Shown one piece after another: positions 1-64,000 of a DNA stretch of 64,000 nucleotides. The position numbers and the translations under genes were made by a program. This DNA comes from Photobacterium toruni (GTDB lineage: Bacteria > Pseudomonadota > Gammaproteobacteria > Enterobacterales > Vibrionaceae), in the NCBI RefSeq assembly GCF_024529955.1, contig NZ_AP024855.1, positions 806,001 through 870,000 on the forward strand. Reading direction: 5' to 3'. The first letter of the stretch is position 1. Every line of letters starts with the position of its first letter. A model generated the notes under the pieces. The model made no database searches. It was not told the DNA's origin and saw only the letters and a list, made by a program, of their open reading frames with translations.

Positions 1-471
1 ACATTAATTGAATTGGTGGTCGTGATTGTTATTTTAGGCATCTTAGCCGTTGTAGCTGCGCCTAAGTTCATGGGATTACAACGCGATGCTCGTATTGCTG
101 ATTTAAAAGGGCTTGAAGGCAGTTTAAAAGCTGCTAATGAAATGGTTTATGCAAAAGCGGCAATGAAAGGGCTAGAGCATTCTCAAGCACAGGAAGGTAC
201 TCCATCTATAGGTAGTAATGCTCCAAAGAATAGCATCGATATTAATGGTAACGAGGTTACATTGCATTATGGTTATATTTTACCTAATGAAGATAACTTA
301 AAAAAGATTCTTAATTTAGGAGAAGATTGGAATATTCAAGGCGGTGGTATTACTGCTAGATTTCCCATTCATATTACTCCCAAAACAGCTCCTACTTTGA
401 ACTGTTATTTATCTTATGGTTTCCAAAATTGGAATATACCGCAATATAAATTAGAGACATCTGGCTGCTGA
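1..471 (+). CDS. mshA: MSHA-type type IV pilin, 5' end outside window
   Basis: The frame is open from base 1, so the start codon and the short positively charged prepilin leader lie upstream of the window. The visible protein (156 residues) begins with TLIELVVVIVILGIL, the hydrophobic spine of class IV pilins with the conserved Glu near the mature N-terminus. The following segment (DARIADLKGLEGSLKAAN) has the style of MSHA pilins of vibrios. Two cysteines near the C-terminus (NCYL and the final SGC) would form the disulfide loop of the pilin head. The product would be the shaft subunit of a surface pilus, cut by PilD-type peptidase and assembled at the inner membrane. No other msh gene follows, so it ends its transcription unit or is an orphan copy. 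The mshA name is by similarity only. Confidence 0.8.
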   Translation, partial: TLIELVVVIVILGILAVVAAPKFMGLQRDARIADLKGLEGSLKAANEMVYAKAAMKGLEHSQAQEGTPSIGSNAPKNSIDINGNEVTLHYGYILPNEDNLKKILNLGEDWNIQGGGITARFPIHITPKTAPTLNCYLSYGFQNWNIPQYKLETSGC

Positions 472-488
472 TTTATCTTGATATTAAA

Positions 489-526
489 TTTGTGTGGATC
501 CGTGCTATAAAAAGGATCCACACAAA
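489..526. terminator. Hairpin between convergent genes
   Basis: A perfect 13-bp stem (core TGTGTGGATCC / GGATCCACACA) with a 12-base loop sits between the pilin stop codon and the end of the convergent DUF2799 gene. There is no clean T-run on the plus side and only a T-rich tail on the minus side, so a bidirectional terminator is likely but not certain. Confidence 0.55.
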
Positions 527-535
527 TAAAAACAG

Positions 536-1144
536 TTAATAATTTAGTGTTGACTCTAATGTAGCTAATTGTTTTTTTAGTCGATTTAACTGCTCTTTTT
601 TCTTTTTGATTAAATTAGGCTGTTGATTGATTGCTTCTATTTTCTCTAATTTCTGTTGTCGTTCGCGAGCGGTTAACTTATCGTAAATGAGACTGTTCTT
701 TAGTTTATTTAATCGCTGTTGCTGATGCTCTATATCATATTGTGCATTTTGTAATGCTTGCTCGGCCTGAGTAACTTTATTTTTTAAGGTAAATAATTGC
801 TGTCCTTGACGATAACCACGTAAAAATGCAGTAGAGGTGGCTTGTGGGCAAACACCAAGATAGTTACTGCCATTTGAACCAACGTAAAAACCATGACTTT
901 CAGTGCAGTATGTTGCTAATCCCTGCTTATAACTGGTTTGATATTCATTAAAATTAGCTCGAACATTATATTTAGAGCATGCAGAACTTCTATCATTAAA
1001 TTGATTAGCAGATGCGCCTTGTGAGCCATCTAAATACCCTAAAGCAGACCAATTTGCCGTCTGACATTGTTGTTCATTCATTACCGAACATGCACTTACC
1101 GTTGAACATAATATAAGAGAAAGAGTGAGTGATTTTATCGTCAT
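536..1144 (-). CDS. DUF2799 lipoprotein
   Basis: A 202-residue protein with a lipoprotein signal peptide: a short basic start, a hydrophobic stretch and the lipobox VSAC placing Cys at residue 19. The mature N-terminal half (about 25-115) matches the DUF2799 style, with spaced Cys residues and repeated GY/GxxQG motifs (YLDGSQGA, YRQGQQLF). The C-terminal third (about 118-200) is rich in Gln, Lys and Leu heptads and should be a coiled coil. The product is probably anchored in the outer membrane facing the periplasm. Function is unknown. It stands alone, convergent with the pilin gene, and no strong ribosome-binding site is visible before the ATG. Confidence 0.75.
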   Translation of the reverse strand: MTIKSLTLSLILCSTVSACSVMNEQQCQTANWSALGYLDGSQGASANQFNDRSSACSKYNVRANFNEYQTSYKQGLATYCTESHGFYVGSNGSNYLGVCPQATSTAFLRGYRQGQQLFTLKNKVTQAEQALQNAQYDIEHQQQRLNKLKNSLIYDKLTARERQQKLEKIEAINQQPNLIKKKKEQLNRLKKQLATLESTLNY

Positions 1145-1239
1145 GAATGATTATCTTATAATAAATAAAACAAAGTATTTTAAAGATATTATGATTAAAA
1201 GCGATACCTATGTTTAATTATTATAGATATCGCTAATGA

Positions 1240-2265
1240 CTAAAATAGATTTAAACCAAAAGCCGTTTTAATATCGGTTAAGACTTGTTGAGTTTGTTGA
1301 TTAGCATGTTCAGTGCCCATTTTAAGAACTTCAATGAGATAATCTTGATTGTTTAAAAAATCAGTACGACGTTTGCGTATAGGTGAGATTAAATCTTGTA
1401 GGCATTGCTCTAAAATTTTCTTAGTGGTGCCGTCACCTAATCCACCTTGACGATATTGCTGTTTTAATGTCTCAATATAAGCACTATCAGGATGGAAAGC
1501 ATCAAGGTAAGTAAACACTATATTGCCTTCTACACAGCCAGGATCTTCGACTCGAAGATGATTAGGATCGGTATACATTGATTTTACTGCTTGTGAAATC
1601 GTCTTACTATCGGCACCTAATGTGATGGTATTCCCCATTGATTTTGACATTTTATTTTTGCCATCCGTACTCGGTAAGCGAGCGACTTTGCTTAATAGCG
1701 GCTGGCATTCCACCAAAATATTTTTACCTGCAATGGTATTTATTTTTCTAACAATTTCATTGGTTTGTTCAAGCATCGGTAGTTGATCATCACCGACAGG
1801 AATTAAACTGGCACGAAATGCAGTAATATCAGCGGCTTGAGAAATAGGGTAAGTTAAAAAACCAGCAGGAATAGATCGACCAAACGCTTTTGATTGAATT
1901 TCATTTTTAACGGTAGGGTTTCGCTCTAAACGTGCAATAGAAACGAGATTAGCATAGTACATGGTTAATTCGGCAAGCGCAGGAATAGCGGATTGAAGAC
2001 AAATGGTGGTCAGTTTTGGATCAATACCAACCGCTAAATAATCAGCGACGACATTAAGAATATTAGTGGCAACTTTATGAGGATTATGACCATTATCGGT
2101 AAGACCTTGCATATCAGCCACTAGAATATTTTGCTGGTATTGATGCTGTAATTGTACCCGTTGCTGTAATGAACCAACATAATGACCAAGGTGAAGCTGA
2201 CCTGTAGCACGATCGCCAGTAAGGATAATTGGCTGATTGGGTGTAATGGATATTTGAGCATTCAT
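1240..2265 (-). CDS. trpS: Tryptophanyl-tRNA synthetase, auxiliary type, behind a Trp attenuator
   Basis: Class I aminoacyl-tRNA synthetase of 341 residues that charges tRNA-Trp. Visible motifs are the HIGH-like HLGH at about 25-28 and the KMSKS loop (NKMSKSMGN), so it should be active. The N-terminus (ILTGDRATGQLHLGHYVGSL) belongs to the GDRPTG-type TrpRS branch, not to the usual gammaproteobacterial form. By eye, Gln53 falls where Bacillus stearothermophilus TrpRS has His43, a residue linked to indolmycin sensitivity. I start it at the ATG at 2265, which has GGAG six bases upstream. An in-frame ATG at 2328 (behind GGAAGG) and a TTG at 2334 would add residues that mainly encode the regulatory RNA. 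A housekeeping trpS probably exists elsewhere in the genome. Confidence 0.88.
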   Translation of the reverse strand: MNAQISITPNQPIILTGDRATGQLHLGHYVGSLQQRVQLQHQYQQNILVADMQGLTDNGHNPHKVATNILNVVADYLAVGIDPKLTTICLQSAIPALAELTMYYANLVSIARLERNPTVKNEIQSKAFGRSIPAGFLTYPISQAADITAFRASLIPVGDDQLPMLEQTNEIVRKINTIAGKNILVECQPLLSKVARLPSTDGKNKMSKSMGNTITLGADSKTISQAVKSMYTDPNHLRVEDPGCVEGNIVFTYLDAFHPDSAYIETLKQQYRQGGLGDGTTKKILEQCLQDLISPIRKRRTDFLNNQDYLIEVLKMGTEHANQQTQQVLTDIKTAFGLNLF

Positions 2266-2388
2266 ATTATTCTCCGAAAAGTACGGCCGGAGAGGTGAGG
2301 AAATACGGATAAGATTAGGCGTATTCATTTGCAACCTTCCGGCGGCAAAATGAAATAGAAAGATAACTATTATTTAGCGCCGCTCCTA
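2266..2388 (-). promoter_or_regulatory. Candidate Trp-responsive translational attenuator of trpS
   Basis: Between the leader stop codon and the trpS ATG four segments can pair in two exclusive ways. Segment 1 (2377-2386, GGAGCGGCGC), or the Trp-codon region itself, pairs with segment 2 (2335-2348, containing GCCGCCGGAAGG). Segment 2 pairs with segment 3 (2287-2295, CCTCTCCGG) as CCGGA-AGG with CCT-c-TCCGG. Segment 3 pairs with segment 4 (2271-2276) as TCTCCG with CGGAGA, and segment 4 contains the trpS ribosome-binding site GGAG. No T-run follows the 3:4 hairpin, so control would act on translation. Stalling at the Trp codons would favour 2:3 and expose the site. The pairings are seen in the sequence; the mechanism is inferred. 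Confidence 0.75.
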
Positions 2389-2442
2389 TGAAGAACGCCA
2401 CCAAAAGAAAAGGGGTAAGGTATTGCTTGCTATCTTTATCAT
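2386..2442 (-). CDS. Trp leader peptide of trpS (18 residues)
   Basis: A short frame, ATG at 2442 to TAG at 2386, encodes MIKIASNTLPLFFWWRSS. Two adjacent TGG codons (residues 14-15) sit four codons before the stop, and pairing segments follow at once. This is the layout of classical ribosome-mediated attenuators such as trpL. The Shine-Dalgarno sequence before the ATG is weak (GTTGACAGC), so translation may be inefficient or the transcript may start very near the ATG. There is no other short frame in this leader with Trp codons. It would be a sensor of charged tRNA-Trp, not a functional peptide. Confidence 0.75.
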   Translation of the reverse strand: MIKIASNTLPLFFWWRSS

Positions 2443-3131
2443 GCTGTCAACGTATCAAAATAAAATAAATTAAACAAGATGTTTTATTAAAAAAATGAAT
2501 GATGTTTTTTATTAATTATGTCTATAGTTATAAGGCTCAGTTTGATTTTAACTTAAAAATTTGCAGCTTTTATAAAGTTAACACGGTATGTGAATAAACT
2601 GATATTTACAGTAACGTTATTGTAATAATGATTACTGGTATGTGATTTGTTATTTGTATTAGGTTGTTATTGTATAAAAAACATGTGTCTATTGATTAAT
2701 AATAAGAATAGGAAATGATTGTTAATATTCATTTTTTTCATAATTAAATATAGAATTAGAGGTTTTTTTGATTTAATTCTCATTGAAAAATAACTAATAT
2801 TGCTCAAATATTAGTTAATTTAGATATAATAAATAGTATTTTATATTTTATTTTTGATCTTGAAATATAAAATAAACCTAAAAATAAGCAACGATAAGCT
2901 ATTTTTATTGTTTTTTATTTTATTTTAACACTATGTTTTTTATGGGTAATTTTTGATTTTATTGGTTTTTTTTAACACGCTGTCGTTAATTAGGTAATTG
3001 TAGGTGCATAATGACGATTAAATACGTTTAGAAAATAAATTTCATTTTTGGTTGTGATATATGTTTATATACTGCCAACTTTAATACTGATATTCGTCTA
3101 AATTAAGACAATAAGCATTGTTGATTTTAAC
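2443..3131. other. 690-bp AT-rich intergenic region with one strong hairpin
   Basis: No convincing coding frame on either strand. It must hold the trpS leader promoter (reading left) and the promoter of the MFS gene (reading right). One perfect 11-bp hairpin lies at 2791-2817 (TAACTAATATT, loop GCTCA, then its complement). It has no T-tail and no adjacent gene end, so its role is open. The rest is low-complexity A/T. Confidence 0.6.
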
Positions 3132-4595
3132 ATGAATCAAAAAATAGAGATTCAACCGCAAAATACGATCCAGAATTATATTGATGAGACATCCGTCAGT
3201 AATTCAGTTACTAATAAATATTCAATGTCAATGACACGTGTGCAATGGCGAATTTGGTTATTAGCGACATTTGGTAAGTTTTTTGAGGGTATGATCGTTT
3301 TTATGATGGGGTTAACGCTACCATTATTGACCCTACAATTTCATTTAACAGAGCTACAGAAAGGTATAATTAGTTCCTCGATTCTGTTTGGTATTTTAAT
3401 TGGAGCAAGTGCTCTGGGTGGGCTATCTGATCTTTATGGACGTAAGAAAATGTTCATTATTGAGATGGCTTTACTCTCTATATGCTTGATAGGAATGGCA
3501 ACTAGCCAGTCGTATTTTAGTATTTTAGTATTTAACTTTGGCATTGGTTTAGCTTTAGGGTGTGATTATCCTACGGCTCACTTAATGATATCTGAAAGTA
3601 TACCTTCCAAAAACCGCGGTAAGTTGGTTCTGGGAGCGTTTGCATTTCAGTCTATTGGTGTTTTGTTAGGTATTTTGACAGGTATTGTTGTCTTGACATA
3701 TGTGAACGACATTAATGCATGGCGATTGATGTATGTTATTGCTTTGATTCCGTCATTGGCAATTACGATTGCACGTTTCTTTATTCCAGAAAGTGCGCAT
3801 TGGCTTTTGTCTAAAAATCGTAAGGCTGATGCTGAAATATCACTTAAGCGATTATTAGATCGATCTCAACAGTCGACAATGCCAATTGAAGATACACCGA
3901 GTGATGAAGTTGAATTAACCTCTTGGATACATGGCTATAAACGGTTATTTAAGGAAAAATATCGCGCAAAAACCATTTTGGCATCAGTGCCTTGGTTTAT
4001 TCAAGATCTCGGTACTTATGGTATTGGTATCTTTACGCCAGTTATTCTTGCGTCTGTACTTGATCCCCATCAAGCTACGGGCGGTGATGCGTTACATAAT
4101 ACAATTGCTAATACGGTTTATTTAGCGAAAGGTACTGCTGTTATTGACTGTTTGTTAATTGTTGGCGTTATCTGTGCGATTATCTTTTCTGAATCCGTTG
4201 GCCGTATGAAACTGCAGATTTATGGTTTTATCGGTTGTGCTGTTGGTTTATTGTGCGCTGCTGTTTCAGTGAAAATGCATGGTGATTATCAGATGTATAT
4301 GCTGTTTTTAGGATTTATGTTATTTAATTTTATGAATAACTTAGGTCCAAATGCACAGACATATTTGATTTCAGGAGAGGTTTTTCCTGTAAAAATTAGG
4401 GCAAAAGGTGCGGGTTTTGCAGCATCAATTGCTAAGTTTGGTGCTATTTTAACGGCGTTCTTATTTCCTATTTTATTACATGGAATTGGTGTTTTTACAC
4501 TTTTATTATGCTTAGTGGTGACGTCATTATTGGGCGCATGGGTAACGCATAAATACCGTTTTGAAACGTCTGGTAGAAATATTGAAAGTATATAA
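3132..4595 (+). CDS. MFS transporter, sugar-porter-like
   Basis: An inner-membrane major facilitator protein of 487 residues with about 12 predicted membrane segments after a polar N-terminal tail of about 40 residues. Family marks are the loop 2-3 motif GGLSDLYGRKKM and, before the central loop, PESAHWLL. Near the last helices, FPVKIRAKGAGFAASIAKFGA resembles the sugar-porter/metabolite:H+ symporter branch. The substrate cannot be told from the sequence. It stands alone between a long intergenic region and its own terminator. There is no clear ribosome-binding site before the ATG. An in-frame ATG at residue 32, just before the first helix, is a possible alternative start. Confidence 0.8.
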   Translation: MNQKIEIQPQNTIQNYIDETSVSNSVTNKYSMSMTRVQWRIWLLATFGKFFEGMIVFMMGLTLPLLTLQFHLTELQKGIISSSILFGILIGASALGGLSDLYGRKKMFIIEMALLSICLIGMATSQSYFSILVFNFGIGLALGCDYPTAHLMISESIPSKNRGKLVLGAFAFQSIGVLLGILTGIVVLTYVNDINAWRLMYVIALIPSLAITIARFFIPESAHWLLSKNRKADAEISLKRLLDRSQQSTMPIEDTPSDEVELTSWIHGYKRLFKEKYRAKTILASVPWFIQDLGTYGIGIFTPVILASVLDPHQATGGDALHNTIANTVYLAKGTAVIDCLLIVGVICAIIFSESVGRMKLQIYGFIGCAVGLLCAAVSVKMHGDYQMYMLFLGFMLFNFMNNLGPNAQTYLISGEVFPVKIRAKGAGFAASIAKFGAILTAFLFPILLHGIGVFTLLLCLVVTSLLGAWVTHKYRFETSGRNIESI

Positions 4596-4623
4596 CTGCT
4601 GATATCGACGTATTTATTTAAAG

Positions 4624-4651
4624 GCATCAGTCTATGACTGGTGCTTTTTTT
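4624..4651 (+). terminator. Rho-independent terminator of the MFS gene
   Basis: GCATCAGTC, loop TATG, ACTGGTGC, then seven T residues, 29 bases after the MFS stop codon. Confidence 0.85.
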
Positions 4652-4685
4652 GTATTTATGCTTTGATTCTCGTTATTCCTGCCCC

Positions 4686-4716
4686 TTGACCTTCCCCTTT
4701 ATGTAACCTTTATGAT
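4686..4716 (+). promoter_or_regulatory. Promoter with 19-bp spacer, MerR-family (CueR-like) type
   Basis: The -35 box TTGACC and the -10 box TATGAT are separated by 19 bp, the overlong spacing used by MerR-family activators. The left part, TTGACCTTCCCCTT, matches what I recall of the Escherichia coli copA promoter bound by CueR. The right half (ATGTAACCTT) does not complete the CueR inverted repeat. MerR-family control is therefore likely, and CueR itself is only a guess. It stands 40 bp upstream of a small Cys-containing gene. Confidence 0.55.
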
Positions 4717-4755
4717 GCTATCAAATAGTGTTGATAGCCGATAATAGAGGTTTAT

Positions 4756-4863
4756 ATGAGTTGTTGTAATAAAGCACCTAAGGGTGGAGCTAGCTTGGGG
4801 TTACTATTAAAGTTAATCGCTGCAATTTTTGTGGTGTTATTAATTGCTTCTTATTGGCAGTAA
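4756..4863 (+). CDS. Small single-pass membrane protein with N-terminal Cys pair (35 residues)
   Basis: ATG to TAA encodes 35 residues: MSCCNKAPKGGASLG, then one hydrophobic helix of about 17 residues (LLLKLIAAIFVVLLIAS) and a short YWQ tail. AGAGG lies 6 bases before the ATG. The adjacent cysteines at residues 3-4 on the predicted cytosolic side are a plausible metal or redox site. It follows a MerR-type promoter by 40 bp and precedes a second small gene by 10 bp, so the two probably form an operon. I do not recognise the family, and it is too short for most gene finders. Confidence 0.6.
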   Translation: MSCCNKAPKGGASLGLLLKLIAAIFVVLLIASYWQ

Positions 4864-4873
4864 GGGGTTGAGG

Positions 4874-5215
4874 ATGAAACAATTAGTAGCGATTGAGCCT
4901 CATCATCGTCGTTGTTATATTGACGGATCGACAACGAGTATTGAAACGATGTTAGCAACATTAAAAGCTAATCAATATATTATGTCAGCCACAGTTAAAT
5001 CGGCGCATAAATTACAGTTAATCTATGATTTTCGATATATTGAATTTCAACAAATATTAACCATTATTCGTGCTGTAGGTGTTGATTATAAAGATGGTTT
5101 TTTTCAGCATTTGAAATATCAACTTTATAGTGATGCCGATTTACAAGCACGAGATAATCTAAAAATTAAACCATTTTGTTGTGATAAAGTAGCAATAAGA
5201 CGTGAAAATTTATAG
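4874..5215 (+). CDS. Small protein with HMA-like pattern and C-terminal Cys pair
   Basis: 113 residues starting at the ATG at 4874, which has AAGGGG six bases upstream. An earlier in-frame start at 4844 would overlap the preceding small gene. The segment at about 15-75 (SIETMLATLKANQY...SATVKSAHKLQLIYDF) alternates helices and strands in a way that resembles the ferredoxin-like HMA fold, but the usual CxxC motif is missing. A CC pair occurs near the C-terminus (KPFCCDK). With the upstream Cys-pair membrane peptide and the MerR-type promoter it suggests a role in metal handling. That is an inference, and the family is not recognised. Confidence 0.55.
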   Translation: MKQLVAIEPHHRRCYIDGSTTSIETMLATLKANQYIMSATVKSAHKLQLIYDFRYIEFQQILTIIRAVGVDYKDGFFQHLKYQLYSDADLQARDNLKIKPFCCDKVAIRRENL

Positions 5216-5462
5216 GCTAACGTTATAACATTTATTGATTAATGATATCAGCGATATGTGATATTTTCTGAGTATAACAAAGTAAGCACATAACTATTTT
5301 TAATCGTGAATATGGTTAAAAATGCGACTGTTCACATTTTTATAAAGTGGTTAGATATACACTTCATTTTATATTGTGGCTTTATCATTACGAATAACAG
5401 TCGTTATGGTTATCTGTGATCATAAAGTGTGTTGCTATTGTTGTTATACACGGAGATAGAAT

Positions 5463-7178
5463 ATGACTATCGGTAAGTACCTCAGATGGAAAGATTCGCA
5501 AGGGAACGTGTTTCGTCCAGTGTCATTAACGGGCACCGAGTTACTCAATGATCGCACTTTAAATAAAAGTACGGCTTTTACTCAAGAAGAGCGTGATGCT
5601 TTTCAATTGACGGGGTTATTACCCCCGCGAGTACAAACGTTTGATGATCAACTTAACCGTGTTTATGACGGCTTTAGTAATGCCTCCACAGATATTGAAA
5701 AATACCTCTTTTTACGATCGCTTCAAGATCGTAATGAAACGCTTTTTTATGCCTTACTTTCACGCCATGTAGAAGAAATGACGCCCATCATTTATACCCC
5801 AACGGTGGGTAAAGCCTGTCAAGAATTTAGTCATCGTTATCAAAAAGCACGTGGGTTATATATTACCGAAGAAAACGTGGGTGCAATGGGTGAGATGTCG
5901 CGCCATTTTATGGGTAAAGACATCAAAATTATTGTTGTAACAGATAGCCAAGGAATTTTAGGGATTGGTGATCAAGGTGTTGGTGGTATGGGGATTCCGA
6001 TTGGTAAGTTATCACTCTATACATTAGGTGCCGGCATTCATCCTGCGCATTGTTTGCCGATTGTGTTAGATGTAGGTACTGATAACCAAGACTTACTTGA
6101 TGATCCGATGTATTTAGGGATTTCACGTAAAAGGCTTCGTGGTGACGCTTATAAGCGTTTTATTAAGGCATTTGTCAAACAAGTTAAACGCCATTTTCCA
6201 AAAGCAGTCTTACAATGGGAAGATTTTAGTAAAGCTAACGCGTTTGATAATCTGAGTGATTACGAAGATAGCTTGCCATCGTTTAATGATGATATTCAAG
6301 GGACGGGTTCGGTTGTATTAGCCGGTATTTTGGGAGCATGTAAGATCAAGCAAGAACGTTTAGTTGATCAAACCTATGTGATCTATGGCGCCGGAGCCGG
6401 TGGTGTGGGTGTTGCTGATCAAATCTATGCTGGGCTACTAAAAGAAGGCTGTACGCATCATTCTGCGCGCGCCAAGATTTTTATTCTTGATTCTCAAGGG
6501 GTGGTGTTTGATGATCGTGACGGGCTTGAAGATTATAAACGTCGCTATGCTAAATCACGTTCAATTTCAGCGGGGTGGCAAGCTGCCAAATTGGGTAAGA
6601 TCAGTTTAACAGAGCTTATTAATAATCATCCCGTTACCGTATTATTAGGCGCAAGTGGTATTGGTGGCGCGTTTATGGCGGAACATATTCAAAAGATGAT
6701 GGAATATACGGCACGACCGATTATATTTCCATTATCAAATCCTACTGCCAATTGTGAAGCTATTCCTGAAGCGATTTATCATTGGAGTGATGGACAAGCG
6801 ATCGTTGCAACAGGTAGTCCATTCTCTGATGTTGAATATAATGGCCATCAGTACCGTATTGGGCAGGGCAATAATGTGTTTATTTTCCCTGGCGTTGGAT
6901 TAGCGTCTATTGTGTCGCAAACAGAAAAAATCACTCAAGATATGTTTACTACGGCATCTTATGCACTTGCTGAGTGTGTGAGTGATGATGATATTGCAAG
7001 AGGATGTATTTATCCTCGAATTAGTGCGTTGAAAGCTGTTTCTCTTCATGTCGCTCATTCAATTTTGACTCAGATGCAAGCGACGGGTACCTGTGGTTAT
7101 CTACGGGATAAAGATCTTAAGCAAACATTATCTGAGCATATGTGGGAGCCGGTATATTTACCTTACCGACGAGTATAA
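5463..7178 (+). CDS. maeA: NAD-dependent malic enzyme
   Basis: Cytosolic enzyme that oxidatively decarboxylates malate to pyruvate and CO2 with NAD. At 571 residues it is close to Escherichia coli MaeA (565). Visible are the Tyr region YTPTVGKACQEFSHRY, the malic-enzyme signature VTDSQGILGIGDQGVGGM, the metal-binding stretch FNDDIQGTGSVVLAG and the nucleotide-binding loop YGAGAGGVGVAD. CGGAG lies nine bases before the ATG. It is monocistronic with its own terminator. The product links the TCA cycle with pyruvate metabolism. The 247 bp before the gene hold only AT-rich sequence with no operator I can name. Confidence 0.95.
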   Translation: MTIGKYLRWKDSQGNVFRPVSLTGTELLNDRTLNKSTAFTQEERDAFQLTGLLPPRVQTFDDQLNRVYDGFSNASTDIEKYLFLRSLQDRNETLFYALLSRHVEEMTPIIYTPTVGKACQEFSHRYQKARGLYITEENVGAMGEMSRHFMGKDIKIIVVTDSQGILGIGDQGVGGMGIPIGKLSLYTLGAGIHPAHCLPIVLDVGTDNQDLLDDPMYLGISRKRLRGDAYKRFIKAFVKQVKRHFPKAVLQWEDFSKANAFDNLSDYEDSLPSFNDDIQGTGSVVLAGILGACKIKQERLVDQTYVIYGAGAGGVGVADQIYAGLLKEGCTHHSARAKIFILDSQGVVFDDRDGLEDYKRRYAKSRSISAGWQAAKLGKISLTELINNHPVTVLLGASGIGGAFMAEHIQKMMEYTARPIIFPLSNPTANCEAIPEAIYHWSDGQAIVATGSPFSDVEYNGHQYRIGQGNNVFIFPGVGLASIVSQTEKITQDMFTTASYALAECVSDDDIARGCIYPRISALKAVSLHVAHSILTQMQATGTCGYLRDKDLKQTLSEHMWEPVYLPYRRV

Positions 7179-7206
7179 CGACGTTATGTTGTAAAATAGA
7201 CAGATA

Positions 7207-7242
7207 AAAAAGCCATATTTCAATTTGAATATGGCTTTTTTT
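7207..7242 (+). terminator. Rho-independent terminator of maeA
   Basis: AAAAAGCCATATT and its complement AATATGGCTTTTT with an 8-base loop, followed by a T-run, 28 bp after maeA. The A-run on the other side makes it possibly bidirectional. Confidence 0.85.
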
Positions 7243-7328
7243 GTTTATAAATCAGCATATTATCTTTTTCTGAAACATTGTTGGCCTACTTGTTGCCATA
7301 CTGTCTCACTTAGCGTTTTTTTACTTTA

Positions 7329-7344
7329 ATCGAAACGTTTCGAT
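7329..7344. promoter_or_regulatory. RbsR-type LacI-family operator 1
   Basis: The perfect 16-bp palindrome ATCGAAACGTTTCGAT has the core CGAAACGTTTCG and the central CG step of LacI/PurR-family operators. The core equals the known RbsR binding core. It lies 226 bp before rbsD. Confidence 0.8.
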
Positions 7345-7418
7345 ATGAAAGTGTGAGCTAAATAGATATTTTGATTCTTTTATTATCGTTGAAAGCGATC
7401 GTTCTCACACCTTCTATA

Positions 7419-7434
7419 TTTCACTCTGGTGAAA
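7419..7434. promoter_or_regulatory. Inverted repeat TTTCAC-N4-GTGAAA before rbsD
   Basis: Perfect 6-bp arms around TCTG, between the two RbsR-type operators. It could be part of the promoter or a second protein site; no family is assigned. Confidence 0.3.
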
Positions 7435-7455
7435 TGTGTTGGTAAGTTTATTATT

Positions 7456-7477
7456 CACATCGAAACGTTTCGATGTG
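7456..7477. promoter_or_regulatory. RbsR-type LacI-family operator 2 (22-bp palindrome)
   Basis: Same core as operator 1, CGAAACGTTTCG, with arms extended to CACAT and ATGTG so that all 22 bp are palindromic. It ends 77 bp before the rbsD ATG. The two sites have core centres about 130 bp apart, which would allow DNA looping by a LacI-type tetramer or cooperative dimers. Confidence 0.82.
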
Positions 7478-7554
7478 TTTTCTGTCACTTAAAAAACATC
7501 AACTCTAAGACAGAAAGTTTGAGCGGTATAACGTGTAATAAGAAGGTCTACCAA

Positions 7555-7974
7555 ATGAAAAAAAGTACACTAATTAATGCCGAACTGTCATACCTTGTAG
7601 CAACGCTAGGACATACAGATGAAATCACTATTTGTGATGCAGGGCTACCGATCCCTCAACATGTAAAGCGCATTGATCTTGCGTTAACTCATGGTGTACC
7701 AAGTTTTCTTGATACGGTGAAAGTAATGTTGTCTGAATCACAAATTGAAGGGGTTATTATGGCCGCTGAGTTTGCTGACGTTAGCCCAGCACATCATCAA
7801 GCATTGTTAGCTATTTTAGATCAAGAAAGTACAGCAACCGCTAAACCGATTCATATTTCATATTTATCTCATGAGGAATTTAAGCAACGCACAGCGCAAA
7901 GTCGTGCGGTTGTGAGGACGGGAGAATATACACCGTATGCCAATGTTATTTTTCAAACGGGTGTTGTTTTTTAA
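7555..7974 (+). CDS. rbsD: D-ribose pyranase
   Basis: 139 residues, the same length as Escherichia coli RbsD, which converts beta-pyranose ribose to the furanose form so that ribokinase can use it. The start MKKSTLINAELSYLVATLGH and the C-terminal YANVIFQTGVVF are typical, with the active-site His in LGHTDE. The start is fixed by AGAAGG eight bases before the ATG. An earlier in-frame ATG at 7429 would run through operator 2 and adds a non-homologous tail. It is the first gene of a six-gene sugar cluster and stands directly behind two RbsR-type operators, so repression lifted by ribose is expected. Confidence 0.93.
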   Translation: MKKSTLINAELSYLVATLGHTDEITICDAGLPIPQHVKRIDLALTHGVPSFLDTVKVMLSESQIEGVIMAAEFADVSPAHHQALLAILDQESTATAKPIHISYLSHEEFKQRTAQSRAVVRTGEYTPYANVIFQTGVVF

Positions 7975-8030
7975 CTCATAGAAGTCGTGCTCTTTGCTTA
8001 TTTGTTTAACGTGACTAGAAGATATTTGAT

Positions 8031-8957
8031 ATGAAAAAGATAGCAGTTATTGGTTCGACCAATGTAGATTTAATTACCTATGGTGATCGTGTTGCTAAAT
8101 GTGGTGAAACACTTGAAGCAACCGCATTTGCTATTGGTAATGGTGGTAAAGGCGCTAACCAAGCAGTGGCAGCGGCTAAATTGGGCGCACAAGTATTAAT
8201 GGTGTCAAAAGTGGGTGATGACCAATTTGCAGCGATGAGCTTAGCAAATTATCGTAGCCAACACATAGATACAAAATTTGTGACCAAGGTGAATGGTGTC
8301 AGTACTGGTGTTGCGCCTATTTTTGTTAATACAACCACGTCACAAAATTCTATTTTAATTGTAAAAGGGGCAAATAATTACCTTACTCCGGCAGATATCG
8401 ATAGCGCAGAGGCGGAATTAAAAACAGTCGATATGATTGTATTGCAGCTAGAAGTGCCTTTAGAAACCGTTTATTACGCGATTGATTTTGCTAAAAAACA
8501 CAATATTACTGTTTTACTTAATCCCGCGCCGGCTATACCTGAACTATCTCTGGAATATGTTTGTAAATGTGATTTTTTTGTACCGAACGAAACTGAACTT
8601 GAAATATTAACAGGTAAACCTGTTTCAACGATTGAAGAGATCAATCAAGCTGCGAATATGTTATTTGAACATGGTTTAAAGAATTTAATTGTGACGATGG
8701 GATCGCGCGGTTCACTGTGGATATCTAAGACTGGCGAGCATCTCGCAGATCCCATTAAAGTGAATGCGGTGGATACCTCCGGTGCAGGGGACGCGTTTAT
8801 CGGTTGTTTTTCACATTTCTTTACTCAAACAGGGGATGTGACATTAGCACTGGAAAAAGCATCTATTTTTGCAGGACTTTCAGTGACAGAGAAAGGGACG
8901 CAATCATCATATCCTTCGCTTGAAAAATTTAATACTTATCAAGCAAACGAACTTTAA
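8031..8957 (+). CDS. deoK: Deoxyribokinase, PfkB family
   Basis: 308 residues that would phosphorylate 2-deoxyribose to deoxyribose 5-phosphate in the cytosol. PfkB marks are the N-terminal GNGGKGANQAVAAAKLG and the C-terminal catalytic motif DTSGAGDAFIGCF with the base Asp. Over its length it resembles Salmonella DeoK as I recall it (GVAPIFVN, CKCDFFVPNETELEILTG, GTQSSYPS) more than ribokinase. The separate ribokinase gene downstream supports this assignment. It lies between rbsD (56-bp gap) and a deoP-like permease (56-bp gap). Ribokinase is the alternative call. Confidence 0.82.
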   Translation: MKKIAVIGSTNVDLITYGDRVAKCGETLEATAFAIGNGGKGANQAVAAAKLGAQVLMVSKVGDDQFAAMSLANYRSQHIDTKFVTKVNGVSTGVAPIFVNTTTSQNSILIVKGANNYLTPADIDSAEAELKTVDMIVLQLEVPLETVYYAIDFAKKHNITVLLNPAPAIPELSLEYVCKCDFFVPNETELEILTGKPVSTIEEINQAANMLFEHGLKNLIVTMGSRGSLWISKTGEHLADPIKVNAVDTSGAGDAFIGCFSHFFTQTGDVTLALEKASIFAGLSVTEKGTQSSYPSLEKFNTYQANEL

Positions 8958-9013
8958 AAACCAAGAAAAATCATGCTCTTTGATTAGAACGATTATTTTA
9001 TGGAAGATAAATT

Positions 9014-10336
9014 ATGTTTATTAAGAATAATACAATTCAACATGCCGATGGTTATTTAAATAGAACCCCGATATTCCAATTTTTATTATTATCATCAGTA
9101 TTTGCACTTTGGTCAGCAGCAGCAGCACTGAATGATGTATTGATAACTCAGTTTAAATCAATTTTTGATCTCTCTAATTTTGCTTCAGCACTTGTACAGT
9201 CAGCGTTTTATGGCGCTTACTTTTTAGTGGCTATTCCCGCTTCGATGGTTGTGAAAAAGACCTCTTATAAATTAGCAATTTTATTAGGCCTTGCACTGTA
9301 TATTTTTGGTTGCTTGATGTTCTTTCCTGCATCTCATGCCGGTACATATACCATGTTCTTAGCCGCAATTTTCTGTATTGCGATTGGACTATCGTTCCTT
9401 GAAACATCATGTAATACCTATTCGGCAATGATTGGTGAGCCAGAGCGTGCGACATTGCGTTTAAACGTTTCTCATACAATTAATGCAATGGGTTACATTA
9501 TTGGTTTGTTACTTGGTAAGCATCTGATTTTTCAAGAAGGTGTTGATGTTGGCCATATGATGGCGACCCTAACAGGTCCTGAGCTTGATGCGTTTAAAGA
9601 GCAAGTATTACAACAAACACTAGAACCGTACAAATGGCTAGTTGGCGTGATAGCAACGATCGCTATTTTAATTGCGGTAACTGAATACCCTAATTGTAAA
9701 GCAGCATCAGATAGCAAGGACAGTCAACCATCGTTTGGTGAGACGCTATCTTACTTAATGGGCAATAAACGTTTCTTTAAAGGTATTGCGACTCAGTTTG
9801 CTTATGTTGGTATGCAAGTAGCTGTATGGTCATTCACCATTCGTTTAGCGTTAGAGTTAGATCATAATATGGTTGAGCATGATGCGGCGAACTACTTATT
9901 GTATGCCTTCATTATGTACTTCTTAGGTAAGCTATTAGCGAACTACTTATTCACTAAAACCTCACAAGAAAATGTATTAATGGGCTACTCATCAATCGGT
10001 TTTCTTTGCTTGATGTATGTCACCTTTATTCCTAACTTCAGTGCTGTTTGGGTTGCGGTAGGTACATCAGCCTTGTTTGCACCTTGTTGGGCTACGATTT
10101 TTGCTTCTACCTTACAATCTGTTGATACACGTTATACAGAAACGGCTGGTGGTTTTGTGGTGATGTCTATTATTGGCGGTGCGGCTATTCCTGTTATTCA
10201 AGGTCTACTTGCCGATAATATTGGCTTACAGTCGTCATTTATTGTGAGCGCATTGTGTTTCGCGGTGGTATTTGTCTACTTCATGAATGAAAAGAAATAT
10301 AAGCAAAGATTCAATTTTGTGGCAGCTAAAGCGTAA
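9014..10336 (+). CDS. deoP: Deoxyribose permease, FucP-family MFS
   Basis: A 440-residue inner-membrane sugar:H+ symporter of the fucose-permease branch, with about 12 hydrophobic segments. The N-terminal stretch DGYLNRTPIFQFLLLSSVFALW and the motifs LNDVLITQFKSIF, SFLETSCNTYSAMIG and ATLRLNVSHT are FucP/DeoP features. Position between the DeoK-like and DeoX-like genes copies the Salmonella deoQKPX order, so deoxyribose is the best substrate guess. Ribose is also possible, because no rbsACB transporter is seen in this cluster. The stop codon shares one base with an upstream ATG of the next frame. Confidence 0.8.
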   Translation: MFIKNNTIQHADGYLNRTPIFQFLLLSSVFALWSAAAALNDVLITQFKSIFDLSNFASALVQSAFYGAYFLVAIPASMVVKKTSYKLAILLGLALYIFGCLMFFPASHAGTYTMFLAAIFCIAIGLSFLETSCNTYSAMIGEPERATLRLNVSHTINAMGYIIGLLLGKHLIFQEGVDVGHMMATLTGPELDAFKEQVLQQTLEPYKWLVGVIATIAILIAVTEYPNCKAASDSKDSQPSFGETLSYLMGNKRFFKGIATQFAYVGMQVAVWSFTIRLALELDHNMVEHDAANYLLYAFIMYFLGKLLANYLFTKTSQENVLMGYSSIGFLCLMYVTFIPNFSAVWVAVGTSALFAPCWATIFASTLQSVDTRYTETAGGFVVMSIIGGAAIPVIQGLLADNIGLQSSFIVSALCFAVVFVYFMNEKKYKQRFNFVAAKA

Positions 10337-10389
10337 TGTTCGATTATGACCACTCAAATATGGGTGGTCAATTTTGCGAGGAATTAAAT

Positions 10390-11406
10390 ATGTTTACTCT
10401 ACCGTTATATAAAGAAAATTTCACCAAACAAAGAACGTTAATCGCTCAGTCTGAACATTTTGAGATCCATAGCTTTCGATATCATTCAGGTGTGCATGCG
10501 CTTGAAATTAAAAACGCCAAAGGGCATTTAGTGGTATTGCCATTTATGGGACAGATGATTTGGGATGCTCAATTTTTAAATACTGATTTGTGCATGAAAA
10601 ATATGTTCTCTGAACCAAAATTTGCCAAAACAGTGGTTGAAACTTATGGGTGTTTTGCTTTTCATGCAGGCATGATTCGTATGGGTTGTCCATCACCCCA
10701 AGATGATCATGTATTACATGGTGAAATGCCTTGTGCAACAATGGATGCAGCATGGTTAGAAATCGATAATGACAGTGTTGTTATCAAAGGCTCTTATGAA
10801 TATGTAATGGGGTTTGGTGATCATTATTTAGCGACCCCTTCAGTACAGTTGAATAAAGATGCCAGCCAATTTGATATCAACATGACGGTGAAAAATCTTG
10901 CCACGGTGAATATGCCGTTGCAGTATATGTGTCATATCAACGCCACATATGTTGAAAATGCAGTAATGACGCAGAACATTCCAGACAGTGCCTTAATGCT
11001 ACGCGAAAGTGTACCTGCACATGTACAACCGACACCGCAGTGGTTGGCATATAACGAAGGCTTGAAAACATCAGCACCGATTGCGATCTTAGATCAACCT
11101 GAAATGCATGATCCTGAAGTTGTGTATTGCATGGATGATATTGCACGTTATGTCGATAAAGCCATATTTAAAATGCAGATCAGTGCTGATAAATATTTGC
11201 AGACTGAATTTGATACCCATGAATTTAATTGTGCAACGCGATGGCTATTATGCAGTGGTGATCAACAAGTTGCCGCATTTGCATTACCTGCAACGTGTCG
11301 ACCTGAAGGTTTCTTAGCTGCTAAAGAGCGTGGAAGTTTGATTTATCTTCAACCAAATGAAGAGCGATCTTTTAGTGTACGTACGGGTATTTGCCAATCG
11401 TTCTAA
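10390..11406 (+). CDS. deoX: DeoX-like aldose-epimerase-fold protein (DUF4432)
   Basis: 338 residues of the galactose-mutarotase-like fold, family DUF4432. In Salmonella the homologous deoX follows deoK and deoP. The likely role is interconversion of sugar anomers before phosphorylation, but this is not proven. Conserved-looking stretches are VVLPFMGQMIWDAQF, YGCFAFHAGMIRMGCPSP, HGEMPCA and NMPLQYMCHINATYV, with His residues suited to sugar binding. I choose the ATG at 10390, preceded by GAGG at a good distance, over the overlapping ATG at 10336. The 18 extra residues there do not look like the family start. Confidence 0.8.
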   Translation: MFTLPLYKENFTKQRTLIAQSEHFEIHSFRYHSGVHALEIKNAKGHLVVLPFMGQMIWDAQFLNTDLCMKNMFSEPKFAKTVVETYGCFAFHAGMIRMGCPSPQDDHVLHGEMPCATMDAAWLEIDNDSVVIKGSYEYVMGFGDHYLATPSVQLNKDASQFDINMTVKNLATVNMPLQYMCHINATYVENAVMTQNIPDSALMLRESVPAHVQPTPQWLAYNEGLKTSAPIAILDQPEMHDPEVVYCMDDIARYVDKAIFKMQISADKYLQTEFDTHEFNCATRWLLCSGDQQVAAFALPATCRPEGFLAAKERGSLIYLQPNEERSFSVRTGICQSF

Positions 11407-11424
11407 ATCGTTATTAATGAGTAG

Positions 11425-11468
11425 TTACTCTCTCCTGATTATGTTTTAACCATAACTGGAGAGAGTAA
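11425..11468 (+). terminator. Large stem-loop after deoX
   Basis: TTACTCTCTCC and GGAGAGAGTAA form a perfect 11-bp stem with a second pairing (TTATG/CATAA) in the loop. There is no T-run after it. It may be a weak terminator, a processing site or an mRNA-stabilising end that sets rbsK and rbsR apart from the upstream genes. Confidence 0.45.
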
Positions 11469-11532
11469 AATGGATGCTTTTGATTTTTTATTTCAGTGAT
11501 TAATTAACTAAAAATTAAAATCATCCATTTTT
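11467..11532. repeat. Second inverted repeat between deoX and rbsK
   Basis: AAAATGGATG and CATCCATTTT are exact complements with about 46 bp between them, directly after the previous stem-loop. They could pair in RNA or mark a regulatory DNA site. A short hairpin GGCTC-ACGAA-GAGCC (11551-11565) then stands just before the rbsK ribosome-binding site. Confidence 0.4.
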
Positions 11533-11577
11533 GTTATGTTCTACTAGAAAGGCTCACGAAGAGCCGAGGAAAATCCT

Positions 11578-12495
11578 ATGAATAAGTTAGTGGTATTAGG
11601 TAGTGTTAACGCTGACCATGTTCTGCAAGTCCCTTCTTTCCCACGTCCAGGCGAGACGCTTCATGGTCGTCATTATCAAGTTATTCCTGGGGGAAAAGGC
11701 GCTAACCAAGCGGTGGCTGCTGCGCGTTTACATGCAGATATCGGCTTTATCGCTTGTGTAGGAGATGATTCATTTGGAATTAATATTCGTGAAAACTTCC
11801 GTATGGATGGCATTGATATTACTGCCGTAAAAATGGAGCCGAATTGTCCAACGGGTATTGCAATGATTCAAGTATCAGACAGTGGCGAGAACAGTATTTG
11901 TCTTTCTGCGGAAGCGAACGCAAAGTTAACAGCTGCTGCGATTGATGCTGATTTAGATCGTATTCGTGATGCTGATTATTTATTAATGCAATTAGAAACG
12001 CCGTTATGTGGTATTGAAAAAGCGGCGCAAGTTGCCAAGGACGCAAATACCATTGTGATCTTAAATCCGGCCCCAGCTCGAGCGTTGTCTGATGAATTAT
12101 TAGCATGTGTCGATATGATCACGCCCAATGAAACTGAAGCTGAAGTGCTGACTGGAGTGACGGTTACTGATGCTGAAAGTGCGCAACAAGCGGCGAATAT
12201 TCTGCACGCAAAGGGAATTAAAACGGTAATGATCACCCTTGGCGCTAAAGGTGTATGGCTAAGTCAGGATGGGTGTGGAGACATTATTGCAGGCTTTAAC
12301 GTTGAAGTAACTGATACTACGGCGGCAGGTGATACGTTTAACGGTGCATTCGTGACTGGTTTGTTAGATGGTTTAGCTTTAGAATCAGCAATCAAATTTG
12401 CTCATGCAGCGGCGGCTATTTCCGTGACTCGTTTTGGTGCTCAAACATCAATTCCAACCCGTAAAGAGGTTGAAGATTTTCTCGCCCAGCAATAA
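11578..12495 (+). CDS. rbsK: Ribokinase
   Basis: 305 residues, close to Escherichia coli RbsK (309), phosphorylating D-ribose at O5. PfkB signatures are PGGKGANQAVAAARLHADIGFIACVG-like sequence near residue 40 and the catalytic DTTAAGDTFNGAF near residue 247. It also has the NPAPAR and TPNETEAEVLTG motifs of ribokinases. GAGGA precedes the ATG. It is clearly different from the DeoK-like kinase upstream, so the cluster carries two kinases of different specificity and not a recent duplicate. It is followed after 32 bp by the repressor gene, as in classical rbs operons. Confidence 0.93.
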   Translation: MNKLVVLGSVNADHVLQVPSFPRPGETLHGRHYQVIPGGKGANQAVAAARLHADIGFIACVGDDSFGINIRENFRMDGIDITAVKMEPNCPTGIAMIQVSDSGENSICLSAEANAKLTAAAIDADLDRIRDADYLLMQLETPLCGIEKAAQVAKDANTIVILNPAPARALSDELLACVDMITPNETEAEVLTGVTVTDAESAQQAANILHAKGIKTVMITLGAKGVWLSQDGCGDIIAGFNVEVTDTTAAGDTFNGAFVTGLLDGLALESAIKFAHAAAAISVTRFGAQTSIPTRKEVEDFLAQQ

Positions 12496-12527
12496 GTAGA
12501 CGTAATTACTCACCAAGGATCAATAAC

Positions 12528-13553
12528 ATGGCTACGATGAAAGATATCGCAAAATTAGCTGGGGTTTCTACATCCACGGTGAGTCATGTTATTAATAAAA
12601 CTCGCTTTGTTAGTGATGAAATATCAGAGCGGGTTAATAACGCGGCAAAAGAACTGCATTATAACGGGCCATCAGTGTTGGCGCGTAGTTTTAAAGTTAA
12701 TCGCACTAAAACATTTGGCATGTTGGTGACAACATCAACTAATCCATTTTTTGGTGAAGTCGTTAAAGGTGTTGAGCGTAGTTGTTATCAAAATGGGTAT
12801 AGCCTTATTTTGTGTAATACCGAAGGTGATCACCAACGCATGCGCGAATCGATCAATACCTTATTGCAAAAGCGGGTTGATGGTTTGATCTTAATGTGTT
12901 CATCATTAGAAGGTGAGCGTATTGAGGTATTTGAGCAATATCCTGATATTCCTGTTGTCGTTATGGATTGGGGGCCAATATTATTTACCAGCGATAAGAT
13001 TCAAGATAATTCTTTGCGGGGAGGCTATATGGCGACCCAATATTTGATTGAAGCGGGTCATGTAGATATTGGTTGTATAACTGGGCCATTGCTTCGACAT
13101 CAAGCTCAAATGCGTTATGAAGGTTATAAACGTGCAATGAATGAGGCAGGTTTACCTTTTGATGCTAATTGGATCATTGAATCCGATTTTGAATGTGAAG
13201 GTGGCTATGATGCTTTTATGAAAATGAAGCAGCATGGCACGTTACCTAGTGCTATTTTTGTGTCTAATGACATGATGGCATTGGGGGTAATGAATGCAGC
13301 GAATGAGTGCGGTATTCGTGTTCCTGATGATTTATCGGTGATTGGTTATGATGATATTCATATCGCTAAATTTATGTCACCAGCATTGACGACGATTCAT
13401 CAGCCAAAGTATCACTTAGGTCAGGCTGCGGTTGAAACCTTATTAACCCGTTTAGATCACCAAGCAAGTGCGACACAAGTGATTCAAATTGAACCAACCT
13501 TAGTGACTCGCAGTAGTGTGAAAATTATAAATTATAATCATGATGCGCTTTAA
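12528..13553 (+). CDS. rbsR: Ribose operon repressor, LacI family
   Basis: 341 residues. The N-terminal helix-turn-helix (MKDIAKLAGVSTSTVSHVIN) is of LacI/GalR type, followed by the hinge and a periplasmic-binding-protein-like effector domain. Length and motifs (MLVTTSTNPFFGEV, CITGPLLRHQAQMRYEGYK, VIGYDDIHIAKFMSPALTT) fit RbsR. It most likely binds the two CGAAACGTTTCG palindromes before rbsD and releases them on binding ribose. AAGGA precedes the ATG. It is the last gene of the cluster and ends at a strong terminator. Whether deoxyribose is also an effector cannot be seen. Confidence 0.92.
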   Translation: MATMKDIAKLAGVSTSTVSHVINKTRFVSDEISERVNNAAKELHYNGPSVLARSFKVNRTKTFGMLVTTSTNPFFGEVVKGVERSCYQNGYSLILCNTEGDHQRMRESINTLLQKRVDGLILMCSSLEGERIEVFEQYPDIPVVVMDWGPILFTSDKIQDNSLRGGYMATQYLIEAGHVDIGCITGPLLRHQAQMRYEGYKRAMNEAGLPFDANWIIESDFECEGGYDAFMKMKQHGTLPSAIFVSNDMMALGVMNAANECGIRVPDDLSVIGYDDIHIAKFMSPALTTIHQPKYHLGQAAVETLLTRLDHQASATQVIQIEPTLVTRSSVKIINYNHDAL

Positions 13554-13591
13554 TTTTATTAAGCTAAGAATGAGTTAAATAATAAGTTTTA

Positions 13592-13627
13592 GATGATAAG
13601 TTTCCCCGCTTATCATCTTTTTTTTAT
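13592..13627 (+). terminator. Rho-independent terminator after rbsR
   Basis: GATGATAAG, loop TTTCCCCG, CTTATCATC and eight or more T residues. Confidence 0.9.
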
Positions 13628-13746
13628 CTTATATAGTATGATGTTATCTCCATAGATCATATTTGGCTATTATTTTTTTGCTGATCGTTTTGCGATTTTT
13701 AACGGCGAACGCAATAAATAATATTTGGAGATAGACGAGATAAATT

Positions 13747-14676
13747 ATGCGTAAAGTAGATGATTCACTGGCCATCTGGTTACAGCAATTTAACCATGAA
13801 TTAACAGCTTCAATAGCTGCTGATAGTGAATTTAATACCGCCAGTGTACGAGCGGGATTAGCAACCATAACTCGAACATTCATTACTGATATACCGCATA
13901 TTGAAATGATCACTGATGATATTATCGAAAATGTCGCTATTCGTATTTATCATCCTCAGCCACAAACAGCCTTACCCGTATTGGTGTATTTACATGGTGG
14001 AGGGCATGTTGCAGGCAATCTTGAGGTTTATGATCCTATCTGCCGTAAGTTGGCGTTAGCCTGCCAGTATATTATTGTTGCGATTGATTATCGGCTAGCT
14101 CCTGAATATCCCTATCCCGCAGCGATTAATGATGTGCGTTTATGCTTACAACATCTTTTTTCACGGCTTAATAAGATGGCGGTTAATTATATTCCGTACC
14201 TAGCGATTGGTGGTGATTCTGCGGGGGGGGCATTGGCCGCCACCGTGTGTGCTATTGAGGATGATAAGATACATATTAATAAACAGGTGCTTATTTATCC
14301 TAGTCTTGATTACACATTATCGTTACCCTCCGTGGTAATAAACGGTAATGGTTATTTTCTTCAAAGAAATAAAGTGCAATGGTATTTTGAGCAGTATTTT
14401 CAGAATCATCAAGATCGATCTATGGCTTCACCATTATGGTTACCAATATGGAGTGGATTTCCATCGACGTTAGTGATTACGACTGAGTTTTGTCCTTTGA
14501 GGGATGAAGGTATCACCTATTATCATAAATTATGTCAGCAAGGCATTAGTGCGCAGCATTACCATGTACCTGATATGGTACATGCGTTTTTAAATCTAGA
14601 GAATGTAGTACCGCTGCATTGTCAGCAATTGTACGCTGTGATTGGGGCGTTTTTAAAAGCAGATGACACAAAATAA
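13747..14676 (+). CDS. Alpha/beta hydrolase, HSL-type esterase
   Basis: 309 residues, cytosolic, no signal peptide. It has the oxyanion-hole motif HGGG (YLHGGGHVAGN), the IDYRLAPEYPYPAA stretch and the nucleophile elbow GGDSAGG of the hormone-sensitive-lipase (Hsl/AcES-like) family. The C-terminal DMVHAFLN holds the catalytic His, and an acidic residue lies in the preceding segment. It should hydrolyse short-chain esters such as acetylated sugars or xenobiotics. GGAG lies 17 bases before the ATG and a nearer site is weak. It stands alone after the rbs terminator, and no functional link to its neighbours is visible. Confidence 0.85.
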   Translation: MRKVDDSLAIWLQQFNHELTASIAADSEFNTASVRAGLATITRTFITDIPHIEMITDDIIENVAIRIYHPQPQTALPVLVYLHGGGHVAGNLEVYDPICRKLALACQYIIVAIDYRLAPEYPYPAAINDVRLCLQHLFSRLNKMAVNYIPYLAIGGDSAGGALAATVCAIEDDKIHINKQVLIYPSLDYTLSLPSVVINGNGYFLQRNKVQWYFEQYFQNHQDRSMASPLWLPIWSGFPSTLVITTEFCPLRDEGITYYHKLCQQGISAQHYHVPDMVHAFLNLENVVPLHCQQLYAVIGAFLKADDTK

Positions 14677-14677
14677 A

Positions 14678-14717
14678 AAGCCGTAAGTAAATGAACTAAA
14701 TGATGCACTTACGGCTT
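14678..14717. terminator. Hairpin after the esterase gene
   Basis: AAGCCGTAAGT and ACTTACGGCTT form a perfect 11-bp stem right after the stop codon. The T-run is weak on the plus strand. It is probably the end of the esterase transcript. The following 280 bp to the next gene are AT-rich, with no other feature I can name. Confidence 0.55.
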
Positions 14718-14997
14718 AATGGTTGGTAAATAGTAGCTTCATTATTCAAATATTGATTCTAGTAATAAATATAAACCGCGTAGTAAATCCATTTAACACC
14801 TTCCATTGTTTGTATACATTTCATCATTTTTTCTTGATCCAGAATAGTGTGATTGAGTAGTAAGTCAATGGTTGTTGATATGAAAAAGTGTATATTGTGA
14901 ACATTTAGCGGTATTTGTTATTGTTTGGTAATGATTTGTTTTTTTCAATATATTTTTTGAATATTATTAGGGTATTAACAAAGTATAAGGATTATAG

Positions 14998-15294
14998 ATG
15001 ACAACCCGTTTTAAGCATTTGGCAAGCGCATTTGAACCTTTCATGTTATTAATGGGAGTCATTGGCCCATTAGCAACGTTGCCACAATTATATAAATTAT
15101 TTTTTTCTCACAGTGAACATGCTTTAGGATTATCTCTTACTACTTGGGTGCTCTATGCTTTATTAGCAGCATTATGGGCTGTATATGGTTTTGTTCATAA
15201 AAATCCCCCTATTTGGGTTGGTAACAGTTTGGGATTCCTAATGGACATGGCAATGGTGATTGGTATCTTTTGGCATACTGGCGGTACGTTTTAA
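14998..15294 (+). CDS. SemiSWEET-like sugar transporter (PQ-loop)
   Basis: 98 residues with three hydrophobic helices, the size of bacterial SemiSWEETs, which form dimers and passively transport sugars. The PQ-loop motif is seen in GPLATLPQLYKLFF. A second conserved element is TTWVLYALLAALWAVYG, and Asn in WVGNSLGF fits the substrate-binding Asn of the third helix. It lies in the inner membrane. It is convergent with the chondroitinase gene and shares a bidirectional terminator with it. The sugar carried cannot be inferred from the sequence. Confidence 0.8.
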   Translation: MTTRFKHLASAFEPFMLLMGVIGPLATLPQLYKLFFSHSEHALGLSLTTWVLYALLAALWAVYGFVHKNPPIWVGNSLGFLMDMAMVIGIFWHTGGTF

Positions 15295-15315
15295 CTTAGT
15301 ATTATGGAAGGAAAA

Positions 15316-15353
15316 AAGCCCTAGAAAGCTCTGTTCAGATCTTATTAGGGCTT
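15316..15353. terminator. Bidirectional terminator, SemiSWEET / chondroitinase
   Basis: AAGCCCTA and TAGGGCTT stem. A run of six T follows on the minus strand and a looser T-rich tail on the plus strand, between two convergent genes. Confidence 0.75.
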
Positions 15354-15380
15354 AGTTTTATTTAAATTAGCGTATGACAA

Positions 15381-18300
15381 TTATATTTTTGATAGGTTAA
15401 AGAGTAATGGTATAGCATCGATTGTTGTAGTGGTAATTTCAGTATTATCGCCATTATATGTGATGTTTACGGCGTTATTTGACGTCGCTAATTGCCATTT
15501 ATCCTTCAATGTGAATTTTGTTATAACGGGCTGTGAAAGACTATAGCGCCAATCTCGATCATAAATACTAACTTCAATTTGCTCCCCATTAGCATCTATT
15601 TGTTCAGGGTCTTGGCCTTTATACAGCGCTAAATCAGGATTAACGACACTGAGGTTTAGTCGATGCCCATTTGAATATTCTTGTAACATAATTTGTGATG
15701 CTGTGGCGGCCGATAAGAGGTGTTTTGCTGTTTTAATTGTTGCAGGCTCAAAGAAGGCATAAGCTTCAATACCATTGATACTTTCAACCGCATGTACAGC
15801 GTTATCTTTTTGAATCACACGATATTGTGGCTTATCTTTTGTTTCTGTTTCAATTACTATTGCGTATTCATAGCCTTGATTTATCGGTGTTATACCGTGA
15901 TTAATGACTGCAGTTGTAAATTGACCTTGAGTTTCTTTACCGTCATCTTCATCATTAGATATTTGTTTATTGTAGCTAAATAATAGCGGTTGTGCTGCTG
16001 TTGTCGATATATAGTAACGGTTACCTGCGGGATCTAGTAAGGTAATATCACCATCAAATGTTTGAGTGGCTTCTAATTGATTAATGGTTGAACCGTTAAT
16101 TTCAACGGGGGATAAATCGCTAATATTATGTTGGAATAAGGTTGTTTGAACAGGATTGTTAATATCATCATGGTTAATATTAGAACCTAACGCAATTACC
16201 GTATTATCAAACATAAAGTATGATTTATTGGCGCTAAAATTTTGTTGATTATATTTCTTATGACCTTGTAACTTAACTGCAAACATCGTCGCATGATCAT
16301 TGAAGCGATTGGCACCAGAATAAGTTTGTGTTGATAATAACATTTCTTCAATTCCAGCCCCTGGCAGTTGCGTCAGACTGGCTTGTAGTTCAGTATTATC
16401 TAACTGTACGGTTGTTGTTCCTGGATAACGATTCCAATTCCAGCCATTATGACTAAATGCTCGCTTCTTAATATTTGATGGTGTGATTTCCAGTTGACCA
16501 TATTGCAGATAACGGCCATATAAATTGTTGGCTGCATAGGTTTCATTACCAACGAGGTAGCGGCTAAAACCACGCGCTGTCAGTAACCAAGAGTTTTGAG
16601 GTGTCTTGGTGTTTTTCCCTCGCATTACTGCCATTGATGCATAGTTCATAGCCCATGCTCCTGTAGGTTCAGCCTCGGCCTTAATCCCTTCAAATGACGG
16701 CTTATTAATGAGATTGGCATACGCAGCTGCTAACTCTTTATCAATTGGTTGAGTTTTATCTGGCGATCCTGCTAATGCTAACCATTTAAAAGGAATTGAG
16801 GTGATTTTTTGTTTGCCATCAGGGTGACGTCCACTTAATACGATTGGAATATAACTATTTTTAGTATAAATACGCATCTTTAAGAGTGCGTCTTTAATAC
16901 GTTGATGGGCTGCGGTTGTTATTTGATAAGGGCTGGCACTTAAACCATAAATAGCGGCAGCTAATCCCCCAAAAGCATCCTTACCATATGCTGGATAATG
17001 TTGTGAATGATGGAAAATGCTGCCATCTGATTTAAAACCGCCACCTAAGCCATCTGAAGCCAATAGTGTTTTACTTAACCATTGCTGAAGCTGCTCTAGC
17101 ATGAGGTGACGTTCATTTTGATCTGGCAGTAATAAAAAGCTTTTTATCATCCACTGAAGTTGTGTATTGAGTATGTCTACATTAGAGGCAATGATCTCTT
17201 TATCTTTTTCATAAATACGGCCACTAGCATTAAACCACATCATTGCTTGTTGTGCTGGTTGCAATAATTGATGCTTAGCTAATAAATGACGGCTAATAAA
17301 TAAGGCATCAAAAAATTCCTTCGTTTGATAACCTACATGGGTGATTATTTGCTGTCCAGAGCCACCTTGCCATCCTTGATCTAAAGCATACTGTAGTGCT
17401 TGTATAAATTGATCTTCAAGTTGTTGACGATTCGCCTCTGAAAGTGAATTTGTACGTAAAAATTTCGCAGTTTCCAACATCACCTTACCTAAATCGCGGA
17501 TATTTGCTGTATCTGTTAAGGGAGATAATGTCGTGCTGCTAACAATTCCTGTTTTTAAGAAATTTTGGCGTTTAGGGTGATCTAATGGTTTTCCTTGCCA
17601 GCTACCATCTTGGTTTTTGCTGATTAAAAAAGGTGAGTATTTAGCAAGATTATCATCAATTTTTGTTTGAGATATAGAATTGTTAGCTTGGATATTTAAG
17701 TGATGATCAAATTGTCGATATAAATTAGCAGTATCACCTGTAGTGTCATCAAATTGTACATTATAGGTAAAGGTAGGCTGGTGGTGTTTTAGCATTTGGT
17801 CATACATTAATAAGGCGGTCCAGTTTTTACTCGCCATATTAACTACCCCTGAATTAACATAAGGCTGTTGTATATCCGCTGTTGGCCAACGATTATCAAC
17901 GGGTACTGAAACCATTATTTGGTCTAAATACAGTGTGCCATTATGATCTGGGGCTAATATTTGTAATCGATCCATACTTGCTGTTGCTGCTCCCTTCATA
18001 TCACGGAAAGGAACGGCAATTCCACGCCAACCATCAAAATTTAAGCCATATTCAAAATAAACGTTAGTGTCATTTTTATTACCAAATTTAAATTTTAGTG
18101 TCTTATCTGATGGTGTTTCGTTATATATCCATGCCATAAACGTTTGTGGATTTATATCATTTTCTTTTTCTGGGGAATAACCAATATTTTGATGAAAGGT
18201 AAGGTTACTGCCTGAAGAATACTGCCATTTTAATGCGTGTTTACCATCTTTAAAATGAAGATTAGAAATTGTTAATGGTTGAGTTGCATTTGTTGTAATT

Positions 18301-18479
18301 GCAGCGGGCACTTCGTTCTCAAAGAAGTACATATACCCTCCAGGTTCGAGCTGAGCGCCCTTACCATTAAGGCTATCATGAGTCGAATTTATATTTTCAT
18401 GATTACAGCCAGACAACGCCAATATAATACTCAGGGCGATTAGTTGTTTTTTGTTATTAGAAAAAGAAAAGATATTCAT
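15381..18479 (-). CDS. Chondroitinase ABC-type polysaccharide lyase, PL8, lipoprotein
   Basis: 1032 residues, close to Proteus vulgaris chondroitinase ABC I (1021). Lipoprotein signal with lipobox LSGC at residues 22-25, so it is anchored and not freely secreted. The order is N-terminal jelly-roll domain (about 45-195), alpha/alpha toroid (about 220-610) and C-terminal beta-sandwiches. Aligning by eye with the Proteus enzyme, the catalytic residues are all present: His491, Tyr498, Arg551 and Glu646 (for His501, Tyr508, Arg560, Glu653). Shared stretches include NRYPGTTTVQL, LGSNIN and TTLFQHNI. It eliminatively cleaves chondroitin/dermatan sulfate to unsaturated disaccharides. It is divergent from the anSME-sulfatase genes, which act on its products. 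Confidence 0.93.
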   Translation of the reverse strand: MNIFSFSNNKKQLIALSIILALSGCNHENINSTHDSLNGKGAQLEPGGYMYFFENEVPAAITTNATQPLTISNLHFKDGKHALKWQYSSGSNLTFHQNIGYSPEKENDINPQTFMAWIYNETPSDKTLKFKFGNKNDTNVYFEYGLNFDGWRGIAVPFRDMKGAATASMDRLQILAPDHNGTLYLDQIMVSVPVDNRWPTADIQQPYVNSGVVNMASKNWTALLMYDQMLKHHQPTFTYNVQFDDTTGDTANLYRQFDHHLNIQANNSISQTKIDDNLAKYSPFLISKNQDGSWQGKPLDHPKRQNFLKTGIVSSTTLSPLTDTANIRDLGKVMLETAKFLRTNSLSEANRQQLEDQFIQALQYALDQGWQGGSGQQIITHVGYQTKEFFDALFISRHLLAKHQLLQPAQQAMMWFNASGRIYEKDKEIIASNVDILNTQLQWMIKSFLLLPDQNERHLMLEQLQQWLSKTLLASDGLGGGFKSDGSIFHHSQHYPAYGKDAFGGLAAAIYGLSASPYQITTAAHQRIKDALLKMRIYTKNSYIPIVLSGRHPDGKQKITSIPFKWLALAGSPDKTQPIDKELAAAYANLINKPSFEGIKAEAEPTGAWAMNYASMAVMRGKNTKTPQNSWLLTARGFSRYLVGNETYAANNLYGRYLQYGQLEITPSNIKKRAFSHNGWNWNRYPGTTTVQLDNTELQASLTQLPGAGIEEMLLSTQTYSGANRFNDHATMFAVKLQGHKKYNQQNFSANKSYFMFDNTVIALGSNINHDDINNPVQTTLFQHNISDLSPVEINGSTINQLEATQTFDGDITLLDPAGNRYYISTTAAQPLLFSYNKQISNDEDDGKETQGQFTTAVINHGITPINQGYEYAIVIETETKDKPQYRVIQKDNAVHAVESINGIEAYAFFEPATIKTAKHLLSAATASQIMLQEYSNGHRLNLSVVNPDLALYKGQDPEQIDANGEQIEVSIYDRDWRYSLSQPVITKFTLKDKWQLATSNNAVNITYNGDNTEITTTTIDAIPLLFNLSKI

Positions 18480-18895
18480 TCATAAGGTTCCTGATGGTTA
18501 TAATTCGTACGCCAGCGTAATTAAATAGGCGTAGCATAAAATTGATCCCTATCATTTTCTATAATCAAATTTTCTTTCAAATTCTTTTGATTTTTCATTT
18601 ATGAATGAATATCACCTTTTTAAGGTAATTTTTCTTTCAAATGCTTTTGTTTTGGTTTTGTGAATATTTACCTATCAGATAGGACAAATATGTAGTTAAA
18701 AATAGCTTTCGTTCATTAAATAGTTGTTCTTCTCTATTTAGTGGCGGCTTTTTTGTTTCACTTCCTATTTCATAAGATAAAAACACTTACGTTATCTTTC
18801 ATTTTTATTCGTTTGTGATCTTTGCCACTTTAATCTTTCGTTTTCTTTCGTATGATGAGTTATCAGTATTTCGAAAGCATTTTAAAAGGTTCACT
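18480..18895. promoter_or_regulatory. Divergent promoter region of the glycosaminoglycan locus with 20-bp direct repeats
   Basis: This 416-bp region separates the PL8 gene from the anSME gene. It contains two copies of a 20-bp element, TTTTCTTTCAAATKCTTTTG, at 18570-18589 and 18630-18649, exactly 60 bp apart and differing at one base. A related AATGCTTT-CGAAA pattern occurs inverted at about 18869-18889, and CTTTCAAATCGAAAA-like sequence occurs inverted before the aldolase gene at about 23543. These look like sites for a locus regulator that is not encoded here. Confidence 0.5.
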
Positions 18896-20188
18896 ATGGC
18901 ATTGTCTTCATTCCATTCTCAACAAGCACGTTTTCATATGATGGCTAAGCCAACCAGTTATCGTTGTAATTTAAAATGTGATTATTGTTTCTATTTAGAA
19001 AAAGAAACTGTTGTTGGTCATGCCAATGATAACCATTGTGGCTCTGCTGCTAGTCATATGATTCCTAGTGCGACAGTTGCAAGTTGTGATCAAATGTCAG
19101 ATGCGACGCTAAAACGGTATGTTCGCCATTATATTGCGAGTCAAAATAGTACTGATATCGACTTTTCATGGCAGGGTGGTGAACCCACGCTCGCTGGACT
19201 GGATTTTTACCGTAACGTGGTTAAATACCAAGCACAATATGGCGCTGGTAAGAATATTACCAATAGCTTTCAAACCAATGCGGTTGCGATTAATCGCCAG
19301 TGGGCGCAATTTTTTGCCGAACATAAGTTTCTGATTGGGGTTTCTGTTGATGGTACGCCAGAAGTTCATGATAAATATCGTATATCTGTCAACGGTAAAC
19401 CTACTTTTGAGCGGGTTAAAAAAGCAATTGAATTACTTTTAGAGTATCAGGTTGAATTTAATATTCTGACGGTTATCAATGATCAAAACTGGAATAAAGG
19501 TCGTGAAACATACCGCTTCTTAACCTCATTAGGTGCCTGCCACTTACAGTTTATTCCTATCGTTGAAGTTCAACCACAGTATCAAGCCAATAATAGCAGC
19601 GGCCATTATTCACCACAAAAAGATGCTCCATTAACCCATTTTTCTGTGCCTGCTGATGGCTATGGTCAGTTTATGACTGAGGTGTTTGATGAATGGTTAC
19701 AACACGATGTGGGTACGGTGTTTGTACGTATGTTTGACAGTATTTTAGCGACGTGGCTTGGTTATCCCGCCTCTGTCTGTGTGCAGTCAAAAGAATGTGG
19801 TCAAGCGATGGTGATTGAAGCCAATGGTGATATTTACTCGTGTGATCATTATGTTTATCCCGCCAATAAACTTGGCAACATTGCTACTACCGAGCTGGTT
19901 AAGTTAGCCACCAGTAAACAGCAGCAGCGGTTTGGGAGTGCTAAATCACAAAAGCTCACTCAACAATGTCAGCAATGTGAGGTCCACGGTTTGTGTTATG
20001 GCGGTTGTCCAAAACACCGCTTAGTCAGTGTCGCGGGTGAAAAGCATAAACAAAATTATCTGTGTGGTTCTTATCAGCAGATCTTTCGCCATACCGCCCC
20101 AGCAATGCACATGATGAGTCAGGCGATTCAACAAGGTGGAACCGCAATAGATGCATTGCCTTATTTAGCGCAATTACGCTCAGCCTAA
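18896..20188 (+). CDS. Anaerobic sulfatase-maturating enzyme, radical SAM/SPASM
   Basis: 430 residues. The N-terminal CxxxCxxC cluster (Cys24, Cys28, Cys31 in RCNLKCDYCFYLEKE) binds the radical-SAM iron-sulfur cluster. Later Cys groups (SVCVQSKECG, YSCDHYVYP, CQQCEVHGLCYGGCPKHR) make the two auxiliary clusters of the SPASM domain. The enzyme oxidises the Cys or Ser of the sulfatase CxPSR motif to formylglycine in the cytosol. The start is the ATG at 18896 with AAAGG six bases upstream. The frame extends to 18815, but those residues are not family-like. The substrate sulfatase is the next gene, 70 bp on. Confidence 0.92.
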   Translation: MALSSFHSQQARFHMMAKPTSYRCNLKCDYCFYLEKETVVGHANDNHCGSAASHMIPSATVASCDQMSDATLKRYVRHYIASQNSTDIDFSWQGGEPTLAGLDFYRNVVKYQAQYGAGKNITNSFQTNAVAINRQWAQFFAEHKFLIGVSVDGTPEVHDKYRISVNGKPTFERVKKAIELLLEYQVEFNILTVINDQNWNKGRETYRFLTSLGACHLQFIPIVEVQPQYQANNSSGHYSPQKDAPLTHFSVPADGYGQFMTEVFDEWLQHDVGTVFVRMFDSILATWLGYPASVCVQSKECGQAMVIEANGDIYSCDHYVYPANKLGNIATTELVKLATSKQQQRFGSAKSQKLTQQCQQCEVHGLCYGGCPKHRLVSVAGEKHKQNYLCGSYQQIFRHTAPAMHMMSQAIQQGGTAIDALPYLAQLRSA

Positions 20189-20258
20189 TAGTAATTATTA
20201 AATTGAATTTTAAGACGTATTGCTGTGTGTTACAGCAGTATATTACAAGGAGTATACA

Positions 20259-21878
20259 ATGAATCTGTCCTCGACGAAGAAGACGGTAATTGCAAGTTTT
20301 GTGGCCGCTGCTTGCATGGCCTCTTCTGCTGTAGCAAATGCAGCCCCAACAACAGCCACAGCCAAACAACCCAATGTATTATTAGTGGTTATGGATGATC
20401 TGGGGACAGGTCAATTAGATTTTGCATTAGACAGTTTGAATAAAAAAACCTTAGCAGAGCGGCCAGTGCCTGTTCGCTACCAAGGTGATTTTGATAAAAT
20501 GGTTGACGCTGCTAAACGTGCGATGCCAACGGTGGCGAGTTTAGCGCAGCAAGGCGTGAAAATGACCAATGCTTTTGTGGCTCACCCTGTTTGTGGTCCT
20601 TCTCGTGCGGGTATTTTTACCGGTCGTTACCCAACCAGTTTTGGTACTTACAGTAATGATGATGCGCTTCAAGGTGTACCATTAGATATCAAATTGCTTC
20701 CTGCTCTATTTCAAGAAAATGGCTACAATACTGCCAATATTGGTAAATGGCATAATGCTAAAATAAGCAGTAAAAATGCTGTTGCTGATAATAATAAAAC
20801 CCGTGACTATCACGATAATCAAATTCCAGTAACGCCAAAAGAATACTCACCAGAGAATCGCGGTTTTGATTATTCTTATAGTTTTTATGCCTCTGGTGCT
20901 GCATTGTGGAATTCACCTGCGATTTATCAAAATGGTAAAAATATTCCAGCACCGGGTTATTTAACCCATAACTTAACCAATGAAGCATTGCAGTTTATAG
21001 AGCAAAGTGGCGATAAGCCTTTCTTTATCAATCTTGCCTTTAGCGTACCGCATATTCCATTAGAAGAAGCGTCACCTGCGAAATACATGGAGCGTTTTAA
21101 TACCGGTAATGTGGAAGCGGATAAATATTTTGCAGCGATCAATGCGGCTGATGAAGGGCTTGGAAAAATTGTCGAATTGCTGAAGAAAAAAGGTGAATTA
21201 GATAATACGCTGATTTTCTTCTTATCTGATAATGGTGCAGTGCATGAATCCCCAATGCCAATGAATGGTATGGATCGTGGCTATAAAGGTCAAATGTATA
21301 ACGGTGGCGTACGAGTGCCGTTTGTAGCTTATTGGCCACAACATATTCCCGCTGGTGGCACCAATAACACCTTGATTTCAGCATTAGATATTTTACCTAC
21401 TGCGTTAAGTGCTGCTGGGATTGCTATTCCAGAAGAGATGAAGGTTGACGGTAAAAATATTTTGCCGGTCCTTGAAGGTAAAACTCAACAATCACCACAC
21501 CAATATATTTACTGGGCAGGTCCTGGCGCGAAGCATTACAGTGAAGAAAATGATGCATTTTGGCATGGCTACTGGAAATGGATCACGTATGAATCTAATG
21601 ATATTCCTAAGAACCCAAATTTAGAAAAACTATCTAAAGGTTCATGGGCAATTCGAGATCAAGATTGGGCACTGTATTTCTATGATGATGGCACTAACAA
21701 AGTGAAATTATTCAATGACAAGCTTGATCCTAGTGAATCAAAAGATCTTGCTCAGCAATATCCACAAAAAGTAAAGCAAATGAAACAAGCTTTTTATGAG
21801 TGGATCAAAGATAAGCCAAAACCAGTAGCATGGGGACAAGATCGTTACCAAGTGCTAACGGAATCAGCAAAAGGTTAA
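20259..21878 (+). CDS. Cys-type sulfatase, periplasmic, probably chondroitin sulfate
   Basis: 539 residues, S1 sulfatase family. A signal peptide ends near residue 28 (AVANA|AP). Metal-binding Asp residues are in VVMDDLGTG, and the formylglycine site is Cys112 in HPVCGPSRAGIFTGRYP. A GKWH motif follows and FFLSDNGA gives further metal ligands. AAGGAG six bases before the ATG at 20259 sets the start; an upstream in-frame start would add a non-signal tail. The adjacent maturase and the PL8 lyase point to 4-O or 6-O sulfate of GalNAc in chondroitin/dermatan sulfate as substrate. Position specificity cannot be read from the sequence. Confidence 0.9.
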   Translation: MNLSSTKKTVIASFVAAACMASSAVANAAPTTATAKQPNVLLVVMDDLGTGQLDFALDSLNKKTLAERPVPVRYQGDFDKMVDAAKRAMPTVASLAQQGVKMTNAFVAHPVCGPSRAGIFTGRYPTSFGTYSNDDALQGVPLDIKLLPALFQENGYNTANIGKWHNAKISSKNAVADNNKTRDYHDNQIPVTPKEYSPENRGFDYSYSFYASGAALWNSPAIYQNGKNIPAPGYLTHNLTNEALQFIEQSGDKPFFINLAFSVPHIPLEEASPAKYMERFNTGNVEADKYFAAINAADEGLGKIVELLKKKGELDNTLIFFLSDNGAVHESPMPMNGMDRGYKGQMYNGGVRVPFVAYWPQHIPAGGTNNTLISALDILPTALSAAGIAIPEEMKVDGKNILPVLEGKTQQSPHQYIYWAGPGAKHYSEENDAFWHGYWKWITYESNDIPKNPNLEKLSKGSWAIRDQDWALYFYDDGTNKVKLFNDKLDPSESKDLAQQYPQKVKQMKQAFYEWIKDKPKPVAWGQDRYQVLTESAKG

Positions 21879-21896
21879 TCACGAGTCAACCACTAT

Positions 21897-21941
21897 CGCA
21901 CTGCAATTATGTTGACATTATATCAACACGGTTGTGGTGCG
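21897..21941 (+). other. Intercistronic stem-loop between sulfatase and DUF2264 genes
   Basis: CGCAC, CAA and TGTTGA pair with TCAACA, TTG and GTGCG around a CATTATA loop, with small internal loops. There is no T-run. A role in mRNA processing or in uneven expression of the two genes is possible. Confidence 0.45.
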
Positions 21942-21964
21942 TTATTGTTCATGGAGGATAATAA

Positions 21965-23524
21965 ATGATAAATGATATTCAAGCGACTGTTTCACTTTCT
22001 GAGTCGGCGTTAAAGACCCCTCTTGAGACAGTACAACCACCATCTTATATAGCGAAACCCATTCAAGCAACTGAACGTCCGACTATTCCTTATGAACATC
22101 CAACTCCAGCTATGTACTTAACGCTATTTAAACAACGACTGGTACGTTTAAAAATGAAAGCCGCGACGTATTCAAATAATGATGCAGCAGTGGCTGCATG
22201 TTTTACTAATAACGCATTAAGTCTTGAGAATAAATGCCAATATTTGGTGCGTTATGTGGCGGAAGCGTTTGAACATTACGCGGTCTGGGACTATAGCCAT
22301 GCTTATTATCCAGGGCGTCCTAGTCAGCAAAGTGCACGTACAGATGCGATGGAAGGTTCTAGTCGAGTATTGCCCACATTAGCTGCATGGATAAGCCAGC
22401 ATGGTTCACAGCCATTAGAAGCGCTTAATGGTCAGCCCTTAGACTTTGTCACAATGTTACGTAATGCTTTCTTAGCTGGAACGGATCCTCAACATGGAGG
22501 GTACTGGGGTCAATTGCATGATTATGACCAACGTATTTGTGAAAGTGCCGATTTAGCATTGGCGCTATGGTTGAGTCGTGACCATGTGTGGCAACAAATG
22601 ACGGCAGTAGAACAAACCCAAATTATCACTTGGTTTAAGCAAGTTAACCACTGCCAAACGGTTGATAATAATTGGCATCTCTTTCCTTTGACGGTGCAGT
22701 TTGTCATTAAAGCATTAACGGGTGAGGACACAATCGCACAAGATAAATACCAACGAATTAAAGAGTTTCATGTTGGTGATGGCTGGTTCCGTGATGGTGC
22801 GAAAGGCAATTATGATTATTATAATGCATGGGGATTTCATTACTCACTCTATTGGCTCGATCAAATAGATTCAAGTTTTGATAGCGAATTTATTCGCCAA
22901 ACACTCACTGATTTTGTTCGTCAATATCGCTATTTATTTACTGCAGAAGGCCTGCCTTTCTTTGGCCGTAGTGCTTGTTATCGTCTTGCCGCAGCAGCTC
23001 CTTTGATAATGGCTGTTGATCAACACAGTGAAGCTATTACTGCAGGTGAGGCTCAACGGGCATTTGCTACTAGTTTGGAATATTTTATTAGTCATGGTGC
23101 GATGCAACATGGCGCACCAACGCAAGGGTTGTTTGATGACGATACGCGTTTAGTTGATAACTACAGTGGTCCTGCTAGCAGCTTTTGGTCATTGCGAGCC
23201 TTGAATATCGCGTTATTTTGTGGTGATCGATGTGGTCTATGGCAAGCAGAGCCCCAACCATTACCTATTGAGCAAGGGGATTTTAATGTTGAACTTACAG
23301 CGATAAATGCGCAAGCCATTGGCATTTTCGAAACGAAAGAGGTGGTGGTGATATTTAAAAATGATTATATCACCGAGCAAAGTCCATTATCTCGACGTTT
23401 AGAGTCTCAATCTTTACGTCATTATTGGTTAGAAACGATCCTCGGACGGGCAGAAAGACCGAAGAATAACTTATTGCGTAAAGGTATTACCTGTTATTCA
23501 TCCAAGATGTCACATTTCTTTTGA
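21965..23524 (+). CDS. DUF2264 protein, candidate glycoside hydrolase (GH154-like)
   Basis: 519 residues without signal peptide, so probably cytosolic. The core (about 45-420) looks like an alpha/alpha-toroid of the DUF2264 family. Motifs seen are DAMEGSSRVLP, FLAGTDPQHGGYWGQ, LALWLSRDHVW, DNNWHLFPLTVQ, GDGWFRDGAKGNYDYYNAWGFHYSLYW and FGRSACYRLAAAAPL, rich in Trp, Tyr, His and acidic residues as in uronate-binding pockets. CAZy family GH154 (beta-glucuronidase) is, as I recall, drawn from this domain. Here it may remove the saturated or unsaturated uronic acid from chondroitin disaccharides, since no GH88 gene is in the window. That role is inferred. GGAGG before the ATG is well placed. Confidence 0.7.
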   Translation: MINDIQATVSLSESALKTPLETVQPPSYIAKPIQATERPTIPYEHPTPAMYLTLFKQRLVRLKMKAATYSNNDAAVAACFTNNALSLENKCQYLVRYVAEAFEHYAVWDYSHAYYPGRPSQQSARTDAMEGSSRVLPTLAAWISQHGSQPLEALNGQPLDFVTMLRNAFLAGTDPQHGGYWGQLHDYDQRICESADLALALWLSRDHVWQQMTAVEQTQIITWFKQVNHCQTVDNNWHLFPLTVQFVIKALTGEDTIAQDKYQRIKEFHVGDGWFRDGAKGNYDYYNAWGFHYSLYWLDQIDSSFDSEFIRQTLTDFVRQYRYLFTAEGLPFFGRSACYRLAAAAPLIMAVDQHSEAITAGEAQRAFATSLEYFISHGAMQHGAPTQGLFDDDTRLVDNYSGPASSFWSLRALNIALFCGDRCGLWQAEPQPLPIEQGDFNVELTAINAQAIGIFETKEVVVIFKNDYITEQSPLSRRLESQSLRHYWLETILGRAERPKNNLLRKGITCYSSKMSHFF

Positions 23525-23553
23525 TTTCATTTTGTCATTTATTTTCGATTTGA

Positions 23554-24495
<942 letters not shown>

Positions 24496-24610
24496 TTAGC
24501 CACAGACTAGAACCTCTCGCCAGGGATGACACAATGTAATGCCATTTCCCCCTTAAGCTAACCAGCTTTATTTGGAATTACATTTATAACTTTGAGTGAT
24601 GATGTTTTTT

Positions 24611-24652
24611 GGCCATGATTGATTTTCACATCTCGTCGTCATGGCCTTTTTT
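24611..24652 (+). terminator. Rho-independent terminator between gatY and kdgK
   Basis: GGCCATGA and TCATGGCC with a 20-base loop and six T residues. An outer inverted repeat, AATGTAAT at 24533-24540 and ATTACATT at 24577-24584, lies before it. Confidence 0.8.
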
Positions 24653-24686
24653 CTGATAGCGAATAATGGTTAATAGGTGAGGAAAA

Positions 24687-25667
24687 ATGACATTTCCAAC
24701 GTCAGCAATAAAGCGCAATATCGCTATTTTAGGCGAGTGCATGATTGAGCTGAGTGGCGCGCCTTTTGCAACTCAGCAACAAAATTTTGGTGGTGATACG
24801 CTCAATACCGCAATTTATCTTTCTCGATTACTTCCTCAAAGTTCCCCTAGCTATATCACCGCATTAGGCGTTGATAATTATAGTAATGCTATGGTTGATG
24901 CATGGCAGCATGAAGGCATTGATTGCCGCTTTGTAATACGTGAACGCGATAAATTACCCGGTATGTATGCCATTGAAATAGATCCACAAGGAGAGCGTAG
25001 TTTTCATTATTGGCGTGGTGATTCAGCCGCACGTTATATCTGTGAGCATCCTCAGTTTTCACAAATTATTGCGCAACTAAAAGACTATGATTTGATCTAC
25101 CTCTCAGGGATCTCTTTGGCTATCTTACCTGAACATGGCAAAATTAAGCTCGTTGAGGCCCTTGAAAAGTTAAAAGCATCGGGTTGTAAAATTGCGGTTG
25201 ATTCTAATTATCGACCACGGTTATGGAATGGTGCTACTCATGCTAAAACCTGGCTATCAGAATTGTATCGCTTAGCTGATATTGCGTTAGTTACCGCTGA
25301 TGATGAAGATTTATTACGCGGTGAATTGAATACGCCTGCTGAAATTATTGCTGATCGTTTGCACCGTTTAGGTGTTAGTCAAGTGGTGGTGAAATTAGGT
25401 AGCAAAGGGGCTATGTGGTCACAAGCGGGTCAACAAGGTTATGTTGATGGTAACAAGATTGATGCAGTTGTTGATACAACTGCCGCGGGTGATTCCTTTA
25501 ATGCGGCTTATTTAGCTGCATGGGCTAAAGGGATGCCAATGATTGCCTGCTGCCAATGGGGAAATAATCTTGCAGCACAAGTGATTCAACATCGAGGTGC
25601 AGTTATTCCAGAGCAATGTACCCAATATTTAACGGACTTAATGAGTAGTAATTATGATGACAAATGA
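24687..25667 (+). CDS. kdgK: 2-keto-3-deoxygluconate kinase
   Basis: 326 residues (Escherichia coli KdgK 309). It phosphorylates KDG to KDPG. PfkB-family marks resembling KdgK are ILGECMIELSGAPF, NFGGDTLNTAIYLSRLL, YLSGISLAIL, DSNYRPRLW and the catalytic DTTAAGDSFNAAY. GTGAGG precedes the ATG. Its 3' end overlaps eda by 14 bp, so the two are translationally coupled and consecutive in the pathway. It takes KDG made from the uronic-acid half of the glycosaminoglycan disaccharides. The isomerase and dehydrogenase that make KDG (KduI, KduD) are not here. Confidence 0.93.
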   Translation: MTFPTSAIKRNIAILGECMIELSGAPFATQQQNFGGDTLNTAIYLSRLLPQSSPSYITALGVDNYSNAMVDAWQHEGIDCRFVIRERDKLPGMYAIEIDPQGERSFHYWRGDSAARYICEHPQFSQIIAQLKDYDLIYLSGISLAILPEHGKIKLVEALEKLKASGCKIAVDSNYRPRLWNGATHAKTWLSELYRLADIALVTADDEDLLRGELNTPAEIIADRLHRLGVSQVVVKLGSKGAMWSQAGQQGYVDGNKIDAVVDTTAAGDSFNAAYLAAWAKGMPMIACCQWGNNLAAQVIQHRGAVIPEQCTQYLTDLMSSNYDDK

Positions 25668-26298
25668 ATGGATTGATCGTTTGCGTGCATTGCGAGTCAT
25701 GCCTGTAATTCAAATTGAACATGCAGCAGATGCTGTACCTCTTGCAAAAATATTAGTTGATAATGGTTTACCTGCCGCTGAAATTACTTTTCGTACAGCA
25801 GCTGCCGCGGAATCGATTCGTTTAATTCGTGCCGCTTATCCTGATATCGTGTTATGTGCAGGTACTGTTTTAACCGTTGAGCAAGTGAATGCGGCGATTG
25901 CTGCTGGTGCTGATTTTGTTATTAGCCCTGGATTTAATCCAACCACGGTTAAATATTGTCTCGCCAATAATATCAAAATGATCCCTGGTGTGAATAACCC
26001 CAGTTTAGTTGAACAAGCATTAGAGCTAGGCGTGAGTGCTCTGAAGTTTTTTCCAGCAGAAGCTTCCGGTGGTGTGAATATGCTTAAATCATTAGTTGGG
26101 CCTTATAGTCAGGTTCAGTTAATGCCAACTGGAGGGGTGACACCACTTAATTTGAGTGAGTATTTAGCGATTCCGCAAGTGATTGCTTGTGGTGGAACAT
26201 GGATTGCCCCAACGAATGCAATTACCAATCATGATTGGGATCTGATTGCCGGTAATGTACGTGAAGTGTGTGCAATGATTGCGCAGATGAAGGCATAG
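25654..26298 (+). CDS. eda: KDPG aldolase
   Basis: 214 residues, class I aldolase (Escherichia coli Eda 213), cleaving 2-keto-3-deoxy-6-phosphogluconate to pyruvate and glyceraldehyde 3-phosphate. Visible are the catalytic Glu in AEITFRTAAA, GTVLTVEQV, DFVISPGFNP and the Schiff-base Lys in ALKFFPAE, then MPTGGV. It starts inside kdgK (14-bp overlap, with an alternative ATG three bases later). It is followed at once by the DJ-1-like gene, which shares the operon. A separate eda for the Entner-Doudoroff route may exist elsewhere. Confidence 0.94.
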   Translation: MMTNEWIDRLRALRVMPVIQIEHAADAVPLAKILVDNGLPAAEITFRTAAAAESIRLIRAAYPDIVLCAGTVLTVEQVNAAIAAGADFVISPGFNPTTVKYCLANNIKMIPGVNNPSLVEQALELGVSALKFFPAEASGGVNMLKSLVGPYSQVQLMPTGGVTPLNLSEYLAIPQVIACGGTWIAPTNAITNHDWDLIAGNVREVCAMIAQMKA

Positions 26299-26304
26299 GG
26301 ATTG

Positions 26305-26895
26305 ATGATGGCCAATGTAAAACACGTAGCAGTATTGCTCGCTGATGGTTTTGAAGAAGGCGAAGCGGTGGTTTTTATCGATATTATGCGCCGCTTAGAT
26401 ATTAAAGTGGATGTATTATCTTGTATGGAAACCACGGTACTTAATAGCTACTTTGAAACTAAAATTAGCGCGGATCACCTGCTAGTGGATAAATTTGATT
26501 GTAATTATGATGCCGTTATGATGCCTGGTGGTCCACAAGGAACGGATAATTTATCAGCAAATGCCAATGTTATTGCTTTTTTAAAACGTCATATTGAAGC
26601 CAATAAATATATTTGTGCATTATGCTCATCTGGCGCAAAAGTACTTGCTGCGCATCATCTATTGCAAGGTCGCACTTATACCACTGGTGATAAACTGGCT
26701 GAAAAATTTGATGATGGTGAGTTTGTTAAACAAAAAGTTGTTGTTGATGGTCAATTTATTACTGGACGTGGGTTAGGCGTGAGTTTTGAATTTGCATTTA
26801 CGGTGGCACACTATTTATTAGCCGATAATCATTCAAAAGTTGATTGGCAAGCAAACCATATCTATTTTGATCATTGGCCGTTATATAATAAATAA
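26305..26895 (+). CDS. DJ-1/PfpI family protein, uronate operon
   Basis: About 196 residues of the DJ-1/ThiJ fold. The nucleophile Cys is in CALCSSGAKVLAAH, and the acidic partner is in DGFEEGEAVVFIDIMRR, as in DJ-1 and YajL-type proteins. The family includes glyoxalase III, deglycase and chaperone claims, and the exact activity here is unknown. It follows eda by six bases and ends at the operon terminator. A role in detoxifying reactive dicarbonyls from ketose phosphates is plausible but inferred. ATG codons at 26305 and 26308 and a TTG at 26302 are all possible starts; AGGG lies just upstream. Confidence 0.75.
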   Translation: MMANVKHVAVLLADGFEEGEAVVFIDIMRRLDIKVDVLSCMETTVLNSYFETKISADHLLVDKFDCNYDAVMMPGGPQGTDNLSANANVIAFLKRHIEANKYICALCSSGAKVLAAHHLLQGRTYTTGDKLAEKFDDGEFVKQKVVVDGQFITGRGLGVSFEFAFTVAHYLLADNHSKVDWQANHIYFDHWPLYNK

Positions 26896-26924
26896 TGTTC
26901 TGATTATAGAATGATCGAATATTT

Positions 26925-26962
26925 AAAGCCTCGCTAATTAAATAATATAGCGAGGCTTTTTT
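26925..26962 (+). terminator. Rho-independent terminator of the kdgK-eda operon
   Basis: AAAGCCTCGCTA and TAGCGAGGCTTT stem with a T-run, 30 bp after the DJ-1-like gene. Confidence 0.88.
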
Positions 26963-26995
26963 GTTAACAATACATCGACATTTATTTTCTGAATA

Positions 26996-27247
26996 TTATT
27001 GGCATGAGTTGAAGTTATTATTTACGGTTGCTGAATGTCGTTCTTGATGAATAGAAACTGTACAACGAGAAAAATTTGGAATTATCGCCTGATTGGTAGT
27101 GTTTAATATTATTTTTTTATTATTAATATGATTTGTGGAATAGACTGAGAGACTATTTAGTTTTGTTGGCTTTGGTTGAGTAATCTCAGTGGCATTTGCC
27201 GTATAAGAAATACAGCTAAGAGCGAAGAGTAAGAAGTATTTTTTCAT
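26996..27247 (-). CDS. Small exported protein of unknown function
   Basis: 83 residues with a clear signal peptide (MKKYFLLFALSCISYTANA, cut before TEI). The mature part is about 64 residues, rich in Asn, Thr and Ser, with two Cys (SRCTVSI and the NSCQ end) that could form one disulfide. No domain is recognised. It is alone, with neighbours on other transcripts. Its 3' end lies 34 bp from the end of the convergent kdgK-eda operon's terminator. Confidence 0.55.
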   Translation of the reverse strand: MKKYFLLFALSCISYTANATEITQPKPTKLNSLSVYSTNHINNKKIILNTTNQAIIPNFSRCTVSIHQERHSATVNNNFNSCQ

Positions 27248-27436
27248 ATATACCTTATGGTTAAATTAAGCGCTAACCGTTGGTTGATAAGCGATAATGT
27301 AAACATAAGTTACAACTAAATCAATGAGTAAAAAATGATAATTCATTGTTGATAAACAGAATTTGAAACTGTAACCCACCCACGCAATCATTCGATTACG
27401 CGGGTAAATATATAATGTATGGATAAGTTTTTAATA

Positions 27437-28120
27437 TTAATTTGTTTGCAATTGACGAATGATCTCTGCGGCAACGGCTTGTGCTGAGGCTGGATTTTGA
27501 CCTGTGATGAGATTTTTATCGACCACTATATAACTTTGCCAATCAGGGCCTTGGCTATAATGTGCCCCTTGATGAGTTAACATATCTTCAAGCAGAAAAG
27601 GAACTACATCACTTAATCCAACTGCATTTTCTTCACTGTTGCTAAAGCCGGTGACGTTTTTACCGGTGATAAGTGAACTACCATCAGCGTTTGTCGGTGC
27701 TTTTAATGCTGCAGGTCCATGGCAAACAAGCCCTGTAGGTTTATTGTGCTGGTAACTTGATTCAATAATATGTTTTGATGCTAAATCTTGTGATAAATCC
27801 CATAATGGTCCATGCCCGCCTGGGTAAAATACAGCATCATAATCGGCAGGATTAATTGTGGATAATAATAATGTATTGGCTAATTGCGTGGTGGCATCAG
27901 TATCATTTTTAAAGCGAACAACAGATTCTGTTTGCATCTCTGGTGTATCACTTTTGGGATCAATAGGCACTTGTCTACCTAATGGCGAGGCGAGGGTTAC
28001 AGTTGCGTTATTATCTTTAAATAGATAATAAGGGACCGTAAATTCATCTAACCAGAGGCCTGTTTTTGCTGTGGTTGTGCCTAAATTTTGATGAGATGTT
28101 AATACGATTAAAATATTCAT
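27437..28120 (-). CDS. Hsp31-like DJ-1/PfpI family protein
   Basis: 227 residues of the GATase1/Hsp31-like branch. Motifs seen are the acidic residue in KTGLWLDEFTVPYY, DAVFYPGGHGPLWDL and the catalytic Cys-His pair in GLVCHGPAAL. Family members are glyoxalase III/holding chaperones, often induced by stress. I start at the ATG at 28120 (MNILIVLTSHQ), since the in-frame ATG at 28153 adds an atypical tail. The ribosome-binding site is weak (AAGAG). It is distinct from the DJ-1-like gene of the uronate operon. It is a single-gene unit. Confidence 0.82.
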   Translation of the reverse strand: MNILIVLTSHQNLGTTTAKTGLWLDEFTVPYYLFKDNNATVTLASPLGRQVPIDPKSDTPEMQTESVVRFKNDTDATTQLANTLLLSTINPADYDAVFYPGGHGPLWDLSQDLASKHIIESSYQHNKPTGLVCHGPAALKAPTNADGSSLITGKNVTGFSNSEENAVGLSDVVPFLLEDMLTHQGAHYSQGPDWQSYIVVDKNLITGQNPASAQAVAAEIIRQLQTN

Positions 28121-28334
28121 ATTGGCTCTTAAACCCCGACTTAAATACATCACATTAATTGAATATGTGCTAATAGCTTAATTAGTTATAGGCTTTAATA
28201 ATGAGACTCACAAGCATAATCGCAGCTCTTTTTTTCAATATAATATCTAAGAAGTAGGGATGAAAAGAATGGCACAGTGGTCGGAATAATGAGTAAAGCT
28301 AGAAAAATGAAAATATTGACGTAATAGATAAACA

Positions 28335-28359
28335 AAAAGGCCACCGAAGTGACCTTTTT
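28335..28359 (-). terminator. Rho-independent terminator of the yeeN-type gene
   Basis: AAAAAGGTCAC, TTCG loop, GTGGCCTTTTT read on the minus strand, about 20 bp after the stop codon. Confidence 0.88.
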
Positions 28360-28380
28360 GTGAAAAATGAAAGACTAAAA

Positions 28381-29103
28381 TTAGTCAGCCATTTCAGCGT
28401 TGTGGTAAACGTTTTGTACGTCATCACAATCGTTTAGTGCATCTAGGAATTTTTCAAACATTGCAATATCATCACCAGCCAATTCAGTCATTGTCTGTGG
28501 AACGAAAGCAATTTCCTCTGAATCAATGATAACGTCAGCCATTGTTGCAGCAAGTGCGTTTTTCACTTTAAAGAATTCAGTGTGTGGAGCATAAACGGTG
28601 ATCTCGCCATCTTCACAAGTGATGTCAGTAACGTCTACGTCTTCCATCATTAGATTTTCAAGAACAACTTCTTCGTCAGTGCCTTTAAATTCAAACACAG
28701 CTTGGTGTTCAAACATGTGACCAACGGTGCCTGGGCTACCGATTTTTGCATTGTTTTTAACGAATGCTTGACGAACGTCCATGAAAGTACGGTTGTTGTT
28801 GTCTGTTAGACAGTCAACGATAACCATGCAGTTGCCTGGACCAAAACCTTCATAACGTGCAGTTGAGTAATCTTCACCGCCGCCGCCTTTCGCTTTATCA
28901 ATTGCTTTTTCGATAACGTGGCTTGGAACCTGATCTTTTTTCGCTTTTTCAATAAGACGGCGAAGTGCTAGGTTGCTATCCGGATCTGGACTACCGTTCT
29001 TAGCGCAAACGTAGATTTCTTTACCGTACTTAGAGTAAACCTTGATCTTAGCGCCTTGGGTTTTTGCCATAGACAACTTGCGTACTTCGAACTTTCTTCC
29101 CAT
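28381..29103 (-). CDS. yeeN: YebC/PmpR-family protein, YeeN type
   Basis: 240 residues, cytosolic, like Escherichia coli YeeN (238) and not the shorter-start YebC. Marks are MGRKFEVRK at the start, [57 protein letters not shown] and the end DDVQNVYHN. YebC-family proteins act as transcription factors in some species and were recently linked to relief of ribosome stalling; which applies to the YeeN branch is unclear. It is a single gene with its own terminator, and the divergent intergenic region separates it from the IclR gene. Confidence 0.88.
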
Positions 29104-29429
29104 GAGGAATCACTCTCTTTTACTGTTTTAGACGGTCAATTATGTAAATATTTTACCAGCACCCCTTTATTCTGGCTAGTTAGATCTGTATTTATGCTGG
29201 TTAAAGTCGATTTTTTTATTTTTACGTTGAAATAATAAACCACCGAAGAAAAGCGTACCCACGATGGTTATTTTTGAAGCTAAAGATTTCAAATATAGAT
29301 TAATTTCTCGTAATGTAATAAATCAAAGCAAATAAATCCTATATTTTCTCACAATACAAGAATAGCACTTGTTGTTCGCGCTATAATTGGTTACAAATAA
29401 TCATCACACAAATTAGAGATAACTGACCT
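29104..29429. other. Divergent intergenic region, yeeN-type / iclR-type
   Basis: 326 bp between two divergent genes. AT-rich, with no perfect palindrome longer than 6 bp that I can see. It must hold both promoters, and no small gene is supported. Confidence 0.5.
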
Positions 29430-30158
29430 GTGACTCATTCACTCAGTGCTAATGAAAAATTATTGCAAGTGCTGGTTCATATAGCAGCATCAAATGTACC
29501 GCTACAAGCACAACAATTAAGTGCCGAAATGGAAATGCCAATAAGTAGCTTATATCGTTATTTGGCATTACTTCGCGATTGGAATTTAATTGAAGAAAAT
29601 CATGGTTGTAATACCTATAGTGCAGGCCCTGCTGCGCTACAGTTGCAACGTAATTTTGAAATGAATTCACCATTACCTGATGGTGTAAGACCTATTTTAA
29701 AACGTTTACAACAACAAACGGGTGAGATGTCGGCTTATATGGTTGCTGTTGGGTTTAATGCCTTATGTGTTGACAGTATTGATAGCCCTTATGCGTTGCG
29801 TTGTAGTTATGAAAAAGGTCAAAGTCAGCCATTGATTCGTGGCGCTTCTGCTAAGGTGATTTTGGCCTATTTACCCTTAGCTCGTCAATTAACGATCTTA
29901 GAACACTATGATATTACTGAACAAACACAGATTGACACTTGGATTGCTGAGTTAGATCTGATTAAGCAAGATGGCTTTGCTATTAGTACTTCAGAAATTG
30001 ATGCTGGTGTTTCTGGTGTAAGTGCTCCGGTATTTGTGGGTAATAAGGTTGTTGGTGCGGTTAGCGTTATGGCACCCGCCGAGCGTATAAATAGCCGTAA
30101 AAATAAAATCGTAATGAGTGTATTACAAGCTGCAAGAGCATTACCACCACAGCACTAG
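29430..30158 (+). CDS. IclR-family transcriptional regulator
   Basis: 242 residues with a GTG start. The N-terminal winged helix (about 8-70: NEKLLQVLVHIAAS, MPISSLYRYLALLRDWNLIEE) is followed by the IclR effector domain (QPLIRGASAKVILAYLP, ISTSEIDAGVSGVSAPVF, VVGAVSVMAP). It probably controls the ureohydrolase gene that starts 36 bp downstream on the same strand, perhaps autoregulating. The effector is unknown. Histidine or guanidino-compound catabolites are sensible candidates from the neighbour. Confidence 0.88.
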   Translation: MTHSLSANEKLLQVLVHIAASNVPLQAQQLSAEMEMPISSLYRYLALLRDWNLIEENHGCNTYSAGPAALQLQRNFEMNSPLPDGVRPILKRLQQQTGEMSAYMVAVGFNALCVDSIDSPYALRCSYEKGQSQPLIRGASAKVILAYLPLARQLTILEHYDITEQTQIDTWIAELDLIKQDGFAISTSEIDAGVSGVSAPVFVGNKVVGAVSVMAPAERINSRKNKIVMSVLQAARALPPQH

Positions 30159-30194
30159 TGTGTGCTGCTAGTGAATAATAGGGAAGATAGGCGT

Positions 30195-31181
30195 ATGTTA
30201 GTTGATCAATTAAAAAAGTTATTTAAAAATGAGCCACAAAAACCGATGCGATGCCATCGCAAGCATACGCTCATCAGCCCTTATATTCAGCAACATCAGC
30301 CTGGAATTATGCTTGTTGGCGTAATTTCCGATCTTAGTCTTGATTGGGGGCGAGGTTTACAAGGGGCTAAAGAAGGCCCCGCTAGTATTCGACGTATATT
30401 ACCGTATACACATGCTCAAACGAAATTACCCTTTTATGATGCGGGCGATATCGAACAAACCACGAGTGATCATAGTTTTGCTGCTGTAAGTCAGAGACAA
30501 TATCAATTGTTATTGCGTTGTTTGCGTGAGGGGCACTTTCCTGTTGTTCTTGGTGGCGGACATGAGATCTCAATTGCCAGTTACCAAGCATTATCTGATT
30601 TTAGTACTGAAATAATGCCAGCCCCAGTTATTATTACTGAAGATCAACAACCACAGTTAATACCACAACGGGTGGGAGTGATCAATTTTGATGCCCATTT
30701 TGAGTTAAGACCTTCATTATCATTACGAGCAGGATCTGCATTTCATGCCGCGTGGTGCTATAGCAAAGAACAACAGCGCAGTTTTGATTTTCTTGGTTTA
30801 GGTATTTGTGATCACGCAAATTCACAAGCAATGTTTAAACTTGCTGAGGATCTTGGTTGTCAGTGGTTACTTGATAATCAAATGACCACTCGCAATAAAA
30901 AGCATGTCCAAGAACAATTAGATAGTTTTATTGATAGTGTTGATTGTATTCAGTTAAGTATTGATCTTGACGTATTTTCATCATCGATAGCACCGGGTGC
31001 AAATATGACACGCATGCATGGTGTGAGTTTATCGATGGTTGAATGGGCGATTAAACATATAATGATGAGTGGCAAAGTGAAAATTGTCGATATTGCAGAG
31101 TTAAACCCTGAGTATGATTACGAAAATCAAACGGCAAAATTAGCGACTAAGTTAATTCAAACTATTGTTCATTTTGTTTAA
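30195..31181 (+). CDS. Arginase/formimidoylglutamase-family ureohydrolase with an altered metal ligand
   Basis: 328 residues of the ureohydrolase fold, closest in style to formimidoylglutamase (HutG). Metal-site motifs are GGGHE (His123), NFDAHFELR (Asp166, His168, then Glu170) and SIDLDVF (Asp257, Asp259). In family members the DAHxD motif ends in Asp; here the last ligand is Glu. The substrate loop that reads SSGTPF in HutG is RAGSAFHA here, so the substrate may differ. The start is the ATG at 30195, with GATAGG upstream; a GTG at 30162 is in frame. It forms a pair with the IclR gene, and no other hut gene is near. Confidence 0.8.
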   Translation: MLVDQLKKLFKNEPQKPMRCHRKHTLISPYIQQHQPGIMLVGVISDLSLDWGRGLQGAKEGPASIRRILPYTHAQTKLPFYDAGDIEQTTSDHSFAAVSQRQYQLLLRCLREGHFPVVLGGGHEISIASYQALSDFSTEIMPAPVIITEDQQPQLIPQRVGVINFDAHFELRPSLSLRAGSAFHAAWCYSKEQQRSFDFLGLGICDHANSQAMFKLAEDLGCQWLLDNQMTTRNKKHVQEQLDSFIDSVDCIQLSIDLDVFSSSIAPGANMTRMHGVSLSMVEWAIKHIMMSGKVKIVDIAELNPEYDYENQTAKLATKLIQTIVHFV

Positions 31182-31308
31182 TACATTTTTAGTAATGGCT
31201 AACAACATGAAATTGATACTTTTGTAGACGTAAAGGTTGTTTTTTAATTGTTTTGAACAAATAGCAATACAAGTAGCATTAATTATAGTGTTTTTATAAA
31301 AAAAAAGC

Positions 31309-31337
31309 TTTACAGCTACCGTGATGATAGGTATTAT
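31309..31337 (+). promoter_or_regulatory. Promoter of tRNA unit 1
   Basis: TTTACA, 17-bp spacer, TATTAT, followed by a GC-rich discriminator (CGCGGC) as in stringently controlled stable-RNA promoters. It stands 10 bp before the tRNA-Ser gene. Confidence 0.75.
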
Positions 31338-31347
31338 TCGCGGCATT

Positions 31348-31438
31348 GGAGAGATGGCTGAGCGGTTGAAAGCACTGGTCTTGAAAACCAGCATACGTTT
31401 ATAGCGTATCTAGGGTTCAAATCCCTATCTCTCCGCCA
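31348..31438 (+). tRNA. tRNA-Ser (anticodon TGA)
   Basis: 91 bases with encoded CCA. Acceptor GGAGAGA/TCTCTCC, anticodon loop CTTGAAA giving TGA, and a long variable arm (CATACG...CGTATC), as required for tRNA-Ser. The T-loop is GGTTCAAATCC. It is the first gene of a two-gene unit identical to the tRNA-Ser at 35673. Confidence 0.97.
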
Positions 31439-31478
31439 TATTCTAGAAATTTGATTTAATCGAGTTTCATACAGAATT

Positions 31479-31555
31479 GGAGCGGTAGTTCAGTTGGTTA
31501 GAATACCGGCCTGTCACGCCGGGGGTCGCGGGTTCGAGTCCCGTCCGCTCCGCCA
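31479..31555 (+). tRNA. tRNA-Asp (anticodon GTC)
   Basis: 77 bases with encoded CCA. Acceptor GGAGCGG/CCGCTCC, anticodon loop CTGTCAC giving GTC, and T-loop GGTTCGAGTCC. It is 40 bp after tRNA-Ser on the same transcript and identical to the copy at 35804. Confidence 0.97.
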
Positions 31556-31563
31556 ACACAACG

Positions 31564-31593
31564 AAGCCTCGTCAGTAATGACGGGGCTTTTTT
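31564..31593 (+). terminator. Terminator of tRNA unit 1
   Basis: AAGCCTCGTCA, loop GTAA, TGACGGGGCTT and T-run. The 260 bp that follow, up to the kinase gene, hold only AT-rich leader sequence. Confidence 0.9.
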
Positions 31594-31857
31594 GCATCTG
31601 GATTTTTAAATCACAAGTAATTTATTGTATTTAGTGATTTTTTTATTTTTTTGATGCGGTGGCTTTACGGCGATTATTCTTGCTAACGTTAAATTCATAA
31701 TTAAAGTGCTCTGTTTTGCTTTTTAAATAATCAAACAACACATAAAGCATGGTTTTTTGTGACGATTAGTTTCAAAATGTCGAGCTGATTGCATTAGCAA
31801 ATATTAAGAGTATCACCGCGTGGTTCTCTGTCTATAAGTCCTCAGAGGGAAAAGTTC

Positions 31858-32496
31858 TTGGATAAGCCCAAAATTATATGTGTAGAAGGTAATATCGGTG
31901 CTGGTAAATCGACATTACTCCCTCAATTAGCAGCAGCTTTAAATGCGACGGCCATTTTAGAGCCAGTAGATTCTGATCCTGAATTTCAACATCTATTAGG
32001 TGAATTTACTCGCGACCCTTTTAACGTCGATGCACGTAGTCATTTTCAATGTTACATTACTGCACAACGCGCTGAATTATTGAATAATTTAGATCCTCAA
32101 GGCGTCTATATTATTGAACGTTCTTTGCTGAGTGATTTAGTCTTTACACATGCTTGTATTGCTAATTACAACAGCACAGCTGAAGATATTGCTAAACATA
32201 TGGCATGTTATCAGCATTTGATTGGCCAAATTAATCAATATCCTACTATTGATTACTGTATTTATTTAAAGACTGATCCTGAAGTGGCTTATAGCCGTAT
32301 GCGTCAGCGTGGTCGTGCAGAAGAAATGGGATTAGATCTGGGGTATATCAGTGATATTAATGCCTTTCATGACGCAGTATTGCCACAGGCATGCCGTAAA
32401 ATGGGCACAACATTAATTAATATTGATTGGAATACACCACTTGCAGTAACTGATTTAGTTCCACAATTGAATGCAGCTGGTTTAGTGATGAACTGA
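31858..32496 (+). CDS. Deoxynucleoside kinase
   Basis: 212 residues that phosphorylate deoxynucleosides (dA/dG/dC type) for salvage. The P-loop is GNIGAGKST at residues 11-19. The catalytic ERS motif (IIERSLLSD) and the Arg-rich LID (RMRQRGRAEE) are present. The start is a TTG with GAGGG about nine bases upstream; no ATG lies near the conserved N-terminus, so TTG is well supported. Deoxynucleoside kinases of this type are found in several vibrios. It is monocistronic with its own terminator and sits between the two tRNA units. Confidence 0.88.
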   Translation: MDKPKIICVEGNIGAGKSTLLPQLAAALNATAILEPVDSDPEFQHLLGEFTRDPFNVDARSHFQCYITAQRAELLNNLDPQGVYIIERSLLSDLVFTHACIANYNSTAEDIAKHMACYQHLIGQINQYPTIDYCIYLKTDPEVAYSRMRQRGRAEEMGLDLGYISDINAFHDAVLPQACRKMGTTLINIDWNTPLAVTDLVPQLNAAGLVMN

Positions 32497-32523
32497 TTTT
32501 TTGAGTTTGTTATAAAACTAGAG

Positions 32524-32557
32524 AGGCTACAGTTAATGACTAACTGTAGCCTTTTTT
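32524..32557 (+). terminator. Terminator between deoxynucleoside kinase and PotD-like gene
   Basis: GGCTACAGTTA, ATGAC-containing loop, TAACTGTAGCC and six T residues on the plus strand. It probably also serves the convergent gene. Confidence 0.88.
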
Positions 32558-32561
32558 GTGA

Positions 32562-33596
32562 TTAGCTCTTTAGCATCTGCCAATATTTTTGGTAAATATT
32601 CACCGCATCACCGATATCATCAGTAAACTCCCCATTGTTGATTTGTGCATCTGTTGGGAAAATCATTGAATCATTTTGTAATTCAGTCGGTAAAAACTGT
32701 TTAGCTTGCTTGTTTGGCGCAGGGAATCCTAGCTCTTCAACAATTTTGGCTTGATTTTCAGGTCGCATAAAGAAATCGATAAATTTAAATGCGAGATCTT
32801 TGTGCTCGCTACCTTTAGGAACGATAAAGTTATCCATCCATAAAATAGCGCCATCGGTTGGATAAACAAACTTAAGCTCTGGCATCTCTTTTTTTGCCAT
32901 AAAAGCGTTACCATTCCATTGCATACCAACCATTGCTTCCCCGGTTACATAAGGGACATGAGGCGCATCAGAATTGTAAACCACCACGTTTGAACGTAGT
33001 TGACGTAACTTTTCATAAGCTTGTTTAATTTCAGCTTCGTTAGTGCTGTTAATACTGTGGCCTTGGGCCCGTAATGCCATACCGAACACATCTCGAACAT
33101 CATCAAGTAACATTACTTGTTGTTTGAAATTGGTGTTCCATAAATCTTTCCAGCTGGTTACCTGATCAGATGTGATCACTTCTGCATTGTAGCTAATTCC
33201 CGTCACACCCCATACATAAGGTAAAGAGTAATCATTATTAGGATCAAACGGTTGTTTCATTAGGCCAGAATAGATGTCATTTAAGTGCTGCATCTTGCTT
33301 TTATCTATTTTTGCAAGCATGCCTTCTCGTGCCATTTTCTCAATAAAATACGTTGAAGCAAATACAACATCATAACCTTTACTATCAAGTAGTTTTAGTT
33401 TGGTGTACATCGATTCATTGCTATCAAATGTAGAGTAATTGACGGTGACATCATATTCTTTCTCAAAGGCTTTGATTACGTCTGTTGGCATGTATTCAGC
33501 CCAGTTGTAAACGTTAAGCACATCATTTGCTGCCGAAACATTAAATGCTGAAAGTGCGAATGCTAGTGTGGTCACCCCTTTGAATATTTTCTTCAT
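32562..33596 (-). CDS. Spermidine/putrescine-binding periplasmic protein
   Basis: 344 residues, PotD/PotF family. A signal peptide ends after NVSA (about residue 22). The mature start NDVLNVYNWAEYMP and the stretches FASTYFIEKM, LPYVWGVTGISYN, NSDAPHVPYVTGEA and MDNFIVPKGSEHKDLAFKFIDFFMRPENQA are typical of polyamine-binding proteins. It would capture putrescine or spermidine for an ABC importer, but no potABC permease genes are adjacent. It is divergent from the PuuB-like oxidase gene, which also deals with putrescine, so a shared polyamine role is likely. Confidence 0.88.
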   Translation of the reverse strand: MKKIFKGVTTLAFALSAFNVSAANDVLNVYNWAEYMPTDVIKAFEKEYDVTVNYSTFDSNESMYTKLKLLDSKGYDVVFASTYFIEKMAREGMLAKIDKSKMQHLNDIYSGLMKQPFDPNNDYSLPYVWGVTGISYNAEVITSDQVTSWKDLWNTNFKQQVMLLDDVRDVFGMALRAQGHSINSTNEAEIKQAYEKLRQLRSNVVVYNSDAPHVPYVTGEAMVGMQWNGNAFMAKKEMPELKFVYPTDGAILWMDNFIVPKGSEHKDLAFKFIDFFMRPENQAKIVEELGFPAPNKQAKQFLPTELQNDSMIFPTDAQINNGEFTDDIGDAVNIYQKYWQMLKS

Positions 33597-33784
33597 ATTA
33601 TTAATTCCTCATTGACCAGGTAAGTCAGATCTGAGCGCGGATATTAGACAGAAGTTTGTTAGTGTCAAAAACAATCAAGCTAAAACATGAGCTAAGTCAC
33701 AGTAATAAATTACTTGTGAAGCAATAAAACTCATGACATTATCCGCGCGATTTTTAACCTGTATTTTTTTTGTGGGCAATTGGA

Positions 33785-35065
33785 ATGTCAATCAACAGTC
33801 AATATATCGATAGTTACTACCAAGCAACCGTTAATGCATTACCTGAACAACCCCTACTAGATCAAGCAATTGAAGCTGATGTTTGTATTATTGGTGGTGG
33901 TATGACGGGATTAAATGCTGCGATTGAATTACGTCAAAAAGGATTCTCTGTGGTGGTACTTGAATCACAACGTTTAGCATGGGGAGGATCTGGACGTAAT
34001 GGTGGTCAGTGTTTAGTGGGCTATTGCCTAGGATTACGTGAAGTTGATGAAACATACGGGCCAGAGTGGGGTAAACAACTGTGGGATCTTTCTTGTGAAG
34101 CCGTTGATATCGCTCGTGATCGCATTGAGAAATTTAATATTGATTGTGACTTTCAACAAGGTTATATCGAATTAGCGTTGAAAAAAAGCCAAGAGACAGA
34201 ACTAAAATCTTGGCATGATTTAAAACAGAGTCGTTATGATTATCCAAGTGCTAGCTGGTGGGATAAGGATAAAGTTAATCAAGTGGCGCACACGGAACGT
34301 TATTTAGGTGGTCTGTATGACTCAAATAGCGCTCATATGCATCCATTGAATTACACCCTAGGTTTAGCACAAGCGGCGTTAAGTTTAGGGGCGACTGTTT
34401 TTGAGAATACGCCAGCGGTAAAACTGGATAAAGGTAATCCACATATTATCCATACGCCCAAAGGTCAGGTTAAAGCAAAACAAGTACTATTAGCGTGTAA
34501 TGCGTACCTTGATGGATTACACCGTAAAGCACAAAGCGTGGTATTACCAGTAGTGTCTTATATTGGCGTTACTGAGCAATTGGGTGATCGTCAACCTATC
34601 AGTAATATGATGGCAATGTCAGATTTAAATAATAGTCTCGATTATTACCGTCCAACACCGGACGGTCGTATTTTATTTGGTGGCGTTAATCACCCATTTA
34701 ATGGCGAATACAGTGATTCAAGTGAGCGTCTACGTCAGCGTATGATCACCGTATTCCCGCAACTTTCCGATGTGAAAATGGAATATCATTGGGGGGGATT
34801 ATTCGCGGTAACACGTTCTTATATGCCGCAAATTGATCATTTGGGTAATGATATTTATGTGGCTCATGGCTATACCGGTCATGGTGTTGGATTGACTAAT
34901 ATTGCCGGTAAAGTCGTTGCTGAAGCGATGGCTGGTACTGCTGAACGTTTTGATGTGTTTGCTAAAATTAAGCATGGTTGGATTCCAACGCCAGAAGTTT
35001 TACGTAAACCTGCATTAGCAATGGCCATTTGGAAAGCACGATTAGAAGATTCATTAACGAAATAA
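33785..35065 (+). CDS. puuB: Gamma-glutamylputrescine oxidase-like FAD enzyme
   Basis: 426 residues, the same length as Escherichia coli PuuB. FAD Rossmann motif DVCIIGGGMTGLNAAIEL near residue 32, the SGRNGGQ motif near 71, and the C-terminal GYTGHGVGLTNIAGKVVAEA. The enzyme oxidises gamma-glutamylputrescine to the aldehyde with H2O2 release. The DAO-family fold also covers other amine substrates, so puuB is by best resemblance. The start at ATG 33785 fits the family; the in-frame GTG at 33770 does not. It is divergent from the PotD-like gene, with a RidA-family gene 96 bp downstream. The other Puu enzymes are absent here. Confidence 0.85.
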   Translation: MSINSQYIDSYYQATVNALPEQPLLDQAIEADVCIIGGGMTGLNAAIELRQKGFSVVVLESQRLAWGGSGRNGGQCLVGYCLGLREVDETYGPEWGKQLWDLSCEAVDIARDRIEKFNIDCDFQQGYIELALKKSQETELKSWHDLKQSRYDYPSASWWDKDKVNQVAHTERYLGGLYDSNSAHMHPLNYTLGLAQAALSLGATVFENTPAVKLDKGNPHIIHTPKGQVKAKQVLLACNAYLDGLHRKAQSVVLPVVSYIGVTEQLGDRQPISNMMAMSDLNNSLDYYRPTPDGRILFGGVNHPFNGEYSDSSERLRQRMITVFPQLSDVKMEYHWGGLFAVTRSYMPQIDHLGNDIYVAHGYTGHGVGLTNIAGKVVAEAMAGTAERFDVFAKIKHGWIPTPEVLRKPALAMAIWKARLEDSLTK

Positions 35066-35161
35066 TTAAAATTTATTTGCAGTTAGTGATAAAAAAGTAA
35101 AAATAATTGCTATATTGAGCGGGTTAATCGTAAATTATTAAACCCTATCAGAGAGAGTATT

Positions 35162-35509
35162 ATGATCGAGCGTCAAGAAACGAAAGCCCGTATGAGTCGT
35201 GTTGTTAAGCACAATGGTACTATTTATCTTTGTGGTCAAGTTTGTGCAGATGCAACGAAAGACATTACAGAGCAGACACAAACGATGCTTGATAAAGTTG
35301 AACGACTACTAGTACAAGCAGGTAGTGATAAAGAACACATGCTTTCTGCAACTATTTATATTAAAGATATGAGTTTGTTTGCTGAGATGAATGCCGTGTG
35401 GGATAACTGGGTACCTGAAGGTTATGCTCCAGCGCGAGCTTGTGTTGAAGCGAGTATGGCACGCGATGCTCTACTGGTTGAAATTTCTGTAATTGCTGCT
35501 GAAAAATAA
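35162..35509 (+). CDS. RidA/YjgF-family protein, YoaB-like
   Basis: 115 residues of the Rid fold. Marks are [37 protein letters not shown] and [24 protein letters not shown], with the Arg of PARACVEA as in imine-hydrolysing members. It resembles Escherichia coli YoaB. Proteins of this family hydrolyse reactive imines or enamines made by amine and amino-acid oxidases. The oxidase just upstream makes this a fitting partner. GAGAGAG lies just before the ATG. It ends at its own terminator. Confidence 0.85.
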
Positions 35510-35533
35510 AGTTTATATTTATTCGTCATTATT

Positions 35534-35560
35534 AAGGTCGACAATATGTCGGCCTTTTTT
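35534..35560 (+). terminator. Terminator of the RidA-family gene
   Basis: AAGGTCGAC, AATAT loop, GTCGGCCTT and six T residues. Confidence 0.88.
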
Positions 35561-35633
35561 ATGCACAAAGCAGTGATAAAATGTCATAGTAGTATAAATA
35601 GTAATCACTTGGTGTGTTTGATTAAATTTTATC

Positions 35634-35662
35634 TTTACAGTATCTGTTAACCTCGCTATTAT
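35634..35662 (+). promoter_or_regulatory. Promoter of tRNA unit 2
   Basis: TTTACA, 17-bp spacer of unrelated sequence, TATTAT and a GC-rich discriminator. The boxes are the same as for unit 1. Confidence 0.75.
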
Positions 35663-35672
35663 GCGCGGCATT

Positions 35673-35763
35673 GGAGAGATGGCTGAGCGGTTGAAAGCAC
35701 TGGTCTTGAAAACCAGCATACGTTTATAGCGTATCTAGGGTTCAAATCCCTATCTCTCCGCCA
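35673..35763 (+). tRNA. tRNA-Ser (anticodon TGA), second copy
   Basis: Identical over all 91 bases to the gene at 31348. Confidence 0.97.
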
Positions 35764-35803
35764 TATTCTAGAAGTTTGATATAATCGAGCTTCATACAGA
35801 ATT

Positions 35804-35880
35804 GGAGCGGTAGTTCAGTTGGTTAGAATACCGGCCTGTCACGCCGGGGGTCGCGGGTTCGAGTCCCGTCCGCTCCGCCA
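35804..35880 (+). tRNA. tRNA-Asp (anticodon GTC), second copy
   Basis: Identical over all 77 bases to the gene at 31479. The 40-bp spacer after tRNA-Ser differs from copy 1 at three bases. Confidence 0.97.
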
Positions 35881-35888
35881 ACACAACG

Positions 35889-35918
35889 AAGCCTCGTCAG
35901 AAATGACGGGGCTTTTTT
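35889..35918 (+). terminator. Terminator of tRNA unit 2
   Basis: Same hairpin as unit 1 with the loop GAAA in place of GTAA. The next 300 bp, to the hairpin at 36226, are AT-rich with no gene seen. Confidence 0.9.
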
Positions 35919-36225
35919 GCGTGTGTCATTTCAAATAACGATCATCGTAAGCCTTACCACTTCACAATAGAATTCACTCTTGTCAGCGATGTGAGGATGT
36001 TTATTAGGATTATTTAAAAATGAGATATGCTATATATTAAAAATAATTATCAATATGAATAATATATATTTTATTTCTATTGATGATTACTATTTCTTAT
36101 AATTTTGATGAATTTAAGCAGATATTAACTATATTTATTTAGCTATATTTTAGGATGATAATGGTACCTTTTAAAAAAGGTCAAGATTTGAAGGCGTGCA
36201 AGTAAGTGATCATGAAAATAATATA

Positions 36226-36262
36226 ATACTAATTCAATTAAAATAATAAATTGAATTAGTAT
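36226..36262. terminator. 14-bp hairpin downstream of the bTHX-like gene
   Basis: ATACTAATTCAATT and its exact complement with a 9-base loop. It lies 17 bp past the stop codon of the minus-strand small gene and is followed on that strand by an A/T-rich tail. It is probably its transcription end, though not a textbook terminator. Confidence 0.5.
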
Positions 36263-36279
36263 CATTTATAATTATAGCA

Positions 36280-36384
36280 TTAAGCACTATGATGTTTTCT
36301 TTTGCCTTCAGTAGTTAAACGAGCATTGCCATGAGAATGAGCACGACGTTTGCCTTTACATGTTTTGATATCACCTTTAGCCAT
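36280..36384 (-). CDS. bTHX-like small basic ribosomal protein (34 residues)
   Basis: The start MAKGDIKTCKGKRRAHSHGN recalls the bTHX/Thx family consensus MGKGDxKTxxGKR, small basic proteins that sit in the head of the 30S subunit in Thermus. The rest is Lys/Arg/His-rich and fits RNA binding. AAGGA nine bases before the ATG supports this start. A much longer in-frame start at 36522 gives an unlikely tail. It has its own transcription unit. The family assignment rests on the first 13 residues; the C-terminal half is unlike Thermus THX, so the call is tentative. Confidence 0.6.
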   Translation of the reverse strand: MAKGDIKTCKGKRRAHSHGNARLTTEGKRKHHSA

Positions 36385-36685
36385 GAGAATAATCCTTTTT
36401 AAAATATAAAAATAATGGGAAGAAGGTTTTATTCTAGAACTATTATTATTTAATTCAATATCGCAGAGTGCTGGTTTATAGAATAAGAGTGTAAATATAA
36501 AAGGACACTTATGCGATTTCATTGCACAATTAATTAAATATATTGAGATATTTGATTATAAGTTATGAGTTGTTGTGAAATTCAATTATTTTATATTGAA
36601 TTTTGCTGGTTTTAAGATGATATACTAATTTAATACTATTCTTATGGTATAAGAAATTAACTAAAAAATTATTAAGTATTCGGCA

Positions 36686-38338
36686 TTATTGCCATTTTAC
36701 TAGTTGTTCGTTATTCCAATTATCATCAATTGTGGCGTATTGTTGCTCTAATATATGACGCTTTATTTTTAATGTTGGTGTTAAAATACCATTATCAATG
36801 CTCCATGGTTCTTTAACCATTAGCACCCCTTTAATTTTTTGATGAGATTCAAGCTCGGTGTTTATTTTTTGAATAATTGCTTGGAGTTTTTTCTCATACC
36901 GAGACTGATCGAATGGATTATAGTTATGAGCAACGGCTAACAAGATAGGAGCTGACATGCCGGATCCAATTAAACAAACCATCTCAAAATTACCTAAATC
37001 CATTAAACGTTTTTCGATAGGGACGGGAGATACAAATTTGCCTTTAGCGGTTTTGAAGGTGTCTTTTTTACGTCCTTGAATCGTTAAATAGCCATCACTG
37101 TCTAACTCTCCCATATCGCCAGTGTATAGCCAGCCATCATTATCAAAACTTTCTTGTGTGGCTTGTGAATTATTATAATAGCCACTGAATAAACCTTTAC
37201 TCCGCACTAAGATTTCTTTATCAGCGGCAATTTTTAATTCAATACCAGGCCCTGCATTACCAACAGTACCTACTTTGTCACTACGATAAGGGTGATTAAG
37301 AGTGCTATAGGCAAATGATTCTGTCATTCCCCATGCTTCAGTAATATTGAGGCCAATACTTTCATACCAATGCAATAAACCTGCTGATACCGGAGCGGAT
37401 CCACAGCCAAGAACACGAGCCTGATCAAGGCCTAATCCTTGCGCTAATTTACGCTTAATCCATGTCGATACGAATGGAATCTTTAACAGTAAATTTAATT
37501 TTGCTTGTGGCAGTTTATCTTGTATCCGTTGTTGAAATAAGGTCCATAAGCGGGGCACCGATACAAAAATAGTCGGACGATGCATTTTTACATCATCAAT
37601 AAAAGTATCGAGAGATTCAGGAAAAGCAACTTGGAGTCCAGACATAATAGAAGAGCCAAAAATATAAACCCGCTCAGTGATATGCGCTAATGGTAAATAT
37701 GAAAATAAGCGTTCATTTGCATTTAATCCAATATGCTCAATGATTTTTTGTGATGACCATACAAATGCACCGTAAGTTAGCATTGCGCCTTTTGGCAGGC
37801 CAGAAGTACCCGATGTGTAAACAATCGACATTAAATCAGTATTATGATGTGCTCGGCGTTCAGAGGTTGGTAAGTATTGCTCAATGAGCTCATCGAATTG
37901 ATATTGGCATATTGGTATACCTGAGTAAGAAAAGGCAATCGTTGGTAATTGCGTATGGTGGGTAAGAACTTCGTTGATCGCTATTGGACTGTCCAGCTTA
38001 CCGATAATAATTAACTTCGCATCACTATGATCAATACAATGGGTGATCGTTTCAGTTCCTGCAGTAGGAAATATTGGCACACTGACATAACCACCGAGCA
38101 TCATTGCTAAATCACAAATAAACCATTCAGCACAATTTTTGGAGATCAGTGCAATACGTTCACCTGGTTGAAGGCCTAATTGTTGAAATGCCGTTACTAA
38201 TCGTTGAGCTTTATCTGCAACACTCGCATAGGTGTAATTAACAAATTGGCGATTGATAATTTGCTTTAAATAAACTTCGTTAGGCCGCTCATTGGCCCAT
38301 TTGATGATCATATCAGCGGGTGTTTGCAGTTGAGTCAT
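36686..38338 (-). CDS. Long-chain acyl-CoA ligase (AMP-forming)
   Basis: 550 residues of the ANL superfamily. The P-loop-like motif YTSGTSGLPKGAML is at about residue 171. Further motifs are EAWGMTE (A5-like), YTGDMGELDSDGYLTIQGRKKD (A7-A8) and a Lys in PTLKIKRH near the end as the adenylation Lys. It resembles the FadD15/long-chain fatty-acyl-CoA synthetase group with the ETAWGMTE-like core. The product is an acyl-CoA from fatty acid, ATP and CoA. CGGAG lies before the ATG. It is monocistronic, and neighbours give no pathway. Confidence 0.9.
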   Translation of the reverse strand: MTQLQTPADMIIKWANERPNEVYLKQIINRQFVNYTYASVADKAQRLVTAFQQLGLQPGERIALISKNCAEWFICDLAMMLGGYVSVPIFPTAGTETITHCIDHSDAKLIIIGKLDSPIAINEVLTHHTQLPTIAFSYSGIPICQYQFDELIEQYLPTSERRAHHNTDLMSIVYTSGTSGLPKGAMLTYGAFVWSSQKIIEHIGLNANERLFSYLPLAHITERVYIFGSSIMSGLQVAFPESLDTFIDDVKMHRPTIFVSVPRLWTLFQQRIQDKLPQAKLNLLLKIPFVSTWIKRKLAQGLGLDQARVLGCGSAPVSAGLLHWYESIGLNITEAWGMTESFAYSTLNHPYRSDKVGTVGNAGPGIELKIAADKEILVRSKGLFSGYYNNSQATQESFDNDGWLYTGDMGELDSDGYLTIQGRKKDTFKTAKGKFVSPVPIEKRLMDLGNFEMVCLIGSGMSAPILLAVAHNYNPFDQSRYEKKLQAIIQKINTELESHQKIKGVLMVKEPWSIDNGILTPTLKIKRHILEQQYATIDDNWNNEQLVKWQ

Positions 38339-38601
38339 AAGTACTCCGTTATCGAAATGGATTATAAATAACTCAATGTTATTATTATGTTAAATTTAAG
38401 CCGCAATATTCAATATAGTCAAGTATGCCTCTGTGCGTTAGTTTGTGGTTTTTATAAGGTAATGATGATATTTTTTATTTAAGCTATTGATCTATGGTAA
38501 ATACTATTTGGCAGCGAGTCTGAAATAGTTGTCGATGAACTTACTCAATTTAGCTAAGGTTGATAAATTGAGTAAGGATAAAAAGACAATAGCAATAATA
38601 A

Positions 38602-39855
38602 TTAAGCGGAAATATAACCCTGTGCTTGGGAATATAACTGTTGGTATTGTGCTGTCTTGTGATCTTGTATCTGGCAAATAGATAATAAATCATCAATAAA
38701 ATAGCCTACCGCTCGCCACTCAATAGTTGCAATTTTCTGTTGTTGTTCAAGCGATAAATCATCATAAATAGACGCGGCCCCAAAATCACCGACTAAAATA
38801 TTCGCTTTATCGTTAACCAAAACGTTATGTGCGTAAATATCACCATGAGCGACACCTTGTGCCTGCATATGGTTAATCACAGCTGTCATTTGTTTAACAA
38901 TCGTCTGTATTGCTGCAATTGACAGTGTAAATTCAGTTGGAAATGTATCTCGTGTGCAAGTTGTTAATGTAGGTGGTAAGCCAAGGTTATGATAATCAGA
39001 TGGAATTAATGCCATGACTAATGCGAGATAATGAGGTTCATCAACTTGTGCTAATGAAGCAACTAGGTTTGGATGTGCCCCTGTTTTTAAACACGCATTT
39101 AATTCATCTTGTGGATAACCATCAGAGGTGACTTGGCCTTTAAAAACTTTAACCGCAATATCGCTATCAAGTTGATGTGGATTAGATCGCCATTGAGCTA
39201 AAGAGATCACCCCAGATGCTCCTTGGCCTAATACTTTATCAAGTTGATAATCACTTGAAGCGACATAAGGCAGTGAATTATTCACATATTGATTACGATT
39301 AAAATGATTACCAGAAAAAGCAAGCCAAGCTAATTTAGGTAAATTTAATAATTGATCTGGAAATGCAGTTAATGTATTTGCTGATAAGCGAATTAATTGT
39401 AAGTTAACTAACTTATCCATAGAAAGAGGTAACGTAGTAAGAGCATTACCTGCTAATGCCAGTTTTTGTAAATGAATACAATTGCCGAGAGCTTCAGGAA
39501 GTGTTGCTATTTTATTATCAGTTAATATCAGCCAGCGTAACTTTTTAGGTAGTGATCTGGCGTCAACGGTGGTGATTTGATTAGATTTAAAACCGATCAT
39601 TTCAAGATTAGGGCAAGCACCTAAAACTGTTGGTAATTCAGTAAAACAATTATTGGAAATAAAAATAATGCGTAATTTAGTCAGTTGGCTAAAATTATCA
39701 GGTAACTGACTTAATTGGTTGTTGGTCAGATCTAATACTTCTAAGCTACTTGCGAGCGTTAGAATCTCTTCGGGAAAGTGAGTCAGTTGTTCACTTAAAG
39801 CTAAATGTGTAATGCCTTCAAGTTGGCCGGAGCGTAATTGTTCTAACGTATGCAA
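38602..39855 (-). CDS. Leucine-rich-repeat protein kinase
   Basis: 417 residues without signal or membrane segment. Residues 15-185 carry about seven LRRs of the LxxLxLxxNxLxxLP form. Residues 203-390 are a Hanks-like kinase domain: Gly loop LGQGASGV (209-216), ATP Lys236 in AVKVF, catalytic loop HGDIYAHN (His337, Asp339, Asn344) and metal Asp357 in GDFG. The HRD Arg is Gly, so activation-loop control of the usual kind is unlikely, while the catalytic residues are intact. The C-terminal lobe after DFG is short (60 residues). It is a cytosolic kinase with a likely protein-recognition LRR. The target is unknown and no phosphatase is adjacent. Confidence 0.85.
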   Translation of the reverse strand: MHTLEQLRSGQLEGITHLALSEQLTHFPEEILTLASSLEVLDLTNNQLSQLPDNFSQLTKLRIIFISNNCFTELPTVLGACPNLEMIGFKSNQITTVDARSLPKKLRWLILTDNKIATLPEALGNCIHLQKLALAGNALTTLPLSMDKLVNLQLIRLSANTLTAFPDQLLNLPKLAWLAFSGNHFNRNQYVNNSLPYVASSDYQLDKVLGQGASGVISLAQWRSNPHQLDSDIAVKVFKGQVTSDGYPQDELNACLKTGAHPNLVASLAQVDEPHYLALVMALIPSDYHNLGLPPTLTTCTRDTFPTEFTLSIAAIQTIVKQMTAVINHMQAQGVAHGDIYAHNVLVNDKANILVGDFGAASIYDDLSLEQQQKIATIEWRAVGYFIDDLLSICQIQDHKTAQYQQLYSQAQGYISA

Positions 39856-40086
39856 AATGGTCTCATTTTTAAATAAGTATAAATTATAATAGCTATTGTA
39901 AAGATTTTAACGAGTTAGATCACGATGACTGTACAAGTTTACGATTTCATTAAAATATGACTATAAATTGATGGTTGTTTAATCAATAATTCAAGTAAAC
40001 TAGTATCGTCTAGCCAGAGATTATGATTGGTTATCGAGGAATTATCGCAATGTTATGCGTATAGAAAAATTATCATTGAGGGCCGT

Positions 40087-40806
40087 GTGCTGAAGAACGT
40101 TATTTGTCCAGTAATGCTAGTGTTAACATCAATCAGTTGCGCTCGTGCAGAATCATTACATATACCATCATCAACTTATGCGTTATATCCACCAACAGGT
40201 AGCCGTACTGTCAGTGATGTCATGAACCGTTATTCGCCTTTTGTTGAGCCTCGATTAAAACGCTATTTTGATAATGTTGGATTAAGCTATCCGCCTAAAA
40301 ATATTGCTTTATTTGCGATGAAAAAAGAGCAAAGTGTTGAGCTGTGGGCGAAAGAAAAGAATAAATGGTCTTATGTAAAACGTTACGATATACAAAAAAT
40401 GAGTGGGCATACCGGACCTAAAATGCGTGAGGGTGATAAACAAGTCCCTGAAGGCATTTACCAAGTGTCATTGCTAAACCCAAATAGTCGTTATCATTTA
40501 TCAATGAAGCTTAATTATCCGAATGCGTTTGATCAAAAATATGCGCAATTAGAAGGACGAACTTCACCTGGGAGTAATATTTTTATTCATGGGAAACAAG
40601 CGTCGGTTGGATGTTTAGCGATGGGGGATTATGCGATTGAGGAACTATTTTTATTAGCCGAACGTACAGGGATTTCTAATATAGAAGTATTAATTAGCCC
40701 TCACGATCCAAGAAAAGGTCGATTACTTGCCGCTAATACGCAACCTTATTGGACTAAAATTTTATATCGTGACATTGAACAACATGCGAGAAAATTTAAT
40801 CGTTAA
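40087..40806 (+). CDS. YafK/DpaA-like L,D-transpeptidase-fold murein enzyme
   Basis: 239 residues. From the GTG at 40087 the protein begins with a signal peptide (LKNVICPVMLVLTSISCARA, cut before ESL), so it acts in the periplasm. The YkuD-type catalytic motif is seen as IFIHGKQASVGCLAMGD, with the His and the nucleophile Cys. The length and the motif KMSGHTGPKMREGDKQVPEGIY fit Escherichia coli YafK (DpaA, 246 residues), which cuts Braun lipoprotein from peptidoglycan. GAGGG stands just before the GTG. A TTG start at 40027 is in frame but would bury the signal peptide. It is divergent from the LRR kinase gene. Confidence 0.85.
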   Translation: MLKNVICPVMLVLTSISCARAESLHIPSSTYALYPPTGSRTVSDVMNRYSPFVEPRLKRYFDNVGLSYPPKNIALFAMKKEQSVELWAKEKNKWSYVKRYDIQKMSGHTGPKMREGDKQVPEGIYQVSLLNPNSRYHLSMKLNYPNAFDQKYAQLEGRTSPGSNIFIHGKQASVGCLAMGDYAIEELFLLAERTGISNIEVLISPHDPRKGRLLAANTQPYWTKILYRDIEQHARKFNR

Positions 40807-40936
40807 TAATGTGGGTTAACCCTAGTTAAGCGAAAAACATTTTGTAATACTACAGCGAACCAATATTCTTGACTCGATTATTCGGTGTTAAGAGTATTAT
40901 CGTTGCATAAAATGATTAGAACAGAGCCAACGCATT

Positions 40937-41398
40937 ATGCCCAAGCGTAGTAAAGAAGACACAGAGATCACCATTCAGACCATTATGGATGCAGTGATTG
41001 AGCAAATACTGACCTTAGGTTATGACAAAATGTCGTATACCACTTTGAGTAATCAAACAGGTATATCAAGAACCGGTATTAGTCACCACTTCCCTAAAAA
41101 GCAAGATTTTGCTCATGCACTTGATGGACGTATCTATCATCTCTTTGTTGATAAGTTGGATCTAACTGGTGATTTGCAGGTCTTTGCAACAAGCTGGTCT
41201 GCCGCATTAGAAGATGAAAAGTTTCGTGCTATTTTACGATTGTTATTTCATCATATTTCTTCAGCTGAAACATCACATGAATTTGCCCATCATGGCATTG
41301 AACGTTTATTTACACTTTGTGAACAACGTTATGGTAAACAAAGTATTAGTGAACTAGAGTGTTTATTAGGACGCTCATTAATTCGTTTAGCACGTTAG
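40937..41398 (+). CDS. TetR-family regulator, short
   Basis: 153 residues. The N-terminal helix-turn-helix (about 10-55: IMDAVIEQILTLGYDKMSYTTLSNQTGISRTGISHHFPKKQDF) is of TetR type. The ligand-binding part is shorter than usual (TetR members are mostly 180-220), though the reading frame is intact. It has its own terminator and lies 215 bp before the TolC-HlyD-permease operon on the same strand. The palindrome at 41560-41575 before that operon is a good candidate for its binding site. The inducer is probably a substrate of the exporter. Confidence 0.8.
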   Translation: MPKRSKEDTEITIQTIMDAVIEQILTLGYDKMSYTTLSNQTGISRTGISHHFPKKQDFAHALDGRIYHLFVDKLDLTGDLQVFATSWSAALEDEKFRAILRLLFHHISSAETSHEFAHHGIERLFTLCEQRYGKQSISELECLLGRSLIRLAR

Positions 41399-41440
41399 TT
41401 ATTACTTATTAAATAACTGTGATTTTTTGATTAAATATTA

Positions 41441-41470
41441 ATAGCCCACATTTTTGTGGGCTATTTTGTT
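41441..41470 (+). terminator. Terminator of the tetR-like gene
   Basis: ATAGCCCACA, TTTTT loop, TGTGGGCTAT and a T-rich tail (TTTTGTTTG). Confidence 0.8.
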
Positions 41471-41506
41471 TGTAGTTAAAATGACATTTATATTTTTACG
41501 TAACAG

Positions 41507-41544
41507 ACAGATAATTAAAATACAGTAATCTTTTAATTATCTGT
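41507..41544. repeat. 14-bp inverted repeat before the export operon
   Basis: ACAGATAATTAAAA and its exact complement TTTTAATTATCTGT with a 10-bp spacer. It may be a regulator site or a hairpin in the leader. Confidence 0.5.
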
Positions 41545-41559
41545 TAAAATTTATTATTT

Positions 41560-41575
41560 TAGAGTATGTACTCTA
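41560..41575. promoter_or_regulatory. Candidate TetR-type operator
   Basis: TAGAGTA-TG-TACTCTA, perfect 7-bp arms around a 2-bp centre, 38 bp before the TolC-like start codon and downstream of the tetR-like gene. Confidence 0.6.
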
Positions 41576-41613
41576 TATTTGCGTATAGCTTGAAAGGGGT
41601 TAAAGGTTAATAC

Positions 41614-43029
41614 ATGAAGATTAGGCCATTGATGGTGAAGCAACTCACGATTGCATTATTAGCAATCGTACCTACGGTACATGCTGCACCTATTAGTTTT
41701 AATGATGCTTGGCATACGGTTGTTACGACAAACGATGGTTTAGCGGCGAATCGTGCCAGTATTGAACAAGCACAATATATGCAAGATGCAGCTCGAGATA
41801 TGTATTTGCCTAAGGTCACAGTGGGGGCTAATTATACCCGCTTAGATCATGATATTAAATTGTCGCCATCTGATCTTTTTGGTAGTACCTCAGCTTCACA
41901 GACTGAAATTGGTCAAGTAATTAATAATATTATATCTAATTCACAATTAAACTCGGCTTTGACATCTAATATTTCTGATCGTGATGTATTTACTAGTTCG
42001 ATTCGTGCGATTTGGCCAATATTTACTGGTGGTCGTATTAATGCGGCGCAAGATATTGCTGAAGGAAAAACAGATCAAGCTAAATATATGTTAGCCATGC
42101 AGCAACAAGCAAAGTTTGAAGACTTATCCCGCTTTTATTTTGGGGTGGTATTAGCAAAAAATGTATTACAAACGCGTACTGATGTCGCTAATGGTTTAAA
42201 ACGTCATTATGAAGATGCGATAAAGCTGGAACAACAAGGTCAAATTGCACGAGTTGAGCGTTTACAAGCGCAAGCTGCGTATGATAAAGCCAAAGTAGAA
42301 CAGCAAAAATCTTTTCGTGATTTAGAAATCGCACAAGTAGCGCTAACGCAGTTATTAAAACAAACTACGCCAGCAATGCCATTAACTGGGCTATTTATTA
42401 ATAACTCATTACCACCAATGTCTGCTTTTGTTGATAAAACGTTGGCAACCTATCCTGGCTTGCATATTTTAGATGCTAAACGTAAGCAAGCGGGGGGCTT
42501 GATAGATGTAGAACAAGGAAAATATTACCCTGAAGTGTACTTATATGGTGATTATAATTTACATGATAGTGGTAGTTTGGCCGCTACATTAGCACCTGAT
42601 TGGGCGGTTGGCGTTGGGGTGAGTGTACCATTGATAGATAACTCTGGTCGTTCAGGGAAATTAAGTGCTGCCCATTCAATGGTGACACAAGTTAACCATT
42701 TACGCGCGCAAGCCCAGCAAGATCTGACGGTATTAGTTGAAAAGACATACCGTGAAGCGAAACAAGCTCTAGAAGAATATAAGGGTTTAGCATCGAGTTT
42801 AGCTCTTGCTAATGAAAATAGTGTCTTACGAGAAAAAGCATTTGGACAAGGGTTATCAACGTCATTAGATGTTGTTGATGCTGAACTTTTTGTTGCCAGC
42901 ATTAAAACTCAGCGGTTAGCCGCAGCTTATCAATATGTTGCTTGCTTAACTCGTTTACTTGCCATTAGTGGTGAAATGAATACATTTAAAAATTATCAGC
43001 AATATCAAGGGATCGAGGTCAAATTATAA
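41614..43029 (+). CDS. TolC-family outer-membrane efflux protein
   Basis: 471 residues. A signal peptide ends near residue 25 (VHAAPI). Two outer-membrane-efflux domains follow, with long Gln/Ala-rich helices (QAKYMLAMQQQAKFEDLSRFYFGVV, YDKAKVEQQKSFRDLEIAQ) and a second half repeating the pattern. It forms the outer-membrane tunnel of the exporter. AAGG seven bases before the ATG sets the start. The stop codon shares one base with the next start (43029), so it is translationally coupled to the HlyD-like gene. Confidence 0.9.
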   Translation: MKIRPLMVKQLTIALLAIVPTVHAAPISFNDAWHTVVTTNDGLAANRASIEQAQYMQDAARDMYLPKVTVGANYTRLDHDIKLSPSDLFGSTSASQTEIGQVINNIISNSQLNSALTSNISDRDVFTSSIRAIWPIFTGGRINAAQDIAEGKTDQAKYMLAMQQQAKFEDLSRFYFGVVLAKNVLQTRTDVANGLKRHYEDAIKLEQQGQIARVERLQAQAAYDKAKVEQQKSFRDLEIAQVALTQLLKQTTPAMPLTGLFINNSLPPMSAFVDKTLATYPGLHILDAKRKQAGGLIDVEQGKYYPEVYLYGDYNLHDSGSLAATLAPDWAVGVGVSVPLIDNSGRSGKLSAAHSMVTQVNHLRAQAQQDLTVLVEKTYREAKQALEEYKGLASSLALANENSVLREKAFGQGLSTSLDVVDAELFVASIKTQRLAAAYQYVACLTRLLAISGEMNTFKNYQQYQGIEVKL

Positions 43030-44003
43030 TGAGTAAGTTAAAAGCAATTGCAGTCGCGGTTCCTGTTATCGCAGTGGTTGGATGGTTAGGTTATACCTTT
43101 TGGCAAGCATACCAACCGCAACCTGAGCGTATGCAAGGGCAAATTGAAGCCCAGCAATATAATATTGCCTCAAAAGTACCTGGACGTATTGATAAAGTTT
43201 TAGTGCGTAAAGGCGATGAAGTTCAATCAGGACAATTGATCTTTACTATTTTAAGCCCTGAAATTGACGCTAAATTAGAACAGGCTCAAGCGGGTGAGCA
43301 AGCGGCAGGTGCATTAGCGCAAGAAGCAGAAAAAGGTGCGCGTATTCAACAAATCGCAGCAGCAAAAGATCAGTGGGGCAAAGCTAAAGCTGCGGCGGCA
43401 CTGATGCAAAAAACCTATGTTCGAATTAATAACCTTTATAAAGACGGTGTGTTAGCTGAACAAAAACGTGATGAAGTGTATACCCAATGGCAAGCTGCTC
43501 AATTTACTGAAAGTGCTGCTTTTCAAATGTACCAAATGGCAACAGAAGGTGCGCGGGCTGAAACTAAGCGTGCTGCTCAAGAAAAAGTCAAAATGGCAGC
43601 GGGGGCTGTTGCTGAAGTTCAAGCTTATGTTGCCGATACAAAGGTAAGTAGTTGGCATAAAGGTGAAGTATCACAAGTGTTACTTCACGATGGCGAATTA
43701 GCACCACAAGGTTTTCCGGTGGTGAATATCATTGATATTAGTGACGCATGGGCTGTATTTAATGTGCGTGAAGATAAGCTTAAAGACTATCAAGAAGGTA
43801 AAACTTTCAAGGTTACTATTCCAGCTTTAGGGGATAAAAGTTACCAGTTAAAAGTAACTCATGTGGCTGTAATGGGTGATTTCGCAACTTGGCGTGCTAC
43901 CGACACCGCTAAAGGCTTTGATATGCGAACATTTGAAGTAGAAGCTCGTCCGACTCAGCCTATTGATGGTTTACGGGTTGGTATGAGTGTGATTGTTGAG
44001 TAA
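43029..44003 (+). CDS. HlyD-family membrane fusion protein
   Basis: 324 residues. One N-terminal membrane anchor (residues 6-26, IAVAVPVIAVVGWLGYTFW) is followed by the biotinyl-lipoyl half (EAQQYNIASKVPGRIDKVLVRKGDEVQSGQLIF), an alpha-helical hairpin rich in Ala, Gln and Lys, and a beta-barrel domain. It bridges the inner-membrane permeases and the TolC-like tunnel. It resembles Escherichia coli YhiI-type adaptors that work with ABC-2 permeases. It overlaps the TolC-like gene by one base and the permease frame follows within five bases. Confidence 0.9.
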   Translation: MSKLKAIAVAVPVIAVVGWLGYTFWQAYQPQPERMQGQIEAQQYNIASKVPGRIDKVLVRKGDEVQSGQLIFTILSPEIDAKLEQAQAGEQAAGALAQEAEKGARIQQIAAAKDQWGKAKAAAALMQKTYVRINNLYKDGVLAEQKRDEVYTQWQAAQFTESAAFQMYQMATEGARAETKRAAQEKVKMAAGAVAEVQAYVADTKVSSWHKGEVSQVLLHDGELAPQGFPVVNIIDISDAWAVFNVREDKLKDYQEGKTFKVTIPALGDKSYQLKVTHVAVMGDFATWRATDTAKGFDMRTFEVEARPTQPIDGLRVGMSVIVE

Positions 44004-44007
44004 TGAT

Positions 44008-45192
44008 ATGGTTATTTATTCGGCAATAAAAAAAGAGTGGCATACGATTTGGCAAGATGCATGGTTGCGAGCATTGGTGATTTGGCTACCTGTATTATTG
44101 TTTTTGACAATGTGGGCGATTTTTGCGACGGGTATTGCGCGTAATTTACCGGTTGGTATTGTAGATCTTGATCATAGCCAAATGTCACGTCAGTTAACTC
44201 GCTATATTGATGCTAGTCCGAGTATGGCTGTTACACGTCAATTTACGGATGATCATACCGCCAGTGCTGCGATGCGGGCGAATGATATTTATGCAATGGT
44301 GGTGATCCCTGATAACTATGAAAAAGACGTTAAATTAGGTCAAGCACCGCAAATAACAACATTTTACAATGGGCAATTTATCTTAATCGGTAAAGTCATT
44401 AGTTCGGCGATGTTACAAGTTACTGGCACTTATAATGCAGGTGTTGAAGCGATGAGGAATATGAGTTCTGGCGCGCCAATTCCTCTACAAGCACTAGGAA
44501 TAGCTGTTCCTATTCAAGCTCAAATAACCCCTTTGTTTAATAGTAATAGCCATTATGGTCAATTTTTAGTTTCAGCAATTATTCCTTCTATTTGGCAAAT
44601 TTTAATTGTTGCAACGACCGTGTTGGCGTTAGTACATGAATCACGGGGTCAGGGGTTGTGGCAGTGGCTAGCACAAACACCTTGTCAAAAAATACTGGGT
44701 AAACTATTAGCATATTCAGGCTTATTTTTAATTCAGGGTCTGCTGTTTTTATGGTGGATGTATATTGCGCTTGATTGGCCGATGCATGGTCATTGGGGGC
44801 TATTAATTGTCGCTCAAATATTGATGATATTTGCTTGTCAAAGTATGGCGAGTTTGATTTATTTTGTCACGATGGAAGCACCACGCGCAATGAGTTTTGT
44901 TGCGGCCTATACTGCGCCAGCATTTGCTTTTATGGGGGTTACTTTCCCTGCGACGGATATGCCTATTATTGCCAAAATGTGGCGTGGGTTATTACCAGTA
45001 AGTCATTATATTGAAGTGCAATTACAGCAAGTCGATTATGGTAGTGGTTGGTATCAAGCCTCGCATCAATTGTTGGTATTAAGTAGCTTTATATGCGCTT
45101 TATTTTTGGCGATAGGATTAATGCTAGTTCGTCGTAAAAAGGCATTGGCAATAATGAGCACAGCTGCGGGAGATCATCATGAGTTGGGGTGA
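44008..45192 (+). CDS. ABC-2 type permease, first of a pair
   Basis: 394 residues from the ATG at 44008 (an in-frame TTG at 43993 would overlap the HlyD gene). One N-terminal membrane segment (about 20-40) is followed by a large extracytoplasmic domain (PVGIVDLDHSQMSRQLTRYIDAS) and five C-terminal membrane segments, the layout of YhhJ/ABC-2 membrane proteins. No Walker A or ABC signature is present. It overlaps the second permease by 14 bp, so the two are coupled and probably form a heterodimer. The ATPase partner is not encoded in this operon. Confidence 0.85.
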   Translation: MVIYSAIKKEWHTIWQDAWLRALVIWLPVLLFLTMWAIFATGIARNLPVGIVDLDHSQMSRQLTRYIDASPSMAVTRQFTDDHTASAAMRANDIYAMVVIPDNYEKDVKLGQAPQITTFYNGQFILIGKVISSAMLQVTGTYNAGVEAMRNMSSGAPIPLQALGIAVPIQAQITPLFNSNSHYGQFLVSAIIPSIWQILIVATTVLALVHESRGQGLWQWLAQTPCQKILGKLLAYSGLFLIQGLLFLWWMYIALDWPMHGHWGLLIVAQILMIFACQSMASLIYFVTMEAPRAMSFVAAYTAPAFAFMGVTFPATDMPIIAKMWRGLLPVSHYIEVQLQQVDYGSGWYQASHQLLVLSSFICALFLAIGLMLVRRKKALAIMSTAAGDHHELG

Positions 45193-46321
45193 TTTATTTA
45201 AGCATGAATTAAAAGCTATTTTCAGTAATTTTTCGTTGGTTTTTACTGTCTTTGGTGGCGTAGTCTTTTATTCTTTTTTATATCCATTACCGTATATTAA
45301 TGAATTACCACGAGATCAACGTGTCGCAGTGGTGAATCTTGATCATAGCCAAATGAGTCGAGAGTTAATTCGAATGGCAAATGCCACACCACAAGTGAAT
45401 ATTACGCAGCATCTTGGCAGTATTCATGCAGCGACCGTGGCACTAGAGGATCGTCAGGTTGATGGTATTTTAGTGATCCCCGAGCATTTCTATCGTGATG
45501 TAATGATGGGAACCAGTCCCACATTGGCTTATGCTGGTAATGCGGCCTTATTTTTAGTGTATGGTACGGTAGTTGAAGGCTTAAATAGTGCCGGTAATGG
45601 CTTAGCCGTTAAAGCTAAAATTAATCGCATGATGTTAACTGGTGATGGTGAAGTAGAGGCGAAACAGCATGTGACGGCAATGAAACTTAATATGCGACCC
45701 GTATTTAACGTCACCATGGGCTATATTAATTACGTTGTACCTGCCGTATTTGTGTTGATCCTACATCAGACTTTATTGATTGGAGTGGGCATGATGGGGG
45801 CGGCAGAAAATGAAGCTCGGGCTGTAGGTAAAACCGGTTATTGGGCGCAATACCCAATTTGGATGGTAATGGCAGTACGCGCATGCTTATTCACTTTAAT
45901 CTATTTACCATTAGTAATGTATTATTTTGGATTTAGTTATGTTTACTACGGCGTAAATAGATTGGCATCGATTAGCGACTTAGCCATGATGATAATTCCA
46001 TTTTTATTAGCAGTGATTATGCTTGGAATGGTGTTAGGTCAGCTATTACCTCGTTGTGAATTAGTAACACTGGTGGTGTTATTAAGTTCGCTACCATTGG
46101 TGTTTAGTGCTGGATTTATTTGGCCGCCATCAGCAATACCGACGGTTATTAATTATATTGCACAATTAGTGCCTTCTACTGCGGCAATAAATGGTTTTCT
46201 TGGTCTGAATCAATTAGGAGCGACGTTTGCTCAAGAAATTGATCGCTGGGGGCAACTGTGGTTACAGTTTATTGGCTTTGCTGGAATCAGTTATTGGCTA
46301 ATGCGGCGAGCACGAAAATAG
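45179..46321 (+). CDS. ABC-2 type permease, second of a pair
   Basis: 380 residues with the same layout as the upstream permease: N-terminal helix (residues 15-35), extracytoplasmic domain with the matching motif VAVVNLDHSQMSRELIRMA and a cluster of C-terminal helices. The repeated LDHSQMSR motif shows the two arose by duplication. It is the last gene of the operon, followed by a strong terminator, so a nucleotide-binding subunit is absent here. GGAG lies nine bases before the ATG. Confidence 0.85.
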   Translation: MSWGDLFKHELKAIFSNFSLVFTVFGGVVFYSFLYPLPYINELPRDQRVAVVNLDHSQMSRELIRMANATPQVNITQHLGSIHAATVALEDRQVDGILVIPEHFYRDVMMGTSPTLAYAGNAALFLVYGTVVEGLNSAGNGLAVKAKINRMMLTGDGEVEAKQHVTAMKLNMRPVFNVTMGYINYVVPAVFVLILHQTLLIGVGMMGAAENEARAVGKTGYWAQYPIWMVMAVRACLFTLIYLPLVMYYFGFSYVYYGVNRLASISDLAMMIIPFLLAVIMLGMVLGQLLPRCELVTLVVLLSSLPLVFSAGFIWPPSAIPTVINYIAQLVPSTAAINGFLGLNQLGATFAQEIDRWGQLWLQFIGFAGISYWLMRRARK

Positions 46322-46336
46322 AACATTAATCTTAAT

Positions 46337-46366
46337 AAAAAGAGCATATTGATGCTCTTTTTTTTT
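46337..46366 (+). terminator. Terminator of the export operon
   Basis: AAAAAGAGCAT, ATTG-containing loop, ATGCTCTTTTT with a nine-base T-run, 15 bp after the last permease gene. Confidence 0.9.
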
Positions 46367-46484
46367 GCAATTAAATGTACGCTGTTTTATATTGGCGGAA
46401 GTTGAGTAAATAAGATGTGGCAAATGTTAATTTTACAGCCACACTTAATGAGTAAAGTTACGTTTAAATTAGCAGGAGGTTGCC

Positions 46485-46973
46485 TTGAGTCATAAATCAA
46501 TAGCAAATAAAAAAGTAATGGTTGCTGTCGCGATGATGTTGTCATTAGGTGTCGTGGGTTGTGCTCAAAACCCTTATGGTGATGCTTACAATGTTGGTGA
46601 AGCTCGCACGATGCAAACAGTTTCGACTGGGACAATCACCAAATTAGACGCCGTAACAATGAGTTCTGATGGCGAAAGTACCATTGGTACGCTTGCTGGT
46701 GCTGCTGTCGGTGGTATTTTAGGCTCTAAAATTGGTGGCGGATCAGGCTCTGATATTGCAGCAATTGGTGGTGCACTTGCTGGTGGCGCGTTAGGTAATA
46801 CCGCTGGAGATGCAATCAGTAAACGCCAAGGTGTTAATATTGTCATCAAGTTAGATAGTGGTCGTACTGTCGCCGTTGTACAGCAAGTCGATCCTAATAT
46901 GATCTTCCGCGTTGGTCAGCGAGTTGATATTTATCAGCAAGGAAGTACAACACGTGTTGTACCTGCTAATTAA
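46485..46973 (+). CDS. slyB: SlyB/Pcp-like glycine-zipper outer-membrane lipoprotein
   Basis: 162 residues from a TTG start that has AGGAGG five bases upstream, a strong site that fixes it. Lipobox GVVGC at about residues 22-26. The glycine-zipper 2TM domain follows (TIGTLAGAAVGGILGSKIGGG...GGALAGGALGNTAG), then a C-terminal beta-rich part (VNIVIKLDSGRTVAVVQQVDP, VGQRVDIYQQGS). SlyB-type proteins form outer-membrane rings that support membrane integrity under stress. The gene is monocistronic. slyB is the closest known name; other Pcp-family names are possible. Confidence 0.85.
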   Translation: MSHKSIANKKVMVAVAMMLSLGVVGCAQNPYGDAYNVGEARTMQTVSTGTITKLDAVTMSSDGESTIGTLAGAAVGGILGSKIGGGSGSDIAAIGGALAGGALGNTAGDAISKRQGVNIVIKLDSGRTVAVVQQVDPNMIFRVGQRVDIYQQGSTTRVVPAN

Positions 46974-46994
46974 GTAAAACCGGCAATTATATAT

Positions 46995-47020
46995 AAAAGG
47001 CAGTGAAGACTGCCTTTTTT
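46995..47020 (+). terminator. Terminator of the slyB-like gene
   Basis: AAAAGGCAGT, GAAG loop, ACTGCCTTTT and further T residues. The 370 bp after it, to the OPA gene, are AT-rich with no gene seen. Confidence 0.9.
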
Positions 47021-47392
47021 ATTAATTGTCATTTTATAACAGCATATCAAACTGGGTTCATTGTTATTTAAGTGATGTTAATGTTGGTATATTGTTTTTT
47101 TTATGAAAATATATTTTATTTTTTAACGTAGATATGATTTTTTTAGTCATATATTATACAGCGTAGTAATTTATTGCTTTTTATTAAAGTCTGTTATTTT
47201 GTGTTTTGTGGTTTATTATTTTGTTTAAATATATAGCTTAGGCATTTTATACTGATTACGTGGTTGATTTAACTATTTGTCAAATGAATAGGCTAACGTA
47301 TAAATAATAATCAAATAATTAAATTGTAACTAATTGTGTCCAAGAGTAGGCTGTGCGCATTATAAATACCCTCTTTGAACGACTCATATTAG

Positions 47393-48679
47393 ATGAATAA
47401 CCCTAAATTAGATGCAACTTATAAACGCCTTCGTTGGCAAATAATTATTACTACTTTCTTAACTTATACAGTGATGTATATTTCAAGAAAAGCGTTTGCT
47501 GCCGCTGCACCATTATTAATGAAAGATTTAGGCATGACTGTTGTTCAGTTCGGTTTAGCCTCTTCGATTTATTATATTCTATACGGCCTTTCAAAGTTTA
47601 GTTCAGGTCTTCTTGCCGATAGAATTAATCCTCGTTTATTTTTAGCACCAGTATTAGTTGTAATTGCCATTATCAACGTCGGTATTGGTATGACTAATAG
47701 TGTGACTATGCTGTTAGTATTGTATTGTTCAACCGCAGTGGTTCAAGGCTGTGGTTTTCCACCTATCGCAAAAGCAATCAGTCAGTGGTACTCAAAATCT
47801 GAGCGTGGTGGTTGGTATTCGCTATGGAACACATCTCATAATGTCGGTGGCGCATTAGCCCCATTAATTGCTTCTGCCGTTATTGCTTATACTGGTAACT
47901 GGCGTTATGCATTTTATGTTCCTGCTGTTATTACGGCAGTACAAGCATTGATAGCTGCTATTTTAATGCGTGGTAAGCCTGAAAATTATGGATTACCGAA
48001 TGTGGGTGTTTGGCGTAATGATACTAAACAACTAGAGATTAATAAGCGTTCTGAAACTGGATTATCAATGTGGGTAATGTTTCAACGCTATATTTTGACT
48101 AATCCTATTATTTGGTTGGCTATCGGCGGTGACTTATGTATTTATGTGATCCGTACTGTTTCGAGCGATTGGGTAAGTGTTTACTTCGTTGATGTACTAC
48201 ACTGGGACTTAGTTAAATCTAACTCTTTAGTTGCTTGGTTTGAAGTCGGTGGCATTGTTGGTGGTTTAACATCTGGTATTATTTCAGATAAATTCTTTGG
48301 CGCTGATCGCTGGAAAACAATTTTAATTTATTGCTTTGTCTTAATTGGCGGTATGGTTGGTGTGGCATTAACACTGCATATTGACTACATGCTAGTTGCT
48401 GCGTGTTTCTTTATTATCGGTGCTGGTATTTATGCTCCGCAAATGTTGTTTGCATTAGGTATTATTGAAGCATCACATGCTGATGGTGCCGGTGCTGCAA
48501 CGGGTCTGAAAGGTGGTGTTACTTACATTGGTGCGGCACTTGCCGGTGCGCCTATTGCGATGATCCAAACAAGCTATTCATGGAATGGTGTATTTGTATT
48601 ACTCGCTGTAATTGCAGTTATCTTAGTTATATTAACATGCACAATTATTCGTGTTGACAGTAAGCGTTTACCGATGTAA
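47393..48679 (+). CDS. OPA-family organophosphate:phosphate antiporter
   Basis: 428 residues with about 12 membrane segments, in the MFS family of GlpT, UhpT, UhpC and PgtP. Marks are YISRKAFAAAAPLLMKDLG, YGLSKFSSGLLADRINPR, the SLWNTSHNVGGALAPLI stretch seen in UhpT/GlpT and RGKPENYGLP. It would exchange a sugar phosphate or glycerol 3-phosphate for phosphate across the inner membrane. No uhpAB or glp gene is adjacent, so the substrate is open. There is no clear ribosome-binding site before the ATG. It ends at a strong terminator shared with the convergent gene. Confidence 0.85.
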   Translation: MNNPKLDATYKRLRWQIIITTFLTYTVMYISRKAFAAAAPLLMKDLGMTVVQFGLASSIYYILYGLSKFSSGLLADRINPRLFLAPVLVVIAIINVGIGMTNSVTMLLVLYCSTAVVQGCGFPPIAKAISQWYSKSERGGWYSLWNTSHNVGGALAPLIASAVIAYTGNWRYAFYVPAVITAVQALIAAILMRGKPENYGLPNVGVWRNDTKQLEINKRSETGLSMWVMFQRYILTNPIIWLAIGGDLCIYVIRTVSSDWVSVYFVDVLHWDLVKSNSLVAWFEVGGIVGGLTSGIISDKFFGADRWKTILIYCFVLIGGMVGVALTLHIDYMLVAACFFIIGAGIYAPQMLFALGIIEASHADGAGAATGLKGGVTYIGAALAGAPIAMIQTSYSWNGVFVLLAVIAVILVILTCTIIRVDSKRLPM

Positions 48680-48697
48680 ACCGCAATTATAGATAAT

Positions 48698-48726
48698 AAA
48701 AAAGCGACCGAAATGGTCGCTTTTTT
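48698..48726. terminator. Bidirectional terminator, OPA gene / FGase-DUF1704 gene
   Basis: AAAAAAGCGACC, GAAAT loop, GGTCGCTTTTTT. T-runs exist on both strands between two convergent genes. Confidence 0.9.
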
Positions 48727-48742
48727 GTTTTAGGGTTAACGG

Positions 48743-50722
48743 TTAACGAATAGAGTTCAGCATAAAGTCCATTACTGGATCAATATCAGCATCAATATCA
48801 AGAGCCTTGGGCATAAAGCTTGGTGCTTTTAGAATGCCACGCTCAATTAACTCATCAAGTAAGGGTTTAAATTCAAACCCTGTTTTACCGATAAACAATG
48901 AAGTTAAATCTTCTGTTTGATATGCATGAATAGCATCTTTTAAGCCTCGTAGATACAGGAAGTCTTTAGTAAAACCACCACCACGATAAGCTCGTGCTGT
49001 AATGGTAAAGGCTTCATCATCACAGACATCATAATCATGACGTAAGCTGTTAAAACAGTCGTTAAAACTATCACCGTTAACCATCATTTCAACAGCAACC
49101 ACACGTAACGCCAATGTTTTTAGGCGATGAAGTGGAAAACTACCTGATAAATGTTCACATAAAATGGCTAGACCTTCTTGAGTATGAGTATTACCCGGTA
49201 AGCCTAGTTGTAGAATTTTAAGTGGTTGTCTTTCAGCATTCACTGAGGTGACAAGGTGAACACCTAGTTCATGGTGGATTAAGGCATCTAAATCACCTTG
49301 GGTAAAGCGACTATTTGGATTGACCTTAATCACTTTGCCACTCACCATTGCACGAGCAATTAGCTGTTTTGATGACACCACTTTACAAGGAATGTCATAT
49401 TCAGCTGCTGCTATTTTAAAAGCTTCAATTGCTTCTTTGGCACTAATATTGGCTGGTTGTTGATCTTTATATTCACACGCATGGAGAATGAATTTCGCAT
49501 TCGCAATATCACGTTCATCTGGCTGACCGTAATAACGTAGCGAGTTATATAAAAACTCATCAGTACCAATGCTGCATAATAGATCAATACGTACAGCAAG
49601 CTGATCGATGACTTTACGGTACATTTTTTGTACGTCAGCATCGCGGATCGTTTCCACTGGCAAGCGGTAAAGCTGTTCACGGAATTTATACGGATCCAAA
49701 TCTAATTGACGGTAAGTAAACTGTGGCTGATAGCTGTATGGTTTACTTAAAAAACGTCGCTTCTCTTGCTTTAAGTTTGTTGGGTTAATATAGCTTAAGG
49801 TATTGATACCTCTTGCTATTTTATATAGTTTACGATCAAGGTTAATCACTTCTTTAGACAGATTCGAAGCTAACACATCGCTACCAGTAAGCCCTTTAGC
49901 TTTGGTTCGCTTGGTGATAGTGAATGCCGCATGTTCAGTGATCACTGTTTTCATTGACTCATTCAATTTTTCAATCACAAGCGGGTAGGCTTCGCCGCCT
50001 TCTTCGTTCATGAAAATCTTTTTGACCTCAATTGGCATAATTAAGGTGTTTTTGAAGTGTTGTTTAATGAATGTTGCTTGGTAACCTAACCCTTTAAAAA
50101 TATCATTTTCAAGCGCATTAACATCTATATTAGGTAGCTCAACATGGTTAAGCCCTTCAAGTAAGACATCAATTTCTTTGCGCCATCGACGACGGTTTAC
50201 CTGCATAGTACCGACATTAAATGTAGGTGTTGCAGTATCAATACGCTGGTAATTATACGAATGGATATCGTAAATTAGACACAAGCCAAATTGTAGCTCT
50301 AAGGTTTCAACTAAGCACTGTAGAATACGATAGTAACTTTGGTGTTTAGCGAGGGTTATTTCGCGTTCAGCCTCACTAAGCGGTGTTAGCCAAACATTCT
50401 TTCCCCATGCGTCATCATAGATGCAATTTTCAGGCGCACGGTTGAGATCATACTCATACCGTGAATCTTCCCCTTGCAATACGATTGGCAATGAAGAAAT
50501 GAAGTCTCCAGTATAAGGATCTTCTTCAAAATAACGTTCTTCTTCCGTTAACGCACACTGCGCTTGCAGTGATTGGCGCAATTGATGACCATTATGGATT
50601 GCTGTTGCAATATAAGGTTGATATTCACTGATGCGAATCATCAAGCTACCATCGTCAAGATACGCTTCAAATGGAGTAAGGCTACGTATTTTCGCTAAAA
50701 TTTCTAACTCAGTAAGATGCAT
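48743..50722 (-). CDS. FGase-like/DUF1704 (QEGLA) fusion protein
   Basis: 659 residues. The N-terminal part (about 40-280) resembles N-formylglutamate amidohydrolases (GEDSRYEYDLNRAP, LIYDIHSYNY). The C-terminal part (about 330-640) is DUF1704, the flavohemoglobin expression-modulating QEGLA family, with the metallopeptidase-like HHELGVH, TQEGLA and AYRGGGFTKDFLYLRGL. The eukaryotic DUF1704 protein MATCAP removes the C-terminal Tyr of tubulin, so a carboxypeptidase-like activity is possible. The gene overlaps the GshB-like gene upstream by 14 bp, so the two proteins very likely work together on a peptide or glutamyl compound. The substrate is unknown. Confidence 0.85.
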   Translation of the reverse strand: MHLTELEILAKIRSLTPFEAYLDDGSLMIRISEYQPYIATAIHNGHQLRQSLQAQCALTEEERYFEEDPYTGDFISSLPIVLQGEDSRYEYDLNRAPENCIYDDAWGKNVWLTPLSEAEREITLAKHQSYYRILQCLVETLELQFGLCLIYDIHSYNYQRIDTATPTFNVGTMQVNRRRWRKEIDVLLEGLNHVELPNIDVNALENDIFKGLGYQATFIKQHFKNTLIMPIEVKKIFMNEEGGEAYPLVIEKLNESMKTVITEHAAFTITKRTKAKGLTGSDVLASNLSKEVINLDRKLYKIARGINTLSYINPTNLKQEKRRFLSKPYSYQPQFTYRQLDLDPYKFREQLYRLPVETIRDADVQKMYRKVIDQLAVRIDLLCSIGTDEFLYNSLRYYGQPDERDIANAKFILHACEYKDQQPANISAKEAIEAFKIAAAEYDIPCKVVSSKQLIARAMVSGKVIKVNPNSRFTQGDLDALIHHELGVHLVTSVNAERQPLKILQLGLPGNTHTQEGLAILCEHLSGSFPLHRLKTLALRVVAVEMMVNGDSFNDCFNSLRHDYDVCDDEAFTITARAYRGGGFTKDFLYLRGLKDAIHAYQTEDLTSLFIGKTGFEFKPLLDELIERGILKAPSFMPKALDIDADIDPVMDFMLNSIR

Positions 50723-51734
50723 CGGCTATGACCTTTCGGAAATCATTTTTGCGGGTGATACCAACCTCTTTAGCCATCACAACGCTTTCTACAAAATCAA
50801 GCACATTACGTTGTAGTTTGACACGGTTTAAGCGGTTAATACGGGTAATACCACCAGGGCTTAAAACATTAACTTCAACTAATTTGCCGTTAATAACATC
50901 GAGACCAACAAAGTACAGACCATCACGCACTAATTTAGGTCCAATATGCTTACAAAGTGCTAATTCTTGCTTAGTTAATACGTGTTTTACTTCGCGACCG
51001 CCAGCATGAATATTTGAACGTACATCGCCTTCTGCAGGAATACGACGCATTGCGCCGATAGGCTCACCGTTTAGGAGCATGATACGCACATCGCCTTGCT
51101 CTGCGCCTTCAATGTAGTCTTGTAAGATAACGTAGTTCTGATCATCACCGATGTAGAAATCTAATAATGATTTCACACTTGATTTAGCGCTTTTCTCAAC
51201 CAAGATCACGCCTTTACCGCCGTAACCGTTTAGTGGTTTAAGGATCATACGATCTTGTGGTGATTCATCAAGAACACGTTCAAGGTAATCACGGTTTTTA
51301 GAGACGTGAGTAACAGGAATAAATTCTTTGTTTGGATCAGGTAGTGAAGCAGTATAAAGCTTGTTATTTGCAACGCGTAGACCGTCAATATCGTTAACGA
51401 TAAAAGTATGGTCACGTACTGAATCTAAGAAGTTCAGTGCCATCGTGTCTAACGGTGGATTAGCTCGCATAAAAATAACGTCAAAGCCAGCTAATGGCAG
51501 TTCAGCGTTATTAAATTCAGCTTTACGGTAGAAGCTTGGAATATTGTTTGAGACTTCACCTTTTTTTAATACGTTACAGAAAGCAATTGCCATACTGTCG
51601 CGCATGGTTAAGTTACTCGGTGTTGTAATTGCAACCGTGTGACCGCGGCTTGCGGCTTCATGAATCAAACGTAAAGTAGAGTCGTTTTCTGCTTCAACGC
51701 GTTCCCACGGATACATAACAAAACAAATTTTCAT
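50709..51734 (-). CDS. GshB-like ATP-grasp ligase
   Basis: 341 residues from the ATG at 51734 (MKICFVMYPWERVEAENDS). An in-frame start at 51770 adds 12 atypical residues. Prokaryotic glutathione-synthetase fold: MRANPPLD, the ATP-grasp core MILKPLNGYGGKGVILVE, QDYIEGAEQGDVRIMLLNGEPIGAMRR and VEVNVLSPGGI. The true gshB of vibrios is usually beside a DUF179/endA group, so this is more likely a paralogue that ligates a different amino acid or peptide. It is translationally coupled to the FGase-DUF1704 gene, an arrangement found in many proteobacteria. GSH synthesis itself remains an alternative. Confidence 0.82.
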   Translation of the reverse strand: MKICFVMYPWERVEAENDSTLRLIHEAASRGHTVAITTPSNLTMRDSMAIAFCNVLKKGEVSNNIPSFYRKAEFNNAELPLAGFDVIFMRANPPLDTMALNFLDSVRDHTFIVNDIDGLRVANNKLYTASLPDPNKEFIPVTHVSKNRDYLERVLDESPQDRMILKPLNGYGGKGVILVEKSAKSSVKSLLDFYIGDDQNYVILQDYIEGAEQGDVRIMLLNGEPIGAMRRIPAEGDVRSNIHAGGREVKHVLTKQELALCKHIGPKLVRDGLYFVGLDVINGKLVEVNVLSPGGITRINRLNRVKLQRNVLDFVESVVMAKEVGITRKNDFRKVIADASY

Positions 51735-51861
51735 AGCTATACCAAAAAGTGGCCTGTTAAATATTTTCACAGGCTAATATAAAGAAATAAGCCATCACAC
51801 AGAGTGGGATGGCTTCATTTTGTTGGCGATTGTCTTGAAAATCCGTTTCTAAAAGTATGAC

Positions 51862-52218
51862 TTAATAATCTAGGTCGTTATCAGTACCACTATCGCTATC
51901 ATCATCATCACCGTACGAGCCTGTCGTATGTGCTCGTTGTGAAACACATAATGTATAACTACGTGTTTTATGAGTGGTGTGGTTTAGGTATTTCAGCCAG
52001 CATTTACCAAATTCAGACACCGCTTGTTGTTGACCTTGAACTTCAGCTAAAAACTGAACTTCAGATTCATCAATGGGTTGGGTTGTGCCATCAAATAGTG
52101 CCCGCATAGAACGTCCATAGTTTTCTAATACGCTGGTTTCACTAATAGTAAAAACGCCCGAGCGATTAAAGCCGCGCGGAAAGTTTTTATCGTCGTAAAA
52201 TTTACCTTCACTTCTCAT
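51862..52218 (-). CDS. maoP: Macrodomain Ori protein MaoP
   Basis: 118 residues, DUF413 family. The N-terminal motif FYDDKNFPRGFNRSGVFTI and the sequence LAEVQGQQQAVSEFGKCWLKYL resemble Escherichia coli YifE/MaoP (112 residues), with an acidic C-terminal tail (DDDDSDSGTDNDLDY). MaoP acts with the maoS site to organise the Ori macrodomain. Its divergent partner is hdfR, as in Escherichia coli, which confirms the assignment. In the matched genomes this pair lies near the origin of replication, which suggests that this window does also. Confidence 0.92.
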   Translation of the reverse strand: MRSEGKFYDDKNFPRGFNRSGVFTISETSVLENYGRSMRALFDGTTQPIDESEVQFLAEVQGQQQAVSEFGKCWLKYLNHTTHKTRSYTLCVSQRAHTTGSYGDDDDSDSGTDNDLDY

Positions 52219-52439
52219 TCATAAAGTCCTTGATGTGATTTGCGCTGATATTTATCCAGACTTGCCATGTTGTAAATCAATATTTTTTCATTGTTACGAT
52301 AAAAAAAAATGATTAATATTCAGCATTAATCGCTTGTACTATTCTGTAAGGTATTAACATTGAATTAATTCACTATATAATGACTTATATATACCGTTTT
52401 TTTTCTATTTAACCTACTCTTCTTATTGAGAATTTTTCC

Positions 52440-53300
52440 GTGGATACTGAATTACTTAAAACGTTCTTGGAAGTTACCAAAACACGTCATTTTGGTCGTG
52501 CTGCAGATAACTTATATTTGACCCAGTCTGCAGTTAGCTTTCGTATCCGCCAGCTTGAGTCACAATTAGGTAACCCGCTATTTTCTCGTCAGCGTGGAAA
52601 TGTGCATCTTACTGCCGCTGGTGAGCGTTTACAGCCTTATGCTGAAGCAATTTTACAAACGTGGGGCCGAGCGAAGCAAGATGTCGCATTAACTGATAGC
52701 TTAAATACGCAATTGGCGATTGGTGCATCCCCTTTATTTTGGGAGTTTGATGGCATTTCAGTGTGGATCAATCGTATTTATGCCACCGTACCTGGGCTGG
52801 CTTTACGTTTAGAATCTGTAAAACGCGAAGGTATGGCAAAACGCTTATTTGATAAAAGTATTGATTTGTTTATTACCAGTGAGCCACCAAAGATCGAACA
52901 TCTGCATGTACAAAAAATACGTGATTATCAATTACAATTGGTGACTAATCAGGCTAATTGTAATGTACATAATGTGCGTGACATGCCACTTATCTACCTT
53001 GATTGGGGAACACGTTTTTCCGTTGAACACAGTCGTATTCCTGAATTACAACGTACACCAGTACTGCATACTCACTCTTGTAAAATGGCCTTAGATTATA
53101 TTTTAGCCAACGGTGGGGTGGGTTATTTCCCTTCTTTTGTTATTGATAGTAGTGCAGTTTTAGGGGAATTGTATGTTGTTGAAGATGCGCCCATTATGGA
53201 ACAGAGCCTTTATTTAGTATGGCGAGAAGGGAGTGAAAAAGAAGCTTTAATTAATGCAATTGTCGATGTTCCATTTAAGAATGTGATCGAAAGCATTTGA
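52440..53300 (+). CDS. hdfR: LysR-family regulator HdfR
   Basis: 286 residues with a GTG start. The N-terminus DTELLKTFLEVTKTRHFGRAA and YLTQSAVSFRIRQLESQLG form the LysR helix-turn-helix and are almost identical in style to Escherichia coli HdfR (279 residues), a repressor of flhDC. The effector domain is more divergent. Divergent from maoP with a 221-bp shared promoter region. Its flagellar role in this organism is not shown by the sequence. Confidence 0.9.
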   Translation: MDTELLKTFLEVTKTRHFGRAADNLYLTQSAVSFRIRQLESQLGNPLFSRQRGNVHLTAAGERLQPYAEAILQTWGRAKQDVALTDSLNTQLAIGASPLFWEFDGISVWINRIYATVPGLALRLESVKREGMAKRLFDKSIDLFITSEPPKIEHLHVQKIRDYQLQLVTNQANCNVHNVRDMPLIYLDWGTRFSVEHSRIPELQRTPVLHTHSCKMALDYILANGGVGYFPSFVIDSSAVLGELYVVEDAPIMEQSLYLVWREGSEKEALINAIVDVPFKNVIESI

Positions 53301-53526
53301 TTTATATTATTTGTCATTACCAGCAAAATAACTTGTTGTACGGGAGCTAATTCCTGAATTAGTCTAAGAAAAAATGCTACTAAGGTAAGAAACAATGAAC
53401 CATGGACCGGATTGTCTGTCATGTTTCTTGCATTAACTTAGTACTGTTTTGTCACAATAGAACATTACAATTGCCAGTGTTCTATTTTAATAATTATCTA
53501 CTCTGGATGTAGTTCAGGAAACGCAA

Positions 53527-53691
53527 ATGGCTAAGTTAAACCAAAAATTTCACAAAGGCAGCAAATCAAAATTCAATTCTGAATTTGCAGATGATTTTCA
53601 GGATTTGGATCTGCAATCTCGTGGTAAGAAGAAACGTCGTGTGACTCGTTCGCGTTTCGATAGTCCGGAGTACAGCGATTTCGATTATTAA
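53527..53691 (+). CDS. Small charged protein of unknown function (54 residues)
   Basis: ATG with AGGA eight bases upstream, 54 codons, TAA. The product starts MAKLNQKFHKGSKSKFNSEF, has an acidic patch (ADDFQDLD), a strongly basic patch (RGKKKRRVTRSR) and an acidic aromatic end (PEYSDFDY). It has no membrane segment. The balanced basic and acidic ends suggest nucleic-acid or ribosome binding, but I do not recognise the family. It stands alone, with its own terminator 43 bp downstream, which supports it as a real gene. Confidence 0.65.
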   Translation: MAKLNQKFHKGSKSKFNSEFADDFQDLDLQSRGKKKRRVTRSRFDSPEYSDFDY

Positions 53692-53734
53692 TAGTGATGT
53701 GTAATTCACGATAAAAGATCGGCAATTAAGCATT

Positions 53735-53767
53735 AAAAAAGGCGTACCTAGAAGGGTACGCCTTTTT
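53735..53767 (+). terminator. Terminator of the 54-residue gene
   Basis: AAAAAGGCGTACC, TAGAA loop, GGGTACGCCTTTTT. A-runs and T-runs on both sides make it usable from the convergent gene too. Confidence 0.9.
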
Positions 53768-53826
53768 GTTATCTAAAAAAGTTAGCGTGATGCACGGTGA
53801 TGACAAATCACAATGATTAGCGGCTA

Positions 53827-54279
53827 TTATTCACTTTCTTGTTCACTTAACGTGGCATAACGGTGTAATAACTCGGTTAATACACTGATCCAACCAAACG
53901 CATTATCTGGTGCATTCACTAGAATTTTTTCTACTTCAGCGCAGTGTTGTTCTAATGTTATCGCTTCTTCTAGCTGAAAAGAGATCGCATAAAAATGCCA
54001 CAATAATAAACGGATCATACGTTCACTATTTTGTTTAGCGTTATCAGAATCAGAAAATGCAATATTCACTTCCCCTAATGCAACTGCAGTCATTCGTAAC
54101 ATCGCATCAAACTGGGTTGATTTTAGACGCTCGTCACTGTCAATTTCTTCTTGATCAAAGGTAAATATTTCCTGCATTACATCTTCTGGTACCATACGAC
54201 CAATTACGCGAAGGCTAAATTCTTCTAATTCATGTCGCGGCATGGTTAAAAGGCAGTTTAAGGTGTAGTCACGTTGCAT
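53827..54279 (-). CDS. Conserved-looking helical protein of unknown function
   Basis: 150 residues from the ATG at 54279 (MQRDYTLNCLLTMPRHELEEF), with GAG eight bases upstream. The in-frame start at 54300 only adds seven residues. The product is acidic and mostly helical, with no signal, membrane segment or motif that I recognise. Repeated Glu/Asp-rich segments (FTFDQEEIDSDERLK, LEEAITLEQHCAEVEKILV) suggest a soluble adaptor-like protein. It is divergent from mrcB, with about 300 bp between. No function is assigned. Confidence 0.6.
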   Translation of the reverse strand: MQRDYTLNCLLTMPRHELEEFSLRVIGRMVPEDVMQEIFTFDQEEIDSDERLKSTQFDAMLRMTAVALGEVNIAFSDSDNAKQNSERMIRLLLWHFYAISFQLEEAITLEQHCAEVEKILVNAPDNAFGWISVLTELLHRYATLSEQESE

Positions 54280-54576
54280 ATAATTTCTCGTAAATACCAC
54301 GACGCCGATCAGGATTGATCATTGGGCGAATGATGAAAAGAGGGTATTTTGGAGTATTTATGAGTAAAAGGCTAATAAAACTCAAACGGATAAATTCACA
54401 TTAAAATATCTGACAACGTGATGACAACCAAATTTACATATTAAGTTATAGTAATTTTATTGATAGCCAGGGCGAAGATACTGGTATCATTTTATGAATA
54501 CTTCACCAATATATGTTGGCTGCTACCGTTACTTATGTAAGGTAGTAATGACGAATTTATTACATTGAACAGGCTT

Positions 54577-56895
54577 ATGACGTCAAATAATCAACAATCA
54601 CCTTCTCAAATACCCCAAATAAAGAAAAAACGCAGTGCCATTGTACGTGCCTTAATTGGCGCTACATTAATAGGTACTGCTGGTATGGCTTATTTAGGTT
54701 ATGACTTAAATCAACAAATAAGTGCTAAATTTGCGGGTCAATTATGGCAATTACCTTCTGTTGTTTATGCTCGAGAAATGGCATTACAGCCAGGTGCCGC
54801 GATAACATATAATACATTAGTTAATGAACTTAAAGTATTAGGGTATCAAAAAGTAGCCAAGCCTGATCAAAGTGGCGAATATGCAGCTAATGGTTGGAAA
54901 GTAGATTTTATACGTCGGCCGTTTAATTTTAAAGAAGGTCCTGAAGGGGCGCGTCATGTTTCAGTGTCGTTTAATAATGACGGCATTACTCGAATCATGG
55001 ATTTAGACACAAATAAAGAGTTGGGATTTTTACATATTGATCCCAAAATGCTTGGAATGTTAGAAGCACATTCTGATGAGCAACGCATTTATTTACCTGA
55101 AGATAAAATGCCTAAGTTATTAGTCGCAGGACTGATTGATACTGAAGATCGCCATTTTTATGAGCATGATGGTATTTCATTAGTCGGTATTGCGCGGGCA
55201 TTTATTGCTAATATTAGAGCCGGGCATACGGTTCAAGGTGGCAGTACGCTAACACAGCAGTTAGCTAAAAATATGTTTTTAAGTAGCCAGCGTTCATTTT
55301 GGCGTAAATTTAAAGAAGCTTACATGGCGATCATTATTGATACTCGCTATGGTAAGCAAGAAGTGCTTGATGCCTACATGAACCAAGTGTATCTGGCTCA
55401 GTTTGGTGGTCATGGCATTCATGGTTTTGCTTTAGCTTCACGTTACTATTTTGACCGACCATTATCTGAACTACGGGTTGATCAACTTGCATTGCTAATT
55501 GGTATGGTAAAAGGGCCAACATATTACAACCCTTGGCGCCATCCTGAGCGGGCAAAAGCGCGTCGTAATATCGTCTTAGGGTTAATGAATAAAGACGGTG
55601 AAATCAATGACAAAGTTTATCAAGCTGCGATTAAACTGCCGCTAGATATTCAAGATAAAGGTCAACTTGCAAGACGTCAACCCGCCTATTTTGATCAGAT
55701 AAAAGCTGAGTTAGAGCAAAAAGCAGGCGCAGCATTTGAAGCAGGTAAAGGATTACGTATTTTTACCTCACTTGATCCCCAATCTCAGAAATTAGCTGAT
55801 GCGGCTGTTGCTAAAGTAATGCCTGAATTACAAAAACGTGCAGGTAAAGATTTACAAACAGCGGTTGTGATTGTTGATCGTACAACAGGCGAAATTCGAG
55901 CCATGGTTGGCGGTGATAAACCGGGTTTTGCAGGATATAACCGTGCTATTAATGCACAACGTCAAGTGGGATCTGTGATTAAGCCCGCGTTGTATCTGAG
56001 CGCGTTAGAAAATCCAGCCCAGTTTAGTTTAGCAACGTCATTAAAAGATCAACCGTTATCGATCAAAATGCATGATGGCGCTACTTGGAGCCCACGTAAC
56101 TACGATCGTAAATATCGTGGTGAAGTGCCATTATTTGTAGCATTAGCGAAATCGTACAATGTGCCAACAGTGAATCTTGGTATGGCTGTGGGCGTTGATA
56201 AGGTAACTGATACGCTAACCAAGCTGGGAATTCCACGGGAAGATATTCCTCAAGTTCCTTCTTTATTCCTTGGTTCTATTAGTTTGTCACCATTGGATGT
56301 GGCACAAATGTATCAAGGTATTGGTAATGAAGGCTACTTAGCACCATTAACCGCGTTAAATGCAGTGGTTGATGAAACGGGCAAGGTATTATATCAAAAC
56401 TGGCCTAAAGCGGCGGAAGTTGTTCCTCCACAAGCGGCATGGTTAACGATGTTTGCGCTGCAAGATACGGTTAAATTTGGTACAGCCCATTCATTGAATA
56501 AATTATTTCCCAACACGCATTTAGCGGGCAAAACAGGCACGACAAACAATGGTCGAGATAGTTGGTATGTCGGTATTGATGGTCGTGAAGTGGTTACTGT
56601 TTGGATGGGGCGTGATGATAACAAAAGTACGCATCTAACAGGGGCAAGTGGCGCATTACGTCTTTATACCAATTATATTCAACACCGCAAGCCTGAGCCA
56701 TTACTGTTACGACAGCCTGCTCATATTGAAGCTGAAAATTATCACATTGCCGCAAATGGTGAATATATTCCAAGTTGTACTGGCACAACACGGATGCCTA
56801 TTTGGGATCCGCATGGGGATCTTAAGCAGAATTGCCAAGTGGAAAAAGTGAAGCATAAAGTGGAAGGTTTTTTCAATAATCTTTTCAATTGGTAA
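54577..56895 (+). CDS. mrcB: Penicillin-binding protein 1B
   Basis: 772 residues. A cytoplasmic basic start (KKKR) precedes one membrane segment at about 22-44 and the UB2H domain (about 60-150). The GT51 transglycosylase domain has EDRHFYEHDGIS and GGSTLTQQLAKNMFLSS. The transpeptidase domain has the SxxK motif in GSVIKPAL, SYN, and KTGTTNNGRDSWYVG. It polymerises and cross-links peptidoglycan at the inner membrane, usually with the outer-membrane activator LpoB. The ATG at 54577 (MTSNNQQ) is chosen over the TTG at 54565. It is monocistronic. lpoB is not seen here. Confidence 0.94.
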   Translation: MTSNNQQSPSQIPQIKKKRSAIVRALIGATLIGTAGMAYLGYDLNQQISAKFAGQLWQLPSVVYAREMALQPGAAITYNTLVNELKVLGYQKVAKPDQSGEYAANGWKVDFIRRPFNFKEGPEGARHVSVSFNNDGITRIMDLDTNKELGFLHIDPKMLGMLEAHSDEQRIYLPEDKMPKLLVAGLIDTEDRHFYEHDGISLVGIARAFIANIRAGHTVQGGSTLTQQLAKNMFLSSQRSFWRKFKEAYMAIIIDTRYGKQEVLDAYMNQVYLAQFGGHGIHGFALASRYYFDRPLSELRVDQLALLIGMVKGPTYYNPWRHPERAKARRNIVLGLMNKDGEINDKVYQAAIKLPLDIQDKGQLARRQPAYFDQIKAELEQKAGAAFEAGKGLRIFTSLDPQSQKLADAAVAKVMPELQKRAGKDLQTAVVIVDRTTGEIRAMVGGDKPGFAGYNRAINAQRQVGSVIKPALYLSALENPAQFSLATSLKDQPLSIKMHDGATWSPRNYDRKYRGEVPLFVALAKSYNVPTVNLGMAVGVDKVTDTLTKLGIPREDIPQVPSLFLGSISLSPLDVAQMYQGIGNEGYLAPLTALNAVVDETGKVLYQNWPKAAEVVPPQAAWLTMFALQDTVKFGTAHSLNKLFPNTHLAGKTGTTNNGRDSWYVGIDGREVVTVWMGRDDNKSTHLTGASGALRLYTNYIQHRKPEPLLLRQPAHIEAENYHIAANGEYIPSCTGTTRMPIWDPHGDLKQNCQVEKVKHKVEGFFNNLFNW

Positions 56896-56913
56896 ATAAG
56901 CACTTACTATCTT

Positions 56914-56942
56914 AAAGCCTCCTTGTTTGGAGGCTTTTTTAT
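56914..56942 (+). terminator. Terminator of mrcB
   Basis: AAAGCCTCC, TTGTTT loop, GGAGGCTTT and further T residues. Confidence 0.92.
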
Positions 56943-57015
56943 AGTATTTATATTCGTTTTTCAATGGATAATTCGATAGAATATCGAGGTGTAATAATAG
57001 AATGAGTAAAAGTTG

Positions 57016-57564
57016 ATGCGCTTTTTAAAATTATCTGTTCATGCTGATTTAGCTAAATTTGATCTTCAATCACCTACATTGACAATATATCACCGCCAAG
57101 CGACACGAGCGATTGTTCTTAAAGGTGAGAATATCTTGATGCTATATACTGCCCGTTATCATGATTATACATTACCGGGTGGTGGTATTGATGCGGGAGA
57201 GGATCAGATTCAAGGCTTAATAAGAGAGCTAGCAGAAGAAACCGGGGCGATGAATGTGCATGATATTGAACCGTTTGGTGTATATGAAGAATATCGACCT
57301 TGGCATAAGGCTGAGTATGATATTGTGCATATGGAATCATTTTGCTATGTCTGTAAAATTGACGCTCAATTAGGTTCAACACAGTTAGAAGACTATGAGC
57401 AGAAAAATGGTATGAAACCAGTGTGGATCAATATTTTTGATGCGATAGCGCACAATGAACAGACGATGGCATTTTCTGATAAAAAAGGCATGTCGATAGA
57501 GCGTGAAACTTTTTTATTAAAACGTATTGTAACGGAATTATTAGTAGAATCAGTACCGGCATAG
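57016..57564 (+). CDS. Nudix hydrolase
   Basis: 182 residues. The Nudix box is complete: GGGIDAGEDQIQGLIRELAEETGA gives the Gly, three catalytic Glu and the RE-EE pattern of GX5EX7REUXEEXGU. The protein would hydrolyse a nucleoside diphosphate linked to another group; the substrate is open. The ATG at 57016 follows a TTG at 57013 and overlaps the stop of a five-codon frame that begins at 57002 (ATG AGT AAA AGT TGA). No strong ribosome-binding site is seen, so coupling to that mini-frame is possible. Confidence 0.85.
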   Translation: MRFLKLSVHADLAKFDLQSPTLTIYHRQATRAIVLKGENILMLYTARYHDYTLPGGGIDAGEDQIQGLIRELAEETGAMNVHDIEPFGVYEEYRPWHKAEYDIVHMESFCYVCKIDAQLGSTQLEDYEQKNGMKPVWINIFDAIAHNEQTMAFSDKKGMSIERETFLLKRIVTELLVESVPA

Positions 57565-57571
57565 TTTTTAT

Positions 57572-57606
57572 AAAAAACCCACAATCAATGTTTAACTGTT
57601 GTGGGC
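57572..57606 (-). terminator. Terminator of the HslJ-like gene
   Basis: Read on the minus strand: CCCACAA...TTGTGGG with a T-run (GTTTTTTATA), 16 bp after the stop codon. Confidence 0.75.
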
Positions 57607-57621
57607 GATATAAAAATAAGT

Positions 57622-58038
57622 TTATTTATTTACAGCACGCTTAAATGTCACCGTGTGGTTATCTGAACTTAAGATCAATGTATTTTTATTGACTAAAAAG
57701 TCAGAAGGGCCCGTTAGCATTTGTTTTACAAACCCATCAACGGTTGCTTGTTCAGTCTGAATACACATTTTTTTAGTGGATCTTAAATTTTTAGTCGTAA
57801 TATCTTGTGCAGTAATTCGTATTTTACCCGTTAATGTATTACAACCTGAATAATTGACACTAAGGTTTTTATTGATTGTTAGCTGCGGTTTGATGGTTAA
57901 AGCATCGATTGGCTGGGTATAACCGTCAATTGAGCTTACCGTCCATGTATTAATCAGATCCGCCGTATTTTTAGGTGAATTTGCACAACCTGTTAATATT
58001 GTTGCAATAAATAACGTTGTTAATAGCGTTTTTTTCAT
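57622..58038 (-). CDS. HslJ-like META-domain lipoprotein
   Basis: 138 residues. Lipobox ILTGC at about residues 14-18. The META domain follows (WTVSSIDGYTQPI, LTINKNLSVNYSGCNTLTGKI), as in Escherichia coli HslJ, a heat-inducible protein linked to novobiocin resistance. Two further Cys residues, in SGCN and MCIQT, may form a disulfide. It is probably attached to the outer membrane. It is monocistronic and convergent with the Nudix gene. Confidence 0.85.
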   Translation of the reverse strand: MKKTLLTTLFIATILTGCANSPKNTADLINTWTVSSIDGYTQPIDALTIKPQLTINKNLSVNYSGCNTLTGKIRITAQDITTKNLRSTKKMCIQTEQATVDGFVKQMLTGPSDFLVNKNTLILSSDNHTVTFKRAVNK

Positions 58039-58373
58039 GAAGGGTCTCTTAATCTTATAAGCGAGATTTTCTGTAATATATTGATATTTTTTCTATTTTG
58101 GTAATCAACGATAAATAAATAGGAAAATAAAAAATGTGAATGATTACCGTTATACCCATTTGTAATCAATGAAAAAACGGGCGTCAAGTGTGACAAAGAT
58201 CGCTAAAAATGTAAATGTTAGTGATTAAATAATAGAATATTAATTGAATAAATTTTTATATAATATCTATTGTTTTTAGTATGACACCTTATATTTATAA
58301 GCTATCTGTTTAATATATATTATTATTTTTAGCGACTATTATTTAGATTGTTAATATTATTAGTGTGGTATTT
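58039..58373. other. Divergent intergenic region, 335 bp
   Basis: AT-rich region between the HslJ-like and DUF3820 genes. No coding frame, strong hairpin or palindromic operator could be supported. Confidence 0.5.
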
Positions 58374-58589
58374 ATGTTCCAAAAACAACATCTTATACAA
58401 TTAGCCAACATGAAAATGCCGTTTGGTAAATATGCGGGTCGAGTCTTAATTGATTTACCTGAGGAATATTTGCTGTGGTTTCAAAAACAAGGTTTTCCAG
58501 ATGGGCAATTGGGGTTATTAATGGCATTGGCACTTGAATTTAAGATTGAGGGGTTAGAATCAGTCATTCGCCCTTTGAAACAGGATTAG
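58374..58589 (+). CDS. DUF3820 protein
   Basis: 71 residues from the ATG at 58374 (MFQKQHLIQLANMKMPFGKYAGR). The PFGKYAGRVLIDLPEEYLLWF stretch is the signature of DUF3820, a small cytosolic family, some of whose members are annotated as quorum-sensing-regulated. No activity is proven. It is the first of three close genes: four bases separate it from the LRR-lipoprotein gene. A GTG at 58365 is an alternative start. Confidence 0.78.
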   Translation: MFQKQHLIQLANMKMPFGKYAGRVLIDLPEEYLLWFQKQGFPDGQLGLLMALALEFKIEGLESVIRPLKQD

Positions 58590-58593
58590 TCAG

Positions 58594-59136
58594 ATGCTGC
58601 AATATAGCGCTAGCTATTTATGGCAAACAGTTATCGTGATTATTATTGGTGTTGTACTTGCGGGATGTGCATCACCCAAAATGGTGAGTTCATTAACGTT
58701 TGTTGATCCTAATTTTAAACGTTGTGTTGTTGCGCAAGGTAAACAAAAAATTAAGCAGATCACTACCTTAGATTGTCGTCATTTTAATATACGGGATGCG
58801 CGAGAAATACGTTATTTAACATATTTGAAGAGGTTGGATCTATCTTCTAATCAATTAACGAACCTTAATATTAGTCATAATCCTCAATTACAACTCATTA
58901 GTGTTGAGCATAATAAATTATCAACTTTAGACTTAAGTGATAATCCACAATTGCAAATTATTAATATTAGCTTTAATCGTTTAAAGACAATAAATGTAAG
59001 TGATAATCCATTATTGATGTACTTAAATTATGATGCTACTTTGATTAAAGACGTTGATATTAAGCATAATCCACGTTTACTCGCTCCTTTTTATACCATC
59101 GATGTGCCAAATGGGCCCACAATAATGGCAGAATAA
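58594..59136 (+). CDS. Leucine-rich-repeat lipoprotein
   Basis: 180 residues. The signal anchor ends with the lipobox VLAGC near residue 25. From about 75 to 165 there are four to five short LRRs of the form LxxLxLSxNxQLxxI, including RLDLSSNQLTNLNISHNPQL and LSTLDLSDNPQLQIINISFN, with regular NP steps. It is an envelope LRR lipoprotein and may bind surface ligands. Related small LRR lipoproteins occur in vibrios, but the function is unknown. It is cotranscribed with the DUF3820 and YaeR-like genes. Confidence 0.78.
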   Translation: MLQYSASYLWQTVIVIIIGVVLAGCASPKMVSSLTFVDPNFKRCVVAQGKQKIKQITTLDCRHFNIRDAREIRYLTYLKRLDLSSNQLTNLNISHNPQLQLISVEHNKLSTLDLSDNPQLQIINISFNRLKTINVSDNPLLMYLNYDATLIKDVDIKHNPRLLAPFYTIDVPNGPTIMAE

Positions 59137-59138
59137 TA

Positions 59139-59522
59139 ATGTTAAAAGCAATTCATCATGTAGCTATCATCTGTAGTGATTATGCACGATCAAAAGCGTT
59201 TTATTCACAATTATTGCAGTTAGAGATTGTATGTGAAACTTATCGTGAAGATCGTAAGTCATATAAATTAGATTTAAAATTACCTGATAATAGCCAAATC
59301 GAATTATTTTCATTTGATGGTGCACCGCAACGACCAAGTTATCCTGAAGCACAGGGATTACGCCATTTAGCGTTTGCTGTTGATGATATAGCGGTTACTG
59401 TGCGTTATTTAGAAGATAATGGCGTTGATGTTGAGCCAATTCGTATTGATGCATTAACCAATAAAGCCTTTACTTTTTTTAATGATCCAGATGGATTACC
59501 GCTAGAGCTTTATCAAATTTAG
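59139..59522 (+). CDS. yaeR: VOC-family protein YaeR
   Basis: 127 residues, two-module VOC (glyoxalase/bleomycin-resistance/dioxygenase) fold. HHVAIICSDYARSKAFY, IELFSFDGAPQRPSYPEAQGLRHLAFAVDD and FTFFNDPDGLPLELYQ closely follow Escherichia coli YaeR (129 residues). Metal ligands are the His of HHVAII, the Glu of IELFSF, the His of RHLAF and the Glu of LPLELY, so a metal site is intact. Its reaction is unknown. It is the last gene of the small operon and starts two bases after the LRR-lipoprotein stop. Confidence 0.9.
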   Translation: MLKAIHHVAIICSDYARSKAFYSQLLQLEIVCETYREDRKSYKLDLKLPDNSQIELFSFDGAPQRPSYPEAQGLRHLAFAVDDIAVTVRYLEDNGVDVEPIRIDALTNKAFTFFNDPDGLPLELYQI

Positions 59523-59637
59523 TGGTGAATAAATTGCTGTATTCTAGAATATTGATTCAAATGATATCTTTAACTAACAACTATATGCGTGTATGTGTAT
59601 AGTTGTTAATAGTTATCGATGATCAGGGATGAAATAG

Positions 59638-60426
59638 ATGCGCAGGATTATTTTTAATCAGAAAGGTGGTGTGGGTAAATCAAGCATCACCGTTAATTTA
59701 GCGACAATCAGTGCAGCGAAAGGTCATAAAACACTCGTGATTGATCTTGATGTACAAGGTAACAGTAGTGCCTATTTAGGGATTGATATCAATCAACCTA
59801 ATGATAAAACAATTGCTGAATTACTCAATCAAACGGCCTCTTGGTTTGCGATGTCGACCCCTGTACGTGATTATCCTCAAGCTACTGCATACGATAATCT
59901 ATTTATTATTCCTTCAAGCCCTAAACTTGATAAGTTAGAAGTAGAACTTGAACGGCGTTATAAAATTTATAAGCTGCGTGAAGTATTAGATGTTTTAGCT
60001 GAAGATTTTGATCGTATTTATATTGATACTCCTCCTAACTTAAATTTTTACACTAAAGCAGGTTTGATTGCGGCACATAAATTATTGATTCCTTTTGATT
60101 GCGATAGCTTTTCTCAGCAAGCCTTAATCAAGGTAATGGATAATTTAGCAGAGTTACGGGACGATCATAATCGTGATTTAACGTTGGAAGGTATTGTGGT
60201 GAACATGTTTAATACACAAGCAAAGTTTCCACGACAAATTATAGAAGAGATAAAAACACTTGGTTTTCCTATTTTAGAGCCGTATTTACCACAGTCTATA
60301 AAAATGAAAGAATCTCACTATCAACAGTGTCCAATGTTATATTTTGATCCTAAGCACAAGCTAACTCAGCAGTTTATTGCCTTATATGATGGTATTGAAA
60401 CTGCAATAATAGTTGATGGCAACTAA
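59638..60426 (+). CDS. Orphan ParA-family ATPase
   Basis: 262 residues. The deviant Walker A of ParA/MinD proteins (FNQKGGVGKSSITVNLA) is at residues 6-22. The Walker A' Asp is in LVIDLDVQGN and the Walker B region in YIDTPPNLN. There is no N-terminal helix-turn-helix, so it is the short ParA form. No parB or centromere-like array is adjacent, so it is not a chromosomal partition pair. It might position a protein complex or pole-linked structure. The ATG follows GATCAGGGATGAAATAG, with AGGGA ten bases upstream. Confidence 0.88.
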   Translation: MRRIIFNQKGGVGKSSITVNLATISAAKGHKTLVIDLDVQGNSSAYLGIDINQPNDKTIAELLNQTASWFAMSTPVRDYPQATAYDNLFIIPSSPKLDKLEVELERRYKIYKLREVLDVLAEDFDRIYIDTPPNLNFYTKAGLIAAHKLLIPFDCDSFSQQALIKVMDNLAELRDDHNRDLTLEGIVVNMFNTQAKFPRQIIEEIKTLGFPILEPYLPQSIKMKESHYQQCPMLYFDPKHKLTQQFIALYDGIETAIIVDGN

Positions 60427-60477
60427 TTGAATGGTTAGGAAATAATGGTAATTCTAGGTTGAATTACCATTGGTTTT

Positions 60478-61323
60478 TTATGCTACTTTAGGTGGAAATG
60501 TACGCTCGTATTCTTCCATAAAATCACGTCGAATATCTTGTTCTAGATGTGTTGCTCGTTCTGTTGGGCAGAAAAGCATAAAATGCACGATTTGTTCACC
60601 GGTTGTTGAGCTACTAATATGTATATGAGGTTCAGAACCGGGTAAATCTAGCCCCGCATGTTTCTCAATCACGCTATTATAACGACGTGCAACTTCAATA
60701 AAGTCTTCACTATGATGATCTATTTTAGTGACCATAATCGGTAATAATGGATATAGGTTTACAAAGTCTCTAACGACGATTGAAAAATTATGATAAACAT
60801 AACGTTTCATGAAATTAAGGTTTTTAACCGGATAAGTAAAAAACATACTGTTTGGTAATGTTGCTGTTTTACCGGTGTAATGATATTGACCGTGATGAAG
60901 ATCTATTTCTTGAATCACTGTTGCCATCATATTGTGTTCAATGACTTCGCCACAAATTTTTCCAACCTCGATCCAATCACCAATGCGGAATGAGCGGGAA
61001 CTTGCTCGTTGGATAGAGCCGGTGAAGCATAAGATAATTTCTTTAGATGCAACCACAATAGCAACAGCAATTGCTGTTACAGAGAGTGCGAACTCATTGA
61101 TTTCTGAGCGCCATAATGCAAATAAAACCACTAAGGTCAAAATAAATGTGCCATTTTTAGTACGGGACATCCATTTTCGTTGTGTTTCAGTAACGAAAAA
61201 TTCATCACCTCGCACTTGAGATAAAATAACGCGTCGTACGATAGCAATAATTGCCACTATTATGATAGTAAAAAGAAGTTTATTGGCTAATAAATAAGTA
61301 AATGTTTCAGTAATTATATCCAT
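60478..61323 (-). CDS. MscS-family mechanosensitive channel
   Basis: 281 residues, of similar size to Escherichia coli MscS (286) but with a different N-terminus. About four hydrophobic segments (residues 5-30, 52-70, 75-95) precede the pore region AVAIVVASKEIILCFTGSIQRASSRSFRIGDWIEVG and the beta domain. The C-terminal stretch HIHISSSTTGEQIVHFMLF belongs to the cytosolic cage. It opens on membrane stretch and protects from hypo-osmotic shock. MscS-like with YbdG-type features; which subgroup is unsure. It is convergent with parA. Confidence 0.82.
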   Translation of the reverse strand: MDIITETFTYLLANKLLFTIIIVAIIAIVRRVILSQVRGDEFFVTETQRKWMSRTKNGTFILTLVVLFALWRSEINEFALSVTAIAVAIVVASKEIILCFTGSIQRASSRSFRIGDWIEVGKICGEVIEHNMMATVIQEIDLHHGQYHYTGKTATLPNSMFFTYPVKNLNFMKRYVYHNFSIVVRDFVNLYPLLPIMVTKIDHHSEDFIEVARRYNSVIEKHAGLDLPGSEPHIHISSSTTGEQIVHFMLFCPTERATHLEQDIRRDFMEEYERTFPPKVA

Positions 61324-61559
61324 AAAATCCTTTATATTTATGATATCACTCTTAATTTAAATAAGATCTCATAGAATGATATTGAAATCCAATAGTTAAA
61401 TTATTTTTCGTGAAACATTATACATTATAAAAATATCAGGAATGAGTGAGAGTATTATTATGTGTATAGTTGTTTTTGTATAATAAATAAGATTATCATA
61501 AAATGATAAGCTGATTTAATATAACTAATGTCAACAATATATTGAAGATAAAAATAATA
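61324..61559. other. Intergenic region left of the insertion sequence
   Basis: 236 bp, AT-rich. Holds the promoter of the minus-strand channel gene and the left copy of the 8-bp target duplication (61552-61559). No gene is seen. Confidence 0.6.
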
Positions 61560-62585
61560 CCTGATTACCACTATTTAACAGCCACTGTTAAATTATCTCC
61601 TATACTTTAAGATATTGAAGTATAGGAGTGACGTTATGCCTAAGAATTCAATCCAATTTCAGAAAGGCTTTTCTATACCCGAATTTATGCAAATGTATGG
61701 GACAGAAATTCAATGTAGAGAGCGTTTATTTAATATTCGATGGAAAAATGGTTACGTTTGCCCTACCTGTGCTTCTAAAAGTTATTGTGAACTTAAATCG
61801 CGGTCATTATATCAATGTAATAAGTGTCACCATCAGACATCATTGACGGCAGGTACTTTATTTTCCCATTCAAAATTACCGTTAACTACTTGGTTTTTAG
61901 CTATTTATCTCATCACACAAGATAAAAACAGTATTTCAGCATTAGAGCTAAAGCGTAAATTAGGGGTTTCTTATAACGCAGCATGGCGAATAAAACATAA
62001 GCTCATGCAAGTGATGAAAGAGCATGATGATAATCGAAAGTTAGGCAATATCGTGCAATTGGATGATGCATATATTGGAGGTAAACAAAAAGGAAAGCGA
62101 GGACGTGGTGCCAAAGGTAAAACACCTTTTGTATCAGCGATCTCTTTGAATGAAGAAGGTCATCCTATTTATATGCGGCTAAGTGTTGTTTCTTGTTTTA
62201 AAAAACAAGAAATTATAGATTGGGCTAAAAAGCATTTACAAGAAAAAACGTTAGTCATATCAGATGGTTTACCCTGTTTTAATGGTCTGTTAGCAGCAGA
62301 TATTATTCATGGTTCATTACCAAAAAATGGTAAAGAACTTCACCAATATGAAGCTGCATTTTATTGGGTCGATACCATGATTGGTAACGTTAAAAATTCG
62401 ATAAAAGGGACATATCACGCAATTAGAGAAAAGCATATTCCTCGTTATCTTGGTGAATTCTGTTTTCGATTTAATTATCGGTTTCGAGTTGAAGATATAT
62501 TCAATACGCTAATTAAATGTGGTGCAAAATCACCACCGATGCCAGAGAAATTATTAACGCTGGCTGAGTCTCGGTGGTAATCAGG
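61560..62585 (+). mobile_element. IS1595-family insertion sequence, intact (1026 bp)
   Basis: Terminal inverted repeats CCTGATTACCAC (61560-61571) and GTGGTAATCAGG (62574-62585) are exact over 12 bp. Both sides carry the same 8-bp target duplication AAATAATA (61552-61559 and 62586-62593), the length produced by IS1595 elements. One full transposase gene fills the element, and its stop codon lies inside the right inverted repeat. An intact copy with perfect duplication suggests a recent insertion. It disrupts no recognised gene. Confidence 0.92.
61636..62580 (+). CDS. IS1595-family transposase (ISXO2-like)
   Basis: 314 residues from the ATG at 61636, with AGGAG eight bases upstream. The N-terminal zinc ribbon has CPTCASKSYCEL and CNKCHHQ, followed by a helix-turn-helix (ELKRKLGVSYNAAWRIKHKLM). 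The DDE-type catalytic core begins with VQLDDAYIGGKQKGKRGRG and continues with the second Asp in LVISDGLPCF. The third position is Asn/His-rich, as in the ISXO2-like DDE-NK/H subgroups. The protein is not truncated. It catalyses movement of the element by cutting at the terminal inverted repeats. Confidence 0.92.
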   Translation: MPKNSIQFQKGFSIPEFMQMYGTEIQCRERLFNIRWKNGYVCPTCASKSYCELKSRSLYQCNKCHHQTSLTAGTLFSHSKLPLTTWFLAIYLITQDKNSISALELKRKLGVSYNAAWRIKHKLMQVMKEHDDNRKLGNIVQLDDAYIGGKQKGKRGRGAKGKTPFVSAISLNEEGHPIYMRLSVVSCFKKQEIIDWAKKHLQEKTLVISDGLPCFNGLLAADIIHGSLPKNGKELHQYEAAFYWVDTMIGNVKNSIKGTYHAIREKHIPRYLGEFCFRFNYRFRVEDIFNTLIKCGAKSPPMPEKLLTLAESRW

Positions 62586-62775
62586 AAATAATATAGATCG
62601 TTAGAATGAGATCTCAATGATAAATGTTATTTTATGTGTAATCTTTAATGATTATGGTGCTATATTAGTCCTAAGTTGTTAAATAGTTTGATTTTTTATT
62701 TATAAAACATCGTAGTGGATATTTTATAAGCAGTTATTAAGAAAACTAAATTTTTCAAAGTAAAGGATAATATTC

Positions 62776-63330
62776 ATGCACATATTTACCGATCGTAAAC
62801 ATATTATTATTGATACTCGATCACCTGATGAATTCTTAGAACATCATATTGAAGATAGTGTGTTTGTTGGGTTTAATGGCGGAAATTTTAAGTATTGGTT
62901 AGAGTTGTTATTGCCTGATAAAAATGCAGATATTGAGGTGATTACCACGGCGATTGATGCTGATAAGGTTATGACGATTATTAATGATCTGGGTTATATC
63001 CATGCTAAATTGATCAATATCGAGTCTGCTGGAGTCGCATTAAAACATATTTCGACTGATGAATTTAAAAAGATAAGCCAGCATACAGAGTCGTCTGTAC
63101 TTGATGTTCGAGAACCTGATGAGTACCAACAAGGATCTGTGAATAAATCTGAAAAGTTACCATTATCTGACATTCTTCAGGGTAAGTTACCGAGTGAAGA
63201 CAAAGAATATATTGTCCATTGTAGGAGTGGTTACCGTTCTGTTATTGCGATGTCTATATTGAAACTACTTGGGCGATGTAAATTGATTAATTTAGATGGT
63301 GGTTATCAGCAACTTATTGCTAAAAAATAA
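62776..63330 (+). CDS. Double-rhodanese protein, first domain lacks Cys
   Basis: 184 residues. Two rhodanese folds in tandem: domain 1 (about 1-95) keeps the DTRSPDEFLEHHIEDSVFVGFNG signature region but has no Cys in the active-site loop. Domain 2 (about 96-184) has DVREPDEYQQGSV and an active loop HCRSGYRS with Cys. The arrangement resembles the C-terminal part of metallo-beta-lactamase/rhodanese fusions (persulfide dioxygenase type), here without the lactamase part. It may handle persulfide sulfur. AAGGA precedes the ATG. It is monocistronic. Confidence 0.8.
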   Translation: MHIFTDRKHIIIDTRSPDEFLEHHIEDSVFVGFNGGNFKYWLELLLPDKNADIEVITTAIDADKVMTIINDLGYIHAKLINIESAGVALKHISTDEFKKISQHTESSVLDVREPDEYQQGSVNKSEKLPLSDILQGKLPSEDKEYIVHCRSGYRSVIAMSILKLLGRCKLINLDGGYQQLIAKK

Positions 63331-63401
63331 ACTGATTTTAAATAAGAAGGTAGAGCATATAGATTATGCTCTGCCTTTATTATTAGTTACAACCGCTGTT
63401 A

Positions 63402-63824
63402 TTAGCGACCAAGAAATGCATAACCAGTAGTAAATGCTGCTTCTTGGAATTGACGTAAACCTGTCGCACGGAAATCAATTGCCATAGGGTTACGTTTTAA
63501 TTTCTCTTTGATATCTGCATTAGACATAAAGTTAACATCAAGATCATCAATTAACTGAATAGCAGATTCAAGTTTAAAGCCAACAGAGCTTCCTGCAAAT
63601 TTTCCGCGTGTTTCGCGGGTACGGATCACGACTTTTTCTACTTTGTAGTCATCAAGTAGTTTTTTAAATGCGAATTGGAAATCTCTCATTTTTTGGTTAT
63701 CAAGAGAATTATCCATAATGAACTTTTGCGTGCGGCACTCTGGAATACCAATCATTCCGCCTTCTAGAGTGAGTAGACAAATAATGGCTTCGTTACTGCG
63801 TAGTTCAACTGAACAAATTTTCAT
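63402..63824 (-). CDS. DUF3010 protein
   Basis: 140 residues of DUF3010, a small cytosolic family. Marks are MKICSVELRSNEAIICLLTLEGG, RDFQFAFKKLLDDYKVEKVVIRTRETRGKFAGSSVGFKLESAIQLI and the end RQFQEAAFTTGYAFLG. The fold looks like an RNase-H-type nucleotide-binding arrangement (strands with early acidic residues), which I note without claiming activity. No function is known. The gene is alone and its promoter lies toward the right edge of the window. Confidence 0.85.
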   Translation of the reverse strand: MKICSVELRSNEAIICLLTLEGGMIGIPECRTQKFIMDNSLDNQKMRDFQFAFKKLLDDYKVEKVVIRTRETRGKFAGSSVGFKLESAIQLIDDLDVNFMSNADIKEKLKRNPMAIDFRATGLRQFQEAAFTTGYAFLGR

Positions 63825-64000
63825 GTTTATACCTGAATCATAATATTTTGGTCGTTATTGTAGGCTAAAAATGGATTAGCTGTTAGTGATGCTGTCATTT
63901 TTTATTCATATTACGCTTGAAATTAATATCTTTGTCGTTAACAGAAACATTCTTTATAAGAAGAAATTCGGCAGTGATTGATATTTCTTCAATTATTGCA

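Follow-up and report, generated by a model that had tools for sequence, protein, structure and literature searches.

The auxiliary tryptophanyl-tRNA synthetase (TrpRS) gene of Photobacterium toruni, referred to as trpS2, is preceded by a real leader peptide ORF with tandem Trp codons, confirmed in homologous loci, and by five RNA segments with alternative pairings, the last of which contains the Shine-Dalgarno (SD) sequence of the gene. We propose, with slightly better than even confidence, that this region is a ribosome-mediated translational attenuator, which would measure charged tRNA-Trp and control the spare TrpRS, with starvation switching the gene on by a hand-off between segments. The leaderless start, the translational level of control, and the hand-off with its sign are inferred. 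The features of the region are listed below; all coordinates refer to the window, which is the whole stretch of DNA analysed (64,000 nt of P. toruni, NZ_AP024855.1 806,001-870,000, GCF_024529955.1).

2449..2477, minus strand: predicted promoter, with -35 TTGTTT (2477-2472), a 17-nt spacer and extended -10 TGATACGTT (2457-2449); from conserved spacing
2442, minus strand: predicted transcription start, the A of the leader ATG; from the -10 spacing and the missing SD
2386..2442, minus strand: leader peptide ORF, MIKIASNTLPLFFWWRSS and stop, 18 codons; from the reading frame and the WW mini-ORF in homologous loci
2392..2402, minus strand: segment 1, from the first Trp codon to a Ser codon, pairs with 2; 94.5% of cells paired
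2376..2387, minus strand: segment 2, starts at the leader stop codon, pairs with 1 or 3; 92.5% paired in 2:3
2322..2354, minus strand: hairpin P3, made of segment 3, a GGAA loop, a 3' arm and a lower stem; from predicted folds and upper-stem pairing
2338..2346, minus strand: segment 3, GCCGCCGGA, pairs with 2, the P3 arm or 4; from pairing in the alignment
2283..2296, minus strand: segment 4, with the anti-SD CTCC, pairs with 3 (2291-2283) or 5 (2296-2289); from covariation
2268..2275, minus strand: segment 5, the trpS SD region, with GGAG at 2275-2272; from 4:5 covariation
1240..2265, minus strand: auxiliary TrpRS gene, ATG at 2265, 341 aa; from TIGR00233 and TrpRS II structures

The 341-aa protein matches TIGR00233 trpS with 234.5 bits (cut-off 176.75) and is a type II TrpRS by sequence, since 1YI8 and 2A4M are the top two among 26 distinct solved-structure sequences. 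Structure 2A4M carries the name Tryptophanyl-tRNA synthetase II; the source organism is D. radiodurans. The same genome encodes a second, housekeeping-like TrpRS at C1:223727-224728, 31% identical to the 341-aa enzyme, and the gene at 2265-1240 is therefore auxiliary, as an earlier sequence-only reading of the window had claimed. When the two stretches are matched by eye, the auxiliary ADMQGLT has Gln where the housekeeping VDLHAIT has His, a site linked to indolmycin. Protection against TrpRS inhibitors such as indolmycin is a candidate role for this enzyme.

In the leader, TGG TGG are codons 14-15 (2403-2398), followed by R, S, S and the stop TAG at 2388-2386, with 120 bases between the stop and the trpS ATG (2265). 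Homologous loci were taken as the best 80 of 148 relatives found by a protein scan of GTDB genome contigs. In 79 of these 80, a WW-containing mini-ORF occurs in the 450 nt that precede the protein match, and most of these peptides end in WWRS followed by one or two further residues; the sole miss, L066, shows no WW mini-ORF in its 228 nt of upstream sequence. A stricter scan found the mini-ORF in 78 of the 80, and its background in the flanks was nine matches in 859,898 nt, counting both strands, which corresponds to 0.005 per 450 nt, so that leader conservation is far above background. The tandem Trp is kept while the remaining leader peptide varies, and the region has the short ORF with cognate amino-acid codons near its end that is expected of an attenuator. 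The 18-codon Trp leader put forward by the sequence-only reading is therefore genuine.

Variants of the peptide were also observed. The V. splendidus-like loci L035, L049, L050, L051, L062, L068 and L074 have WWCS in place of WWRS, with a matching base change in segment 2, a naturally occurring compensation that also changes the peptide. In L004, a metagenome-assembled genome (MAG), the leader stop codon is one base off that of its relatives and the peptide continues to WWRSSSSGAE.

Pairings were evaluated in alignment A1, which contains 76 distinct sequences obtained from 80 rows (the window and 79 loci, with L066 out) by removal of identical ones. For 3:4, 96% of the cells are paired and both-side changes occur in six of nine pairs (67 cells), with a covariation score of 0.348 versus 0.223 in shuffles and at most 0.087 when slid. 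For 4:5, the corresponding values are 88%, four of eight pairs (41 cells), and 0.184 versus 0.091 in shuffles and at most 0.071 when slid. None of the 500 shuffles and none of the slid controls reaches either helix in covariation score or in paired-cell share; the number of double-changed pairs in 4:5 is less striking, being reached by 22/500 shuffles, and one slide gives 5. The covariation of 4:5 upholds the earlier proposal that the last pairing covers the SD.

Helix 1:2 is paired in 94.5% of the cells, with both-side changes in two of ten pairs, a number reached by 4/500 shuffles and equalled by a slide of +3; seven rows change the leader Arg codon to Cys together with the matching position of segment 2. 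Helix 2:3 is 92.5% paired, has zero both-side changes, and its score is equalled by a slide of +3. In favour of 2:3, the G in column 32 stays unpaired in 1:2, where it meets another G, yet it is present in 76/76 sequences, and its partner in segment 3 is C (75) or U (1). The upper stem of P3 is 90.1% paired with a score above all shuffles; its 16 both-side-change cells all fall in one pair, and it has fewer double-changed pairs than shuffles. The divergent relatives L131-L139 present the same complementarities with other letters, as judged by eye. At the level of sequence comparison, the leader, 3:4 and 4:5 are established, with weaker covariation for 1:2 and P3, and 2:3 is supported by conservation rather than by both-side covariation.

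Segment 3 is common to 2:3, P3 and 3:4, the anti-SD CTCC is common to 3:4 and 4:5, and by eye nearly every row has the leader stop codon where segment 2 begins. The pairings exclude one another, and the first segment contains the regulatory codons; 2:3 is the pairing without both-side covariation. The proof of five segments is comparative: taken alone, the window would not reveal them, its fold surpassing shuffles by a modest margin only (z -1.64, with 14/200 shuffles as good). A further pairing between segment 2 and the 3' half of segment 4, seen in some folds (L024, L047), was rejected because by eye it is not kept in Colwellia-type loci.

The sequence-only reading had described four segments, without coordinates, which seem to match segments 2, 3, 4 and 5; its competing pairings exist, and segment 1, which carries the Trp codons, and P3 were missed. 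It had named a disappearance of Trp codons and pairings from close homologues as evidence against the switch; this was looked for and did not occur. As a whole, that interpretation is partly supported.

Upstream of the leader, the motif TGnTAnnnT lies 6 nt before the ATG in the window, and it is found at 6 nt (52 loci) or 7 nt (8 loci) in 60/76 sequences, while shuffles gave a mean of 0.8 and a maximum of 5. In a lenient recount, with the best-fitting in-frame ATG chosen, TAnnnT occurs at 6 or 7 nt in 72/76, of which 64 have the TG. The TTG of the -35 element is 96-98% conserved (60 loci aligned at 6 nt). A consensus promoter scan of the window did not list this predicted promoter, because its hexamers match TTGACA/TATAAT poorly. 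An SD-like sequence occurs before the leader in 1/76 loci versus 72/76 before trpS. Six bases separate the -10 hexamer from the ATG, and by the usual spacing rule transcription would be expected to begin at the A of the ATG. The leader mRNA is thus probably leaderless, which is a likely explanation for the poor ribosome-binding site of the leader. The two weak points that the sequence-only reading had admitted both have an answer: the poor ribosome-binding site fits a leaderless transcript, and in place of the promoter that it had not identified there is a conserved promoter-like element. A precedent is rnTrpL of S. meliloti, whose 5' end coincides with the trpL ATG (PMC7298713).

The element is not limited to Vibrionaceae, the family in which the sequence-only reading had known of no such system. 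The genera among the best 80 of 148 loci include Vibrio, Photobacterium, Aliivibrio, Shewanella, Alteromonas, Paraglaciecola, Pseudoalteromonas, Psychromonas, Colwellia, Amphritea and Cocleimonas, besides one MAG labelled Desulfobacterium. In this last locus (L017), element and gene occur together with 76% protein identity, representing either transfer or a misbinned contig.

A covariance model built from the 76 aligned loci (R1) detected the element in 40/52 genomes of the genus and 130/296 of the family. The 40 congeneric genomes are exactly those with the full-strength protein, and the other 12 are without both. One of these 12, G012, has only a 40-residue piece of trpS2, and in G038 trpS2 is broken into two pieces and contains an internal stop, with the element still there; both cases are apparent decay. 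A TrpRS frame follows the element in 20/20 fetched stretches with R1 matches, the window's own apart. A WW scan of 35 loci was negative for L085, L087, L103, L104 and L111, but R1 is present in all five genomes. Two genomes of the family (G590, G511; L147-L150) carry two copies of the element each, with a TrpRS frame behind every copy.

In a class-wide sample, R1 matched 2/369 genomes, the own genome and one weak match, and the protein was found at E <= 1e-80 in 6/369, own included; the element is therefore not general in the class. The weak match (G192/L152, 29.4 bits) is probably due to chance and shows no WW mini-ORF in the scan. The class-wide TrpRS relatives L114-L118 presented no WW leader in the scan of 35 loci, which was positive in 25 of them. 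In the protein tree, which has 80 rows (the window and 79 of the 80 loci), rows of Alteromonas, Paraglaciecola and Shewanella are placed among those of Vibrio, and rows of Colwellia, Amphritea and Thiotrichaceae group with those of Photobacterium. Horizontal spread of leader and gene together would be the simplest reading of this tree.

The SD is predicted to be closed in most sequences, with a mean unpaired value from 0.09 to 0.17 across ribosome states, and of 0.09 in the ribosome-free state (80 rows). A conserved alternative helix over the SD, such as 4:5, is what translational attenuators present. Averaged over the 76 loci, opening the SD costs 2.1-2.3 kcal/mol if 3:4 is imposed, 5.8 if 2:3 is and 7.0-8.2 if P3 is, and 3:4 is therefore taken as the open conformer. 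Control most likely acts on translation.

In the mechanism that we propose, transcription would start at the A of the leader ATG and the leader would be translated as a leaderless message. With plentiful Trp-tRNA, the ribosome would arrive at the stop codon, at the start of segment 2; segment 2 would be masked or paired with 1, segment 3 would snap into P3, and segment 4 would be left for 5, closing the trpS SD (OFF). With scarce Trp-tRNA, the ribosome would stall on TGG-TGG over segment 1 and release segment 2, which would grip 3 before P3 can close; the emerging segment 4 would then displace 2, because the 2:3 grip is weak, so that 3:4 would form and the SD would be open (ON). Segment 2 would act as a temporary holder, which keeps 3 from a dead-end hairpin and passes it to 4, freeing the trpS start. 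The complete picture, i.e. a leaderless, five-segment kinetic translational attenuator with segment 2 as the holder, whose leader and gene spread together among marine bacteria, is put forward tentatively, as somewhat less likely than not.

The sequence-only reading had also placed the ON state at starvation. Once segment 1 is included, simple stall logic gives 2:3 and 4:5, with the SD closed, and starvation-ON therefore needs a kinetic argument; its backing comes from simulation at the higher barrier limits only. Equilibrium folding hardly separated the ribosome states and was discarded as an uninformative test of sign. The mean SD-opening cost was 5.07 free, 4.89 stalled and 5.36 at the stop. 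By more than 0.5 kcal/mol, stalling made opening easier in 28/76 and harder in 21 relative to the free state, and easier in 31/76 and harder in 9 relative to the stop; SD openness was greater in 20/80 rows and smaller in 3 for stalled versus at stop. For a transcript ending before segment 5, equilibrium 3:4 was 0.94-0.98 without stalling versus 0.69-0.75 stalled, and a long polymerase pause at this point could therefore reverse the logic.

Cotranscriptional folding was simulated with barrier limits in kcal/mol, a crude model that leaves out pseudoknots and real polymerase pausing, for all 76 sequences in the main runs, 38/76 in the limit-8 controls, and the window plus 16/76 in finer runs. At limits 7 and 9 and at the mid-point, 3:4 formed in 54 and 62 of 76 stalled sequences, in 8 and 1 at the stop, and in 13 and 8 with no ribosome; 4:5 formed in 18 and 10, 61 and 70, and 54 and 62, respectively. 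The SD letters were unpaired in only 25 and 23 of 76 even when stalled, 4 and 0 at the stop, and 7 and 3 free. At limit 5 they were unpaired in 22 stalled, 10 at the stop and 16 free, and helix 3:4 occurred in 25 stalled versus 29 at the stop. Limit 3 gave no mid-point contrast (63, 62, 59; final 13, 6, 3).

Controls with blanked segments bear on the holder role. In stalled runs at limit 8 (38 sequences), blanking the core of segment 2 gave P3 in 32, 4:5 in 29 and 3:4 in 4, versus 1, 8 and 30 with segment 2 intact; with the ribosome one codon further on, 3:4 occurred in 31 and 4:5 in 7. The finer runs at limit 8 (16 of 76) agree with the main result, with 3:4 in 13 stalled, 1 at the stop and 0 blanked. 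At the stop, blanking the P3 arm raised 3:4 from 4 to 16 of 38, but 22 still formed 4:5 and only 2 had an open SD, an effect smaller than the hand-off model predicts. At limit 6 (16 sequences), the SD was open at the mid-point in 7 stalled sequences with segment 2 intact, in 7 with it blanked and in 1 at the stop, and the final open SDs were 5 intact and 3 blanked. The limit-5 helix counts, the limit-6 control and the P3-arm control speak against the hand-off. For the window's own sequence, the final SD was closed in every ribosome state at limits 5-8; at limits 9-10 stalling opened it, but the ribosome-free state formed 3:4 too. In these simulations, cotranscriptional folding favours starvation as ON at limits 7-9, and not clearly at 3-6.

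The same computations feed a reading of opposite sign, in which stalling would form 2:3, segment 4 would close the SD, and the auxiliary TrpRS would be made when Trp-tRNA is plentiful. It follows from the plain parity of five segments, and it agrees with the costlier SD opening under forced 2:3 than under 3:4, with the likelier 3:4 without stalling in transcripts ending before segment 5, with the greater frequency of 4:5 in stalled sequences at limit 5 (44 versus 33 of 76 at the stop), and with the window's own sequence, which on stalling gives 2:3 plus 4:5 at limits 7-8. At limits 7-9, however, P3 keeps 3:4 from forming unless the ribosome is stalled, so that stalling gives the open state, and a synthetase shut off by its uncharged tRNA would make little physiological sense; we regard this sign as unlikely, with a real chance nonetheless. 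The sign thus depends on the barrier limit, and we infer that starvation-ON deserves the larger share. Classical transcription attenuation in the style of the E. coli trp operon, with 3:4 as terminator and 2:3 as antiterminator, appears improbable. Its ribosome geometry resembles that of E. coli trp, a transcript ending just past segment 4 folds 3:4 at equilibrium, and less so when stalled, and short T-runs follow segment 4 in some clades, e.g. the V. splendidus group. Against it, no terminator-like site, with the GC hairpin plus U-run of the trp type, was found in window 2200-3200, which supports the sequence-only reading, where the 3:4 hairpin was said to have no T-run. By eye, no T-run or U-run follows segment 4 in L134-L138, which keep the pairings, and no T-run follows it in L059 or the Colwellia type; a covarying sequestration of the SD by 4:5 would also be pointless. 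Intrinsic termination at 3:4 or P3 as a conserved mechanism was rejected on account of the divergent loci that have the pairings without U-runs, and since no U-run is conserved, control is probably translational.

The cue and the start codon could also differ from those proposed here. Drug-sensing leaders with translational switches are known, e.g. of the erm type, and the leader might sense a cue other than Trp-tRNA, such as ribosome-targeting drugs or nascent-peptide arrest, with WW kept for pairing. A uORF that senses several classes of ribosome drugs is described in the part of PMC12121999 available, which gives support to such a cue. The tandem Trp stays while the rest of the peptide varies, other codons should be tolerable if pairing were the sole constraint, and the frame behind the element encodes TrpRS in all 20 fetched stretches, which together make a different cue very improbable. 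In the Photobacterium group, trpS2 might also be started at the ATG at 2328-2326 (minus strand), with control by alternative starts or translational coupling. This ATG is in frame with trpS2, 6 nt past the SD-like GGAAGG of the P3 arm, and could add a 21-residue N-terminal extension; relatives have the matching ATG in frame, have it out of frame or lack it, depending on the locus. It is in frame in the window, L004 and L005, and by eye the frame of L007 seemingly ends in an ATGA overlap with the trpS start, but the ATG is out of frame in L006-L010 and such an ATG-led frame is absent from most Vibrio loci (by eye). ATG 2328 was rejected as a general trpS start, not being conserved, and control through it has only the slightest chance of being correct.

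Searches of RNA families were negative for the leader. The E. coli-type RF00513 had no match in window 1-10000 at E up to 1, nor in the whole genome at E up to 0.001, with a positive E. coli control. In window 1-10000, Rfam gave only two matches, both sub-threshold and elsewhere than the leader. These are Qrr (27.4 bits, gathering 50) and Thr_leader (23.7, gathering 55), which overlap each other at 7136-7244 (plus strand) and overlap the 3' end of a 571-aa ORF (5463-7178); they probably represent a hairpin belonging to neither family. No earlier report of the element was found in the literature searched, whose coverage lacks most subscription journals, so that its absence from print is not established; the available part of PMC4833913 does not mention trpS.

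If the proposal is true, it would represent a widespread, apparently unreported control of a spare TrpRS in Gammaproteobacteria, and a Trp-codon attenuator that works on translation instead of termination, with a leaderless leader. It would also serve as a natural test case for the steering of folding order by stalled ribosomes, and would suggest that these bacteria often face TrpRS inhibition or Trp shortage, indolmycin-like compounds being candidates.

Among the known systems, the E. coli trp attenuator (RF00513 Trp_leader) shares tandem Trp codons followed by Arg in segment 1, a stop codon at the border of segment 2, and the 2:3 versus 3:4 logic. It differs in that here no U-run is conserved, 3:4 is the open form and not a terminator, and segment 5 and P3 are additional. 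In translational attenuators of the erm/cat type, likewise, an SD sequestered by a downstream hairpin becomes accessible when a ribosome stalls on the leader; the stall there is drug-dependent, whereas here it would occur at Trp codons and control a synthetase. The rnTrpL attenuator of S. meliloti trpLE(G), in the available part of PMC7298713, likewise has a transcript that begins at the leader ATG, which here is only predicted, and is different in having a transcription terminator, a trp biosynthesis gene and an alphaproteobacterial host. An auxiliary TrpRS gene is also the target in Streptomyces, where an attenuator upstream of S. avermitilis trpS2 was predicted in 2005 (PMC1262725, part available) and Vecchione and Sello described in 2010, by title, a transcriptional attenuator of an auxiliary TrpRS (reference list of PMC4787780). 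As far as these sources go, both groups share a Trp-codon leader and alternative RNA structures before an auxiliary TrpRS gene; the Streptomyces system is transcriptional according to its title, whereas the element described here has an SD sequestrator, five segments and no conserved terminator, and belongs to Gammaproteobacteria.
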